A stretch of 64,000 nucleotides of DNA from Aspidapion aeneum (Eukaryota; Arthropoda; Insecta; Coleoptera; Brentidae). The notes under the pieces were generated by a model. That model had not been told where the DNA came from. It did not search any database and saw only the letters and a program-made list of their open reading frames with translations. Positions 1 to 64,000 of this stretch are shown one piece after another. The DNA is taken from the NCBI GenBank assembly GCA_963576565.1, contig CAUYVT010000084.1, positions 1 to 64,000 on the forward strand. Reading direction: 5' to 3'. The translations under genes were made by a program, and so were the position numbers. How positions within the stretch are numbered: position 1 is the stretch's first letter; each line of letters opens with the position of its first letter.

Positions 1-3000
1 ATACATACAAATTTTCTTTAAAAGGTACGTGAAAATTTAGCTCTTCGGCCATAAAATTTTCTTTAAAAGGTACGTGAAAAATTTAGCTCTTCGGCCATAC
101 AAATTTTCTTTAAATAGTACGTGAAAATTTAGCGCTTCGGCCATACAAATTTTCTTTGAAAGGTACGTGAAAATTAGCTCTCGGCCGTACAAATTTTCTT
201 TAAATAGTACGTTGAAAATTTAGCTCTTCGCCATACAAATTTTCTTTAAAAGGTACGTTAAAATTTAGCTCTTCGTCCATACAATTTTCTTTAAAGGTAC
301 GTGAAAATTTAGCTTTTCGGGCATACAAATTTTCTTTAAATAGTACGTGAAAAATTTAGCTCTTCGGCAATACAAATTTTCTTTAAATACTACGGGAAAA
401 TTTAGCTCTTCGGCCATACAAATTTTCTTTAAAAGGTACGTGAAAATTTAGCTCTTCGGCCGTACAAATTTTCTTTAAATAGTACGTGAAATTTAGCTCT
501 TCGGCCATACAAATTTTCTTTAAAAGGTACGTTAAATTTAGCTCTTCGGCCATACAAATTTTCTTTAAATAGTACGTGAAAATTAGCTTTTCGGGCATAC
601 AAATTTTCTTTAAATAGTACGTGAAAATTTAGCTCTTCGGCAATACAAATTTTCTTTAAATACTACGGGAAAATTTAGCTCTTCGGCCATACAAATTTTC
701 TTTAAAAAGGTACGTGAAAATTTAGCTCTTCGGCCGTACAATATTTCTTTAAAAGGTACGTGAAAATTTAGCTCTTCGGCATTATACAAATTTTCTTTAA
801 ATAGTACGTGAAAATTTAGCTCTTCGGCCGTACAAATTTCTTTAAATAGTACGTGAAAATTAAGCTCTTCAGCCATACAAATTTTCTTTAAATAGTACGT
901 GAAAATTTAGCTCTTCGGCCATACAAATTTTCTTTAAAAGGTACGTGAAAATTTAGCTCTTCGGCCATACAAATTTTCTTTAAATTGTACGTGAAAAGTT
1001 TAGCCCTTCGGCCATACAAATTTTCTTTAAATAGTACGTGAAAATTTAGCTCTTCGGCCGTACAAATTTTCTTTAAATAGTACGTGAAAATAAGCTCTTC
1101 AGCCATACAAATTTCTTTAAAAGGTACGTGAAAATTTAGCTCTTTGGCCATACAAATTTTCTTTAAATAATACGTGAAATTTTAGCTCTTCGGCCATACA
1201 AATTTTCTTTAAAAGGTACGGTGAAAATTTAGCTCTTCGGCCATACAAATTTTCTTTAAATAGTACGTGAAAATTTAGCTCTTCGTCCATACAAATTTTC
1301 TTTAATAGTACGTGAAAATTTAGCTCTTCGGCCATACAATTTTCTTTAAAAGGTACGTGAAAATTTAGCTCTTCGGCCATACAAATTTTCTTTAAATAGT
1401 ACGTGAAAATTTAGCTCTTCGGCCATACAAATTTTCTTTAAAAGGTACGTGAAAATTTAGCTCTTCGGCCGTACAAATTTTCTTTAAATAGTACGTGAAA
1501 ATTTAGCTCTTCGGCCGTACAAATTTTCTTTAAATAGTACGTGAAAATTTAGCTCTTTGGCCATACAAATTTTATATAAATACGTGAAAATTTAGCTCTT
1601 CGGCCATACAAATTTTCTTTAATAGGTACGTGAAAATTTAGCTCTTCGGCCATACAAAATTTTCTTTAAAAGGTACGTGAAAATTTAGCTCTTCGGCATA
1701 CAAATTTTCTTTAAATAGTACGTGAAAATTTAGCTCTTTGGCCATACAAATTTTATATAAATACGTGAAAATTTAGCTCTTCGGCCATACAAATTTTCTT
1801 TAATAGGTACGTGAAAATTTAGCTCTTCGGCCATACAAATTTTCTTTAAAGGTACGTGAAAATTTAGCTCTTCGGCCGTACAAATTTTCTTTAATAGTAC
1901 GTGAAAATTTAGCTCTTCGGCCGTACAAATTTTCTTTAAATAGTACGTGAAAAATTAGCTCTTCGCCCATACAAATTTTCTTTAAAAGGTACGTTAAAAT
2001 TTAGCTCTTCGGCCGTACAAATTTTCTTTAAAAGGTACGTGAAAATTTAGCTCTTTGGCATACAAATTTTTATATAAATACGTGAAAATTTAGCTCTTCG
2101 GCCATACAAATTTTCTTTAATAGGTACGTGAAAATTTAGCTCTTCGGCCATACAAATTTTCTTTAAAAGGTACGTGAAAATTTAGCTCTTCGGCCATACA
2201 AATTTTCTTTAAAAGGTACGTGAAAATTTAGCTCTTTGGCCATACAAATTTTATATAAATACGTGAAAATTTAGCTCTTCGGCCATACAAATTTTCTTTA
2301 ATAGGTACGTGAAAATTTAGCTCTTCGGCCATACAAATTTTCTTTAAAAGGTACGTGAAAATTTAGCTCTTCGGCCATACAAATTTTCTTTAAATAGTAC
2401 GTGAAAATTTAGCTCTTTGGTCATACAAATTTTATATAAATACGTGAAAATTTAGCTCTTCGGCCATACAAATTTTCTTTAATAGGTACGTGAAAAATTT
2501 AGCTCTTCGGCCATACAAATTTTCTTTAAAAGGTACGTGAAAATTAGCTCTTCGGCCATACAGATTTTCTTTAAATAGTACGTGATAATTTAGCTCATCG
2601 GCCGTACAAATTTTCTTTAAATAGTACGTGAAAATTTAGCTCTTCGCCGTACAAATTTTCTTTTAAATAGTACGTGAAAAATTAGCTCTTCGGCCGTACA
2701 AATTTTCTTTAAATAGTACGTGCAAATTTAGCTCCTTTGCCGTACAAATTTTCTTTAAATAGTACGTGAAAATTTAGCTCTTCGGCCATACAAATTTTCC
2801 TTTAAATAGTACGTGAAAATTTAGCTCTTCGGCCATACAAATTTTCTTTAAAAGGTACGTGAAAATTTAGCTCTTCGGCCATACAAATTTTCTTTAGAAG
2901 GTACGTGAAAATTTGAGTCTTCGGCCATACAAATTTTCTTTAGAAGGTACGTGAAAATTTGGGTCTTCGCCGTACAAATTTTCTTTAAATAGTACTTGAA

Positions 3001-6000
3001 AATTTAGCTCTTCGGCCATACAAATTTTCTTTAAATAGTACGTGAAAATTTAGCTCTTCGGCCATACAAATTTTCTTTAAAAGGTACGTGAAAATTTAGC
3101 TCTTCGGACATACAAATTTTCTTTAAAAAGTACGTTAAAATTTAGCTCTTCGGCCGTACAAATTTTCTTTAAAAGGTACGTGAAAATTTAGCTCTTCGGC
3201 CATACAAATTTTCTTTAAATAGTACGTGAAAATTTAGCTCTTCGGCATACAAATTTTCTTTAAATAGTACGTGAAAATTTAGCTCTTCGGCCATACAAAT
3301 TTTCTTTAAAAGGTACGTGAAAATTTAGCTCTTCGGACATACAAATTTTCTTTAAAAGGTACGTGAAAATTAGCCCTTCGGCCATACAAATTTTCTTTAA
3401 ATAGTACGTGAAAATTTAGCTCTTCGGCCGTACAAATTTTCTTTAAATAGTACGTGAAAATTAAGCTCTTCAGCCATACAAATTTTCTTTAAAAGGTACG
3501 TGAAAATTTAGCTCTTTGGCCATACAAATTTTCTTTAAATAATACGTGAAATTTTAGCTCTTCGGCCATACAAATTTTCTTTAAAAGGTACGTGAAAAAT
3601 TTAGCTCTTCGGCCATACAAATTTTCTTTAGAAGGTACGTGAAAATTTGAGTCTTCGGCCATACAAATTTTCTTTAGAAGGTACGTGAAAATTTGGGTCT
3701 TCGGCCGTACAAATTTTCTTTAAATAGTACTTGAAAATTTAGCTCTTCGGCCATACAAATTTTCTTTAAATAGTACGTGAAAATTTAGCTCTTCGGCCAT
3801 ACAAATTTTCTTTAAAAGGTACGTGAAAATTTAGCTCTTCGGACATACAAATTTTCTTTAAAAAGTACGTTAAAATTTAGCTCTTCGGCCGTACAAATTT
3901 CTTTAAAAGGTACGTGAAAATTTAGCTCTTCGGCCATACAAATTTTCTTTAAAAGGTACTTGAAAATTTAGCTCTTCGGCCATACAAATTTTCTTTAAAG
4001 GGTACGTGAAAATTTAGCTCTTCGGCATACAAATTTTCTTTAAAAGGTACGTGAAAATTTAGCTCTTCGGCCATACAGATTTTCTTTAAATAGTACGTGA
4101 TAATTAGCTCATCGGCCGTACAAATTTTCTTTAAATAGTACGTGAAAATTTAGCTCTTCGGCCGTACAAATTTTCTTTAAATAGTACGTGAAAAATTAGC
4201 TCTTCGGCCGTACAAATTTTCTTAAATAGTACGTGCAAATTTAGCTCTTTGGCCGTACAAATTTTCTTTAAATAGTACGTGAAAATTTAGCTCTTCGGCC
4301 ATACAAATTTTCTTTAAATAGTACGTGAAATTTAGCTCTTCGGCCATACAAATTTTCTTTAAAAGGTACGTGAAAATTTAGCTCTTCGGCCATACAAATT
4401 TTCTTTAGAAGGTACGTGAAAATTTGAGTCTTCGGCCATACAAATTTTCTTTAGAAGGTACGTGAAAATTTGGGTCTTCGGCCGTACAAATTTTCTTTAA
4501 ATAGTACTTGAAAATTTAGCTCTTCGGCCATACAAATTTTCTTTAAATAGTACGTGAAAATTTAGCTCTTCGGCCATACAAATTTTCTTTAAAAGGTACG
4601 TGAAAATTTAGCTCTTCGGACATACAAATTTTCTTTAAAAAGTACGTTAAAATTTAGCTCTTCGGCCGTACAAATTTTCTTTAAAAGGTACGTGAAAATT
4701 TAGCTCTTCGGCCATACAAATTTTCTTTAAATAGTACGTGAAAATTTAGCTCTTCGGCCATACAAATTTTCTTTAAATAGTACGTGAAAATTTAGCTCTT
4801 CGGCCATACAAATTTTCTTTAAAAGGTACGTGAAAATTTAGCTCTTCGGACATACAAATTTTCTTTAAAAGGTACGTGAAAATTTAGCTCTTCGGCCATA
4901 CAAATTTTCTTTAAAAGGTACGTGAAAATTTAGCTCTTCGGCCGTAAAAATTTTCTTTAAAAGGTACGTGAAAATTTAGCTCTTCGGCCATACAAATTTT
5001 CTTTAAATAGTACGTGAAAATTTAGCTCTTCGGCCATACAAATTTTCTTTAAAAGGTACGTGAAAATTTAGCTCTTCGGCCATACAAATTTTCTTTAAAG
5101 GGTACGTGAAAATTTAGCTCTTCGGCCGTACAAATTTTCTTTAAAAGGTACGTGAAAATTTAGCTCTTCGGCCATACAAATTTTCTTTAAAAGGTACGTG
5201 AAAATTTGGGTCTTCGGCCATACAAATTTTCTTTAAATAATACGTGAAAATTTAGCTCTTCGGCCGTACAAATTTTGTTTAAATAGTACGTGAAAATTTA
5301 GCTCTTCGGCCGTACAAATTTTCTTTATATAGTACGTGAAAATTTAGCTCTTCGGCCGTACAAATTTTCTTTAAATAGTACGTGAAAATTTAGCTCTTCG
5401 GCCATACAAATTTTCTTTAAAAGGTACGTGAAAATTTAGCTCTTCGGCCATACAAATTTTCTTTAAAAGGTACGTAAAAATTTAGCTCTTCGGCCATACA
5501 AATTTTCTTTAAATAGTACGTGAAAATTTAGCTCTTCGGCTGTACAAATTTTCTTTAAATAGTACGTGAAAATTTAGCTCTTCGGCCATACAAATTTTCT
5601 TTAAATAGTACGTGAAAATTTAGCTCTTCGGCCATACAAATTTTCTTTAAAAGGTACGTGAAAATTTAGCTCTTCGGCCGTACAAATTTTCTTTAAAAGG
5701 TACGTGAAAATTTAGCTCTTCGGCCGTACAAATTTTCTTTAAATAGTACGTGAAAATTTAGCTCTTCGGCCATACAAATTTTCTTTAAATAGTACGTGAA
5801 AATTTAGCTCTTCGGCCATACAAATTTTCTTTAAAAGGTACGTGAAAATTTAGCTCTTCGGCCGTACAAATTTTCTTTAAAAGGTACGTGAAAATTTAGC
5901 TCTTCGGCCGTACAAATTTTCTTTAAATAGTACGTGAAAATTTAGCTCTTCGGCCATACAAATTTTCTTTAAAAGGTACGTGAAAATTTAGCTCTTCGGC

Positions 6001-9000
6001 CATACAAATTTTCTTTAAAAGGTACGTGAAAATTTAGCTCTTCGGCCGTACAAATTTTCTTTAAAAGGTACGTGAAAATTTAGCTCTTCGGCCATACAAA
6101 TTTTCTTTAAATAGTACGTGAAAATTTAGCTCTTCGGCCATACAAATTTTCTTTAAAAGGTACGTGAAAATTTAGCTCTTCGGCCATACAAATTTTCTTT
6201 AAAAGGTACGTGAAAATTTAGCTCTTCGGCCGTACAAATTTTCTTTAAATAATACGTGAAAATTTAGCTCTTCGGCCGTAAAAATTTTCTTTAAATAGTA
6301 CGTGAAAATTTAGCTCTTCGGCCGTACAAATTTTCTTTATATAGTACGTGAAAATTTAGCTCTTCGGCCGAACAAATTTTCTTTAAATAGTACGTGAAAG
6401 TTTAGCTCTTCGGCCATACAAATTTTATTTAAATAGTACGTGAAAATTTAGCTCTTCGGCCATACAAATTTTCTTTAAAAGGTACGTGAAAATTTAGCTC
6501 TTCGGCCATACAAATTTTCTTTAAAAGGTACGTAAAAATTTAGCTCTTCGGCCATACAAATTTTCTTTAAAAGGTACGTGAAAATTTAGCTCTTCGGCCA
6601 TACAAATTTTCTTTAAAAGCTACGTGAAAATTTAGCTCTTCGGCCATACAAATTTTCTTTAAAAGCTACGTGAAAATTTAGCTTTTCGGGCATACAAATT
6701 TTCTTTAAATAGTACGTGAAAATTTAGCTCCTCGGCCATACAAATTTTCTTTAAATAGTACGTGAAAATTTAGCTCTTCGGCCATACAAATTTTCTTTAA
6801 ATAGTACGTGAAAATTTAGCTCTTTGGCCATACAAATTTTATATAAATACGTGAAAATTTAGCTCTTCGGCCATACAAATTTTCTTTAATAGGTACGTGA
6901 AAATTTAGCTCTTCGCCCATACAAATTTTCTTTAAAAGGTACGTTAAAATTTAGCTCTTCGGCCGTACAAATTTTCTTTAAAAGGTACATGAAAATTTGG
7001 GTCTTCGGCCGTACAAATTTTCTTTAAAAGGTACGTGAAAATTTAGCTCTTCGGCCATACAAATTTTCTTTAAATAGTACGTGAAAATTTAGTTCTTCGG
7101 CCATACAAATTTTCTTTAAATAGTACGTGAAAATTTAGCTCTTCGGCAATACAAATTTTCTTTAAATACTACGGGAAAATTTAGCTCTTCGGCCATACAA
7201 ATTTTCTTTAAAAGGTACGTGAAAATTTAGCTCTTCGGCCGTACAATATTTCTTTAAAAGGTACGTGAAAATTTAGCTCTTCGGCATTATACAAATGTTC
7301 TTTAAATAGTACGTGAAAATTTAGCTCTTCGGCCGTACAAATTTTCTTTAAATAGTACGTGAAAATTTAGCTCTTCGGCCATACAAATTTTCTTTAAAAG
7401 GTACGTGAAAATTTAGCTCTTCGGCCATACAAATTTTCTTTAAATTGTACGTGAAAATTTAGCCCTTCGGCCATACAAATTTTCTTTAAATAGTACGTGA
7501 AAATTTAGCTCTTCGGCCGTACAAATTTTCTTTAAATAGTACGTGAAAATTAAGCTCTTCAGCCATACAAATTTTCTTTAAAAGGTACGTGAAAATTTAG
7601 CTCTTTGGCCATACAAATTTTCTTTAAATAATACGTGAAATTTTAGCTCTTCGGCCATACAAATTTTCTTTAAAGGGTACGTGAAAATTAAGCTCTTCGG
7701 CCATACAAATTTTCTTTAAATAGTACGTGAAAATTTAGCTCTTCGTCCATACAAATTTTCTTTAAATAGTACGTGAAAATTTAGCTCTTCGGCCATACAA
7801 ATTTTCTTTAAAAGGTACGTGAAAATTTAGCTCTTCGGCCATACAAATTTTCTTTAAATAGTACGTGAAAATTTAGCTCTTCGTCCATACAAATTTTCTT
7901 TAAATAGTACGTGAAAATTTAGCTCTTCGGCCATACAAATTTTCTTTAAAAGGTACGTGAAAATTTAGCTCTTCGTCCATACAATTTTCTTTAAAAGGTA
8001 CGTGAAAATTTAGCTTTTCGGGCATACAAATTTTCTTTAAATAGTACGTGAAAATTTAGCTCTTCGTCCATACAAATTTTCTTTAAAAGGTACGTGAAAA
8101 TTTAGCTCTTCGGCCATACAAATTTTCTTTAAAAGGTACGTGAAAATTTAGCTCTTCGGCCATACAAACTTTCTTTAAAATGTACGTGAAAATTTGGCTC
8201 TTCGGCCGTACAAATTTTCTTTAACGTGAAAATTTAGCTCTTCGGCCATACAAATTTTCTTTAAAAGGTACGTGAAAATTAAGCTCTTTGGTCGTACAAA
8301 TTTTCTTTAAATACTACGTGAAAATTTAGCTCTTCGGCCATACAAATTTTCTTTAAAAGGTACGTGAAAATTTGGCTCTTCGGCCGTACAAATTTTCTTT
8401 AACGTGAAAATGTAGCTCTTCGGCCGTACAATATTTCTTTAAAAGGTACGTGAAAATTTAGCTCTTCGGCTTTATACAAATTTTCTTTAAATAGTACGTG
8501 AAAATTTAGCTCTTCGGCCGTACAAATTTTCTTTAAATAGTACGTGAAAATTTAGCTCTTCGGCCGTACAAATTTTCTTTAAATAGTACGTGAAAATTTA
8601 GCTCTTCGGCCGTACAAATTTTCTTTAAATAGTACGTGAAAATTTAGCTCTTCGGCCATACAAATTTTCTTTAAAAGGTACGTGAAAATTTAGCTCTTCG
8701 GCCATACAGATTTTCTTTAAATAGTACGTGGAAATTTAGCTCTTCGGCCGTACAAATTTTCTTTAAATAGTACGTGAAAATTTAGCTCTTCGGCCGTACA
8801 AATTTTCTTTAAATAGTACGTGAAAATTTAGCTCTTCGGCCGTACAAATTTTCTTTAAATAGTACGTGAAAATTTAGCTCTTCGGCCGTACAAATTTTCT
8901 TCAAATAGTACGTGAAAAATTAGCTCTTCGGCCGTACAAATTTTCTTTAAATAGTACGTGAAAATTTAGCTCTTCGGCCGTACAAATTTTCTTTATATAG

Positions 9001-9760
9001 TACGTGAAAATTTAGCTCTTCTGCCGTACAAATTTTCTTTAAATAGTACGTGAAAATTTAGCTCTTCGGCCATACAAATTTTCTTTAAATAGTACGTGAA
9101 AATTGAGCTCTTCGGCCATACAAATTTTCTTTAAAAGGTACGTAAAAATTTAGCTCTTCGGCCATACAAATTTTCTTTAAAAGATACGTGAAAATTTGGG
9201 TCTTCGGCCATACAAATTTTCTTTAAATAGTACGTGAAAATTTAGCTCTTCGGCCGTACAAATTTTCTTTAAATAGTACGTGAAAAATTAGCTCTTCGGC
9301 CGTACAAATTTTCTTTAAATAGTACGTGAAAATTTAGCTCTTCGGCCGTACAAATTTTCTTTATATAGTACGTGAAAATTTAGCTCTTCGGCCGTACAAA
9401 TTTTCTTTAAATAGTACGTGAAAATTTAGCTCTTCGGCCATACAAATTTTCTTTAAAAGGTACGTGAAAATTTAGCTCTTCGGCCATACAAATTTTCTTT
9501 AAAAGGTACATTAAAATTTAGCTCTTCGGCCATACAAATTTTCTTTAGAAGGTACGTGAAAATTTAGCTCTTCGGCCGTACAAATTTTCTTTAAATAGTA
9601 CGTGAAAATTTAGCTCTTCGGCCATACAAATTTTCTTTAAAAGGTACGTGAAAATTTAGCTCTTCGGCCATACAAATTTTCTTTAATAGGTACGTGAAAA
9701 TTTAGCTCTTCGCCCATACAAATTTTCTTTAAAAGGTACGTTAAAATTTAGCTCTTCGGC
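1..9760. repeat. Higher-order repeat, copy 1 (about 9.7 kb)
   Basis: Rare unit variants occur in the same order here and in the following ~9.7 kb. Examples are the CGGCAATAC/ACTACGGG units (365 and 10,125), the CAGATTTT unit (2,561 and 12,326), the TTTGGG unit (5,208 and 14,794) and the ATTATACAAATGTTC unit (7,300 and 16,979). The offsets are about 9,760, 9,765, 9,586 and 9,679 bp, so the copies differ by a few gained or lost units. Boundaries are approximate. Confidence 0.65.
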
Positions 9761-12700
9761 CATACAAATTTTCTTTAAAAGGTACGTGAAAATTTAGCTC
9801 TTCGGCCATAAAAATTTTCTTTAAAAGGTACGTGAAAATTTAGCTCTTCGGCCATACAAATTTTCTTTAAATAGTACGTGAAAATTTAGCTCTTCGGCCA
9901 TACAAATTTTCTTTAAAAGGTACGTGAAAATTTAGCTCTTCGGCCGTACAAATTTTCTTTAAATAGTACGTGAAAATTTAGCTCTTCGGCCATACAAATT
10001 TTCTTTAAAAGGTACGTTAAAATTTAGCTCTTCGTCCATACAATTTTCTTTAAAAGGTACGTGAAAATTTAGCTTTTCGGGCATACAAATTTTCTTTAAA
10101 TAGTACGTGAAAATTTAGCTCTTCGGCAATACAAATTTTCTTTAAATACTACGGGAAAATTTAGCTCTTCGGCCATACAAATTTTCTTTAAAAGGTACGT
10201 GAAAATTTAGCTCTTCGGCCGTACAAATTTTCTTTAAATAGTACGTGAAAATTTAGCTCTTCGGCCATACAAATTTTCTTTAAAAGGTACGTTAAAATTT
10301 AGCTCTTCGGCCATACAAATTTTCTTTAAATAGTACGTGAAAATTAGCTTTTCGGGCATACAAATTTTCTTTAAATAGTACGTGAAAATTTAGCTCTTCG
10401 GCAATACAAATTTTCTTTAAATACTACGGGAAAATTTAGCTCTTCGGCCATACAAATTTTCTTTAAAAGGTACGTGAAAATTTAGCTCTTCGGCCGTACA
10501 ATATTTCTTTAAAAGGTACGTGAAAATTTAGCTCTTCGGCATTATACAAATTTTCTTTAAATAGTACGTGAAAATTTAGCTCTTCGGCCGTACAAATTTT
10601 CTTTAAATAGTACGTGAAAATTAAGCTCTTCAGCCATACAAATTTTCTTTAAATAGTACGTGAAAATTTAGCTCTTCGGCCATACAAATTTTCTTTAAAA
10701 GGTACGTGAAAATTTAGCTCTTCGGCCATACAAATTTTCTTTAAATTGTACGTGAAAATTTAGCCCTTCGGCCATACAAATTTTCTTTAAATAGTACGTG
10801 AAAATTTAGCTCTTCGGCCGTACAAATTTTCTTTAAATAGTACGTGAAAATTAAGCTCTTCAGCCATACAAATTTTCTTTAAAAGGTACGTGAAAATTTA
10901 GCTCTTTGGCCATACAAATTTTCTTTAAATAATACGTGAAATTTTAGCTCTTCGGCCATACAAATTTTCTTTAAAAGGTACGTGAAAATTTAGCTCTTCG
11001 GCCATACAAATTTTCTTTAAATAGTACGTGAAAATTTAGCTCTTCGTCCATACAAATTTTCTTTAAATAGTACGTGAAAATTTAGCTCTTCGGCCATACA
11101 AATTTTCTTTAAAAGGTACGTGAAAATTTAGCTCTTCGGCCATACAAATTTTCTTTAAATAGTACGTGAAAATTTAGCTCTTCGGCCATACAAATTTTCT
11201 TTAAAAGGTACGTGAAAATTTAGCTCTTCGGCCGTACAAATTTTCTTTAAATAGTACGTGAAAATTTAGCTCTTCGGCCGTACAAATTTTCTTTAAATAG
11301 TACGTGAAAATTTAGCTCTTTGGCCATACAAATTTTATATAAATACGTGAAAATTTAGCTCTTCGGCCATACAAATTTTCTTTAATAGGTACGTGAAAAT
11401 TTAGCTCTTCGGCCATACAAATTTTCTTTAAAAGGTACGTGAAAATTTAGCTCTTCGGCCATACAAATTTTCTTTAAATAGTACGTGAAAATTTAGCTCT
11501 TTGGCCATACAAATTTTATATAAATACGTGAAAATTTAGCTCTTCGGCCATACAAATTTTCTTTAATAGGTACGTGAAAATTTAGCTCTTCGGCCATACA
11601 AATTTTCTTTAAAAGGTACGTGAAAATTTAGCTCTTCGGCCGTACAAATTTTCTTTAAATAGTACGTGAAAATTTAGCTCTTCGGCCGTACAAATTTTCT
11701 TTAAATAGTACGTGAAAAATTAGCTCTTCGCCCATACAAATTTTCTTTAAAAGGTACGTTAAAATTTAGCTCTTCGGCCGTACAAATTTTCTTTAAAAGG
11801 TACGTGAAAATTTAGCTCTTTGGCCATACAAATTTTATATAAATACGTGAAAATTTAGCTCTTCGGCCATACAAATTTTCTTTAATAGGTACGTGAAAAT
11901 TTAGCTCTTCGGCCATACAAATTTTCTTTAAAAGGTACGTGAAAATTTAGCTCTTCGGCCATACAAATTTTCTTTAAAAGGTACGTGAAAATTTAGCTCT
12001 TTGGCCATACAAATTTTATATAAATACGTGAAAATTTAGCTCTTCGGCCATACAAATTTTCTTTAATAGGTACGTGAAAATTTAGCTCTTCGGCCATACA
12101 AATTTTCTTTAAAAGGTACGTGAAAATTTAGCTCTTCGGCCATACAAATTTTCTTTAAATAGTACGTGAAAATTTAGCTCTTTGGTCATACAAATTTTAT
12201 ATAAATACGTGAAAATTTAGCTCTTCGGCCATACAAATTTTCTTTAATAGGTACGTGAAAATTTAGCTCTTCGGCCATACAAATTTTCTTTAAAAGGTAC
12301 GTGAAAATTTAGCTCTTCGGCCATACAGATTTTCTTTAAATAGTACGTGATAATTTAGCTCATCGGCCGTACAAATTTTCTTTAAATAGTACGTGAAAAT
12401 TTAGCTCTTCGGCCGTACAAATTTTCTTTAAATAGTACGTGAAAAATTAGCTCTTCGGCCGTACAAATTTTCTTTAAATAGTACGTGCAAATTTAGCTCT
12501 TTGGCCGTACAAATTTTCTTTAAATAGTACGTGAAAATTTAGCTCTTCGGCCATACAAATTTTCTTTAAATAGTACGTGAAAATTTAGCTCTTCGGCCAT
12601 ACAAATTTTCTTTAAAAGGTACGTGAAAATTTAGCTCTTCGGCCATACAAATTTTCTTTAGAAGGTACGTGAAAATTTGAGTCTTCGGCCATACAAATTT

Positions 12701-15700
12701 TCTTTAGAAGGTACGTGAAAATTTGGGTCTTCGGCCGTACAAATTTTCTTTAAATAGTACTTGAAAATTTAGCTCTTCGGCCATACAAATTTTCTTTAAA
12801 TAGTACGTGAAAATTTAGCTCTTCGGCCATACAAATTTTCTTTAAAAGGTACGTGAAAATTTAGCTCTTCGGACATACAAATTTTCTTTAAAAAGTACGT
12901 TAAAATTTAGCTCTTCGGCCGTACAAATTTTCTTTAAAAGGTACGTGAAAATTTAGCTCTTCGGCCATACAAATTTTCTTTAAATAGTACGTGAAAATTT
13001 AGCTCTTCGGCCATACAAATTTTCTTTAAATAGTACGTGAAAATTTAGCTCTTCGGCCATACAAATTTTCTTTAAAAGGTACGTGAAAATTTAGCTCTTC
13101 GGACATACAAATTTTCTTTAAAAGGTACGTGAAAATTTAGCCCTTCGGCCATACAAATTTTCTTTAAATAGTACGTGAAAATTTAGCTCTTCGGCCGTAC
13201 AAATTTTCTTTAAATAGTACGTGAAAATTAAGCTCTTCAGCCATACAAATTTTCTTTAAAAGGTACGTGAAAATTTAGCTCTTTGGCCATACAAATTTTC
13301 TTTAAATAATACGTGAAATTTTAGCTCTTCGGCCATACAAATTTTCTTTAAAAGGTACGTGAAAATTTAGCTCTTCGGCCATACAAATTTTCTTTAAAAG
13401 GTACGTGAAAATTTAGCTCTTCGGCCATACAAATTTTCTTTAAAAGGTACGTGAAAATTTAGCTCTTCGGCCGTAAAAATTTTCTTTAAAAGGTACGTGA
13501 AAATTTAGCTCTTCGGCCATACAAATTTTCTTTAAATAGTACGTGAAAATTTAGCTCTTCGGCCATACAAATTTTCTTTAAAAGGTACGTGAAAATTTAG
13601 CTCTTCGGCCATACAAATTTTCTTTAAAAGGTACGTGAAAATTTAGCTCTTCGGCCGTAAAAATTTTCTTTAAAAGGTACGTGAAAATTTAGCTCTTCGG
13701 CCATACAAATTTTCTTTAAATAGTACGTGAAAATTTAGCTCTTCGGCCGTACAAATTTTCTTTAAATAGTACGTGAAAAATTAGCTCTTCGGCCGTACAA
13801 ATTTTCTTTAAATAGTACGTGCAAATTTAGCTCTTTGGCCGTACAAATTTTCTTTAAATAGTACGTGAAAATTTAGCTCTTCGGCCATACAAATTTTCTT
13901 TAAATAGTACGTGAAAATTTAGCTCTTCGGCCATACAAATTTTCTTTAAAAGGTACGTGAAAATTTAGCTCTTCGGCCATACAAATTTTCTTTAGAAGGT
14001 ACGTGAAAATTTGAGTCTTCGGCCATACAAATTTTCTTTAGAAGGTACGTGAAAATTTGGGTCTTCGGCCGTACAAATTTTCTTTAAATAGTACTTGAAA
14101 ATTTAGCTCTTCGGCCATACAAATTTTCTTTAAATAGTACGTGAAAATTTAGCTCTTCGGCCATACAAATTTTCTTTAAAAGGTACGTGAAAATTTAGCT
14201 CTTCGGACATACAAATTTTCTTTAAAAAGTACGTTAAAATTTAGCTCTTCGGCCGTACAAATTTTCTTTAAAAGGTACGTGAAAATTTAGCTCTTCGGCC
14301 ATACAAATTTTCTTTAAATAGTACGTGAAAATTTAGCTCTTCGGCCATACAAATTTTCTTTAAATAGTACGTGAAAATTTAGCTCTTCGGCCATACAAAT
14401 TTTCTTTAAAAGGTACGTGAAAATTTAGCTCTTCGGACATACAAATTTTCTTTAAAAGGTACGTGAAAATTTAGCTCTTCGGCCATACAAATTTTCTTTA
14501 AAAGGTACGTGAAAATTTAGCTCTTCGGCCGTAAAAATTTTCTTTAAAAGGTACGTGAAAATTTAGCTCTTCGGCCATACAAATTTTCTTTAAATAGTAC
14601 GTGAAAATTTAGCTCTTCGGCCATACAAATTTTCTTTAAAAGGTACGTGAAAATTTAGCTCTTCGGCCATACAAATTTTCTTTAAAGGGTACGTGAAAAT
14701 TTAGCTCTTCGGCCGTACAAATTTTCTTTAAAAGGTACGTGAAAATTTAGCTCTTCGGCCATACAAATTTTCTTTAAAAGGTACGTGAAAATTTGGGTCT
14801 TCGGCCATACAAATTTTCTTTAAATAATACGTGAAAATTTAGCTCTTCGGCCGTACAAATTTTGTTTAAATAGTACGTGAAAATTTAGCTCTTCGGCCGT
14901 ACAAATTTTCTTTATATAGTACGTGAAAATTTAGCTCTTCGGCCGTACAAATTTTCTTTAAATAGTACGTGAAAATTTAGCTCTTCGGCCATACAAATTT
15001 TCTTTAAAAGGTACGTGAAAATTTAGCTCTTCGGCCATACAAATTTTCTTTAAAAGGTACGTAAAAATTTAGCTCTTCGGCCATACAAATTTTCTTTAAA
15101 TAGTACGTGAAAATTTAGCTCTTCGGCTGTACAAATTTTCTTTAAATAGTACGTGAAAATTTAGCTCTTCGGCCATACAAATTTTCTTTAAATAGTACGT
15201 GAAAATTTAGCTCTTCGGCCATACAAATTTTCTTTAAAAGGTACGTGAAAATTTAGCTCTTCGGCCGTACAAATTTTCTTTAAAAGGTACGTGAAAATTT
15301 AGCTCTTCGGCCGTACAAATTTTCTTTAAATAGTACGTGAAAATTTAGCTCTTCGGCCATACAAATTTTCTTTAAATAGTACGTGAAAATTTAGCTCTTC
15401 GGCCATACAAATTTTCTTTAAAAGGTACGTGAAAATTTAGCTCTTCGGCCATACAAATTTTCTTTAAAAGGTACGTGAAAATTTAGCTCTTCGGCCGTAC
15501 AAATTTTCTTTAAAAGGTACGTGAAAATTTAGCTCTTCGGCCATACAAATTTTCTTTAAATAGTACGTGAAAATTTAGCTCTTCGGCCATACAAATTTTC
15601 TTTAAAAGGTACGTGAAAATTTAGCTCTTCGGCCATACAAATTTTCTTTAAAAGGTACGTGAAAATTTAGCTCTTCGGCCGTACAAATTTTCTTTAAATA

Positions 15701-18700
15701 ATACGTGAAAATTTAGCTCTTCGGCCGTAAAAATTTTCTTTAAATAGTACGTGAAAATTTAGCTCTTCGGCCGTACAAATTTTCTTTATATAGTACGTGA
15801 AAATTTAGCTCTTCGGCCGAACAAATTTTCTTTAAATAGTACGTGAAAGTTTAGCTCTTCGGCCATACAAATTTTATTTAAATAGTACGTGAAAATTTAG
15901 CTCTTCGGCCATACAAATTTTCTTTAAAAGGTACGTGAAAATTTAGCTCTTCGGCCATACAAATTTTCTTTAAAAGGTACGTAAAAATTTAGCTCTTCGG
16001 CCGAACAAATTTTCTTTAAATAGTACGTGAAAGTTTAGCTCTTCGGCCATACAAATTTTATTTAAATAGTACGTGAAAATTTAGCTCTTCGGCCATACAA
16101 ATTTTCTTTAAAAGGTACGTGAAAATTTAGCTCTTCGGCCATACAAATTTTCTTTAAAAGGTACGTAAAAATTTAGCTCTTCGGCCGTACAAATTTTCTT
16201 TAAAAGGTACGTGAAAATTTAGCTCTTCGGCCGTACAAATTTTCTTTAAAAGGTACGTGAAAATTTAGCTCTTCGGCCATACAAATTTTCTTTAAAAGCT
16301 ACGTGAAAATTTAGCTCTTCGGCCATACAAATTTTCTTTAAAAGCTACGTGAAAATTTAGCTTTTCGGGCATACAAATTTTCTTTAAATAGTACGTGAAA
16401 ATTTAGCTCCTCGGCCATACAAATTTTCTTTAAATAGTACGTGAAAATTTAGCTCTTCGGCCATACAAATTTTCTTTAAATAGTACGTGAAAATTTAGCT
16501 CTTTGGCCATACAAATTTTATATAAATACGTGAAAATTTAGCTCTTCGGCCATACAAATTTTCTTTAATAGGTACGTGAAAATTTAGCTCTTCGCCCATA
16601 CAAATTTTCTTTAAAAGGTACGTTAAAATTTAGCTCTTCGGCCGTACAAATTTTCTTTAAAAGGTACATGAAAATTTGGGTCTTCGGCCGTACAAATTTT
16701 CTTTAAAAGGTACGTGAAAATTTAGCTCTTCGGCCATACAAATTTTCTTTAAATAGTACGTGAAAATTTAGTTCTTCGGCCATACAAATTTTCTTTAAAT
16801 AGTACGTGAAAATTTAGCTCTTCGGCAATACAAATTTTCTTTAAATACTACGGGAAAATTTAGCTCTTCGGCCATACAAATTTTCTTTAAAAGGTACGTG
16901 AAAATTTAGCTCTTCGGCCGTACAATATTTCTTTAAAAGGTACGTGAAAATTTAGCTCTTCGGCATTATACAAATGTTCTTTAAATAGTACGTGAAAATT
17001 TAGCTCTTCGGCCGTACAAATTTTCTTTAAATAGTACGTGAAAATTTAGCTCTTCGGCCATACAAATTTTCTTTAAAAGGTACGTGAAAATTTAGCTCTT
17101 CGGCCATACAAATTTTCTTTAAATTGTACGTGAAAATTTAGCCCTTCGGCCATACAAATTTTCTTTAAATAGTACGTGAAAATTTAGCTCTTCGGCCGTA
17201 CAAATTTTCTTTAAATAGTACGTGAAAATTAAGCTCTTCAGCCATACAAATTTTCTTTAAAAGGTACGTGAAAATTTAGCTCTTTGGCCATACAAATTTT
17301 CTTTAAATAATACGTGAAATTTTAGCTCTTCGGCCATACAAATTTTCTTTAAAGGGTACGTGAAAATTTAGCTCTTCGGCCATACAAATTTTCTTTAAAT
17401 AGTACGTGAAAATTTAGCTCTTCGTCCATACAAATTTTCTTTAAATAGTACGTGAAAATTTAGCTCTTCGGCCATACAAATTTTCTTTAAAAGGTACGTG
17501 AAAATTTAGCTCTTCGGCCATACAAATTTTCTTTAAATAGTACGTGAAAATTTAGCTCTTCGTCCATACAAATTTTCTTTAAATAGTACGTGAAAATTTA
17601 GCTCTTCGGCCATACAAATTTTCTTTAAAAGGTACGTGAAAATTTAGCTCTTCGTCCATACAATTTTCTTTAAAAGGTACGTGAAAATTTAGCTTTTCGG
17701 GCATACAAATTTTCTTTAAATAGTACGTGAAAATTTAGCTCTTCGTCCATACAAATTTTCTTTAAAAGGTACGTGAAAATTTAGCTCTTCGGCCATACAA
17801 ATTTTCTTTAAAAGGTACGTGAAAATTTAGCTCTTCGGCCATACAAACTTTCTTTAAAATGTACGTGAAAATTTGGCTCTTCGGCCGTACAAATTTTCTT
17901 TAACGTGAAAATTTAGCTCTTCGGCCATACAAATTTTCTTTAAAAGGTACGTGAAAATTAAGCTCTTTGGCCGTACAAATTTTCTTTAAATACTACGTGA
18001 AAATTTAGCTCTTCGGCCATACAAATTTTCTTTAAAAGGTACGTGAAAATTTGGCTCTTCGGCCGTACAAATTTTCTTTAACGTGAAAATGTAGCTCTTC
18101 GGCCGTACAATATTTCTTTAAAAGGTACGTGAAAATTTAGCTCTTCGGCTTTATACAAATTTTCTTTAAATAGTACGTGAAAATTTAGCTCTTCGGCCGT
18201 ACAAATTTTCTTTAAATAGTACGTGAAAATTTAGCTCTTCGGCCGTACAAATTTTCTTTAAATAGTACGTGAAAATTTAGCTCTTCGGCCGTACAAATTT
18301 TCTTTAAATAGTACGTGAAAATTTAGCTCTTCGGCCATACAAATTTTCTTTAAAAGGTACGTGAAAATTTAGCTCTTCGGCCATACAGATTTTCTTTAAA
18401 TAGTACGTGGAAATTTAGCTCTTCGGCCGTACAAATTTTCTTTAAATAGTACGTGAAAATTTAGCTCTTCGGCCGTACAAATTTTCTTTAAATAGTACGT
18501 GAAAATTTAGCTCTTCGGCCGTACAAATTTTCTTTAAATAGTACGTGAAAATTTAGCTCTTCGGCCGTACAAATTTTCTTTAAATAGTACGTGAAAAATT
18601 AGCTCTTCGGCCGTACAAATTTTCTTTAAATAGTACGTGAAAATTTAGCTCTTCGGCCGTACAAATTTTCTTTATATAGTACGTGAAAATTTAGCTCTTC

Positions 18701-19440
18701 TGCCGTACAAATTTTCTTTAAATAGTACGTGAAAATTTAGCTCTTCGGCCATACAAATTTTCTTTAAATAGTACGTGAAAATTGAGCTCTTCGGCCATAC
18801 AAATTTTCTTTAAAAGGTACGTAAAAATTTAGCTCTTCGGCCATACAAATTTTCTTTAAAAGATACGTGAAAATTTGGGTCTTCGGCCATACAAATTTTC
18901 TTTAAATAGTACGTGAAAATTTAGCTCTTCGGCCGTACAAATTTTCTTTAAATAGTACGTGAAAAATTAGCTCTTCGGCCGTACAAATTTTCTTTAAATA
19001 GTACGTGAAAATTTAGCTCTTCGGCCGTACAAATTTTCTTTATATAGTACGTGAAAATTTAGCTCTTCGGCCGTACAAATTTTCTTTAAATAGTACGTGA
19101 AAATTTAGCTCTTCGGCCATACAAATTTTCTTTAAAAGGTACGTGAAAATTTAGCTCTTCGGCCATACAAATTTTCTTTAAAAGGTACATTAAAATTTAG
19201 CTCTTCGGCCATACAAATTTTCTTTAGAAGGTACGTGAAAATTTAGCTCTTCGGCCGTACAAATTTTCTTTAAATAGTACGTGAAAATTTAGCTCTTCGG
19301 CCATACAAATTTTCTTTAAAAGGTACGTGAAAATTTAGCTCTTCGGCCATACAAATTTTCTTTAATAGGTACGTGAAAATTTAGCTCTTCGCCCATACAA
19401 ATTTTCTTTAAAAGGTACGTTAAAATTTAGCTCTTCGGCC
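9761..19440. repeat. Higher-order repeat, copy 2 (about 9.7 kb)
   Basis: This is the second copy of the ~9.7-kb block, matched to the first by ordered rare variants. A third, rearranged copy starts near 19,440: the block beginning with the ACAATTTTC/CGGGCATAC pair recurs near 10,029, 19,481, 30,329 and 42,569. Unlike the first copy, this one has almost no isolated single-base deletions within homopolymers. Boundaries are approximate. Confidence 0.6.
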
Positions 19441-22400
19441 ATACAAATTTTCTTTAAAAGGTACGTTAAAATTTAGCTCTTCGTCCATACAATTTTCTTT
19501 AAAAGGTACGTGAAAATTTAGCTTTTCGGGCATACAAATTTTCTTTAAATAGTACGTGAAAATTTAGCTCTTCGGCAATACAAATTTTCTTTAAATACTA
19601 CGGGAAAATTTAGCTCTTCGGCCATACAAATTTTCTTTAAAAGGTACGTGAAAATTTAGCTCTTCGGCCGTACAAATTTTCTTTAAATAGTACGTGAAAA
19701 TTTAGCTCTTCGGCCATACAAATTTTCTTTAAAAGGTACGTTAAAATTTAGCTCTTCGGCCATACAAATTTTCTTTAAATAGTACGTGAAAATTAGCTTT
19801 TCGGGCATACAAATTTTCTTTAAATAGTACGTGAAAATTTAGCTCTTCGGCAATACAAATTTTCTTTAAATACTACGGGAAAATTTAGCTCTTCGGCCAT
19901 ACAAATTTTCTTTAAAAGGTACGTGAAAATTTAGCTCTTCGGCCGTACAATATTTCTTTAAAAGGTACGTGAAAATTTAGCTCTTCGGCATTATACAAAT
20001 TTTCTTTAAATAGTACGTGAAAATTTAGCTCTTCGGCCGTACAAATTTTCTTTAAATAGTACGTGAAAATTAAGCTCTTCAGCCATACAAATTTTCTTTA
20101 AATAGTACGTGAAAATTTAGCTCTTCGGCTTTATACAAATTTTCTTTAAATAGTACGTGAAAATTTAGCTCTTCGGCCATACAAATTTTCTTTAAAAGGT
20201 ACGTGAAAATTTAGCTCTTCGGCCATACAAATTTTCTTTAAATTGTACGTGAAAATTTAGCCCTTCGGCCATACAAATTTTCTTTAAATAGTACGTGAAA
20301 ATTTAGCTCTTCGGCCGTACAAATTTTCTTTAAATAGTACGTGAAAATTAAGCTCTTCAGCCATACAAATTTTCTTTAAAAGGTACGTGAAAATTTAGCT
20401 CTTTGGCCATACAAATTTTCTTTAAATAATACGTGAAATTTTAGCTCTTCGGCCATACAAATTTTCTTTAAAAGGTACGTGAAAATTTAGCTCTTCGGCC
20501 ATACAAATTTTCTTTAAATAGTACGTGAAAATTTAGCTCTTCGTCCATACAAATTTTCTTTAAATAGTACGTGAAAATTTAGCTCTTCGGCCATACAAAT
20601 TTTCTTTAAAAGGTACGTGAAAATTTAGCTCTTCGTCCATACAAATTTTCTTTAAATAGTACGTGAAAATTTAGCTCTTCGGCCATACAAATTTTCTTTA
20701 AAAGGTACGTGAAAATTTAGCTCTTCGTCCATACAATTTTCTTTAAAAGGTACGTGAAAATTTAGCTTTTCGGGCATACAAATTTTCTTTAAATAGTACG
20801 TGAAAATTTAGCTCTTCGTCCATACAAATTTTCTTTAAAAGGTACGTGAAAATTTAGCTCTTCGGCCATACAAATTTTCTTTAAAAGGTACGTGAAAATT
20901 TAGCTCTTCGGCCATACAAATTTTCTTTAAAATGTACGTGAAAATTTGGCTCTTCGGCCGTACAAATTTTCTTTAACGTGAAAATTTAGCTCTTCGGCCA
21001 TACAAATTTTCTTTAAAAGGTACGTGAAAATTAAGCTCTTTGGCCGTACAAATTTTCTTTAAATACTACGTGAAAATTTAGCTCTTCGGCCATACAAATT
21101 TTCTTTAAAAGGTACGTGAAAATTTGGCTCTTCGGCCGTACAAATTTTCTTTAACGTGAAAATGTAGCTCTTCGGCCGTACAATATTTCTTTAAAAGGTA
21201 CGTGAAAATTTAGCTCTTCGGCTTTATACAAATTTTCTTTAAATAGTACGTGAAAATTTAGCTCTTCGGCCGTACAAATTTTCTTTAAATAGTACGTGAA
21301 AATTTGGGTCTTCGGCCGTACAAATTTTCTTTAAAAGGTACGTGAAAATTTAGCTCTTCGGCCATACAAATTTTCTTTAATAGGTACGTTAAAATTTAGC
21401 TCTTCGGCCATACAAATTTTCTTTAAAAGGTACGTGAAAATTTAGCTCTTCGGCCGTACAAATTTTCTTTAAATAGTACGTGAAAATTTAGCTCTTCGGC
21501 CGTACAAATTTTCTTTAAATAGTACGTGAAAATTTAGCTCTTTGGCCATACAAATTTTATATAAATACGTGAAAATTTAGCTCTTCGGCCATACAAATTT
21601 TCTTTAATAGGTACGTGAAAATTTAGCTCTTCGGCCATACAAATTTTCTTTAAAAGGTACGTGAAAATTTAGCTCTTCGGCCATACAAATTTTCTTTAAA
21701 TAGTACGTGAAAATTTAGCTCTTTGGCCATACAAATTTTATATAAATACGTGAAAATTTAGCTCTTCGGCCATACAAATTTTCTTTAATAGGTACGTGAA
21801 AATTTAGCTCTTCGGCCATACAAATTTTCTTTAAAAGGTACGTGAAAATTTAGCTCTTCGGCCGTACAAATTTTCTTTAAATAGTACGTGAAAATTTAGC
21901 TCTTCGGCCGTACAAATTTTCTTTAAATATTACGTGAAAAATTAGCTCTTCGCCCATACAAATTTTCTTTAAAAGGTACGTTAAAATTTAGCTCTTCGGC
22001 CGTACAAATTTTCTTTAAAAGGTACGTGAAAATTTAGCTCTTTGGCCATACAAATTTTATATAAATACGTGAAAATTTAGCTCTTCGGCCATACAAATTT
22101 TCTTTAATAGGTACGTGAAAATTTAGCTCTTCGGCCATACAAATTTTCTTTAAAAGGTACGTGAAAATTTAGCTCTTCGGCCATACAAATTTTCTTTAAA
22201 TAGTACGTGAAAATTTAGCTCTTTGGTCATACAAATTTTATATAAATACGTGAAAATTTAGCTCTTCGGCCATACAAATTTTCTTTAATAGGTACGTGAA
22301 AATTTAGCTCTTCGGCCATACAAATTTTCTTTAAAAGGTACGTGAAAATTTAGCTCTTCGGCCGTACAAATTTTCTTTAAATAGTACGTGAAAATTTAGC

Positions 22401-25400
22401 TCTTCGGCCGTACAAATTTTCTTTAAATAGTACGTGAAAAATTAGCTCTTCGGCCATACAAATTTTATTTAAATAGTACGTGAAAATTTAGCTCTTCGGC
22501 CATACAAATTTTCTTTAAAAGGTACATGAAAATTTAGCTCTTTGGCCATACAAATTTTATATAAATACGTGAAAATTTAGCTCTTCGGCCATACAAATTT
22601 TCTTTAATAGGTACGTGAAAATTTAGCTCTTCGGCCATACAAATTTTCTTTAAAAGGTACGTGAAAATTTAGCTCTTCGGCCGTACAAATTTTCTTTATA
22701 TAGTACGTGAAAGTTTAGCTCTTCGGCCATACAAATTTTATTTAAATAGTACGTGAAAATTTAGCTCTTCGGCCATACAAATTTTCTTTAAAAGGTACGT
22801 GAAAATTTAGCTCTTCGGCCATACAAATTTTCTTTAAAAGGTACGTAAAAATTTAGCTCTTCGACCATACAAATTTTCTTTAGAAGGTACGTGAAAATTT
22901 GGGTCTTCGGCCGTACAAATTTTCTTTAAATAGTACGTGAAAATTTAGCTCTTCGGCCATACAAATTTTCTTTAAATAGTACGTGAAAATTTAGCTCTTC
23001 GGCCATACAAATTTTCTTTAAAAGGTACGTAAAAATTTAGCTCTTCGGCCATACAAATTTTCTTTAGAAGGTACGTGAAAATTTGGGTCTTCGGCCGTAC
23101 AAATTTTCCTTAAATAGTACGTGAAAATTTAGCTCTTCGGCCATACAAATTTTCTTTAAATAGTAAGTAAAATTTAGCTCTTCGGCCGTACAAATTTTCT
23201 TTAAAGGTACGTGAAAATTTAGCTCTTCGGCCGTACAAATTTTCTTTAAAAGGTACGTGAAAATTTAGCTCTTCGGCCATACAAATTTTCTTTAAAAGCT
23301 ACGTGAAAATTTAGCTCTTCGGCCATACAAATTTTCTTTAAAAGCTACGTGAAAATTTAGCTTTTCGGGCATACAAATTTTCTTTAAATAGTACGTGAAA
23401 ATTTAGCTCTTCGGCCGTACAAATTTTCTTTAAATAGTACGTGAAAATTTAGCTCTTCGGCCGTACAAATTTTCTTTAAATAGTACGTGAAAATTTAGCT
23501 CTTCGGCCATACAAATTTTCTTTAAATAGTACGTGAAAATTTAGCTCTTCGGCCATACAAATTTTCTTTAAAGGTACGTGAAAATTTAGCTCTTCGGCCA
23601 TACAAATTTTCTTTAAAAGGTACGTGAAAATTTAGCTCTTCGGCCGTACAAATTTTCTTTAAATAGTACGTGAAAATTTAGCTCTTCGGCCATACAAATT
23701 TTCTTTAAAAGGTACGTGAAAATTTAGCTCTTCGGCCATACAAATTTTCTTTAAAAGGTACGTGAAAATTTAGCTCTTCGGCCGTACAAATTTTCTTTAA
23801 AAGGTACGTGAAAATTTAGCTCTTCAGCCATACAAATTTTCTTTAAAAGGTACGTGAAAATTTAGCTCTTCGGCCATACAAATTTTCTTTAAATTGTACG
23901 TGAAAATTTAGTTCTTTGGCCATACAAATTTTCTTTAAATAGTACGTGAAAATTTAGCGCTTCGGCCGTACAAATTTTGCCTTAAATAGTACATGAAAAT
24001 TTAGCTCTTCGGCCATACAAATTTTCTTTAAATAGTACGTGAAATTTTAGCTCTTCGGCCATACAAATTTTCTTTAAATAGTACGTGAAATTTTAGCTCT
24101 TCGGCCATACAAATTTTCTTTAAAAGGTACGTGAAAATTTAGTTCTTTGGCCATACAAATTTTCTTTAAATAGTACGTGAAAATTTAGCGCTTCGGCCGT
24201 ACAAATTTTGCCTTAAATAGTACATGAAAATTTAGCTCTTCGGCCATACAAATTTTCTTTAAATAGTACGTGAAATTTTAGCTCTTCGGCCATACAAATT
24301 TTCTTTAAAAGGTACGTGAAAATTTAGCTCTTCGGCCGTACAAATTTTCTTTAAATAGTACGTGAAAATTTAGCTCTTCGGCCGTACAAATTTTCTTTAA
24401 ATAGTACGTGAAAAATTAGCTCTTCGCCCATACAAATTTTCTTTAAAAGGTACGTTAAAATTTAGCTCTTCGGCCGTACAAATTTTCTTTAAAAGGTACG
24501 TGAAAATTTAGCTCTTCGGCCATACAAATTTTCTTTAATAGGTACGTGAAAATTTAGCTCTTCGGCCATACAAATTTTCTTTAATAGGTACGTGAAAATT
24601 TAGCTCTTCGGCCATACAAATTTTCTTTAAAGGTACGTGAAAATTTAGCTCTTCGGCCATACAAATTTTCTTTAAATAGTACGTGAAAATTTAGCTCTTC
24701 GGCCGTACAAATTTTCTTTAAATAGTACGTGAAAAATTAGCTCTTCGCCCATACAAATTTTCTTTAAAAGGTACGTTAAAATTTAGCTCTTCGGCCGTAC
24801 AAATTTTCTTTAAAAGGTACGTGAAAATTTAGCTCTTCGGCCATACAAATTTTCTTTAATAGGTACGTGAAAATTTAGCTCTTCGGCCATACAAATTTTC
24901 TTTAAAAGGTACGTGAAAATTTAGCTCTTCGGCCGTACAAATTTTCTTTAAATAGTACGTGAAAATTTAGCTCTTCGGCCATACAAATTTTCTTTAAAAG
25001 GTACGTGAAAATTTAGCTCTTCGGCCATACAAATTTTCTTTAAAAGGTACGTGAAAATTTAGCTCTTCGGCCGTACAAATTTTCTTTAAAAGGTACGTGA
25101 AAATTTAGCTCTTCAGCCATACAAATTTTCTTTAAAAGGTACGTGAAAATTTAGCTCTTCGGCCATACAAATTTTCTTTAAATTGTACGTGAAAATTTAG
25201 TTCTTTGGCCATACAAATTTTCTTTAAATAGTACGTGAAAATTTAGCGCTTCGGCCGTACAAATTTTGCCTTAAATAGTACATGAAAATTTAGCTCTTCG
25301 GCCATACAAATTTTCTTTAAATAGTACGTAAAATTTTAGCTCTTCGGCCATACAAATTTTCTTTAAATAGTACGTGAAATTTTAGCTCTTCGGCCATACA

Positions 25401-28400
25401 AATTTTCTTTAAAAGGTACGTGAAAATTTAGTTCTTTGGCCATACAAATTTTCTTTAAATAGTACGTGAAAATTTAGCGCTTCGGCCGTACAAATTTTCT
25501 TTAAAAGGTACGTGAAAATTTAGCTCTTCGGCCATACAAATTTTCTTTAAAAGGTACGTAAAAATTTAGCTCTTCGACCATACAAATTTTCTTTAGAAGG
25601 TACGTGAAAATTTGGGTCTTCGGCCGTACAAATTTTCTTTAAATAGTACGTGAAAATTTAGCTCTTCGGCCATACAAATTTTCTTTAAATAGTACGTGAA
25701 AAATTAGCTCTTCGCCCATACAAATTTTCTTTAAAAGGTACGTTAAAATTTAGCTCTTCGGCCGTACAAATTTTCTTTAAAAGGTACGTGAAAATTTAGC
25801 TCTTCGGCCATACAAATTTTCTTTAATAGGTACGTGAAAATTTAGCTCTTCGGCCATACAAATTTTCTTTAATAGGTACGTGAAAATTTAGCTCTTCGGC
25901 CATACAAATTTTCTTTAAAAGGTACGTGAAAATTTAGCTCTTCGGCCGTACAAATTTTCTTTATATAGTACGTGAAAATTTAGCTCTTCGGCCGAACAAA
26001 TTTTCTTTAAATAGTACGTGAAAGTTTAGCTCTTCGGCCATACAAATTTTATTTAAATAGTACGTGAAAATTTAGCTCTTCGGCCATACAAATTTTCTTT
26101 AAAAGGTACGTGAAAATTTAGCTCTTCGGCCATACAAATTTTCTTTAAAAGGTACGTAAAAATTTAGCTCTTCGACCATACAAATTTTCTTTAGAAGGTA
26201 CGTGAAAATTTGGGTCTTCGGCCGTACAAATTTTCTTTAAATAGTACGTGAAAATTTAGCTCTTCGGCCATACAAATTTTCTTTAAATAGTACGTGAAAA
26301 TTTAGCTCTTCGGCCATACAAATTTTCTTTAAAAGGTACGTAAAAATTTAGCTCTTCGGCCATACAAATTTTCTTTAGAAGGTACGTGAAAATTTGGGTC
26401 TTCGGCCGTACAAATTTTCCTTAAATAGTACGTGAAAATTTAGCTCTTCGGCCATACAAATTTTCTTTAAATAGTAAGTAAAATTTAGCTCTTCGGCCGT
26501 ACAAATTTTCTTTAAAAGGTACGTGAAAATTTAGCTCTTCGGCCGTACAAATTTTCTTTAAAAGGTACGTGAAAATTTAGCTCTTCGGCCATACAAATTT
26601 TCTTTAAAAGCTACGTGAAAATTTAGCTCTTCGGCCATACAAATTTTCTTTAAAAGCTACGTGAAAATTTAGCTTTTCGGGCATACAAATTTTCTTTAAA
26701 TAGTACGTGAAAATTTAGCTCTTCGGCCGTACAAATTTTCTTTAAATAGTACGTGAAAATTTAGCTCTTCGGCCGTACAAATTTTCTTTAAATAGTACGT
26801 GAAAATTTAGCTCTTCGGCCATACAAATTTTCTTTAAATAGTACGTGAAAATTTAGCTCTTCGGCCATACAAATTTTCTTTAAAGGTACGTGAAAATTTA
26901 GCTCTTCGGCCATACAAATTTTCTTTAAAAGGTACGTGAAAATTTAGCTCTTCGGCCGTACAAATTTTCTTTAAATAGTACGTGAAAATTTAGCTCTTCG
27001 GCCATACAAATTTTCTTTAAAATGTACGTGAAAATTTAGCTCTTCGGCCATACAAATTTTCTTTAAAAGGTACGTGAAAATTTAGCTCTTCGGCCGTACA
27101 AATTTTCTTTAAATAGTACGTGAAAATTAAGCTCTTCAGCCATACAAATTTTCTTTAAATAGTACGTGAAAATTTAGCTCTTCGGCTTTATACAAATTTT
27201 CTTTAAATAGTACGTGAAAATTTAGCTCTTCGGCCATACAAATTTTCTTTAAAAGGTACGTGAAAATTTAGCTCTTCGGCCATACAAATTTTCTTTAAAT
27301 TGTACGTGAAAATTTAGCCCTTCGGCCATACAAATTTTCTTTAAATAGTACGTGAAAATTTAGCTCTTCGGCCGTACAAATTTTCTTTAAATAGTACGTG
27401 AAAATTAAGCTCTTCAGCCATACAAATTTTCTTTAAAAGGTACGTGAAAATTTAGCTCTTTGGCCATACAAATTTTCTTTAAATAATACGTGAAATTTTA
27501 GCTCTTCGGCCATACAAATTTTCTTTAAAAGGTACGTGAAAATTTAGCTCTTCGGCCATACAAATTTTCTTTAAATAGTACGTGAAAATTTAGCTCTTCG
27601 TCCATACAAATTTTCTTTAAATAGTACGTGAAAATTTAGCTCTTCGGCCATACAAATTTTCTTTAAAAGGTACGTGAAAATTTAGCTCTTCGGCCATACA
27701 AATTTTCTTTAAATAGTACGTGAAAATTTAGCTCTTCGTCCATACAAATTTTCTTTAAATAGTACGTGAAAATTTAGCTCTTCGGCCATACAAATTTTCT
27801 TTAAAAGGTACGTGAAAATTTAGCTCTTCGTCCATACAATTTTCTTTAAAAGGTACGTGAAAATTTAGCTTTTCGGGCATACAAATTTTCTTTAAATAGT
27901 ACGTGAAAATTTAGCTCTTCGTCCATACAAATTTTCTTTAAAAGGTACGTGAAAATTTAGCTCTTCGGCCATACAAATTTTCTTTAAAAGGTACGTGAAA
28001 ATTTAGCTCTTCGGCCATACAAATTTTCTTTAAAATGTACGTGAAAATTTGGCTCTTCGGCCGTACAAATTTTCTTTAACGTGAAAATTTAGCTCTTCGG
28101 CCATACAAATTTTCTTTAAAAGGTACGTGAAAATTAAGCTCTTTGGCCGTACAAATTTTCTTTAAATACTACGTGAAAATTTAGCTCTTCGGCCATACAA
28201 ATTTTCTTTAAAAGGTACGTGAAAATTTGGCTCTTCGGCCGTACAAATTTTCTTTAACGTGAAAATGTAGCTCTTCGGCCGTACAATATTTCTTTAAAAG
28301 GTACGTGAAAATTTAGCTCTTCGGCTTTATACAAATTTTCTTTAAATAGTACGTGAAAATTTAGCTCTTCGGCCGTACAAATTTTCTTTAAATAGTACGT

Positions 28401-28440
28401 GAAAATTTGGGTCTTCGGCCGTACAAATTTTCTTTAAAAG

Positions 28441-31400
28441 GTACGTGAAAATTTAGCTCTTCGGCCATACAAATTTTCTTTAATAGGTACGTTAAAATTT
28501 AGCTCTTCGGCCATACAAATTTTCTTTAAAAGGTACGTGAAAATTTAGCTCTTCGGCCGTACAAATTTTCTTTAAATAGTACGTGAAAATTTAGCTCTTC
28601 GGCCGTACAAATTTTCTTTAAATAGTACGTGAAAATTTAGCTCTTTGGCCATACAAATTTTATATAAATACGTGAAAATTTAGCTCTTCGGCCATACAAA
28701 TTTTCTTTAATAGGTACGTGAAAATTTAGCTCTTCGGCCATACAAATTTTCTTTAAAAGGTACGTGAAAATTTAGCTCTTCGGCCATACAAATTTTCTTT
28801 AAATAGTACGTGAAAATTTAGCTCTTTGGCCATACAAATTTTATATAAATACGTGAAAATTTAGCTCTTCGGCCATACAAATTTTCTTTAATAGGTACGT
28901 GAAAATTTAGCTCTTCGGCCATACAAATTTTCTTTAAAAGGTACGTGAAAATTTAGCTCTTCGGCCGTACAAATTTTCTTTAAATAGTACGTGAAAATTT
29001 AGCTCTTCGGCCGTACAAATTTTCTTTAAATAGTACGTGAAAAATTAGCTCTTCGCCCATACAAATTTTCTTTAAAAGGTACGTTAAAATTTAGCTCTTC
29101 GGCCGTACAAATTTTCTTTAAAAGGTACGTGAAAATTTAGCTCTTTGGCCATACAAATTTTATATAAATACGTGAAAATTTAGCTCTTCGGCCATACAAA
29201 TTTTCTTTAAATAGTACGTGAAAATTTAGCTCTTTGGTCATACAAATTTTATATAAATACGTGAAAATTTAGCTCTTCGGCCATACAAATTTTCTTTAAT
29301 AGGTACGTGAAAATTTAGCTCTTCGGCCATACAAATTTTCTTTAAAAGGTACGTGAAAATTTAGCTCTTCGGCCGTACAAATTTTCTTTAAATAGTACGT
29401 GAAAATTTAGCTCTTCGGCCGTACAAATTTTCTTTAAATAGTACGTGAAAAATTAGCTCTTCGGCCATACAAATTTTATTTAAATAGTACGTGAAAATTT
29501 AGCTCTTCGGCCATACAAATTTTCTTTAAAAGGTACATGAAAATTTAGCTCTTTGGCCATACAAATTTTATATAAATACGTGAAAATTTAGCTCTTCGGC
29601 CATACAAATTTTCTTTAATAGGTACGTGAAAATTTAGCTCTTCGGCCATACAAATTTTCTTTAAAAGGTACGTGAAAATTTAGCTCTTCGGCCGTACAAA
29701 TTTTCTTTATATAGTACGTGAAAATTTAGCTCTTCGGCCGAACAAATTTTCTTTAAATAGTACGTGAAAGTTTAGCTCTTCGGCCATACAAATTTTATTT
29801 AAATAGTACGTGAAAATTTAGCTCTTCGGCCATACAAATTTTCTTTAAATAGTACGTGAAAATTTAGCTCTTCGGCCGTACAAATTTTCTTTATATAGTA
29901 CGTGAAAATTTAGCTCTTCGGCCGTACAAATTTTCTTTAAATAGTACGTGAAAATTTAGCTCTTCGGCCATACAAATTTTCTTTAAAAGGTACGTGAAAA
30001 TTTAGCTCTTCGGCCATACAAATTTTCTTTAAAAGGTACATTAAAATTTAGCTCTTCGGCCATACAAATTTTCTTTAGAAGGTACGTGAAAATTTAGCTC
30101 TTCGGCCGTACAAATTTTCTTTAAATAGTACGTGAAAATTTAGCTCTTCGGCCATACAAATTTTCTTTAAAAGGTACGTGAAAATTTAGCTCTTCGGCCA
30201 TACAAATTTTCTTTAATAGGTACGTGAAAATTTAGCTCTTCGCCCATACAAATTTTCTTTAAAAGGTACGTTAAAATTTAGCTCTTCGGCCATACAAATT
30301 TTCTTTAAAAGGTACGTTAAAATTTAGCTCTTCGTCCATACAATTTTCTTTAAAAGGTACGTGAAAATTTAGCTTTTCGGGCATACAAATTTTCTTTAAA
30401 TAGTACGTGAAAATTTAGCTCTTCGGCAATACAAATTTTCTTTAAATACTACGGGAAAATTTAGCTCTTCGGCCATACAAATTTTCTTTAAAAGGTACGT
30501 GAAAATTTAGCTCTTCGGCCGTACAAATTTTCTTTAAATAGTACGTGAAAATTTAGCTCTTCGGCCATACAAATTTTCTTTAAAAGGTACGTTAAAATTT
30601 AGCTCTTCGGCCATACAAATTTTCTTTAAATAGTACGTGAAAATTAGCTTTTCGGGCATACAAATTTTCTTTAAATAGTACGTGAAAATTTAGCTCTTCG
30701 GCAATACAAATTTTCTTTAAATACTACGGGAAAATTTAGCTCTTCGGCCATACAAATTTTCTTTAAAAGGTACGTGAAAATTTAGCTCTTCGGCCGTACA
30801 ATATTTCTTTAAAAGGTACGTGAAAATTTAGCTCTTCGGCATTATACAAATTTTCTTTAAATAGTACGTGAAAATTTAGCTCTTCGGCCGTACAAATTTT
30901 CTTTAAATAGTACGTGAAAATTAAGCTCTTCAGCCATACAAATTTTCTTTAAATAGTACGTGAAAATTTAGCTCTTCGGCTTTATACAAATTTTCTTTAA
31001 ATAGTACGTGAAAATTTAGCTCTTCGGCCATACAAATTTTCTTTAAAAGGTACGTGAAAATTTAGCTCTTCGGCCATACAAATTTTCTTTAAATTGTACG
31101 TGAAAATTTAGCCCTTCGGCCATACAAATTTTCTTTAAATAGTACGTGAAAATTTAGCTCTTCGGCCGTACAAATTTTCTTTAAATAGTACGTGAAAATT
31201 AAGCTCTTCAGCCATACAAATTTTCTTTAAAAGGTACGTGAAAATTTAGCTCTTTGGCCATACAAATTTTCTTTAAATAATACGTGAAATTTTAGCTCTT
31301 CGGCCATACAAATTTTCTTTAAAAGGTACGTGAAAATTTAGCTCTTCGGCCATACAAATTTTCTTTAAATAGTACGTGAAAATTTAGCTCTTCGTCCATA

Positions 31401-32233
31401 CAAATTTTCTTTAAATAGTACGTGAAAATTTAGCTCTTCGGCCATACAAATTTTCTTTAAAAGGTACGTGAAAATTTAGCTCTTCGGCCATACAAATTTT
31501 CTTTAAATAGTACGTGAAAATTTAGCTCTTCGTCCATACAAATTTTCTTTAAATAGTACGTGAAAATTTAGCTCTTCGGCCATACAAATTTTCTTTAAAA
31601 GGTACGTGAAAATTTAGCTCTTCGTCCATACAATTTTCTTTAAAAGGTACGTGAAAATTTAGCTTTTCGGGCATACAAATTTTCTTTAAATAGTACGTGA
31701 AAATTTAGCTCTTCGTCCATACAAATTTTCTTTAAAAGGTACGTGAAAATTTAGCTCTTCGGCCATACAAATTTTCTTTAAAAGGTACGTGAAAATTTAG
31801 CTCTTCGGCCATACAAATTTTCTTTAAAATGTACGTGAAAATTTGGCTCTTCGGCCGTACAAATTTTCTTTAACGTGAAAATTTAGCTCTTCGGCCATAC
31901 AAATTTTCTTTAAAAGGTACGTGAAAATTAAGCTCTTTGGCCGTACAAATTTTCTTTAAATACTACGTGAAAATTTAGCTCTTCGGCCATACAAATTTTC
32001 TTTAAAAGGTACGTGAAAATTTGGCTCTTCGGCCGTACAAATTTTCTTTAACGTGAAAATGTAGCTCTTCGGCCGTACAATATTTCTTTAAAAGGTACGT
32101 GAAAATTTAGCTCTTCGGCTTTATACAAATTTTCTTTAAATAGTACGTGAAAATTTAGCTCTTCGGCCGTACAAATTTTCTTTAAATAGTACGTGAAAAT
32201 TTGGGTCTTCGGCCGTACAAATTTTCTTTAAAA
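28441..32233. repeat. 3.8-kb higher-order segment (repeated at 40,680-44,473)
   Basis: This segment matches 40,680-44,473 at a constant offset of 12,240 bp, which is about 5,074 bp once the BEL/Pao insertion and its target duplication are subtracted. It starts just after a TTTGGGTCTTCGG unit ending CTTTAAAAG, the same sequence that flanks the insertion. Both copies contain the same run of TTTATAC, CTTTAACGTG and ACTACGGG variants. Confidence 0.6.
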
Positions 32234-32256
32234 GGTACGTGAAAATTTAGCTCTTC
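30978..32256. repeat. 1.28-kb tandem duplication, first copy
   Basis: The block from one GGCTTTATAC unit to the next is repeated immediately downstream at 32,257-33,513. Paired markers confirm it: ACAATTTTC/CGGGCATAC at 31,621 and 32,899, and CTTTAACGTG at about 31,845 and 33,118, offset about 1,275-1,279 bp. Confidence 0.7.
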
Positions 32257-33508
32257 GGCTTTATACAAATTTTCTTTAAATAGTACGTGAAAATTTAGCT
32301 CTTCGGCCATACAAATTTTCTTTAAAAGGTACGTGAAAATTTAGCTCTTCGGCCATACAAATTTTCTTTAAATTGTACGTGAAAATTTAGCCCTTCGGCC
32401 ATACAAATTTTCTTTAAATAGTACGTGAAAATTTAGCTCTTCGGCCGTACAAATTTTCTTTAAATAGTACGTGAAAATTAAGCTCTTCAGCCATACAAAT
32501 TTTCTTTAAAAGGTACGTGAAAATTTAGCTCTTTGGCCATACAAATTTTCTTTAAATAATACGTGAAATTTTAGCTCTTCGGCCATACAAATTTTCTTTA
32601 AAAGGTACGTGAAAATTTAGCTCTTCGGCCATACAAATTTTCTTTAAATAGTACGTGAAAATTTAGCTCTTCGTCCATACAAATTTTCTTTAAATAGTAC
32701 GTGAAAATTTAGCTCTTCGGCCATACAAATTTTCTTTAAAAGGTACGTGAAAATTTAGCTCTTCGGCCATACAAATTTTCTTTAAATAGTACGTGAAAAT
32801 TTAGCTCTTCGTCCATACAAATTTTCTTTAAATAGTACGTGAAAATTTAGCTCTTCGGCCATACAAATTTTCTTTAAAAGGTACGTGAAAATTTAGCTCT
32901 TCGTCCATACAATTTTCTTTAAAAGGTACGTGAAAATTTAGCTTTTCGGGCATACAAATTTTCTTTAAATAGTACGTGAAAATTTAGCTCTTCGTCCATA
33001 CAAATTTTCTTTAAAAGGTACGTGAAAATTTAGCTCTTCGGCCATACAAATTTTCTTTAAAAGGTACGTGAAAATTTAGCTCTTCGGCCATACAAATTTT
33101 CTTTAAAATGTACGTGAAAATTTGGCTCTTCGGCCGTACAAATTTTCTTTAACGTGAAAATTTAGCTCTTCGGCCATACAAATTTTCTTTAAAAGGTACG
33201 TGAAAATTAAGCTCTTTGGCCGTACAAATTTTCTTTAAATACTACGTGAAAATTTAGCTCTTCGGCCATACAAATTTTCTTTAAAAGGTACGTGAAAATT
33301 TGGCTCTTCGGCCGTACAAATTTTCTTTAACGTGAAAATGTAGCTCTTCGGCCGTACAATATTTCTTTAAAAGGTACGTGAAAATTTAGCTCTTCGGCTT
33401 TATACAAATTTTCTTTAAATAGTACGTGAAAATTTAGCTCTTCGGCCGTACAAATTTTCTTTAAATAGTACGTGAAAATTTGGGTCTTCGGCCGTACAAA
33501 TTTTCTTT
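32257..33508. repeat. 1.28-kb tandem duplication, second copy
   Basis: This is the second copy of the 1.28-kb block. It runs into the target duplication of the BEL/Pao element, so the last satellite unit before the insertion is the TTTGGGTCTTCGG unit ending CTTTAAAAG. Confidence 0.7.
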
Positions 33509-33513
33509 AAAAG
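33509..33513. repeat. Target site duplication AAAAG, left
   Basis: The five bases before the 5' LTR are AAAAG. The same five bases follow the 3' LTR at 40,675-40,679. A 5-bp duplication is normal for BEL/Pao integrases. The duplicated bases belong to the satellite hexamer AAAAGG. Confidence 0.9.
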
Positions 33514-33994
33514 TGTTCGTGCAACTTTAATTTTAAAATTCAAATTTTGCGCCAAATTCCCGTATTCGGAAAACCCACACAATTTCAATTTGGTTGGCAC
33601 AAGCAAAACGCCAGCGCCATCTACAAAAATGAATCTGCGCAAAAAGGCGTAACCAAAAAAGATTCGTCTGTCGTATTCTGTCGAGATCACCACGCAGCAT
33701 GGTGATAAATTCTATTAACCAAAAAATCCAATAACATTCTTAGAAAATCAAACTAAACCATTACACAAACAAGTGATTCTAGTGTGGAGCGACTGCAACG
33801 ACTGGGCCAGCGAGAGGAGCTCCTCTGGACGACGGAAACAGCTGAAAAGGTGAGTGCCAATCCTCTATATTGTCTTTGTGTGGCTCGGAAAGATTAATAT
33901 TTTTACATCGTCCTTTTAAGGATTTTTGCACCCAGATTTTATAAAACGGCCAGCGCATACAGTCCCGCAGCTCTCAACCCTCAAAACAACAACA
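33514..33994 (+). repeat. 5' LTR of the BEL/Pao element
   Basis: The LTR is 481 bp, begins TGTTCGTGCAAC and ends CAAAACAACAACA. It has the same length and, by eye, the same sequence as the LTR at 40,194-40,674. Transcription should start inside it, but I do not see an unambiguous TATA box. No canonical AATAAA signal stands out. A strong splice-donor match lies at 33,847-33,855. Confidence 0.95.
33847..33855 (+). promoter_or_regulatory. Candidate 5' splice donor in the LTR
   Basis: AAG|GTGAGT matches the animal 5' splice-site consensus perfectly. It lies 139 bp before the end of the LTR. A possible acceptor (TTCTTATTTAACAG) ends at 34,304, before the start codon. Splicing would remove the primer-binding site and most of the leader. 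Whether it is used is unknown. Confidence 0.4.
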
Positions 33995-33999
33995 TTTTC

Positions 34000-34016
34000 T
34001 GGTCCCACGACCCAGA
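34000..34016 (+). other. Primer-binding site
   Basis: TGGTCCCACGACCCAGA starts five bases after the LTR end (TTTTC between). A TGG start pairs with the CCA end of a tRNA, as expected for minus-strand priming. I could not assign the matching tRNA. Confidence 0.65.
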
Positions 34017-34553
34017 TAGTTTTTTAAAATTTGTTTGCTAAAAATATTAGATTTTTACCCTCGCCATCTTGATTCGTTTGTTGCCGTGTCCGGTTTAGAA
34101 AGGAGGTTCCGTCCCCCCTTGCGTGGCTTAACGGTGACTCCACCCACATTTCATTGCAGCCGAAATTGGCACTTCGTACGTCGTTTGTTTTGATTCAAAA
34201 ATCGAAATTTGTTTAAATAATAGTTATTTGTTTAAATAATATGTTATAGTTATTCAAAACAACAAAAGTGCTTGTGAGTTGAATGCTTTATTCTTATTTA
34301 ACAGGTAAACAAACACATCTGGTAGAATTAGTATTTACCTGTAAATTATAAGTAAACGGTAGTAGGTACAATTTGTTTTCTGTGCATTTATTTTGGGAGA
34401 AAAATCGCGACCTAGGATAACAGTTTTTGCATTTATTCGAGAAATCGATAATAAAATATATGCTGTCGAACTCTTTTGGACTGATTAAAGTCAATAGGGG
34501 TCAAGTGTTAGTTTTATTCCTTTTAAATATTTTTTATTTTTTTAATTAACAAT
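34017..34553 (+). other. 5' leader of the BEL/Pao element
   Basis: This non-coding leader lies between the primer-binding site and the gag-pol start. It is AT-rich, with a weak pyrimidine tract and CAG ending at 34,304 that could act as a 3' splice site. It probably contains the packaging signal, which is not visible by sequence alone. No other gene is seen. Confidence 0.5.
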
Positions 34554-37500
34554 ATGTCGTTAAAAAAGCTTGAGAATCAACGCAAAGTTTCAATATCTCG
34601 TATTACGGAAACGTATAACTTGGGAACAAAAGCTAAATCAGATAGTTCTTCCTTGCCAATTTTTAAGGCGTTTTACGAATCGTTAGATGATCACTATGAA
34701 CAATTTAAAAACATTCATAATGACATCATAGGTCTCTTGAAAGACGACGACAATGATGAGTTCGAAGTACAAGACAAAATTAGGAAAGATACGGATCTAT
34801 TCTACCACCAAGCTAAAGTTCTTTTTTCGAGTTTATGTTCCGATTCAGTTCATTCAAATTTCACCCCCGCAACTTCACACTATTCACGTAGCGATGATCT
34901 GGGCCCTTTAAAGGTACCTTGCTTTAATGGAAACGTAAAAAAGTGGCCAACCTTTTACGATGTTTATTCTTGTTTGGTTCACGAAAACTCTAATTATTCC
35001 GATATAAGGAAATTTCAACATTTGCTAACCTTCCTTGAGGGCGAACCACTTAATATTTTAAGCTCTATAAAATTAACGGCAAGTAATTACGCAATCGCCT
35101 GGAAGGTATTAACAGATCGCTATCAAAATAAAAGACTTTTAGCCAGTACCTACTGGAACTCAATCTACTATGCAAATTCTTTAAAGGGAAACCAGTCAGC
35201 AAAGGATCTTAGAGTCTTGGTAGATACCTTTTCCGAGAATATTGCGGCGCTCGAAAATCTTGAATTTCCAGTAACGTCGTGGTGTTTTTGTTTATTTTCA
35301 ATTTTATTATCAAAAATCGATCAAACCACAAGAACCGCTTTCGAATTAAAGTATAGTACTACCGAGATTCCAACATATCAAAATCTAATTCAGTTTCTTA
35401 TTAACCAATGCCGTGCTCTTGAAACAGTACAGCTATCTCCCCAAAATACGCAAATGCAACCTTCGACTTCCAAACAGCAAAAACCAAATTATTCGAATTC
35501 TAGTAACCAAAAATATAATTCTTATTCAAATAATCAGTACAAATCAAGCCCTCCATCAAATTTTTTAGCGCATACGCACTCACAAGTATCAAATAAACAA
35601 TCCAATATTCAATTTCGACAAAACCAACAACCCTATAGGTGCAAATTATGCAATAATTCTTTTCATCCACTCTCGCAGTGTGGTGTTTTTATCTCCAAAT
35701 CTCCTTCAGATCGTTTTACTTATGTAAAACAACAATCGTTATGTATCAACTGTTTACGTTCAAATCATCAAGTAATTGACTGCAGTAGTACCTACAACTG
35801 CAGGGTATGTCGACATAGGCACCATAGTCTTATTCATCTATCGCAAACGACAGATTCAATCCGTCAGAATTCAAGTCAATCCTTTGTTAATTCAAGCCAA
35901 AATTCAAATCAAAATTCGAACTTAAATCAAAGTTTTAATTCAAATCAAGTGGCCGTGCCTAGCACAGGCACAAACTTATCGTATCAGAATTCAAATTCAA
36001 GTCTTAGCCAACAGAACCCTAGTTTTGTTCAACCCAGTTCAAATTCAATTCAAATCAATTCGAATCCAAATACATCTACAAATCAATACTCTTCGTTATC
36101 CACCTTGACGCCCCGGACGACAGTGCTTCTAGCGACTATAAAATTAGAGGTACTCGATAGTCGGGGTAACTACCAACCTGTCCGAGCACTTCTGGACAGC
36201 GGTAGCCAAGCTAACCTGATAAGCGAAGCTTGTCTTAACAGGTTAGGCTTGCCAAGAAACAAAATTTCGATCCCTGTTCTGGGACTAAATCAATCTTCAT
36301 CGGCCACTAACGGCATTTCTACTTGCACTATTCGAGCCCTAGGCCAACAAGAGCCTACCTTTTCTATTCAAGTCTTCGTTTTACCGAAACTCTGTTCGAA
36401 TATGCCCTCAATACAGGTAGATTCATCCAATTGGAGTCATATTTCAAATCTAAAGCTTGCAGATAACCAATTTTACAACCCTGGTCCAATTGACTTACTC
36501 TTAGGTGCACAACTTTACACAGAAATCGTCCAATCAGGACGAATTCCAGGACCTCACGGCCTACCCTCCGCTTTTGAGACAGTTTTTGGTTGGGTCTTGA
36601 TGGGCCAAACTCAAAGCATAAATATTTCACCTCAAGTCAATTCGTACTTTACTTCCTGTGAGCAGTCTCTCGACTTTAATATTCGCAGATTTTGGGAACT
36701 AGAATCAATTAAGTCAAAAACGTTTCTCTCACCCGAAGAAAAAAGATGTGAAGAGATTTTCCAAAAAACTACCACTAGAGATATTTCGGGCCGATTTACT
36801 GTAAATTTGCCTTTTCGTCACATTGACCCTCCTGACCTAGGAGACACATATTCAGTGGCCTACCGTCAATTTTTGTCTCTCGAATCTCGCTTAATAAAAA
36901 ATTCAAATTTCTATAGTATGTACTCGGATTTTATGAGAGAATATCTCAAAAACGGGCACATGTCTTTAATTCCAAGATCCGAACCTAGACCTCAGTTATG
37001 TTCTTATTTACCACATCACGGAGTCCTTCGTCTTGACAAATCAACGACTAAACTCCGGGTGGTTTTTAACCCCTCGATTAAGGGTTCGAAAGGCCTAAGC
37101 ATGAACGAAACTCTTTTAATAGGACCAAAATTACAAGCCGATATTTCCGAAATTCTATTAAAATTCAGATTTTATTCTATCGTATTTTTGACTGATATAA
37201 AACAGCACTTTTTACAAATTCAAATTAATCCAATTCATCGGGACTACCAAAGGCTACTTTGGCGATTTGATCCCAATGAACCCCTGCAGGAATACAGGCT
37301 TAATACAGTGACGTTTGGTGTTAGTTCAAGTCCCTATTTAGCTATTAGAACTCTTAGAGAACTAGCCATCCTGGAGGCTAAGAATTATCCTGAAGCATCC
37401 CAGGTCCTTTTGAATAACATTTTCATGGACGATATTTGCTGTGGAGCTAACTCTCTAGAAGGTGCTTTATCACTTCAAAAAGATCTCATAGCGTTGCTTA

Positions 37501-39980
37501 AATTGGGAAAATTTGAATTAAGAAAATGGGCATCAAATAATCCGAAACTTCTTTCACATTTGTCGCCCGCCGATTGTCAGATCCCTGTTACCTTTGAAGA
37601 CGATTCTTCAACATCAATTAAGGTGTTGGGCCTTCAGTGGCACCCTTCTACAGATACTTTTACCTATTCTTGTACCCCTTGTGAAAAACCTTGCACCAAA
37701 AGGAATATTTTATCGGCTATCGCTAAAATTTGGGATCCTATAGGTTTCTTATCGCCTGTTTCATTTTTAGCCAAAGTGATTATGCAAAAACTTTGGTTAT
37801 GCAAAACTGATTGGGATGAAATACCCCCCGATCCAATCAAAACTCTTTGGAATCAATTCAATAATCAATTAACCACTCTTTCGAATCTTTGTATACCTAG
37901 ACATATTTTTTCGAATAATATTCAACGATGTCAATTGCTAGGTTTCTGCGATGCATCCGAGCTAGGATACGCTTCTTGCGTATACGTTCGCGTCGAATTA
38001 CCAAATAAAATTATCAAAACTGCTCTAATCATGGGCAAGTCAAGGGTTGCTCCCTTACACACTATTTCAATCCCACGTTTGGAACTACTTGGAGCTACTC
38101 TATTAGCTGATTTACTCGAACTAGTTATTCGCACCTATTCATCATTACTCGTAATCGATGAAATTCTTGCGTTCTCGGACTCACAGGTCACGCTTCATTG
38201 GGTCACATCTTCACCTCACAAGTGGAAGACCTTTGTGGCAAACCGCGTGAGTCGTATTCAAGAAACAATCCCCGAAGTCCCATGGTATCACATTACTTCA
38301 CTCGAGAACCCTGCCGACTGCGCTAGCAGAGGGTTGTCGCCCAATAACTTAATAAATCACCCTCTTTGGTTTCACGGCCCTCCATGGATTACCTTGCCCA
38401 CTACGGAGTGGCAAATTCAAAGGTTTATAAATGAACGTTCTTTGGGAGTTCCAGACGAGGTTCTCAAAGAAGAAAAACCGGAAAATTCAGTGGTGCTGAC
38501 GGCAGAAATTCAAAATCAAAACTTTTTTGATAGATTAATCGATAAAATATCCAATTTAAATACCATTCAAAAAATCATTTGTCATTTTCTAAGACTTATT
38601 CACAATCGAAAAACCTCAGCTGACCCTTTATCCGGCGTTTTTTCCGCTTTTGAACTACACAAGGCTCTACTTGTTTTAGTTAAAAGGGTCCAAGAAGAGT
38701 GTTTTTCGGATATCATTCAAAAAATTCAAAATACTCAGCTATTACCTAAGCCGTTTCGTAAACTCGCGCCCTTTTTGGACGAATTGGGTTTCCTTAGAGT
38801 GGGCGGACGCTTACGGCATTCTCAACTCTCCTTTGAGGCAAAACATCCCTTATTATTGCCGAAATCTCATAGATTAACCCAATTGATCATTATTCAAACT
38901 CATAACGAAAATTTACATCCCGGAATAAACACAGTCCAATACTTAATTCGTCAAAAGTTTTGGATTATGTCATCACGTCGAGCTATTCAGAGGGTTTTAT
39001 TGAAATGTATTCCCTGCTTTCGCTTAAAACCAAAACCTTACACTCCGTACATGTCGGATTTACCTTCTTTTAGAACGTCACAATTAAAATGTTTTTCACA
39101 CGTTTGCTTAGACTATGCAGGCCCAATCAAAACCTTTGTAGGTCAGAGACGTCGTGGAGCACAAGTTGGTAAATCATATATCGCAGTCTTTGTCGATACT
39201 TCTGTCAAGGCAATCCATATCGAGCTTGTTTCGGATTTAACCACAGAGGCGTGCATCGCTGCGTTACGACGCTTTGTCGCTAGACGTGGCACTTGTGTCC
39301 AAATCACAAGTGATAGAGGCTCAAACTTTGTTGGGGCTATTAAGGAGCTCCATAATCTTTCGAAATTAGCTTCTGAGAGCTTAAAAATCAAATGGTGTCT
39401 TAATAGTCCGGGAGCCCCCCACCTAAATGGTCTAGCAGAAGCAGGAGTCAAATCTATAAAAACACATTTGTATCGGGTCATCGGTGACCAGATACTAACC
39501 TTCGAAGAGCTCTATACTCTCCTCGCCCAAATAGAGGCATTACTCAATTCTCGACCCCTTTGTGAGCAAAGCTCTGACCCAAACGATCTTACGTCTTTGA
39601 CTCCGGGTCATTTCCTCACAATGGAACCCCTTAATTCGTGTCCTGATCCTGACCTTTCTACCCTTAAAGTTAATACCCTTAAGCGTTGGCAACTTATCCA
39701 ACGAATTCATGCCGATTTCTGGAAGCGTTGGAAACTCGAGTACTTAAATACTTTACAACAGCGTTCTAAGTGGTCGGACCCTTCGGTTGAAATCAAGCTA
39801 GATACGCTTGTATTAATTAAGGATGAAACTAGGCCGCCATTACACTGGTTGCTGGGTAGAATAGTATCTGTACATCCTGGTCGGGATAATCACATTCGAG
39901 TTGCTACTGTTAAAACACAACACGGACTTTTCACTCGTCCCGTGGTCAAGTTGTGCCCACTACCTTTAGATGCGCACTAA
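34554..39980 (+). CDS. BEL/Pao gag-pol polyprotein
   Basis: One intact 1,808-residue frame encodes all proteins for capsid formation, reverse transcription and integration. Residues ~115-255 resemble DUF1759 gag. Residues ~290-360 and ~440-530 are rich in Asn, Gln and Ser. Between ~361 and 430 lie two CX2CX4HX4C zinc knuckles and a third, CCHH knuckle, a usual BEL/Pao pattern. The aspartic protease motif is LLDSGSQANLIS (Asp548). The reverse transcriptase has its first Asp in LTDIKQ (Asp881) and the catalytic pair in FMDD (Asp959, Asp960), where many relatives have YVDD. RNase H begins at FCDAS (Asp1133) and includes SIPRLELLGATLL and FSDSQ. The integrase has a zinc site (His1450, Cys1485, Cys1488) and the triad Asp1520, Asp1587, Glu1629. 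The tail (LGRIVSVHPG, RPVVKLCPLP) is DUF5641-like. The start is the first ATG in frame; no frameshift separates gag from pol. Confidence 0.96.
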   Translation: MSLKKLENQRKVSISRITETYNLGTKAKSDSSSLPIFKAFYESLDDHYEQFKNIHNDIIGLLKDDDNDEFEVQDKIRKDTDLFYHQAKVLFSSLCSDSVHSNFTPATSHYSRSDDLGPLKVPCFNGNVKKWPTFYDVYSCLVHENSNYSDIRKFQHLLTFLEGEPLNILSSIKLTASNYAIAWKVLTDRYQNKRLLASTYWNSIYYANSLKGNQSAKDLRVLVDTFSENIAALENLEFPVTSWCFCLFSILLSKIDQTTRTAFELKYSTTEIPTYQNLIQFLINQCRALETVQLSPQNTQMQPSTSKQQKPNYSNSSNQKYNSYSNNQYKSSPPSNFLAHTHSQVSNKQSNIQFRQNQQPYRCKLCNNSFHPLSQCGVFISKSPSDRFTYVKQQSLCINCLRSNHQVIDCSSTYNCRVCRHRHHSLIHLSQTTDSIRQNSSQSFVNSSQNSNQNSNLNQSFNSNQVAVPSTGTNLSYQNSNSSLSQQNPSFVQPSSNSIQINSNPNTSTNQYSSLSTLTPRTTVLLATIKLEVLDSRGNYQPVRALLDSGSQANLISEACLNRLGLPRNKISIPVLGLNQSSSATNGISTCTIRALGQQEPTFSIQVFVLPKLCSNMPSIQVDSSNWSHISNLKLADNQFYNPGPIDLLLGAQLYTEIVQSGRIPGPHGLPSAFETVFGWVLMGQTQSINISPQVNSYFTSCEQSLDFNIRRFWELESIKSKTFLSPEEKRCEEIFQKTTTRDISGRFTVNLPFRHIDPPDLGDTYSVAYRQFLSLESRLIKNSNFYSMYSDFMREYLKNGHMSLIPRSEPRPQLCSYLPHHGVLRLDKSTTKLRVVFNPSIKGSKGLSMNETLLIGPKLQADISEILLKFRFYSIVFLTDIKQHFLQIQINPIHRDYQRLLWRFDPNEPLQEYRLNTVTFGVSSSPYLAIRTLRELAILEAKNYPEASQVLLNNIFMDDICCGANSLEGALSLQKDLIALLKLGKFELRKWASNNPKLLSHLSPADCQIPVTFEDDSSTSIKVLGLQWHPSTDTFTYSCTPCEKPCTKRNILSAIAKIWDPIGFLSPVSFLAKVIMQKLWLCKTDWDEIPPDPIKTLWNQFNNQLTTLSNLCIPRHIFSNNIQRCQLLGFCDASELGYASCVYVRVELPNKIIKTALIMGKSRVAPLHTISIPRLELLGATLLADLLELVIRTYSSLLVIDEILAFSDSQVTLHWVTSSPHKWKTFVANRVSRIQETIPEVPWYHITSLENPADCASRGLSPNNLINHPLWFHGPPWITLPTTEWQIQRFINERSLGVPDEVLKEEKPENSVVLTAEIQNQNFFDRLIDKISNLNTIQKIICHFLRLIHNRKTSADPLSGVFSAFELHKALLVLVKRVQEECFSDIIQKIQNTQLLPKPFRKLAPFLDELGFLRVGGRLRHSQLSFEAKHPLLLPKSHRLTQLIIIQTHNENLHPGINTVQYLIRQKFWIMSSRRAIQRVLLKCIPCFRLKPKPYTPYMSDLPSFRTSQLKCFSHVCLDYAGPIKTFVGQRRRGAQVGKSYIAVFVDTSVKAIHIELVSDLTTEACIAALRRFVARRGTCVQITSDRGSNFVGAIKELHNLSKLASESLKIKWCLNSPGAPHLNGLAEAGVKSIKTHLYRVIGDQILTFEELYTLLAQIEALLNSRPLCEQSSDPNDLTSLTPGHFLTMEPLNSCPDPDLSTLKVNTLKRWQLIQRIHADFWKRWKLEYLNTLQQRSKWSDPSVEIKLDTLVLIKDETRPPLHWLLGRIVSVHPGRDNHIRVATVKTQHGLFTRPVVKLCPLPLDAH

Positions 39981-40180
39981 ACTCCCAAGCAACTTCTTTT
40001 GTTTCGTGTGTCGTTATCTAGAATATATATATATATTTTTTTTTCATTTTTTTTCCTTTTGATCTATAAACCTAAAACGGATTTTAATAACCTACCCTTT
40101 AAGGTTTTGAATTAACTTATATTTTTTTTTTATATAGCCATTTGTTTATTCAATTAATCTCAATGTAAAACTTCGTTTTA
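39981..40180 (+). other. 3' non-coding region of the BEL/Pao element
   Basis: About 200 bp of AT-rich sequence with a short TA run and long T runs lie between the gag-pol stop and the polypurine tract. There is no env or other reading frame. Confidence 0.7.
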
Positions 40181-40193
40181 AGTGGGCGGAAAA
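40181..40193 (+). other. Polypurine tract
   Basis: AGTGGGCGGAAAA lies directly against the 3' LTR (TGTTCG). It is the expected primer for plus-strand DNA synthesis; one T interrupts an otherwise purine run apart from a C. Confidence 0.8.
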
Positions 40194-40674
40194 TGTTCGT
40201 GCAACTTTAATTTTAAAATTCAAATTTTGCGCCAAATTCCCGTATTCGGAAAACCCACACAATTTCAATTTGGTTGGCACAAGCAAAACGCCAGCGCCAT
40301 CTACAAAAATGAATCTGCGCAAAAAGGCGTAACCAAAAAAGATTCGTCTGTCGTATTCTGTCGAGATCACCACGCAGCATGGTGATAAATTCTATTAACC
40401 AAAAAATCCAATAACATTCTTAGAAAATCAAACTAAACCATTACACAAACAAGTGATTCTAGTGTGGAGCGACTGCAACGACTGGGCCAGCGAGAGGAGC
40501 TCCTCTGGACGACGGAAACAGCTGAAAAGGTGAGTGCCAATCCTCTATATTGTCTTTGTGTGGCTCGGAAAGATTAATATTTTTACATCGTCCTTTTAAG
40601 GATTTTTGCACCCAGATTTTATAAAACGGCCAGCGCATACAGTCCCGCAGCTCTCAACCCTCAAAACAACAACA
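40194..40674 (+). repeat. 3' LTR of the BEL/Pao element
   Basis: This is the 481-bp copy of the 5' LTR; I found no difference on reading the two. It ends CAACAACA and is followed at once by the AAAAG duplication and resumed satellite. Confidence 0.95.
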
Positions 40675-40679
40675 AAAAG
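40675..40679. repeat. Target site duplication AAAAG, right
   Basis: This is the second copy of the 5-bp duplication made on insertion. The satellite phase continues from here: joining 33,513 to 40,680 gives a normal CTTTAAAAGGTACG unit. Confidence 0.9.
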
Positions 40680-43600
40680 GTACGTGAAAATTTAGCTCTT
40701 CGGCCATACAAATTTTCTTTAATAGGTACGTTAAAATTTAGCTCTTCGGCCATACAAATTTTCTTTAAAAGGTACGTGAAAATTTAGCTCTTCGGCCGTA
40801 CAAATTTTCTTTAAATAGTACGTGAAAATTTAGCTCTTCGGCCGTACAAATTTTCTTTAAATAGTACGTGAAAATTTAGCTCTTTGGCCATACAAATTTT
40901 ATATAAATACGTGAAAATTTAGCTCTTCGGCCATACAAATTTTCTTTAATAGGTACGTGAAAATTTAGCTCTTCGGCCATACAAATTTTCTTTAAAAGGT
41001 ACGTGAAAATTTAGCTCTTCGGCCATACAAATTTTCTTTAAATAGTACGTGAAAATTTAGCTCTTTGGCCATACAAATTTTATATAAATACGTGAAAATT
41101 TAGCTCTTCGGCCATACAAATTTTCTTTAATAGGTACGTGAAAATTTAGCTCTTCGGCCATACAAATTTTCTTTAAAAGGTACGTGAAAATTTAGCTCTT
41201 CGGCCGTACAAATTTTCTTTAAATAGTACGTGAAAATTTAGCTCTTCGGCCGTACAAATTTTCTTTAAATAGTACGTGAAAAATTAGCTCTTCGCCCATA
41301 CAAATTTTCTTTAAAAGGTACGTTAAAATTTAGCTCTTCGGCCGTACAAATTTTCTTTAAAAGGTACGTGAAAATTTAGCTCTTTGGCCATACAAATTTT
41401 ATATAAATACGTGAAAATTTAGCTCTTCGGCCATACAAATTTTCTTTAAATAGTACGTGAAAATTTAGCTCTTTGGTCATACAAATTTTATATAAATACG
41501 TGAAAATTTAGCTCTTCGGCCATACAAATTTTCTTTAATAGGTACGTGAAAATTTAGCTCTTCGGCCATACAAATTTTCTTTAAAAGGTACGTGAAAATT
41601 TAGCTCTTCGGCCGTACAAATTTTCTTTAAATAGTACGTGAAAATTTAGCTCTTCGGCCGTACAAATTTTCTTTAAATAGTACGTGAAAAATTAGCTCTT
41701 CGGCCATACAAATTTTATTTAAATAGTACGTGAAAATTTAGCTCTTCGGCCATACAAATTTTCTTTAAAAGGTACATGAAAATTTAGCTCTTTGGCCATA
41801 CAAATTTTATATAAATACGTGAAAATTTAGCTCTTCGGCCATACAAATTTTCTTTAATAGGTACGTGAAAATTTAGCTCTTCGGCCATACAAATTTTCTT
41901 TAAAAGGTACGTGAAAATTTAGCTCTTCGGCCGTACAAATTTTCTTTATATAGTACGTGAAAATTTAGCTCTTCGGCCGAACAAATTTTCTTTAAATAGT
42001 ACGTGAAAGTTTAGCTCTTCGGCCATACAAATTTTATTTAAATAGTACGTGAAAATTTAGCTCTTCGGCCATACAAATTTTCTTTAAATAGTACGTGAAA
42101 ATTTAGCTCTTCGGCCGTACAAATTTTCTTTATATAGTACGTGAAAATTTAGCTCTTCGGCCGTACAAATTTTCTTTAAATAGTACGTGAAAATTTAGCT
42201 CTTCGGCCATACAAATTTTCTTTAAAAGGTACGTGAAAATTTAGCTCTTCGGCCATACAAATTTTCTTTAAAAGGTACATTAAAATTTAGCTCTTCGGCC
42301 ATACAAATTTTCTTTAGAAGGTACGTGAAAATTTAGCTCTTCGGCCGTACAAATTTTCTTTAAATAGTACGTGAAAATTTAGCTCTTCGGCCATACAAAT
42401 TTTCTTTAAAAGGTACGTGAAAATTTAGCTCTTCGGCCATACAAATTTTCTTTAATAGGTACGTGAAAATTTAGCTCTTCGCCCATACAAATTTTCTTTA
42501 AAAGGTACGTTAAAATTTAGCTCTTCGGCCATACAAATTTTCTTTAAAAGGTACGTTAAAATTTAGCTCTTCGTCCATACAATTTTCTTTAAAAGGTACG
42601 TGAAAATTTAGCTTTTCGGGCATACAAATTTTCTTTAAATAGTACGTGAAAATTTAGCTCTTCGGCAATACAAATTTTCTTTAAATACTACGGGAAAATT
42701 TAGCTCTTCGGCCATACAAATTTTCTTTAAAAGGTACGTGAAAATTTAGCTCTTCGGCCGTACAAATTTTCTTTAAATAGTACGTGAAAATTTAGCTCTT
42801 CGGCCATACAAATTTTCTTTAAAAGGTACGTTAAAATTTAGCTCTTCGGCCATACAAATTTTCTTTAAATAGTACGTGAAAATTAGCTTTTCGGGCATAC
42901 AAATTTTCTTTAAATAGTACGTGAAAATTTAGCTCTTCGGCAATACAAATTTTCTTTAAATACTACGGGAAAATTTAGCTCTTCGGCCATACAAATTTTC
43001 TTTAAAAGGTACGTGAAAATTTAGCTCTTCGGCCGTACAATATTTCTTTAAAAGGTACGTGAAAATTTAGCTCTTCGGCATTATACAAATTTTCTTTAAA
43101 TAGTACGTGAAAATTTAGCTCTTCGGCCGTACAAATTTTCTTTAAATAGTACGTGAAAATTAAGCTCTTCAGCCATACAAATTTTCTTTAAATAGTACGT
43201 GAAAATTTAGCTCTTCGGCTTTATACAAATTTTCTTTAAATAGTACGTGAAAATTTAGCTCTTCGGCCATACAAATTTTCTTTAAAAGGTACGTGAAAAT
43301 TTAGCTCTTCGGCCATACAAATTTTCTTTAAATTGTACGTGAAAATTTAGCCCTTCGGCCATACAAATTTTCTTTAAATAGTACGTGAAAATTTAGCTCT
43401 TCGGCCGTACAAATTTTCTTTAAATAGTACGTGAAAATTAAGCTCTTCAGCCATACAAATTTTCTTTAAAAGGTACGTGAAAATTTAGCTCTTTGGCCAT
43501 ACAAATTTTCTTTAAATAATACGTGAAATTTTAGCTCTTCGGCCATACAAATTTTCTTTAAAAGGTACGTGAAAATTTAGCTCTTCGGCCATACAAATTT

Positions 43601-44473
43601 TCTTTAAATAGTACGTGAAAATTTAGCTCTTCGTCCATACAAATTTTCTTTAAATAGTACGTGAAAATTTAGCTCTTCGGCCATACAAATTTTCTTTAAA
43701 AGGTACGTGAAAATTTAGCTCTTCGGCCATACAAATTTTCTTTAAATAGTACGTGAAAATTTAGCTCTTCGTCCATACAAATTTTCTTTAAATAGTACGT
43801 GAAAATTTAGCTCTTCGGCCATACAAATTTTCTTTAAAAGGTACGTGAAAATTTAGCTCTTCGTCCATACAATTTTCTTTAAAAGGTACGTGAAAATTTA
43901 GCTTTTCGGGCATACAAATTTTCTTTAAATAGTACGTGAAAATTTAGCTCTTCGTCCATACAAATTTTCTTTAAAAGGTACGTGAAAATTTAGCTCTTCG
44001 GCCATACAAATTTTCTTTAAAAGGTACGTGAAAATTTAGCTCTTCGGCCATACAAATTTTCTTTAAAATGTACGTGAAAATTTGGCTCTTCGGCCGTACA
44101 AATTTTCTTTAACGTGAAAATTTAGCTCTTCGGCCATACAAATTTTCTTTAAAAGGTACGTGAAAATTAAGCTCTTTGGCCGTACAAATTTTCTTTAAAT
44201 ACTACGTGAAAATTTAGCTCTTCGGCCATACAAATTTTCTTTAAAAGGTACGTGAAAATTTGGCTCTTCGGCCGTACAAATTTTCTTTAACGTGAAAATG
44301 TAGCTCTTCGGCCGTACAATATTTCTTTAAAAGGTACGTGAAAATTTAGCTCTTCGGCTTTATACAAATTTTCTTTAAATAGTACGTGAAAATTTAGCTC
44401 TTCGGCCGTACAAATTTTCTTTAAATAGTACGTGAAAATTTGGGTCTTCGGCCGTACAAATTTTCTTTAAAAG
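40680..44473. repeat. 3.8-kb higher-order segment (copy of 28,441-32,233)
   Basis: Marker variants follow in the same order at a fixed offset of 12,240 bp. At its end (44,469-44,473) lies another CTTTAAAAG site in a TTTGGGTCTTCGG unit, followed by a new start of the same segment. Confidence 0.6.
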
Positions 44474-47400
44474 GTACGTGAAAATTTAGCTCTTCGGCCA
44501 TACAAATTTTCTTTAATAGGTACGTTAAAATTTAGCTCTTCGGCCATACAAATTTTCTTTAAAAGGTACGTGAAAATTTAGCTCTTCGGCCGTACAAATT
44601 TTCTTTAAATAGTACGTGAAAATTTAGCTCTTCGGCCGTACAAATTTTCTTTAAATAGTACGTGAAAATTTAGCTCTTTGGCCATACAAATTTTATATAA
44701 ATACGTGAAAATTTAGCTCTTCGGCCATACAAATTTTCTTTAATAGGTACGTGAAAATTTAGCTCTTCGGCCATACAAATTTTCTTTAAAAGGTACGTGA
44801 AAATTTAGCTCTTCGGCCATACAAATTTTCTTTAGAAGGTACGTGAAAATTTGGGTCTTCGGCCGTACAAATTTTCTTTAAATAGTACGTGAAAATTTAG
44901 CTCTTCGGCCATACAAATTTTCTTTAAATAGTACGTGAAAATTTAGCTCTTCGGCCATACAAATTTTCTTTAAAAGGTACGTAAAAATTTAGCTCTTCGG
45001 CCATACAAATTTTCTTTAGAAGGTACGTGAAAATTTGGGTCTTCGGCCGTACAAATTTTCCTTAAATAGTACGTGAAAATTTAGCTCTTCGGCCATACAA
45101 ATTTTCTTTAAATAGTAAGTAAAATTTAGCTCTTCGGCCGTACAAATTTTCTTTAAAGGTACGTGAAAATTTAGCTCTTCGGCCGTACAAATTTTCTTTA
45201 AAAGGTACGTGAAAATTTAGCTCTTCGGCCATACAAATTTTCTTTAAAAGCTACGTGAAAATTTAGCTCTTCGGCCATACAAATTTTCTTTAAAAGCTAC
45301 GTGAAAATTTAGCTTTTCGGGCATACAAATTTTCTTTAAATAGTACGTGAAAATTTAGCTCTTCGGCCGTACAAATTTTCTTTAAATAGTACGTGAAAAT
45401 TTAGCTCTTCGGCCGTACAAATTTTCTTTAAATAGTACGTGAAAATTTAGCTCTTCGGCCATACAAATTTTCTTTAAATAGTACGTGAAAATTTAGCTCT
45501 TCGGCCATACAAATTTTCTTTAAAGGTACGTGAAAATTTAGCTCTTCGGCCATACAAATTTTCTTTAAAAGGTACGTGAAAATTTAGCTCTTCGGCCGTA
45601 CAAATTTTCTTTAAATAGTACGTGAAAATTTAGCTCTTCGGCCATACAAATTTTCTTTAAAATGTACGTGAAAATTTAGCTCTTCGGCCATACAAATTTT
45701 CTTTAAAAGGTACGTGAAAATTTAGCTCTTCGGCCGTACAAATTTTCTTTAAAAGGTACGTGAAAATTTAGCTCTTCAGCCATACAAATTTTCTTTAAAA
45801 GGTACGTGAAAATTTAGCTCTTCGGCCGTACAAATTTTCTTTAAATAGTACGTGAAAATTTAGCGCTTCGGCCGTACAAATTTTGCCTTAAATAGTACAT
45901 GAAAATTTAGCTCTTCGGCCATACAAATTTTCTTTAAAAGGTACGTGAAAATTTAGCTCTTCGGCCGTACAAATTTTCTTTAAATAGTACGTGAAAATTT
46001 AGCTCTTCGGCCGTACAAATTTTCTTTAAATAGTACGTGAAAAATTAGCTCTTCGCCCATACAAATTTTCTTTAAAAGGTACGTTAAAATTTAGCTCTTC
46101 GGCCATACAAATTTTCTTTAAAAGGTACGTGAAAATTTAGCTCTTCGGCCGTACAAATTTTCTTTAAAAGGTACGTGAAAATTTAGCTCTTCAGCCATAC
46201 AAATTTTCTTTAAAAGGTACGTGAAAATTTAGCTCTTCGGCCATACAAATTTTCTTTAAATTGTACGTGAAAATTTAGTTCTTTGGCCATACAAATTTTC
46301 TTTAAATAGTACGTGAAAATTTAGCGCTTCGGCCGTACAAATTTTGCCTTAAATAGTACATGAAAATTTAGCTCTTCGGCCATACAAATTTTCTTTAAAA
46401 GGTACGTGAAAATTTAGCTCTTCGGCCGTACAAATTTTCTTTAAATAGTACGTGAAAATTTAGCTCTTCGGCCGTACAAATTTTCTTTAAATAGTACGTG
46501 AAAAATTAGCTCTTCGCCCATACAAATTTTCTTTAAAAGGTACGTTAAAATTTAGCTCTTCGGCCGTACAAATTTTCTTTAAAAGGTACGTGAAAATTTA
46601 GCTCTTTGGCCATACAAATTTTATATAAATACGTGAAAAGTTAGCTCTTCGGCCATACAAATTTTCTTTATATAGGTAAGTGAAAATTTAGCTCTTCGGC
46701 CGTACAAATTTTCTTTAAAAGGTACGTGAAAATTTAGCTCTTCGGCCATACAAATTTTCTTTAATAGGTACGTGAAAATTTAGCTCTTCGGCCATACAAA
46801 TTTTCTTTAAAAGGTACGTGAAAATTTAGCTCTTCGGCCGTACAAATTTTCTTTAAATAGTACGTGAAAATTTAGCTCTTCGGCCATACAAATTTTCTTT
46901 AATAGGTACGTGAAAATTTAGCTCTTCGGCCATACAAATTTTCTTTAAAAGGTACGTGAAAATTTAGCTCTTCGGCCATACAAATTTTCTTTAAATAGTA
47001 CGTGAAAATTTAGCTCTTTGGCCATACAAATTTTATATAAATACGTGAAAATTTAGCTCTTCGGCCATACAAATTTTCTTTAATAGGTACGTGAAAATTT
47101 AGCTCTTCGGCCATACAAATTTTCTTTAAAAGGTACGTGAAAATTTAGCTCTTCGGCCGTACAAATTTTCTTTAAATAGTACGTGAAAATTTAGCTCTTC
47201 GGCCATACAAATTTTCTTTAATAGGTACGTGAAAATTTAGCTCTTCGGCCATACAAATTTTCTTTAAAAGGTACGTGAAAATTTAGCTCTTCGGCCATAC
47301 AAATTTTCTTTAAATAGTACGTGAAAATTTAGCTCTTTGGCCATACAAATTTTATATAAATACGTGAAAAATTAGCTCTTCGCCCATACAAATTTTCTTT

Positions 47401-49670
47401 AAAAGGTACGTTAAAATTTAGCTCTTCGGCCGTACAAATTTTCTTTAAAAGGTACGTGAAAATTTAGCTCTTTGGCCATACAAATTTTATATAAATACGT
47501 GAAAATTTAGCTCTTCGGCCATACAAATTTTCTTTAATAGGTACGTGAAAATTTAGCTCTTCGGCCATACAAATTTTCTTTAAAAGGTACGTGAAAATTT
47601 AGCTCTTCGGCCATACAAATTTTCTTTAAATAGTACGTGAAAATTTAGCTCTTTGGCCATACAAATTTTATATAAATACGTGAAAATTTAGCTCTTCGGC
47701 CATACAAATTTTCTTTAATAGGTACGTGAAAATTTAGCTCTTCGGCCATACAAATTTTCTTTAAAAGGTACGTGAAAATTTAGCTCTTCGGCCGTACAAA
47801 TTTTCTTTAAATAGTACGTGAAAATTTAGCTCTTCGGCCGTACAAATTTTCTTTAAATAGTACGTGAAAAATTAGCTCTTCGCCCATACAAATTTTCTTT
47901 AAAAGGTACGTTAAAATTTAGCTCTTCGGCCGTACAAATTTTCTTTAAAAGGTACGTGAAAATTTAGCTCTTCGGCCATACAAATTTTCTTTAAAAGGTA
48001 CATGAAAATTTGGGTCTTCGGCCGTACAAATTTTCTTTAAAAGGTACGTGAAAATTTAGCTCTTCGGCCATACAAATTTTCTTTAATAGGTACGTTAAAA
48101 TTTAGCTCTTCGGCCATACAAATTTTCTTTAAAAGGTACGTGAAAATTTAGCTCTTCGGCCGTACAAATTTTCTTTAAATAGTACGTGAAAATTTAGCTC
48201 TTCGGCCGTACAAATTTTCTTTAAATAGTACGTGAAAAATTAGCTCTTCGGCCGTACAAATTTTCTTTAAATAGTACGTGAAAATTTAGCTCTTCGGCCG
48301 TACAAATTTTCTTTATATAGTACGTGCAAATTTAGCTCTTCGGCCGTACAAATTTTCTTTAAATAGTACGTGAAAATTTAGCTCTTCGGCCATACAAATT
48401 TTCTTTAAAAGGTACGTGAAAATTTAGCTCTTCGGCCATACAAATTTTCTTTAAAAGGTACGTGAAAATTTAGCTCTTCGGCCGTACAAATTTTCTTTAA
48501 AAGGTACGTGAAAATTTAGCTCTTCGGCCATACAAATTTTCTTTAAATAGTACGTGAAAATTTAGCTCTTCGGCCATACAAATTTTCTTTAAAAGGTACG
48601 TGAAAATTTAGCTCTTCGGCCATACAAATTTTCTTTAAAAGGTACGTGAAAATTTAGCTCTTCGGCCGTACAAATTTTCTTTAAAAGGTACGTGAAAATT
48701 TAGCTCTTCGGCCATACAAATTTTCTTTAAAAGGTACGTGAAAATTTGGGTCTTCGGCCATACAAATTTTCTTTAAATAATACGTGAAAATTTAGCTCTT
48801 CGGCCGTAAAAATTTTCTTTAAATAGTACGTGAAAATTTAGCTCTTCGGCCGTACAAATTTTCTTTATATAGTACGTGAAAATTTAGCTCTTCGGCCGAA
48901 CAAATTTTCTTTAAATAGTACGTGAAAGTTTAGCTCTTCGGCCATACAAATTTTATTTAAATAGTACGTGAAAATTTAGCTCTTCGGCCATACAAATTTT
49001 CTTTAAAAGGTACGTGAAAATTTAGCTCTTCGGCCATACAAATTTTCTTTAAAAGGTACGTAAAAATTTAGCTCTTCGACCATACAAATTTTCTTTAGAA
49101 GGTACGTGAAAATTTGGGTCTTCGGCCGTACAAATTTTCTTTAAATAGTACGTGAAAATTTAGCTCTTCGGCCATACAAATTTTCTTTAAATAGTACGTG
49201 AAAATTTAGCTCTTCGGCCATACAAATTTTCTTTAAAAGGTACGTAAAAATTTAGCTCCTCGGCCATACAAATTTTCTTTAGAAGGTACGTGAAAATTTG
49301 GGTCTTCGGCCGTACAAATTTTCCTTAAATAGTACGTGAAAATTTAGCTCTTCGGCCATACAAATTTTCTTTAAATAGTAAGTAAAATTTAGCTCTTCGG
49401 CCGTACAAATTTTCTTTAAAAGGTACGTGAAAATTTAGCTCTTCGGCCGTACAAATTAAAAGGTACGTGAAAATTTAGCTCTTCGGCCATACAAATTTTC
49501 TTTAAAAGCTACGTGAAAATTTAGCTCTTCGGCCATACAAATTTTCTTTAAAAGCTACGTGAAAATTTAGCTCTTCGGCCGTACAAATTTTCTTTAAATA
49601 GTACGTGAAAAATTAGCTCTTCGGCCGTACAAATTTTCTTTAAATAGTACGTGAAAATTTAGCTCTTCGG

Positions 49671-50129
49671 CAGTACAAATTTTCTTTATATAGTACGTGC
49701 AAATTTAGCTCTTCGGCCGTACAAATTTTCTTTAAATAGTACGTGAAAATTTAGCTCTTCGGCCATACAAATTTTCTTTAAATAGTACGTGAAAATTTAG
49801 CTCTTCGGCCATACAAATTTTCTTTAAAGGTACGTGAAAATTTAGCTCTTCGGCCATACAAATTTTCTTTAAAAGGTACGTGAAAATTTAGCTCTTCGGC
49901 CGTACAAATTTTCTTTAAATAGTACGTGAAAATTTAGCTCTTCGGCCATACAAATTTTCTTTAAAAGGTACGTGAAAATTTAGCTCTTCGGCCATACAAA
50001 TTTTCTTTAAAAGGTACGTGAAAATTTAGCTCTTCGGCCGTACAAATTTTCTTTAAAAGGTACGTGAAAATTTAGCTCTTCGGCCATACAAATTTTCTTT
50101 AAATAGTACGTGAAAATTTAGCTCTTCGG
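49671..50129. repeat. 10-unit tandem duplication, first copy
   Basis: A rare CAGTACAAATTTTCTTTATA unit starts this block and recurs 459 bp later. The intervening units have the same order. This is a recent local duplication and confirms the ~46-bp period. Confidence 0.7.
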
Positions 50130-50588
50130 CAGTACAAATTTTCTTTATATAGTACGTGCAAATTTAGCTCTTCGGCCGTACAAATTTTCTTTAAATAGTA
50201 CGTGAAAATTTAGCTCTTCGGCCATACAAATTTTCTTTAAATAGTACGTGAAAATTTAGCTCTTCGGCCATACAAATTTTCTTTAAAGGTACGTGAAAAT
50301 TTAGCTCTTCGGCCATACAAATTTTCTTTAAAAGGTACGTGAAAATTTAGCTCTTCGGCCGTACAAATTTTCTTTAAATAGTACGTGAAAATTTAGCTCT
50401 TCGGCCATACAAATTTTCTTTAAAAGGTACGTGAAAATTTAGCTCTTCGGCCATACAAATTTTCTTTAAAAGGTACGTGAAAATTTAGCTCTTCGGCCGT
50501 ACAAATTTTCTTTAAAAGGTACGTGAAAATTTAGCTCTTCGGCCATACAAATTTTCTTTAAATAGTACGTGAAAATTTAGCTCTTCGG
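50130..50588. repeat. 10-unit tandem duplication, second copy
   Basis: This is the second copy of the 459-bp block, starting at the second CAGTAC unit. The following units diverge. Confidence 0.65.
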
Positions 50589-53500
50589 CCATACAAATTT
50601 TCTTTAAAAGGTACGTGAAAATTTAGCTCTTCGGCCGTACAAATTTTCTTTAAAAGGTACGTGAAAATTTAGCTCTTCGGCCGTACAAATTTTCTTTAAA
50701 AGGTACGTGAAAATTTAGCTCTTCGGCCATACAAATTTTCTTTAAAAGGTACGTGAAAATTTAGCTCTTCGGCCATACAAATTTTCTTTAAATTGTACGT
50801 GAAAATTTAGCTCTTCGGCCATACAAATTTTCTTTAAAAGGTACGTGAAAATTTAGCTCTTCGGCCATACAAATTTTCTGTAAATAGTACGTGAAAATTA
50901 GCTTTTCGGGCATACAAATTTTCTTTAAATAGTACGTGAAAATTTAGCTCTTCGGCAATACAAATTTTCTTTAAATACTACGGGAAAATTTAGCTCTTCG
51001 GCCATACAAATTTTCTTTAAAAGGTACGTGAAAATTTAGCTCTTCGGCCGTACAATATTTCTTTAAAAGGTACGTGAAAATTTAGCTCTTCGGCTTTATA
51101 CAAATTTTCTTTAAATAGTACGTGAAAATTTAGCCTTCGGCCATACAAATTTTCTTTAAAAGGTACGTGAAAATTTAGCTCTTCGGCCATACAAATTTTC
51201 TTTAAATTGTACGTGAAAATTTATCCCTTCGGCCATACAAATTTTCTTTAAATAGTACGTGAAAATTTAGCTCTTCGGCCGTACAAATTTTCTTTAAATA
51301 GTACGTGAAAATTAAGCTCTTCAGCCATACAAATTTTCTTTAAAAGTTACGTGAAAATTTAGCTCTTCGGCCATACAAATTTTCTTTAAATAGTACGTGA
51401 AAATTTAGCTCTTCGGCCGTACAAATTTTCTTTAAATAGTACGTGAAAATTTAGCTCTTCAGCCATACAAATTTTCTTTAAAAGGTACGTGAAAATTTAG
51501 CTCTTCGGCCATACAAATTTTCTTTAAATAGTACGTGAAAATTTAGCTCTTCAGCCATACAAATTTTCTTTAAAAGGTACGTGAAAATTTAGCTCTTCGG
51601 CCATACAAATTTTCTTTAAATTGTACGTGAAAATTTAGCTCTTCGGCCGTACAAATTTTCTTTAAATAGTACGTGAAAATTAAGCTCTTCAGCCATACAA
51701 ATTTTCTTTAAAAGTTACGTGAAAATTTAGCTCTTCGGCCATACAAATTTTCTTTAAATAGTACGTGAAAATTAGCTCTTCGGCCGTACAAATTTTCTTT
51801 AAATAGTACGTGAAAATTTAGCTCTTCAGCCATACAAATTTTCTTTAAAAGGTACGTGAAAATTTAGCTCTTCGGCCATACAAATTTTCTTTAAATAGTA
51901 CGTGAAAATTTAGCTCTTCAGCCATACAAATTTTCTTTAAAAGGTACGTGAAAATTTAGCTCTTCGGCCATACAAATTTTCTTTAAATTGTACGTGAAAA
52001 TTTAGTTCTTTGGCCATACAAATTTTCTTTAAATAGTACGTGAAAATTTAGCGCTTCGGCCGTACAAATTTTGCCTTAAATAGTACATGAAAATTTAGCT
52101 CTTCGGCCATACAAATTTTCTTTAAATAGTACGTGAAATTTTAGCTCTTCGGCCATACAAATTTTCTTTAAAAGGTACGTGAAAATTTAGCTCTTCGGCC
52201 ATACAAATTTTCTTTAAAAGGTACGTGAAAATTTAGCTCTTCGGCCATACAAATTTTCTTTAAAAGGTACGTGAAAATTTAGCTCTTCGGCCGTACAAAT
52301 TTTCTTTAAAAGGTACGTGAAAATTTAGCTCTTCGGCCATACAAATTTTCTTTAAATAGTACGTGAAAAGTTAGCTCTTCGGCCGTACAAATTTTCTTTA
52401 TATAGTACGTGAAATCTTAGCTCTTCGGCCGTACAAATTTTCTTTAAAAGGTACGTGAAAATTTAGCTCTTCGGCCATACAAATTTTCTTTAAATAGTAC
52501 GTGAAAATTTAGCTCTTCGGCCATACAAATTTTCTTTAAAAGGTACGTGAAAATTTAGCTCTTCGGCCATACAAATTTTCTTTAAAAGGTACGTAAAAAT
52601 TTAGCTCTTCGGTTATACAAATTTTCTTTAAATAGTACGTGAAAATTTAGCTCTTCGGCCATACAAATTTTCTTTAAAAGCTACGTGAAAATTTAGCTTT
52701 TCGGGCATACAAATTTTCTTTAAATAGTACGTGAAAATTTAGCTCTTCGGCCATACAAATTTTCTTTAAATAGTACGTGAAAATTTGGGTCTTCGGCCAT
52801 ACAAATTTTCTTTAGAAGGTACGTGAAAATTTGGGTCTTCGGCCGTACAAATTTTCTTTAAATAGTACGTGAAAATTTAGCTCTTCGGCCATACAAATTT
52901 TCTTTAAAAGGTACGTGAAAATTTAGCTCTTCGGCCATACAAATTTTCTTTAAAAGGTACGTGAAAATTTGGGTCTTCGGCCGTACAAATTTTCTTTAAA
53001 TAGTACGTGAAAATTTAGCTTTTCGGGCATACAAATTTTCTTTAAATAGTACGTGAAAATTTAGCTCTTCGGCAATACAAATTTTCTTTAAATACTACGG
53101 GAAAATTTAGCTCTTCGGCCATACAAATTTTCTTTAAAAGGTACGTGAAAATTTAACTCTTCGGCCGTACAAATTTTCTTTAAAAGGTACGTGAAAATTT
53201 AGCTCTTCGGCCATACAAATTTTCTATTAATAGTACGTGAAAATTTAGCTTTTCGGGTATACAAATTTTCTTTAAATAGTACGTGAAAATTTAGCTCTTC
53301 GGCCGTACTAAATTTCTTTAAATAGTACGTGAAAATTTAGCTCTTCGGCCATACAAATTTTCTTTAAAAGGTACGTGAAAATTTAGCTCTTCGGCCATAC
53401 AAATTTTCTTTAATAGGTACGTGAAAATTTAGCTCTTCGCCCATACAAATTTTCTTTAAAAGGTACGTTAAAATTTAGCTCTTCGGCCGTACAAATTTTC

Positions 53501-54638
53501 TTTAAAAGGTACGTGAAAATTTAGCTCTTTGGCCATACAAATTTTCTTTAAAAGGTACTTGAAAATTTAGCTCTTCGGCCATACAGATTTTCTTTAAATA
53601 GTACGTGAAAATTTAGCTCTTCGGCCATACAAATTTTCTTTAAAAGGTACGTGAAAATTTGGGTCTTCGGCCGTACAAATTTTCTTTAAATAGTACGTGA
53701 AAATTTAGCTCTTCGGCCATACAAATTTTCTTTAAAAGGTACGTGAAAATTTAGCTCTTCAGCCATACAAATTTTCTTTAAAAGGTACGTTAAAATTTAG
53801 CTATTCGGCCGTACAAATTTTCTTTAAAAGGTACGTGAAAATTTAGCTCTTCGGCCATACAAATTTTCTTTAAAAGGTACGTGAAAATTTAGCTCTTCGG
53901 CCATACAGATTTTCTTTAAAAATTTAGCCCTTCGGCCATAATAATTTTCTTTAAAAGGTACGTGAAAATTTAGCTCTTCGGCCATACAAATTTTCTTTAA
54001 AAGGTACGTGAAAATTTGGGTCTTCGGCCATACAAATTTTCTTTAAATAATACGTGAAAATTTAGCTCTTCGGCCGTACAAATTTTCTTTAAATAGTACG
54101 TGAAAATTTAGCTCTTCGGCCTTACAAATTTTCTTTATATAGTACGTGAAAATTTAGCTCTTCGGCCGTACAAATTTTCTTTAAATAGTACGTGAAAATT
54201 TAGCTCTTCGGCCATACAAATTTTCTTTAAATAGTACGTGAAAATTTAGCTCTTCGGCCATACAAATTTTCTTTAAAAGGTACGTAAAAATTTAGCTCTT
54301 CGGCCATACAAATTTTCTTTAGAAGGTACGTGAAAATTTGGGTCTTCGGCCGTACAAATTTTCTTTAAATAGTACGTGAAAATTTAGCTCTTCGGCCATA
54401 CAAATTTTCTTTAAAAGGTACGTGAAAATTTAGCTCTTCGGCCGTACAAATTTTTTTTAAAAGGTACGTGAAAATTTAGCTCTTCGGCCATACAAATTTT
54501 CTTTAAAAGCTACGTGAAAATTTAGCTTTTCGAGCATACAAATTTTCTTTAAAAGGTACGTTAAAATTTAGCTCTTCGGCCGTACAAATTTTCTTTAAAA
54601 GGTACGTGAAAATTTAGCTCTTCGGCCATACAAATTTT

Positions 54639-54675
54639 CTTTAAAAGGTACGTGAAAATTTAGTACCTTTTAAAG
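54639..54675. repeat. Perfect 13-bp inverted repeat at the satellite edge
   Basis: CTTTAAAAGGTAC at 54,639-54,651 is followed after 11 bases by its exact reverse complement at 54,663-54,675. The right arm is itself a piece of satellite in the opposite orientation, and non-satellite DNA starts directly after it. Confidence 0.9.
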
Positions 54676-55561
54676 TACACAGTGATCGGGTTTCGCCGAC
54701 GATATGGCATTCGTGTTATATTTCGCCGAAAGATGGTGACAATGTGTGAAATCAGATTATTATTTCTCCTTTTCTCTCCAGCAGTTTCGGCTTTAAGTTA
54801 TTTTTCCAAACAAAACTCTGTGTCCGAAAAGGAACTGTCGTTAGTTCCGTCTTCGGGCGAGCTAACGGCAATTAATGAACCGACGGCTTCTGGCCTTTTT
54901 TAGAATGCAGTTCTTTTCCCTCTTTGTACATCTCGTGGGTTTCTCTGCTATAAAAAAAAGAAAATCTCAATTAAAATAAACAAAAACTTTTGGTCTTGGT
55001 TAGTCATTAATATTATCACTTTAGTGAAAACATGGGCAGTGTTGCCAGGTCCCACAGAAATATTTCGAGAAACCATGAGATAGCATGCTGCTTATTCATT
55101 ATTCCTTCCTACTGCATTCCACTCAATGATTCTACCCAATGAAATCTTTTTCTTAGCAGAACTGAACTAGGTCCGGGCAGGTTTTGGTCAGTTTCACTAC
55201 AACTGTTACTGCACTATCAGTTAGTACCATTTTGTATAATCTATGTATCTCTTAATACCATTACACTTAAAAACAACTTATATATGTAGTAGGACGCGTA
55301 CGACGCTGACGTAAAGGTGTGGCACTAGTGGTATGCAAATACTATCTACTCGATACTTTGATATCTGGTTCATGGGCAGATTCAAGTAATCAAATCCTTC
55401 GACGCCAAATACTCGAATCCCGAATGGGACCGAAGCCGAAGTGTTATTTTCGTATCAATCGTATCGGCATCGGCCGGATGAGTAACGAGTTTGGAGTAGT
55501 TGTAATCATTTGAACCGATATTTATTTACTTAAATTATTAAATGAACTATTGCGTATACGT
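54676..55561. other. Unassigned region after the satellite
   Basis: No recognised gene lies here. The sequence is less AT-rich at first, with TTTCGCCGA repeated at 54,691 and 54,721. It then becomes AT-rich with TATAAA-like and AATAAA-like strings near 54,950, which might mark an old LTR fragment. CAGTGTTGCCA at 55,037-55,047 has an exact inverted partner at 56,188-56,198. Confidence 0.4.
54733..54903 (+). CDS. Small open frame with a signal-peptide-like start, doubtful
   Basis: From ATG at 54,733 (second ATG at 54,742) a frame of about 56 codons begins with a hydrophobic stretch (LLFLLFSPAVSALS) that resembles a secretion signal. It then has a polar Ser/Glu-rich tail and stops at 54,901-54,903. 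An upstream GTG extends the frame. There are no cysteines beyond the signal part, no homologue that I recognise, and no conserved context. It could be a remnant of a mobile element or pure chance. Confidence 0.15.
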   Translation: MVTMCEIRLLFLLFSPAVSALSYFSKQNSVSEKELSLVPSSGELTAINEPTASGLF

Positions 55562-55841
55562 CAGTGGCGGATCCAGGGGGGGGGCACTAGGGGCACTTGC
55601 CCTCCCCCGAGAATTTTTTGAATATACAAAAAATGAGTAAGAAGTAATGTTTTTGCTAATAAAAATTCAAAATATTTGCCTGCGCGCATGAAAATGTCTA
55701 TTATTAATATCATCGAAATTACAACCACTGACTAATTCAATAAAATGCTGCTTAAAAAAATATATACCGTTTTTTACCAACAGAGATTGTCACCTAAAGT
55801 GCCCCCCCCCCCCCCGAGAAGCACCTCTGGATCCGCCCTTG
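55562..55841. mobile_element. hAT-type MITE with 8-bp target duplication
   Basis: This 280-bp element begins CAGTGGCGGATCCAG and ends with the near reverse complement CTGGATCCGCCCTTG (13 of 15 bases pair). It is flanked by the perfect 8-bp direct repeat GTATACGT at 55,554-55,561 and 55,842-55,849. Termini starting CAG and an 8-bp duplication are typical of the hAT superfamily. G runs lie near one end and a long C run near the other. There is no transposase frame, so it is non-autonomous. Confidence 0.85.
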
Positions 55842-55849
55842 GTATACGT

Positions 55850-56187
55850 ATAGGATTGACAACATAGAAAATCTCTGTATTTAGCAAGTATATATTTTAG
55901 TACAAAAAACACTGAACTTTTAAAGTAATGCGCATTTTTATAACTTATTTGTACACAAAAGCATGTACTTTTAAAACAATGTATTTTCTTCGTATTTTTA
56001 GTAAATACAAAAAAAAACGATTTTTTATACATTTTTTTAAAAAAACCTGTACTTTTAAAGCTTTGTATTTTATTAATTTTTTTAGTAGCACAAAGAAACT
56101 ACTTTTATTGTAAATATTGTCTTACATCACTCACGTCTCACATATACGGAAAGAAACAGAAACAAAATTTTTCTCTATGGGTAGAGG
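55850..56187. other. AT-rich region with degenerate internal repeats
   Basis: Homopolymer A and T runs dominate. The string ACTTTTAAA recurs near 55,916, 55,968 and 56,052, each followed by a GTATTTT-like stretch, which suggests a decayed tandem repeat. The short open frames on both strands look like chance. Confidence 0.4.
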
Positions 56188-56198
56188 TGGCAACACTG

Positions 56199-56494
56199 AT
56201 ATGGTTTATTTACTCCAATGCTGTGGTTAACTGTGATGAATTATTTTTAAGTTGTGATAACAGCAAAGAAGAATCCTTTGAAGTACAGGGTGGTTTGCCC
56301 ATACTGGCTTCGAAGTATCCCCGCACAAGTGTGGTATCTCTGCTTTCAAAAAAAGTTCCAATAAACCGAACCAAGTCAAACGAATTAATAATATTTGCTT
56401 ACTTGAATTAAACATTACAAAACTAAGGAAATATAATATTCAATGAGCCGCCATCTATTGGAGCACACAGCAAACATTAAATGTATGTTCAAGC
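56199..56494 (+). repeat. Direct repeat A, copy 1
   Basis: Starting ATATGGTTTATTTACTC, this ~296-bp sequence recurs with small indels at 58,549-58,858. Both copies contain GAGCCGCCATCTATTGGAG and lie just before the left end of a foldback element. It may be part of a larger repeat unit. The open frames in it are not conserved between the copies, so it is not a gene. Confidence 0.85.
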
Positions 56495-56519
56495 CTAAAG
56501 GCCGCTTGACATAATAGTA

Positions 56520-58121
56520 CAATGAATAGAGGAGTTTTACCCTACAAAAGGTCCGGTAGTTCTGAATTTTGGGTATGTTATTAAGGTCGAAAGGGTAGTT
56601 AAAAATCTGAGTTTTCGTCACCCCCACCCCTGTGCTTCCTCCGCCATCTTGAAAAAACCAACAAAAATTGGCACTTTTTGCAGTTTTTTGCCTTTAGTTT
56701 CGTTCCACTACATTAAATCGCAAAAAGAGTTATATGAAATTTTTTAGAGGATATAATTATCTACAATTGGGTGGTACTATGGTTGTTCTGCGAGCAGTAG
56801 TAACGGAGCTAGGTAATTTCCAGAAATGACTAAAATCGCGTGCTTGGGCAAATTTTCAGATTTTTTTCTACTTCAGACGGCATAAGCTCCGAAATACTTT
56901 GTTCTAGGGTAAATGTTCTAAAGACATATCTTGTAGAGAATTTTATCAGCTACAAAATCCATTCTCTAAATGTATTTTTAAATATTATAATAGAGTGGGA
57001 GTAACTTTTAACTTAAATTAAGCTTAGTTTTTGAAAAAATTAGATAAAACTTGTAACAAAAATATTTTAATTTGTTATTTTCTAAAATTGGTTAAATTTA
57101 CGGGCGCCTCTGAATTTATAACCATAAACCAATCCGACTTTCTTGTACAGTATTTTAAAGGAAATTTTATTTGCTACAATAATGTGTAACACATTTTGTT
57201 CTATAGATCTTGGTTTAAAAAAAAATTGAATAAATCATGGAAAAAACATGGATATTTTTTGACTTTTTTAAATTACTTCAATTAACGGACGTCGCTGAAG
57301 AGTTTATAAATAGTCGACCCCCATCGAGTTGTACCTTTTTCAAAAGGAAATTTCAATGTCTACAATAAAGTATATTACATTTTTCTCTAGAAGCGTATTT
57401 TTTGAGAAAATTTGAGAAAACCTAAATATGTGAGATTTTTGGGGGGTCTGGGGGGGTTTTTGAAGAGGTGGTTAGTTTAAGGAGGTGTTTGACCCCTAAG
57501 CTCTCTTACCTTTTTGTACGTCACTAAATTTACACAAAAAAATTAAAATAAATAAAAAACGTGCCGTTTAAAAGCACTAAATTTTAAAAAATTATTATTT
57601 TCTAACTTACTTACTTTAAGATAAAAGTTACTCCCACTCCATTATAATATTTAAAAATACATTTAGAGAATGGATTTTGTAGCTGATAAAATTCTCTACA
57701 AGATATGTCCTTAGAACTTTTACCCTAGAACAAAGTATTTGGAAGCTTATGCAGTCTAAAGTAGAAAAAATCTGAAAATTTGCCCAAGCACGCGATTTTA
57801 GTCATTTTTGGAAATTACCTAGCTCCGTTACTACTGCTCGCAGATCAACCATAGTACCACCCAATTGTAGATAACTATATCCTCTAAAAAATTTCATATA
57901 ACTTTTTTTGCGATTTAATGTACTGGAACGAAATTAAAGGCAAAAAACTAAAAAAAGTGCCAATTTTTGATGGTTTTCTCAAGATGGTGGAGGGAGCACA
58001 GGGGTAGGGGTGACGAAAACTCAGATTTTTAACTACCCTCCTGAGCTTAACAACATATCCAAAATTCAGAACTACCGGACCTTTTGTAGGGTAACCCCCC
58101 TATTTTGGCCTCTATTCATTG
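56520..58121. mobile_element. Foldback element 1, complete, arms about 500 bp
   Basis: The left arm (56,520 to about 57,024) and the right arm (about 57,606 to 58,121) are reverse complements with scattered differences. Both ends are CAATGAATAGAGG. Shared landmarks include ACCCTACAAAAGGTCCGG, the GTGGTACTATGG region and GGAGTGGGAGTAAC. The right arm has about 14 extra bases near its tip. The ~580-bp interior is AT-rich with G and C runs near 57,440-57,470 and has no transposase. I saw no clear target duplication. The superfamily is not identified. Confidence 0.85.
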
Positions 58122-58548
58122 AACATGAAAGGAGTTTTAACATTTTAAAAACTATTTTTTATAGACCAGAGCAAATACCTTTTAAGAAGGTTAAAAGGGG
58201 AAAAATTTAGTAATATCATATGGGTTATTTATTCAATGATAGTATGAAAACTTTTGTAAATAAAAGAAAATATATTACACCTAACAGGAAAAATAAATTA
58301 GACTCGATTCAAGTTATTAGAGTGAAATGAGGTGAAATTTTAGAGGTACATGGTTACGATTTATCATGGTTTTCAGCAAAATAGAAAAAATTTAAATAAA
58401 AAAGTTATAGGTTTCAGAGAAATATCGAAATGCTTTTGACGAAAATGCCATTAGATCATAATAGTTGGTTCTGAATATTGCGTACCAGACGAATTTATTT
58501 CAGCGCCATCTGCCCCTCAATATGGTAAAGCTCGCCGGTGGCTTCTCT
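58122..58548. other. Unassigned AT-rich spacer
   Basis: This sequence lies between foldback 1 and the second direct repeat A. I see no gene and no repeat shared with the rest of the window. It contains CAGCGCCATCTGCCCC near 58,501. Confidence 0.4.
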
Positions 58549-58858
58549 ATATGGTTTATTTACTCAATGCCATGGTTAACTGTGATGAATTATTTTTAAG
58601 TTGTGATAAACAGCAGAGAAGAATCCTTTGAAGCACAGGGTGGTTGCCCATACTGGCTTCAAAGTATCCCCACACAAGTGTGGTAAATCCCTGCTTACAA
58701 AAATTAGAAGGTTTCTATGAACCAATAAACCGAACCAAGTTAAACAATTTAATCATATTTGCTCACTTGAATTAAACAGTTCAAAACTAAGGAAATATAA
58801 TATGTAATGAGCCGCCATCTATTGGAGCACACAGCAAACATTAAAAGCATGTTCAAGC
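58549..58858 (+). repeat. Direct repeat A, copy 2
   Basis: This second copy of the ~300-bp sequence has the same orientation, offset about 2,350 bp from the first. It contains an insertion (AATTAGAAGGTTTCTATGAACC region near 58,700) relative to copy 1. Confidence 0.85.
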
Positions 58859-58891
58859 GTAAGTTAGAAACTACTTAATCATCTGATAGTA

Positions 58892-59757
58892 CAATGAATA
58901 GAGTTTTACCCTACAAAAGGTCCGGTAGTTCTGAATTTTGGATATGTTATTAAGGTCGAAAGGGTAGTTAAAAATCTGAGTTTTCGTCACCCCCACCCCT
59001 GTGTTTCCTCCGCCATCTTGAAAAAACCAACAAAAATTGGCACTTTTTGCAGTTTTTTGCCTTTAGTTTCGTTCCAGTACATTAAATCGCAAAAAGAGTT
59101 ATATGAAATTTTTTAGAGGATAAAATTATCTACAATTGGGTGGTACTATGGTTGTTCTGCGAGCAGTAGTAACGGAGCTAGGTAATTTCCAAAAATGACT
59201 AAAATCACGTGCTTGGGCCAATTTTCAGATTTTTTCTACTTCAGACGGCATAAGCTCCGAAATACTTTGTTCTAGGCTAAAAGTTCTAAGGACATATCTT
59301 GTAAAGAATTTTATCAGCTACGAAATCCATTCTTTAAATGTATTTTTAAATATTGTAATAGAGTGGGAGTAACTTTTAACTTAAAGTAAGTAAGTTAGAA
59401 GATAATAATTTTTTAAAATTTAGTGCTTTAAAGGTGCCGTTTTTTATTTATTTTTATTTTTTTGTGTAAATTTAGTGACGTACAAAAAGGTAAGAGAGCC
59501 TAGGGGTCAAACACCTCCTTAAACTAACCACCTCTTCAAAAACCCCCCCCAAACCCCCCAAAATCTCACGTATTTAGGTTTTCTCAAATTTTCTCAAAAA
59601 ATACGCTTCTAAGAGAAAAATGTGTAATATACTTTATTGTAGACAATGAAATTTCCTTTTGAAAAAGGTACAACTCGATGGGGGTCAACTTTATAAACTC
59701 TTCAGCGGCGTCCGTTAATAGAAGTAATTTTAAAAAGTCAAAAATATTCATTTTAGA
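58892..59757. mobile_element. Foldback element 2, cut off by the Gypsy insertion
   Basis: It begins CAATGAATAGAG and its left arm (to about 59,385) matches the left arm of foldback 1 directly. The following interior, from the TAAGTAAGTTAGAAG region to about 59,751, is the reverse complement of foldback 1 from about 57,605 back to 57,241. So its interior has the opposite orientation. It stops where the Gypsy LTR starts; the missing ~700 bp should lie beyond the window on the far side of that element. Confidence 0.8.
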
Positions 59758-60090
59758 TGCGAGCTTAATAAAAACTCTTTTTTAAAAAATAACTTTATTT
59801 TATTTAGTCACTTTTACAAATAAGACAACTTTAAAGTTAGATGTGAACCGTTTAGATGCTAAGTCAAACCTAAAAGACGTTGTTTACCTGCTAGCCTACT
59901 TATAGTTACAAGAGTGCTGACACAGCTTCGCGTGGGTTCCCGAAGAATATGGAAGTAAACATGTTTATCAAATGACTTTTATATGATCTTGAAAACAATA
60001 GCAATATTGTGCAATTATGGTACTACGTCTTAACTTATTCTAGAAACTACGCATTAAGTAAATACACCTACGCATATTTTTAATATAACA
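59758..60090 (-). repeat. 3' LTR of the Gypsy element (boundaries inferred)
   Basis: On the minus strand the segment starts TGTTATATT directly after a purine tract and ends GCTCGCA, where similarity to foldback 1 resumes within a few bases. That gives about 333 bp. It holds a TATA-like TATAAAAGT at about 59,975-59,983 and two overlapping AATAAA signals at 59,794-59,804. The partner LTR is outside the window, so the edges could shift by some bases. An alternative start, AGTTGTTAT, would fit the AGT ends of many errantiviruses. Confidence 0.65.
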
Positions 60091-60100
60091 ACTCCCTCGC
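60091..60100 (-). other. Polypurine tract of the Gypsy element
   Basis: GCGAGGGAGT on the minus strand lies against the LTR start and downstream of the env stop, the place where plus-strand synthesis is primed. Confidence 0.6.
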
Positions 60101-60177
60101 AATTTAAAAAGTTAGTGCTATACAATGCAGTAACTTTTACTAACAAAATTTAAAATTCCTAAAATTACAAAATACAA

Positions 60178-61251
60178 TTAAACATAAGATTTTCTTAAAA
60201 CATTAGTATTTAATTCAATATCTTCTTCGATTGGCTCTGTAAGCCTTATTGATGGCCTACGCCTAGCTATTGAAAATCTTTTGCCTAAACTTGATAAACT
60301 TGATATATTTGGTGATGGTGGAAAATCATTGTTATCAGTATTATTTTCGATGCCTATACGTACATTTTTAGCTCTTCGATTTTTACATTTACAATAAAAG
60401 TAAATTAAAACTAAAACCATAATCAAAGCCAATACAAGATATGTAAGCCATGAATGATATTTTTCAATGTCAGGTTCATTGATTAAATCATCCAATTCAT
60501 TTGCATATTGATCTAATTTATGTTTAGCAATTTCCAAATCTTCCAAATTTAGTTTTGTTATTTTTAAAGGTTTTAATCTAGGAAGATTTCTAAGTTTTTC
60601 TGGATATTTTTCACAACAATTGAAAGGAATTTGAATAAAATTTGAATAATTATAACTTAAATCAAGTGTTTGTAATTGATTGGCTTGGATTTTAGTTGAT
60701 CCTACAAAAGCTGAACAATATGGTTTTAAAGACAAAATTACATTTTTTGTTACAATTTTCGAAATAGTATCAGTGTTACATTTTATTGTAATTGGAAGTT
60801 GATTTGTTACACTTATTAGCCAAACATTATTTTGTAAAATTTGAATATTATAATCTTCTGCTAAAATCAAAACTAACTCACAGGTTTTTGGAAAAGTTAA
60901 CAATTTTTGAGTTCTTAATAACTGAGCTTCACAAATTGAATTGCTATCAATCGGAAGAGGATATAAATTTTTACAAATTTTCATTTTATAGCCCAAATCC
61001 CTACAAGTGTCAATTTCTGATAAAGACAAATAGAAATCATCATCGTTATCTTTAGCAATATATTTCTTACTAACAGGCAAAATATGATGTAACATAGTTC
61101 GACTATCATAAATTGGTATTGGGTACAATCGGAAAACGGAATACCATTCTGGTCGAACCAATGGTATGTCCAAGACAAAAACAAGTCTTTCATTTGTAAT
61201 ATAAGCATTCAAATCAATAATATCTAAGTATGTTGCAATTCTATCGTCCAT
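60178..61251 (-). pseudogene. env, C-terminal part (separate frame after a frameshift)
   Basis: This 357-codon frame encodes the distal ectodomain and membrane anchor of the Gypsy envelope protein. It has several cysteines (for example residues 83, 93, 107, 124, 158, 179, 212 and 213), a coiled-coil-like stretch rich in Leu, Asp and Lys at ~229-262, one transmembrane helix at ~267-288 (WLTYLVLALIMVLVLIYFY), a CKCK membrane-proximal motif and a basic cytoplasmic tail of ~65 residues. The first ATG is not a true start: the frame is already open upstream and lines up with the end of the preceding env fragment, which ends in a stop 1 codon-phase away at 61,268. An AAATAAT string there suggests a one-base change. 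The protein type is known as F-like in errantiviruses; activity of this copy is not expected. Confidence 0.8.
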
Positions 61252-61267
61252 GGGTGCTACCGGTAAA

Positions 61268-61927
61268 TTATTTGTATGTAAATTTTGGGCAATTTGTTTT
61301 TAAAGCATTAGTTAAATCATTAGGAAGGATAATACTTGTATGAATAATTTTTAATCTGGCAAAAGAAATTGAATCTAATACATCCGTTATTTGAGATTGA
61401 ATATAAGTGTATGATTCCAATAATTGTTCACAAATATTAATAAAATAAAATTTAAGATTAAGAAGTTCGATTTCATCATGAATCTGATGTATTGATTTTG
61501 AAATTTCAATTATATTGGAGTTGAAAGTTTCTTCATCAATTTGAAGTTTGCGCAAAGTTGCATTAAATTGTTTTATTACTGACGTAGTAACACTTATTTG
61601 ATTTTTCATTAAGTTTTCCAATTCTTTATCATCTTTTTCAATTTTATTGATACAATTTTCATAATATTGACCGTCAGCTGCATCTAAATTTCCCGTTATG
61701 TACTTCCAAACAGTACCAAGAGCGTTTATTAAACCTCTTTTACGTCTTGGTGTGTAAGGCATGTCTGAATAGATTTCATTAAATTTCTTGGTTATATCAT
61801 TGGAAATTTGAAATAAAAGTGACACGTGTGGTCTTATATCTAAGTGGATCATTTTAATATTTCCAGTTGATTGATGAAGCATTAAGCGTAAGCTATCTAA
61901 AATAACATTATTCCATCCATTTATCAT
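61268..61927 (-). pseudogene. env, N-terminal part with furin-like site (frameshifted)
   Basis: This 219-codon frame is the proximal part of the Gypsy envelope. Residues 61-65 read RRKRG, a furin-type cleavage site, and are followed by LINALG and a conserved GNLDAAD stretch, the signature around the fusion peptide of errantivirus and baculovirus F-like proteins. A helical region follows at ~85-165. The apparent ATG is within the coding region: the preceding codons, in another frame after a good splice acceptor at 62,035, encode a hydrophobic segment and run into this region across a CCATCCAT direct repeat at 61,913-61,920, consistent with a 4-bp duplication. The frame ends early at a stop at 61,268-61,270, where the rest of env continues in a different frame. 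So two lesions break env. Confidence 0.8.
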
Positions 61928-62052
61928 TTGATACCTTTATACTAAGTTCTTTATGAAAATAAACACCTACGGTATTATTTATTTCATCGATCTTGTATTG
62001 TCCTTTTCCCCATCCGATAAGGAAAACGAGTAATCTGAAACAAGGAAAAGTT
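61928..62052 (-). promoter_or_regulatory. env splice acceptor and broken leader
   Basis: On the minus strand CTTTTCCTTGTTTCAG ends at 62,035, a strong 3' splice site 18 bases after the pol stop. It would produce the spliced env mRNA known from errantiviruses. The sequence after it opens with a hydrophobic signal-like run in a frame that differs from the next env fragment. The splice donor would lie beyond the window. Confidence 0.6.
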
Positions 62053-64000
62053 TCAGTCAGAATCAGAGTCTGAATCGGGTTTATGACAAGGTTTTAAAAG
62101 ATCAAAATTATATTTTGAAGTTTGTTTAGTTATTGGATTATAAACAGTTGCAGAATTATTTGAAATTGCTCTAATTTCAAAAGGTCCATTAAATTTAGGT
62201 GATAATTTTCCAGTAATTTGAGTTTCTTTCACGAAAACTCTATCGCCTACTTTAAATTCATAATTTGGAGTTACGTGTTTATCGAATCTTTCTTTAGCTT
62301 TTTGTTTTGACAGTTTTGTTCTTGATCTAGCTATACGATAATAATGTTTGATCCTTGCATTTAAATCTCTGATATATTTGCAAATAAGTTCTTCTTCATT
62401 GTAAAGAGTTTCTGGAGGTCTTGCTGCTGTATGTCCAAAAACTAACTCGTACGGTGTAAATCCATGAGTTTTACATGTTGAATTGTTATAACAAATGACA
62501 GTAAATGGTAACAATTGTAGTGGATGTTCTTCAGGACTTTCTGTTTTACAAACTCTGATCATTTCTAATAATGTTGCATGAAATCTTTCTAAACTTCCAT
62601 TTGATTGTGGATGTCCTGTACTTGAAAAAGTTAGTTTGATATCGTACATCTTACACAAGTCTTTTAAAAGCTGATTATTAAATTCTCTACCTAAATCCGT
62701 ATGGATTCTTAAAGGAGTTCCATAATGTTGAAAAAATAATAATAGTGTATTAACAATTGATTTTGCAGTTTTATCATTTAATGGATAAGCTTGAATGAAT
62801 TTTGTCAATTCGTCTCTTATTGTTAAAACCAAATTTCTTTCTGGAATTTCTAAAATATCTAGATTAATTCTTTCAAATGGTGTTTTTGGAGTTTCAGTAA
62901 TCACAAGTGGATTGTCCAAATTTTTTCTTAAAATTTTATTTCTTTGACATATTTCACATTGGTTTATAAATTTTTCAACATCTTTGGTTAAATTTTTCCA
63001 ATTATATTTTTCTTTAATTCTCCTAATTGTTTCATTAATTCCCCTATGAAAATTCTTTTTTCCGGAATGATATTGATCAATTATTATTTGTCTTTGATCT
63101 TCTACTGCCTCAGTAACTATATCTTGACAAATTACTAAATTTAAATCTTTTTCAGCAAAGACAAAACAGAGCATTTCTAAAATTGGTAAATCTACATTAT
63201 TTTCAACATAGAATGTTTTGGAGATATCAATGTCATTTTGACATCTACATAAAATTTTGAAAAGAGTTAAATTGGCTTCTTCCTCAACATACGGTACTGG
63301 AATTATAAAATATTTTCGTTTATTAACTGTTTTTGAAGAACAAATATTAATTTTATTTAAATCAAAGTTAAGTTCTTCATCTAATATGTCACTTATTATA
63401 GTATGATGTTTTTCTTTTAAGTTATCTTGTTGAAAAATGGTTATAATATTTTTGTGTTTTTTATCCAATAGTTGATCATTTGTATATCTAATCTTTGAAT
63501 AATCAATTAATGATGTTGTTTGATATAAATTGTGAAATCTCTTAAATTCATTTTCCAAAGTTTGAGGAGACATTAAAGCTAGTTCATCTTCAACTATATT
63601 TTCTGATTCATTGGAATTTTCATCTTCTGTAAGGGCATTAATTAAAGCAGATCTTTTATCTGGTAAAATATAAATATTTATTTGTATATCAGTTGATTGA
63701 AAGGTTGATTTAATCATTGCCAATATAACGTTCCAATCGAGTGAGTCTAAACTACATGCTATTTTGGGTATAGCTAAATATTTCTCGTTATTTTGCAGAA
63801 GAATATTTTTTAAGTTTTGCAAAATTTGATAAATTGTATCATATGTTGGCTTTTGATAGTATAATTCTTTTGTAACTAAATAGTAAATAGTTCTGTTGGA
63901 TAGTTGTAAAGTTGCTATTTCACCAATTTGTTTATTTTGTTCTTTTAAATAATCTACATTATCAAATCTTTCTTTGAATTCTTTTGCAATTCCCTTTTTC
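62053..64000 (-). CDS. Gypsy pol, partial: OARD1/TARG1-like macrodomain plus integrase
   Basis: The frame is open from the window edge to the stop at 62,053; the codon at 63,822 is TTG inside the frame, not a start. The upstream part (63,999 to about 63,665) matches the fold of the OARD1/TARG1 macrodomain: GIA near 63,990, GEIATL, IYYLVTK, KPTY, then IPKIACSLDSLDW. The Lys codon at 63,868-63,870 and the Asp codon at 63,745-63,747 align with TARG1 catalytic Lys84 and Asp125. Counting from 63,822, a ~180-residue acidic linker follows, then the integrase: zinc site His252, His259, Cys289, Cys292; triad Asp322, Asp376, Glu412 (D-35-E); GPF module at 545-548; and a tail of Ser-Asp repeats. RT and RNase H should lie beyond the edge. 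Role: integration of element DNA in the nucleus; the macrodomain may bind or remove ADP-ribose, which is inference. Confidence 0.88.
   Translation of the reverse strand, partial: KKGIAKEFKERFDNVDYLKEQNKQIGEIATLQLSNRTIYYLVTKELYYQKPTYDTIYQILQNLKNILLQNNEKYLAIPKIACSLDSLDWNVILAMIKSTFQSTDIQINIYILPDKRSALINALTEDENSNESENIVEDELALMSPQTLENEFKRFHNLYQTTSLIDYSKIRYTNDQLLDKKHKNIITIFQQDNLKEKHHTIISDILDEELNFDLNKINICSSKTVNKRKYFIIPVPYVEEEANLTLFKILCRCQNDIDISKTFYVENNVDLPILEMLCFVFAEKDLNLVICQDIVTEAVEDQRQIIIDQYHSGKKNFHRGINETIRRIKEKYNWKNLTKDVEKFINQCEICQRNKILRKNLDNPLVITETPKTPFERINLDILEIPERNLVLTIRDELTKFIQAYPLNDKTAKSIVNTLLLFFQHYGTPLRIHTDLGREFNNQLLKDLCKMYDIKLTFSSTGHPQSNGSLERFHATLLEMIRVCKTESPEEHPLQLLPFTVICYNNSTCKTHGFTPYELVFGHTAARPPETLYNEEELICKYIRDLNARIKHYYRIARSRTKLSKQKAKERFDKHVTPNYEFKVGDRVFVKETQITGKLSPKFNGPFEIRAISNNSATVYNPITKQTSKYNFDLLKPCHKPDSDSDSD

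What the first reader, a model, noticed from the sequence alone, without database searches (positions are those of the whole stretch)
63665..64000. TARG1/OARD1-like macrodomain inside a Gypsy retroelement polyprotein
Translation of the minus strand past the apparent TTG start shows a macrodomain, in frame with and ahead of the integrase. The match to the OARD1/TARG1 family extends over about 110 residues (GIA with FKERF, GEIATL, IYYLVTK, KPTY, IPKIACSLDSLDW, TDIQINIY). The equivalents of the catalytic Lys84 and Asp125 are kept, although two Gly of the usual GCG loop are Ala and Ser. TARG1 removes ADP-ribose from acidic residues and DNA ends; an element carrying such a domain could counter host PARP signalling at integration or in antiviral defence, as macrodomains of some RNA viruses do. 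Capture of a host gene is a plausible origin. I know of no description of this arrangement, but I cannot search.
Basis: partly seen in the sequence, partly recalled or inferred. Interest (0 to 1): 0.88.

Follow-up and report, generated by a model that had tools for sequence, protein, structure and literature searches.

The report
Gypsy retroelements carrying an ADP-ribose eraser
More than a hundred near-identical copies of a virus-like jumping element in this genome carry, inside the protein that copies and inserts them, a domain of the TARG1 family that likely removes ADP-ribose tags and would help the element withstand its host; other lineages of the same superfamily carry the same kind of domain at two other places in that protein.

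Summary
Confirmed, and larger than reported. The window ends inside a macrodomain (contig C94:63637-64077, minus strand) that lies in one open 1446-codon Pol frame ordered protease, RT, RNase H, macrodomain, integrase. It matches human TARG1 by sequence (E 2.8e-33) and by predicted fold (TM 0.91); the Lys84 and Asp125 equivalents are kept. The element is a Ty3/Gypsy insertion with both LTRs, a 4-bp target duplication and a baculovirus-F-like env. It is no one-copy accident: 115 of 150 scored matches are near-identical copies, 35 of them in a full-length frame. A diverged sister family keeps the domain at the same place under purifying selection (dN/dS about 0.3); another close sister lacks it (2 of 2 read). 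Further Gypsy lineages carry TARG1-type domains between protease and RT, or ahead of the protease. Ten literature searches showed no such arrangement; macrodomain ORFs of fish retroviruses come nearest. Likely role, inferred: a packaged ADP-ribose hydrolase that undoes host ADP-ribosylation of the element's proteins or nucleic acids.

The parts
63637..64000 (-). TARG1-type macrodomain, part inside the window; the whole domain is C94:63637-64077, residues 773-919 of the Pol frame
   Evidence: phmmer to human TARG1 4j5r E 2.8e-33; Foldseek of the AlphaFold2 model (pLDDT 91.7) to 4j5s_A, TM 0.91, rmsd 1.0; Pfam Macro 15.9 bits, below cut-off
62053..64000 (-). Pol frame, part inside the window; the whole open frame is C94:66393-62053, 1446 codons: protease, RT, RNase H, macrodomain, integrase
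62935..63099 (-). integrase zinc-binding domain (H2C2)
   Evidence: PF17921 E 5.9e-17
62608..62880 (-). integrase core (rve)
   Evidence: PF00665 E 4.3e-10
61268..61936 (-). env, first piece, baculovirus-F-like; in this copy env lies in two overlapping frames
   Evidence: PF12259 E 2.7e-6
60178..61299 (-). env, second piece, baculovirus-F-like
   Evidence: PF12259 E 9.7e-23
59750..60090 (-). 3' LTR (341 bases); the 5' LTR is C94:68178-68517; no substitution between them, one gap; target duplication ATTC at 59746-59749 and C94:68517-68520

Best explanation
This is a TARG1-type macrodomain built into the Pol polyprotein of a multicopy Ty3/Gypsy element with an env, between RNase H and integrase, where it likely works as an ADP-ribose hydrolase that is predicted to travel with reverse transcriptase and integrase in the particle and would strip host-added ADP-ribose from the element's own proteins or nucleic-acid ends. 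Shown: the domain, its frame, its copies, its retention in a diverged sister family, its kept Lys/Asp pair, its absence from another sister, and its recurrence at two other places in Pol of other Gypsy lineages. Inferred: that it folds and cuts as human TARG1 does (ester-linked mono-ADP-ribose on Glu/Asp, ADP-ribose on DNA and RNA ends, thymidine-linked ADP-ribose). Inferred further: that it is released or tethered inside the particle at Gag-Pol stoichiometry and undoes a host ADP-ribosylation response during reverse transcription or integration. It is an optional helper, like dUTPase in some retroviruses, and not a core replication enzyme, because a sister family with intact Pol frames lacks it.
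For: Pol order and open frame. TARG1 match by sequence and fold: E 2.8e-33, TM 0.91; the second lineage's domain E 4.1e-29 and TM 0.86. 115 of 150 scored matches at 94% identity or more over at least 137 of 147 residues, 35 of them in a frame of 1444-1480 codons without a stop in the match (my count). Catalytic pair kept in 35 of 35 copies of the family and in 22 of 25 element macrodomains outside it; the three exceptions are copies with a deletion or a broken frame. dN/dS between the window's family and its diverged sister 0.28-0.31 in the macrodomain, as in protease (0.28-0.31), against 0.05-0.06 in RT and 0.08-0.11 in RNase H; bootstrap ranges 0.11-0.55. Copies within the decayed sister families give 0.8-1.6 in five of seven pairs, 0.25 and 0.48 in the other two. 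Three placements in three RT lineages. Best viral structure matches are from a reovirus found in insects and from RNA viruses of thrips: Kadipiro virus VP8 43% identical, a Frankliniella flavi-like virus 34% (the host of Kadipiro virus is recalled).
Against: No activity, packaging or expression was tested. A sister family with 87% RT identity and Pol frames of 1327-1341 codons in 17 listed copies lacks the domain in 2 of 2 copies read, so the domain is dispensable for amplification. The first Gly of the GCG loop is Ala throughout the family; the effect on activity is unknown, though two stand-alone TARG1-like proteins have it too (P0015, P0022). The domain changes faster than RT, RNase H and integrase (54-60% identity against 77-83%). 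dS is near or past saturation, and YN00 failed for those pairs.
Confidence: 0.5

Rival explanations
1. Reader, not eraser: the domain binds ADP-ribosylated chromatin or DNA breaks and steers integrase to them, as the chromodomain of chromoviruses is thought to steer theirs.
For: In the window's family it lies next to the integrase; chromodomains are a known capture in Ty3/Gypsy integrases (PMC2774666, passages); some macrodomains only bind (PMC11088682, passages).
Against: In the other lineages it lies between protease and RT or ahead of the protease, away from integrase. The catalytic Lys and Asp are kept, which a pure reader would not need.
Confidence: 0.2
2. House-cleaning: the domain removes ADP-ribose derivatives or O-acetyl-ADP-ribose in the particle or cell, a metabolic help comparable to dUTPase, with no part in a conflict with the host.
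For: TARG1 acts on O-acetyl-ADP-ribose (PMC7050489, passages); dUTPases sit in some retroelement polyproteins (PMC2774666, passages).
Against: No reason is known why reverse transcription would need it; unrelated viruses carry the same type of domain, which fits a conflict better.
Confidence: 0.13
3. Passenger: a captured host sequence carried along without function and slowly lost.
For: A close sister family lacks it; it changes faster than RT.
Against: dN/dS of about 0.3 with bootstrap ranges under 0.6; catalytic pair kept across families of 40-60% identity; 35 copies with frames of full length; recurrence in three lineages.
Confidence: 0.1
4. Chance fusion or assembly error in this one copy.
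For: The window is cut inside the domain, so the finding alone could not exclude it.
Against: 115 near-identical copies on many contigs, and the same join in a diverged sister family.
Confidence: 0.01

Closest known systems
Human TARG1 (OARD1, C6orf130), ALC1-like macrodomain hydrolase
   Same: 43-44% identity, same predicted fold, same Lys/Asp pair
   Different: TARG1 is a free-standing enzyme; here the domain is inside a retroelement Pol; the first Gly of the GCG loop is Ala; activity untested
Macrodomain ORFs in Epsilon-like endogenous retroviruses of ray-finned fish (Basta et al. 2009, as cited in PMC4977317; the original is not held)
   Same: A reverse-transcribing element of animals with a macrodomain
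   Different: Described as additional open reading frames in Retroviridae (passage), not as a domain within Pol of Ty3/Gypsy elements; their macrodomain class was not compared here
dUTPase in retroviruses and in fungal chromoviruses
   Same: A host-type nucleotide-handling enzyme captured into the polyprotein; dUTPase of different retroviruses also sits at different places (placement recalled; presence in betaretroviruses and fungal chromoviruses from passages of PMC2774666)
   Different: Other fold and other substrate
Chromodomain of Ty3/Gypsy chromoviruses
   Same: A chromatin-related host domain added to Pol of Ty3/Gypsy elements (PMC2774666, passages)
   Different: It sits at the C-terminus of integrase and reads histone marks; this domain sits ahead of integrase or elsewhere and resembles an eraser
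Macrodomains of alphaviruses and coronaviruses
   Same: Viral polyprotein-embedded macrodomains that counter host ADP-ribosylation (PMC7232374, abstract start in the listing)
   Different: Structurally more distant: 13-18% identity against 43% for TARG1
TARG1-like domain in DNA ligase III-like proteins (P0029, P0033) and fused to NADAR (P0025)
   Same: Same domain type, joined to other enzymes; in the ligases it sits with a DNA-end enzyme
   Different: Cellular proteins, not retroelements

Membership tests
TARG1/OARD1-type macrodomain | Sequence similarity to TARG1 above other macrodomains | tested here: met
   Human TARG1 entries E about 3e-33, next macrodomain 0.029
TARG1/OARD1-type macrodomain | TARG1 fold | tested here: met
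   Predicted model: TARG1 chains rank 1-8, DarG next
TARG1/OARD1-type macrodomain | Catalytic Lys84 and Asp125 | tested here: met
   35 of 35 copies; dyad from PMC9411070, passages; positions counted on the alignment
TARG1/OARD1-type macrodomain | GCG loop before Asp125 | tested here: not met
   First Gly is Ala in 35 of 35 copies, last Gly is Ser in this copy alone. The feature is not strictly defining: Ala also stands there in stand-alone relatives P0015 and P0022
TARG1/OARD1-type macrodomain | ADP-ribosyl hydrolase activity | not testable with these tools
   No assay
TARG1/OARD1-type macrodomain | Pfam Macro at the curated cut-off | tested here: not met
   15.9 bits against 22 for the window's copy; the second lineage's copy passes with 28.4
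Ty3/Gypsy (Metaviridae) element | Gag, then protease-RT-RNase H-integrase in this order | tested here: met
   the protease match is below Pfam's cut-off
Ty3/Gypsy (Metaviridae) element | LTRs and short target duplication | tested here: met
   341-base LTRs, ATTC on both sides
Errantivirus-like (insect Gypsy with env) | Baculovirus-F-like env downstream of pol | tested here: met
   PF12259 E 9.7e-23 and 2.7e-6, in two frames in this copy
Errantivirus-like (insect Gypsy with env) | Primer-binding site and placement among named errantiviruses in an RT tree | not tested
   No named errantivirus was put into a tree
Fish retroviral macrodomain ORFs | Separate accessory ORF in an Epsilon-like retrovirus | tested here: not met
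   Here the domain is in the Pol frame of a Gypsy element

The most novel reading that the evidence does not exclude
Ty3/Gypsy retroelements have repeatedly taken up TARG1, into three different places of Pol, because host ADP-ribosylation of retroelement nucleic acids or proteins restricts them; these elements carry the counter-enzyme inside the particle, which would reveal ADP-ribosylation as an anti-retroelement defence of invertebrates.
Probability: 0.38. Interest if true: 0.92.

Novelty: new variant of a known kind. Interest (0 to 1): 0.78.

Why it matters
Viral macrodomains are known from RNA viruses, and retroelements are known to capture dUTPase and chromodomains, but a TARG1-type eraser inside a Gypsy Pol was not found in the papers searched. 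If it is active, it points to ADP-ribosylation as a pressure on retroelements, for which direct evidence is scarce. The genome offers a ready natural comparison: closely related families with and without the domain, both in many copies with long open frames.

Tried and rejected
Chance joining in one copy: rejected. A MacroD- or alphavirus-type domain: rejected. The macrodomain genes of L001-L003 as the TARG1 source: they match Pfam Macro, but the two element macrodomains found no match in them at E 1 or less.

Polymorphism within the family: pN/pS in the macrodomain looked low (0.08 shared, 0.10 single), but the 35 copies had been picked by their macrodomain match, so I do not use it; the protease segment had no coverage there. 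An unbiased set, picked by RT, could not be cut out.

Single or several captures: not settled. AU tests: all element macrodomains as one clade p 0.216; those of the V lineage as one clade p 0.095 with P0035 and 0.289 without it; W plus V p 0.054. One V family's macrodomain groups with the M lineage (98/98) while its RT groups with V (with short RT pieces), which hints at transfer but is not shown. Gain or loss in the macro-less sister: order unresolved. RT of the window's family is nearer the macro-less sister (87%, against about 80%), integrase nearer the other (82-85% against 67-69%); Fisher p 0.07 and 0.048 on typed-in counts: a hint of recombination only.

Viral contigs: two scans found no relative. 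Host OARD1: one search listed element copies first; L056 (a lone 150-codon frame without Pol neighbours) is a candidate; its follow-up search never ran. Molorchus minor P0032: M-like macrodomain with a deletion, but no Pol domain by Pfam, so not counted as an element.

Full report
What was checked. The finding lies at the end of the window, which is C94:1-64000 of an unnamed 1.286-Gb genome. I fetched the next bases in two pieces. On the minus strand the Pol frame runs C94:66393-62053, 1446 codons without a stop. Pfam on pieces of it gives, in order, a weak aspartyl protease (18.5 bits, below cut-off), RT (E 6.1e-36), RNase H (2.9e-39), a sub-threshold Macro match (15.9 bits), integrase zinc domain (5.9e-17) and core (4.3e-10). 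Gag lies upstream in another frame (C94:67616-66273, 447 codons, overlapping pol). Downstream are two pieces of a baculovirus-F-like env in overlapping frames. LTRs of 341 bases differ by one gap and no substitution, with ATTC on both sides.

The domain. The whole macrodomain (147 residues) matches human TARG1 at E 2.8e-33 over residues 4-138; the next macrodomain is at 0.029. The AlphaFold2 model (pLDDT 91.7) matches TARG1 chains at ranks 1-8, best TM 0.91 and rmsd 1.0, then the bacterial DarG. The equivalents of Lys84 and Asp125, the catalytic dyad (PMC9411070, passages; PMC7050489, passages, prints the second as Glu125), stand in 35 of 35 copies read; the loop reads Ala-Cys-Gly in the family and Ala-Cys-Ser in this copy alone.

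The family. A search of the genome with the domain scored 150 of 289 candidates; all 150 rows have E 1.8e-29 or better. By my count 115 are at 94% identity or more over at least 137 of 147 residues, and 35 of these lie in frames of 1444-1480 codons without a stop in the match. Some neighbouring rows on C4 may be duplicates of one insertion. So the arrangement multiplied.

The same join in a diverged sister family. Six loci (L048-L053) at 51-60% identity in the domain show it again between RNase H and integrase: three have protease, RT, RNase H, macrodomain and integrase all in view, the other three show part of the order. Against the window's family the macrodomain is 54-60% identical, protease 48-52%, RT 77-80%, RNase H 79-83%, integrase 77-80%. 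NG86 dN/dS is 0.28-0.31 in the macrodomain (4 loci), 0.28-0.31 in protease (3), 0.05-0.06 in RT (2 of 3; one saturated), 0.08-0.11 in RNase H (3); integrase dS is saturated in all three. Codon bootstraps of the macrodomain give medians of 0.29-0.30 and 95% ranges within 0.11-0.55, with saturated draws counted as zero. YN00 failed on these pairs. Pairs of copies within families, which mostly show decay after insertion, gave 0.25, 0.48, 0.84, 0.91, 0.96, 1.21 and 1.58. So the domain was constrained while the two families diverged, about as much as the protease.

A sister without it. A search with RT scored 150 of 10988 candidates; below the window's own family comes one with 87% RT identity, in which 17 listed copies have Pol frames of 1327-1341 codons (my count). 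In 2 of 2 copies read, RNase H runs straight into the region ahead of integrase and the macrodomain is absent. Whether it was lost there or gained in the others is unresolved. The domain is thus not needed for amplification.

Other lineages. In the same genome, loci with other RT types (lineage V) carry a TARG1-type domain between protease and RT: of 11 mapped loci, 9 show protease, macrodomain and RT in that order, and two (L004, L063) show macrodomain and RT only. One of these, L007, lies in a 1525-codon frame, and its domain matches human TARG1 at 4.1e-29 with a predicted fold at TM 0.86. In public proteins, P0026 and P0027 carry it ahead of the protease, and P0028, cut at its start, likewise; P0035 carries it ahead of RT with no protease found. 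The RT tree separates W, V and M lineages. The catalytic pair stands in 22 of 25 element macrodomains outside the window's family; the three exceptions have deletions or broken frames.

How it most likely works. Shown: anatomy, copy number, constraint, kept catalytic pair, recurrence. Established for human TARG1: hydrolysis of ester-linked ADP-ribose on proteins, ADP-ribose on nucleic-acid ends, and thymidine-linked ADP-ribose on DNA (PMC7050489, PMC11088682, passages; PMC8501950, abstract and outline). Inferred: as part of Gag-Pol the domain is packaged with RT and integrase, and removes ADP-ribose that the host adds to the element's proteins, RNA or cDNA ends. Three points favour a conflict with the host over a core role: it is absent from a successful sister, it changes faster than RT and integrase, and unrelated viruses have it too. 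The best match among predicted viral proteins is VP8 of Kadipiro virus at 43% identity, followed among named ones by a flavi-like virus from Frankliniella and virga-like viruses from thrips. The weakest step is the target, which no call addresses.

Origin. The macrodomain tree puts the window's family near P0035 and some stand-alone proteins (93/86, 92/89), V1 with V2, V3 with V5, and V4 with M. A single origin of all element macrodomains is not rejected (p 0.216). Repeated capture or transfer is likely, because the placements differ and one V family's domain groups with M while its RT groups with V, but it is not shown.

Literature. Ten full-text searches listed no paper on a macrodomain in Pol of a Ty3/Gypsy element; most subscription papers are not held, and many-hit searches were seen only in their first rows. 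A review passage reports macrodomain ORFs in Epsilon-like fish retroviruses, citing Basta et al. 2009 (PMC4977317), which is not held. In a survey of ADP-ribose systems in viruses (PMC9503650), a term search found no mention of retrotransposons, Metaviridae, errantiviruses or TARG1. Captured dUTPase and chromodomains in LTR retroelements are described in PMC2774666 (passages).

Verdict. Real, multicopy, constrained, recurrent; function inferred. New variant of a known kind (captured host enzymes in retroelement polyproteins; viral macrodomains).

Noticed in passing
window 34527-39980 (+): A 1817-codon open frame of a Bel/Pao-type element: DUF1759, protease, RT, Pao peptidase A17, integrase, DUF5641.
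   Followed up: partly
P0029, P0031, P0033, P0034; P0012: DNA ligase III-like proteins carry a TARG1-like domain; in P0029 and P0033 it lies between the ligase C-terminal domain and the LIG3 BRCT. This ties TARG1-type erasers to DNA ends in cellular proteins.
   Followed up: partly
P0025: A protein from a marine microbial eukaryote transcriptome set joins NADAR and a TARG1-like macrodomain.
   Followed up: no
L056 1563-2012 (-), C9: A lone 150-codon TARG1-like frame without Pol neighbours, with a changed GCG loop; host gene or retrocopy.
   Followed up: partly
L012 3837-5399 (+): A 521-codon frame downstream of pol in the V1 element, with no Pfam match at its cut-off; an env is possible but not shown.
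   Followed up: no
C94 62053-66393 against L048-L053 and L064-L065: RT of the window's family is nearer the macro-less sister while its integrase is nearer the macro-bearing sister, a hint of recombination around RNase H.
   Followed up: partly
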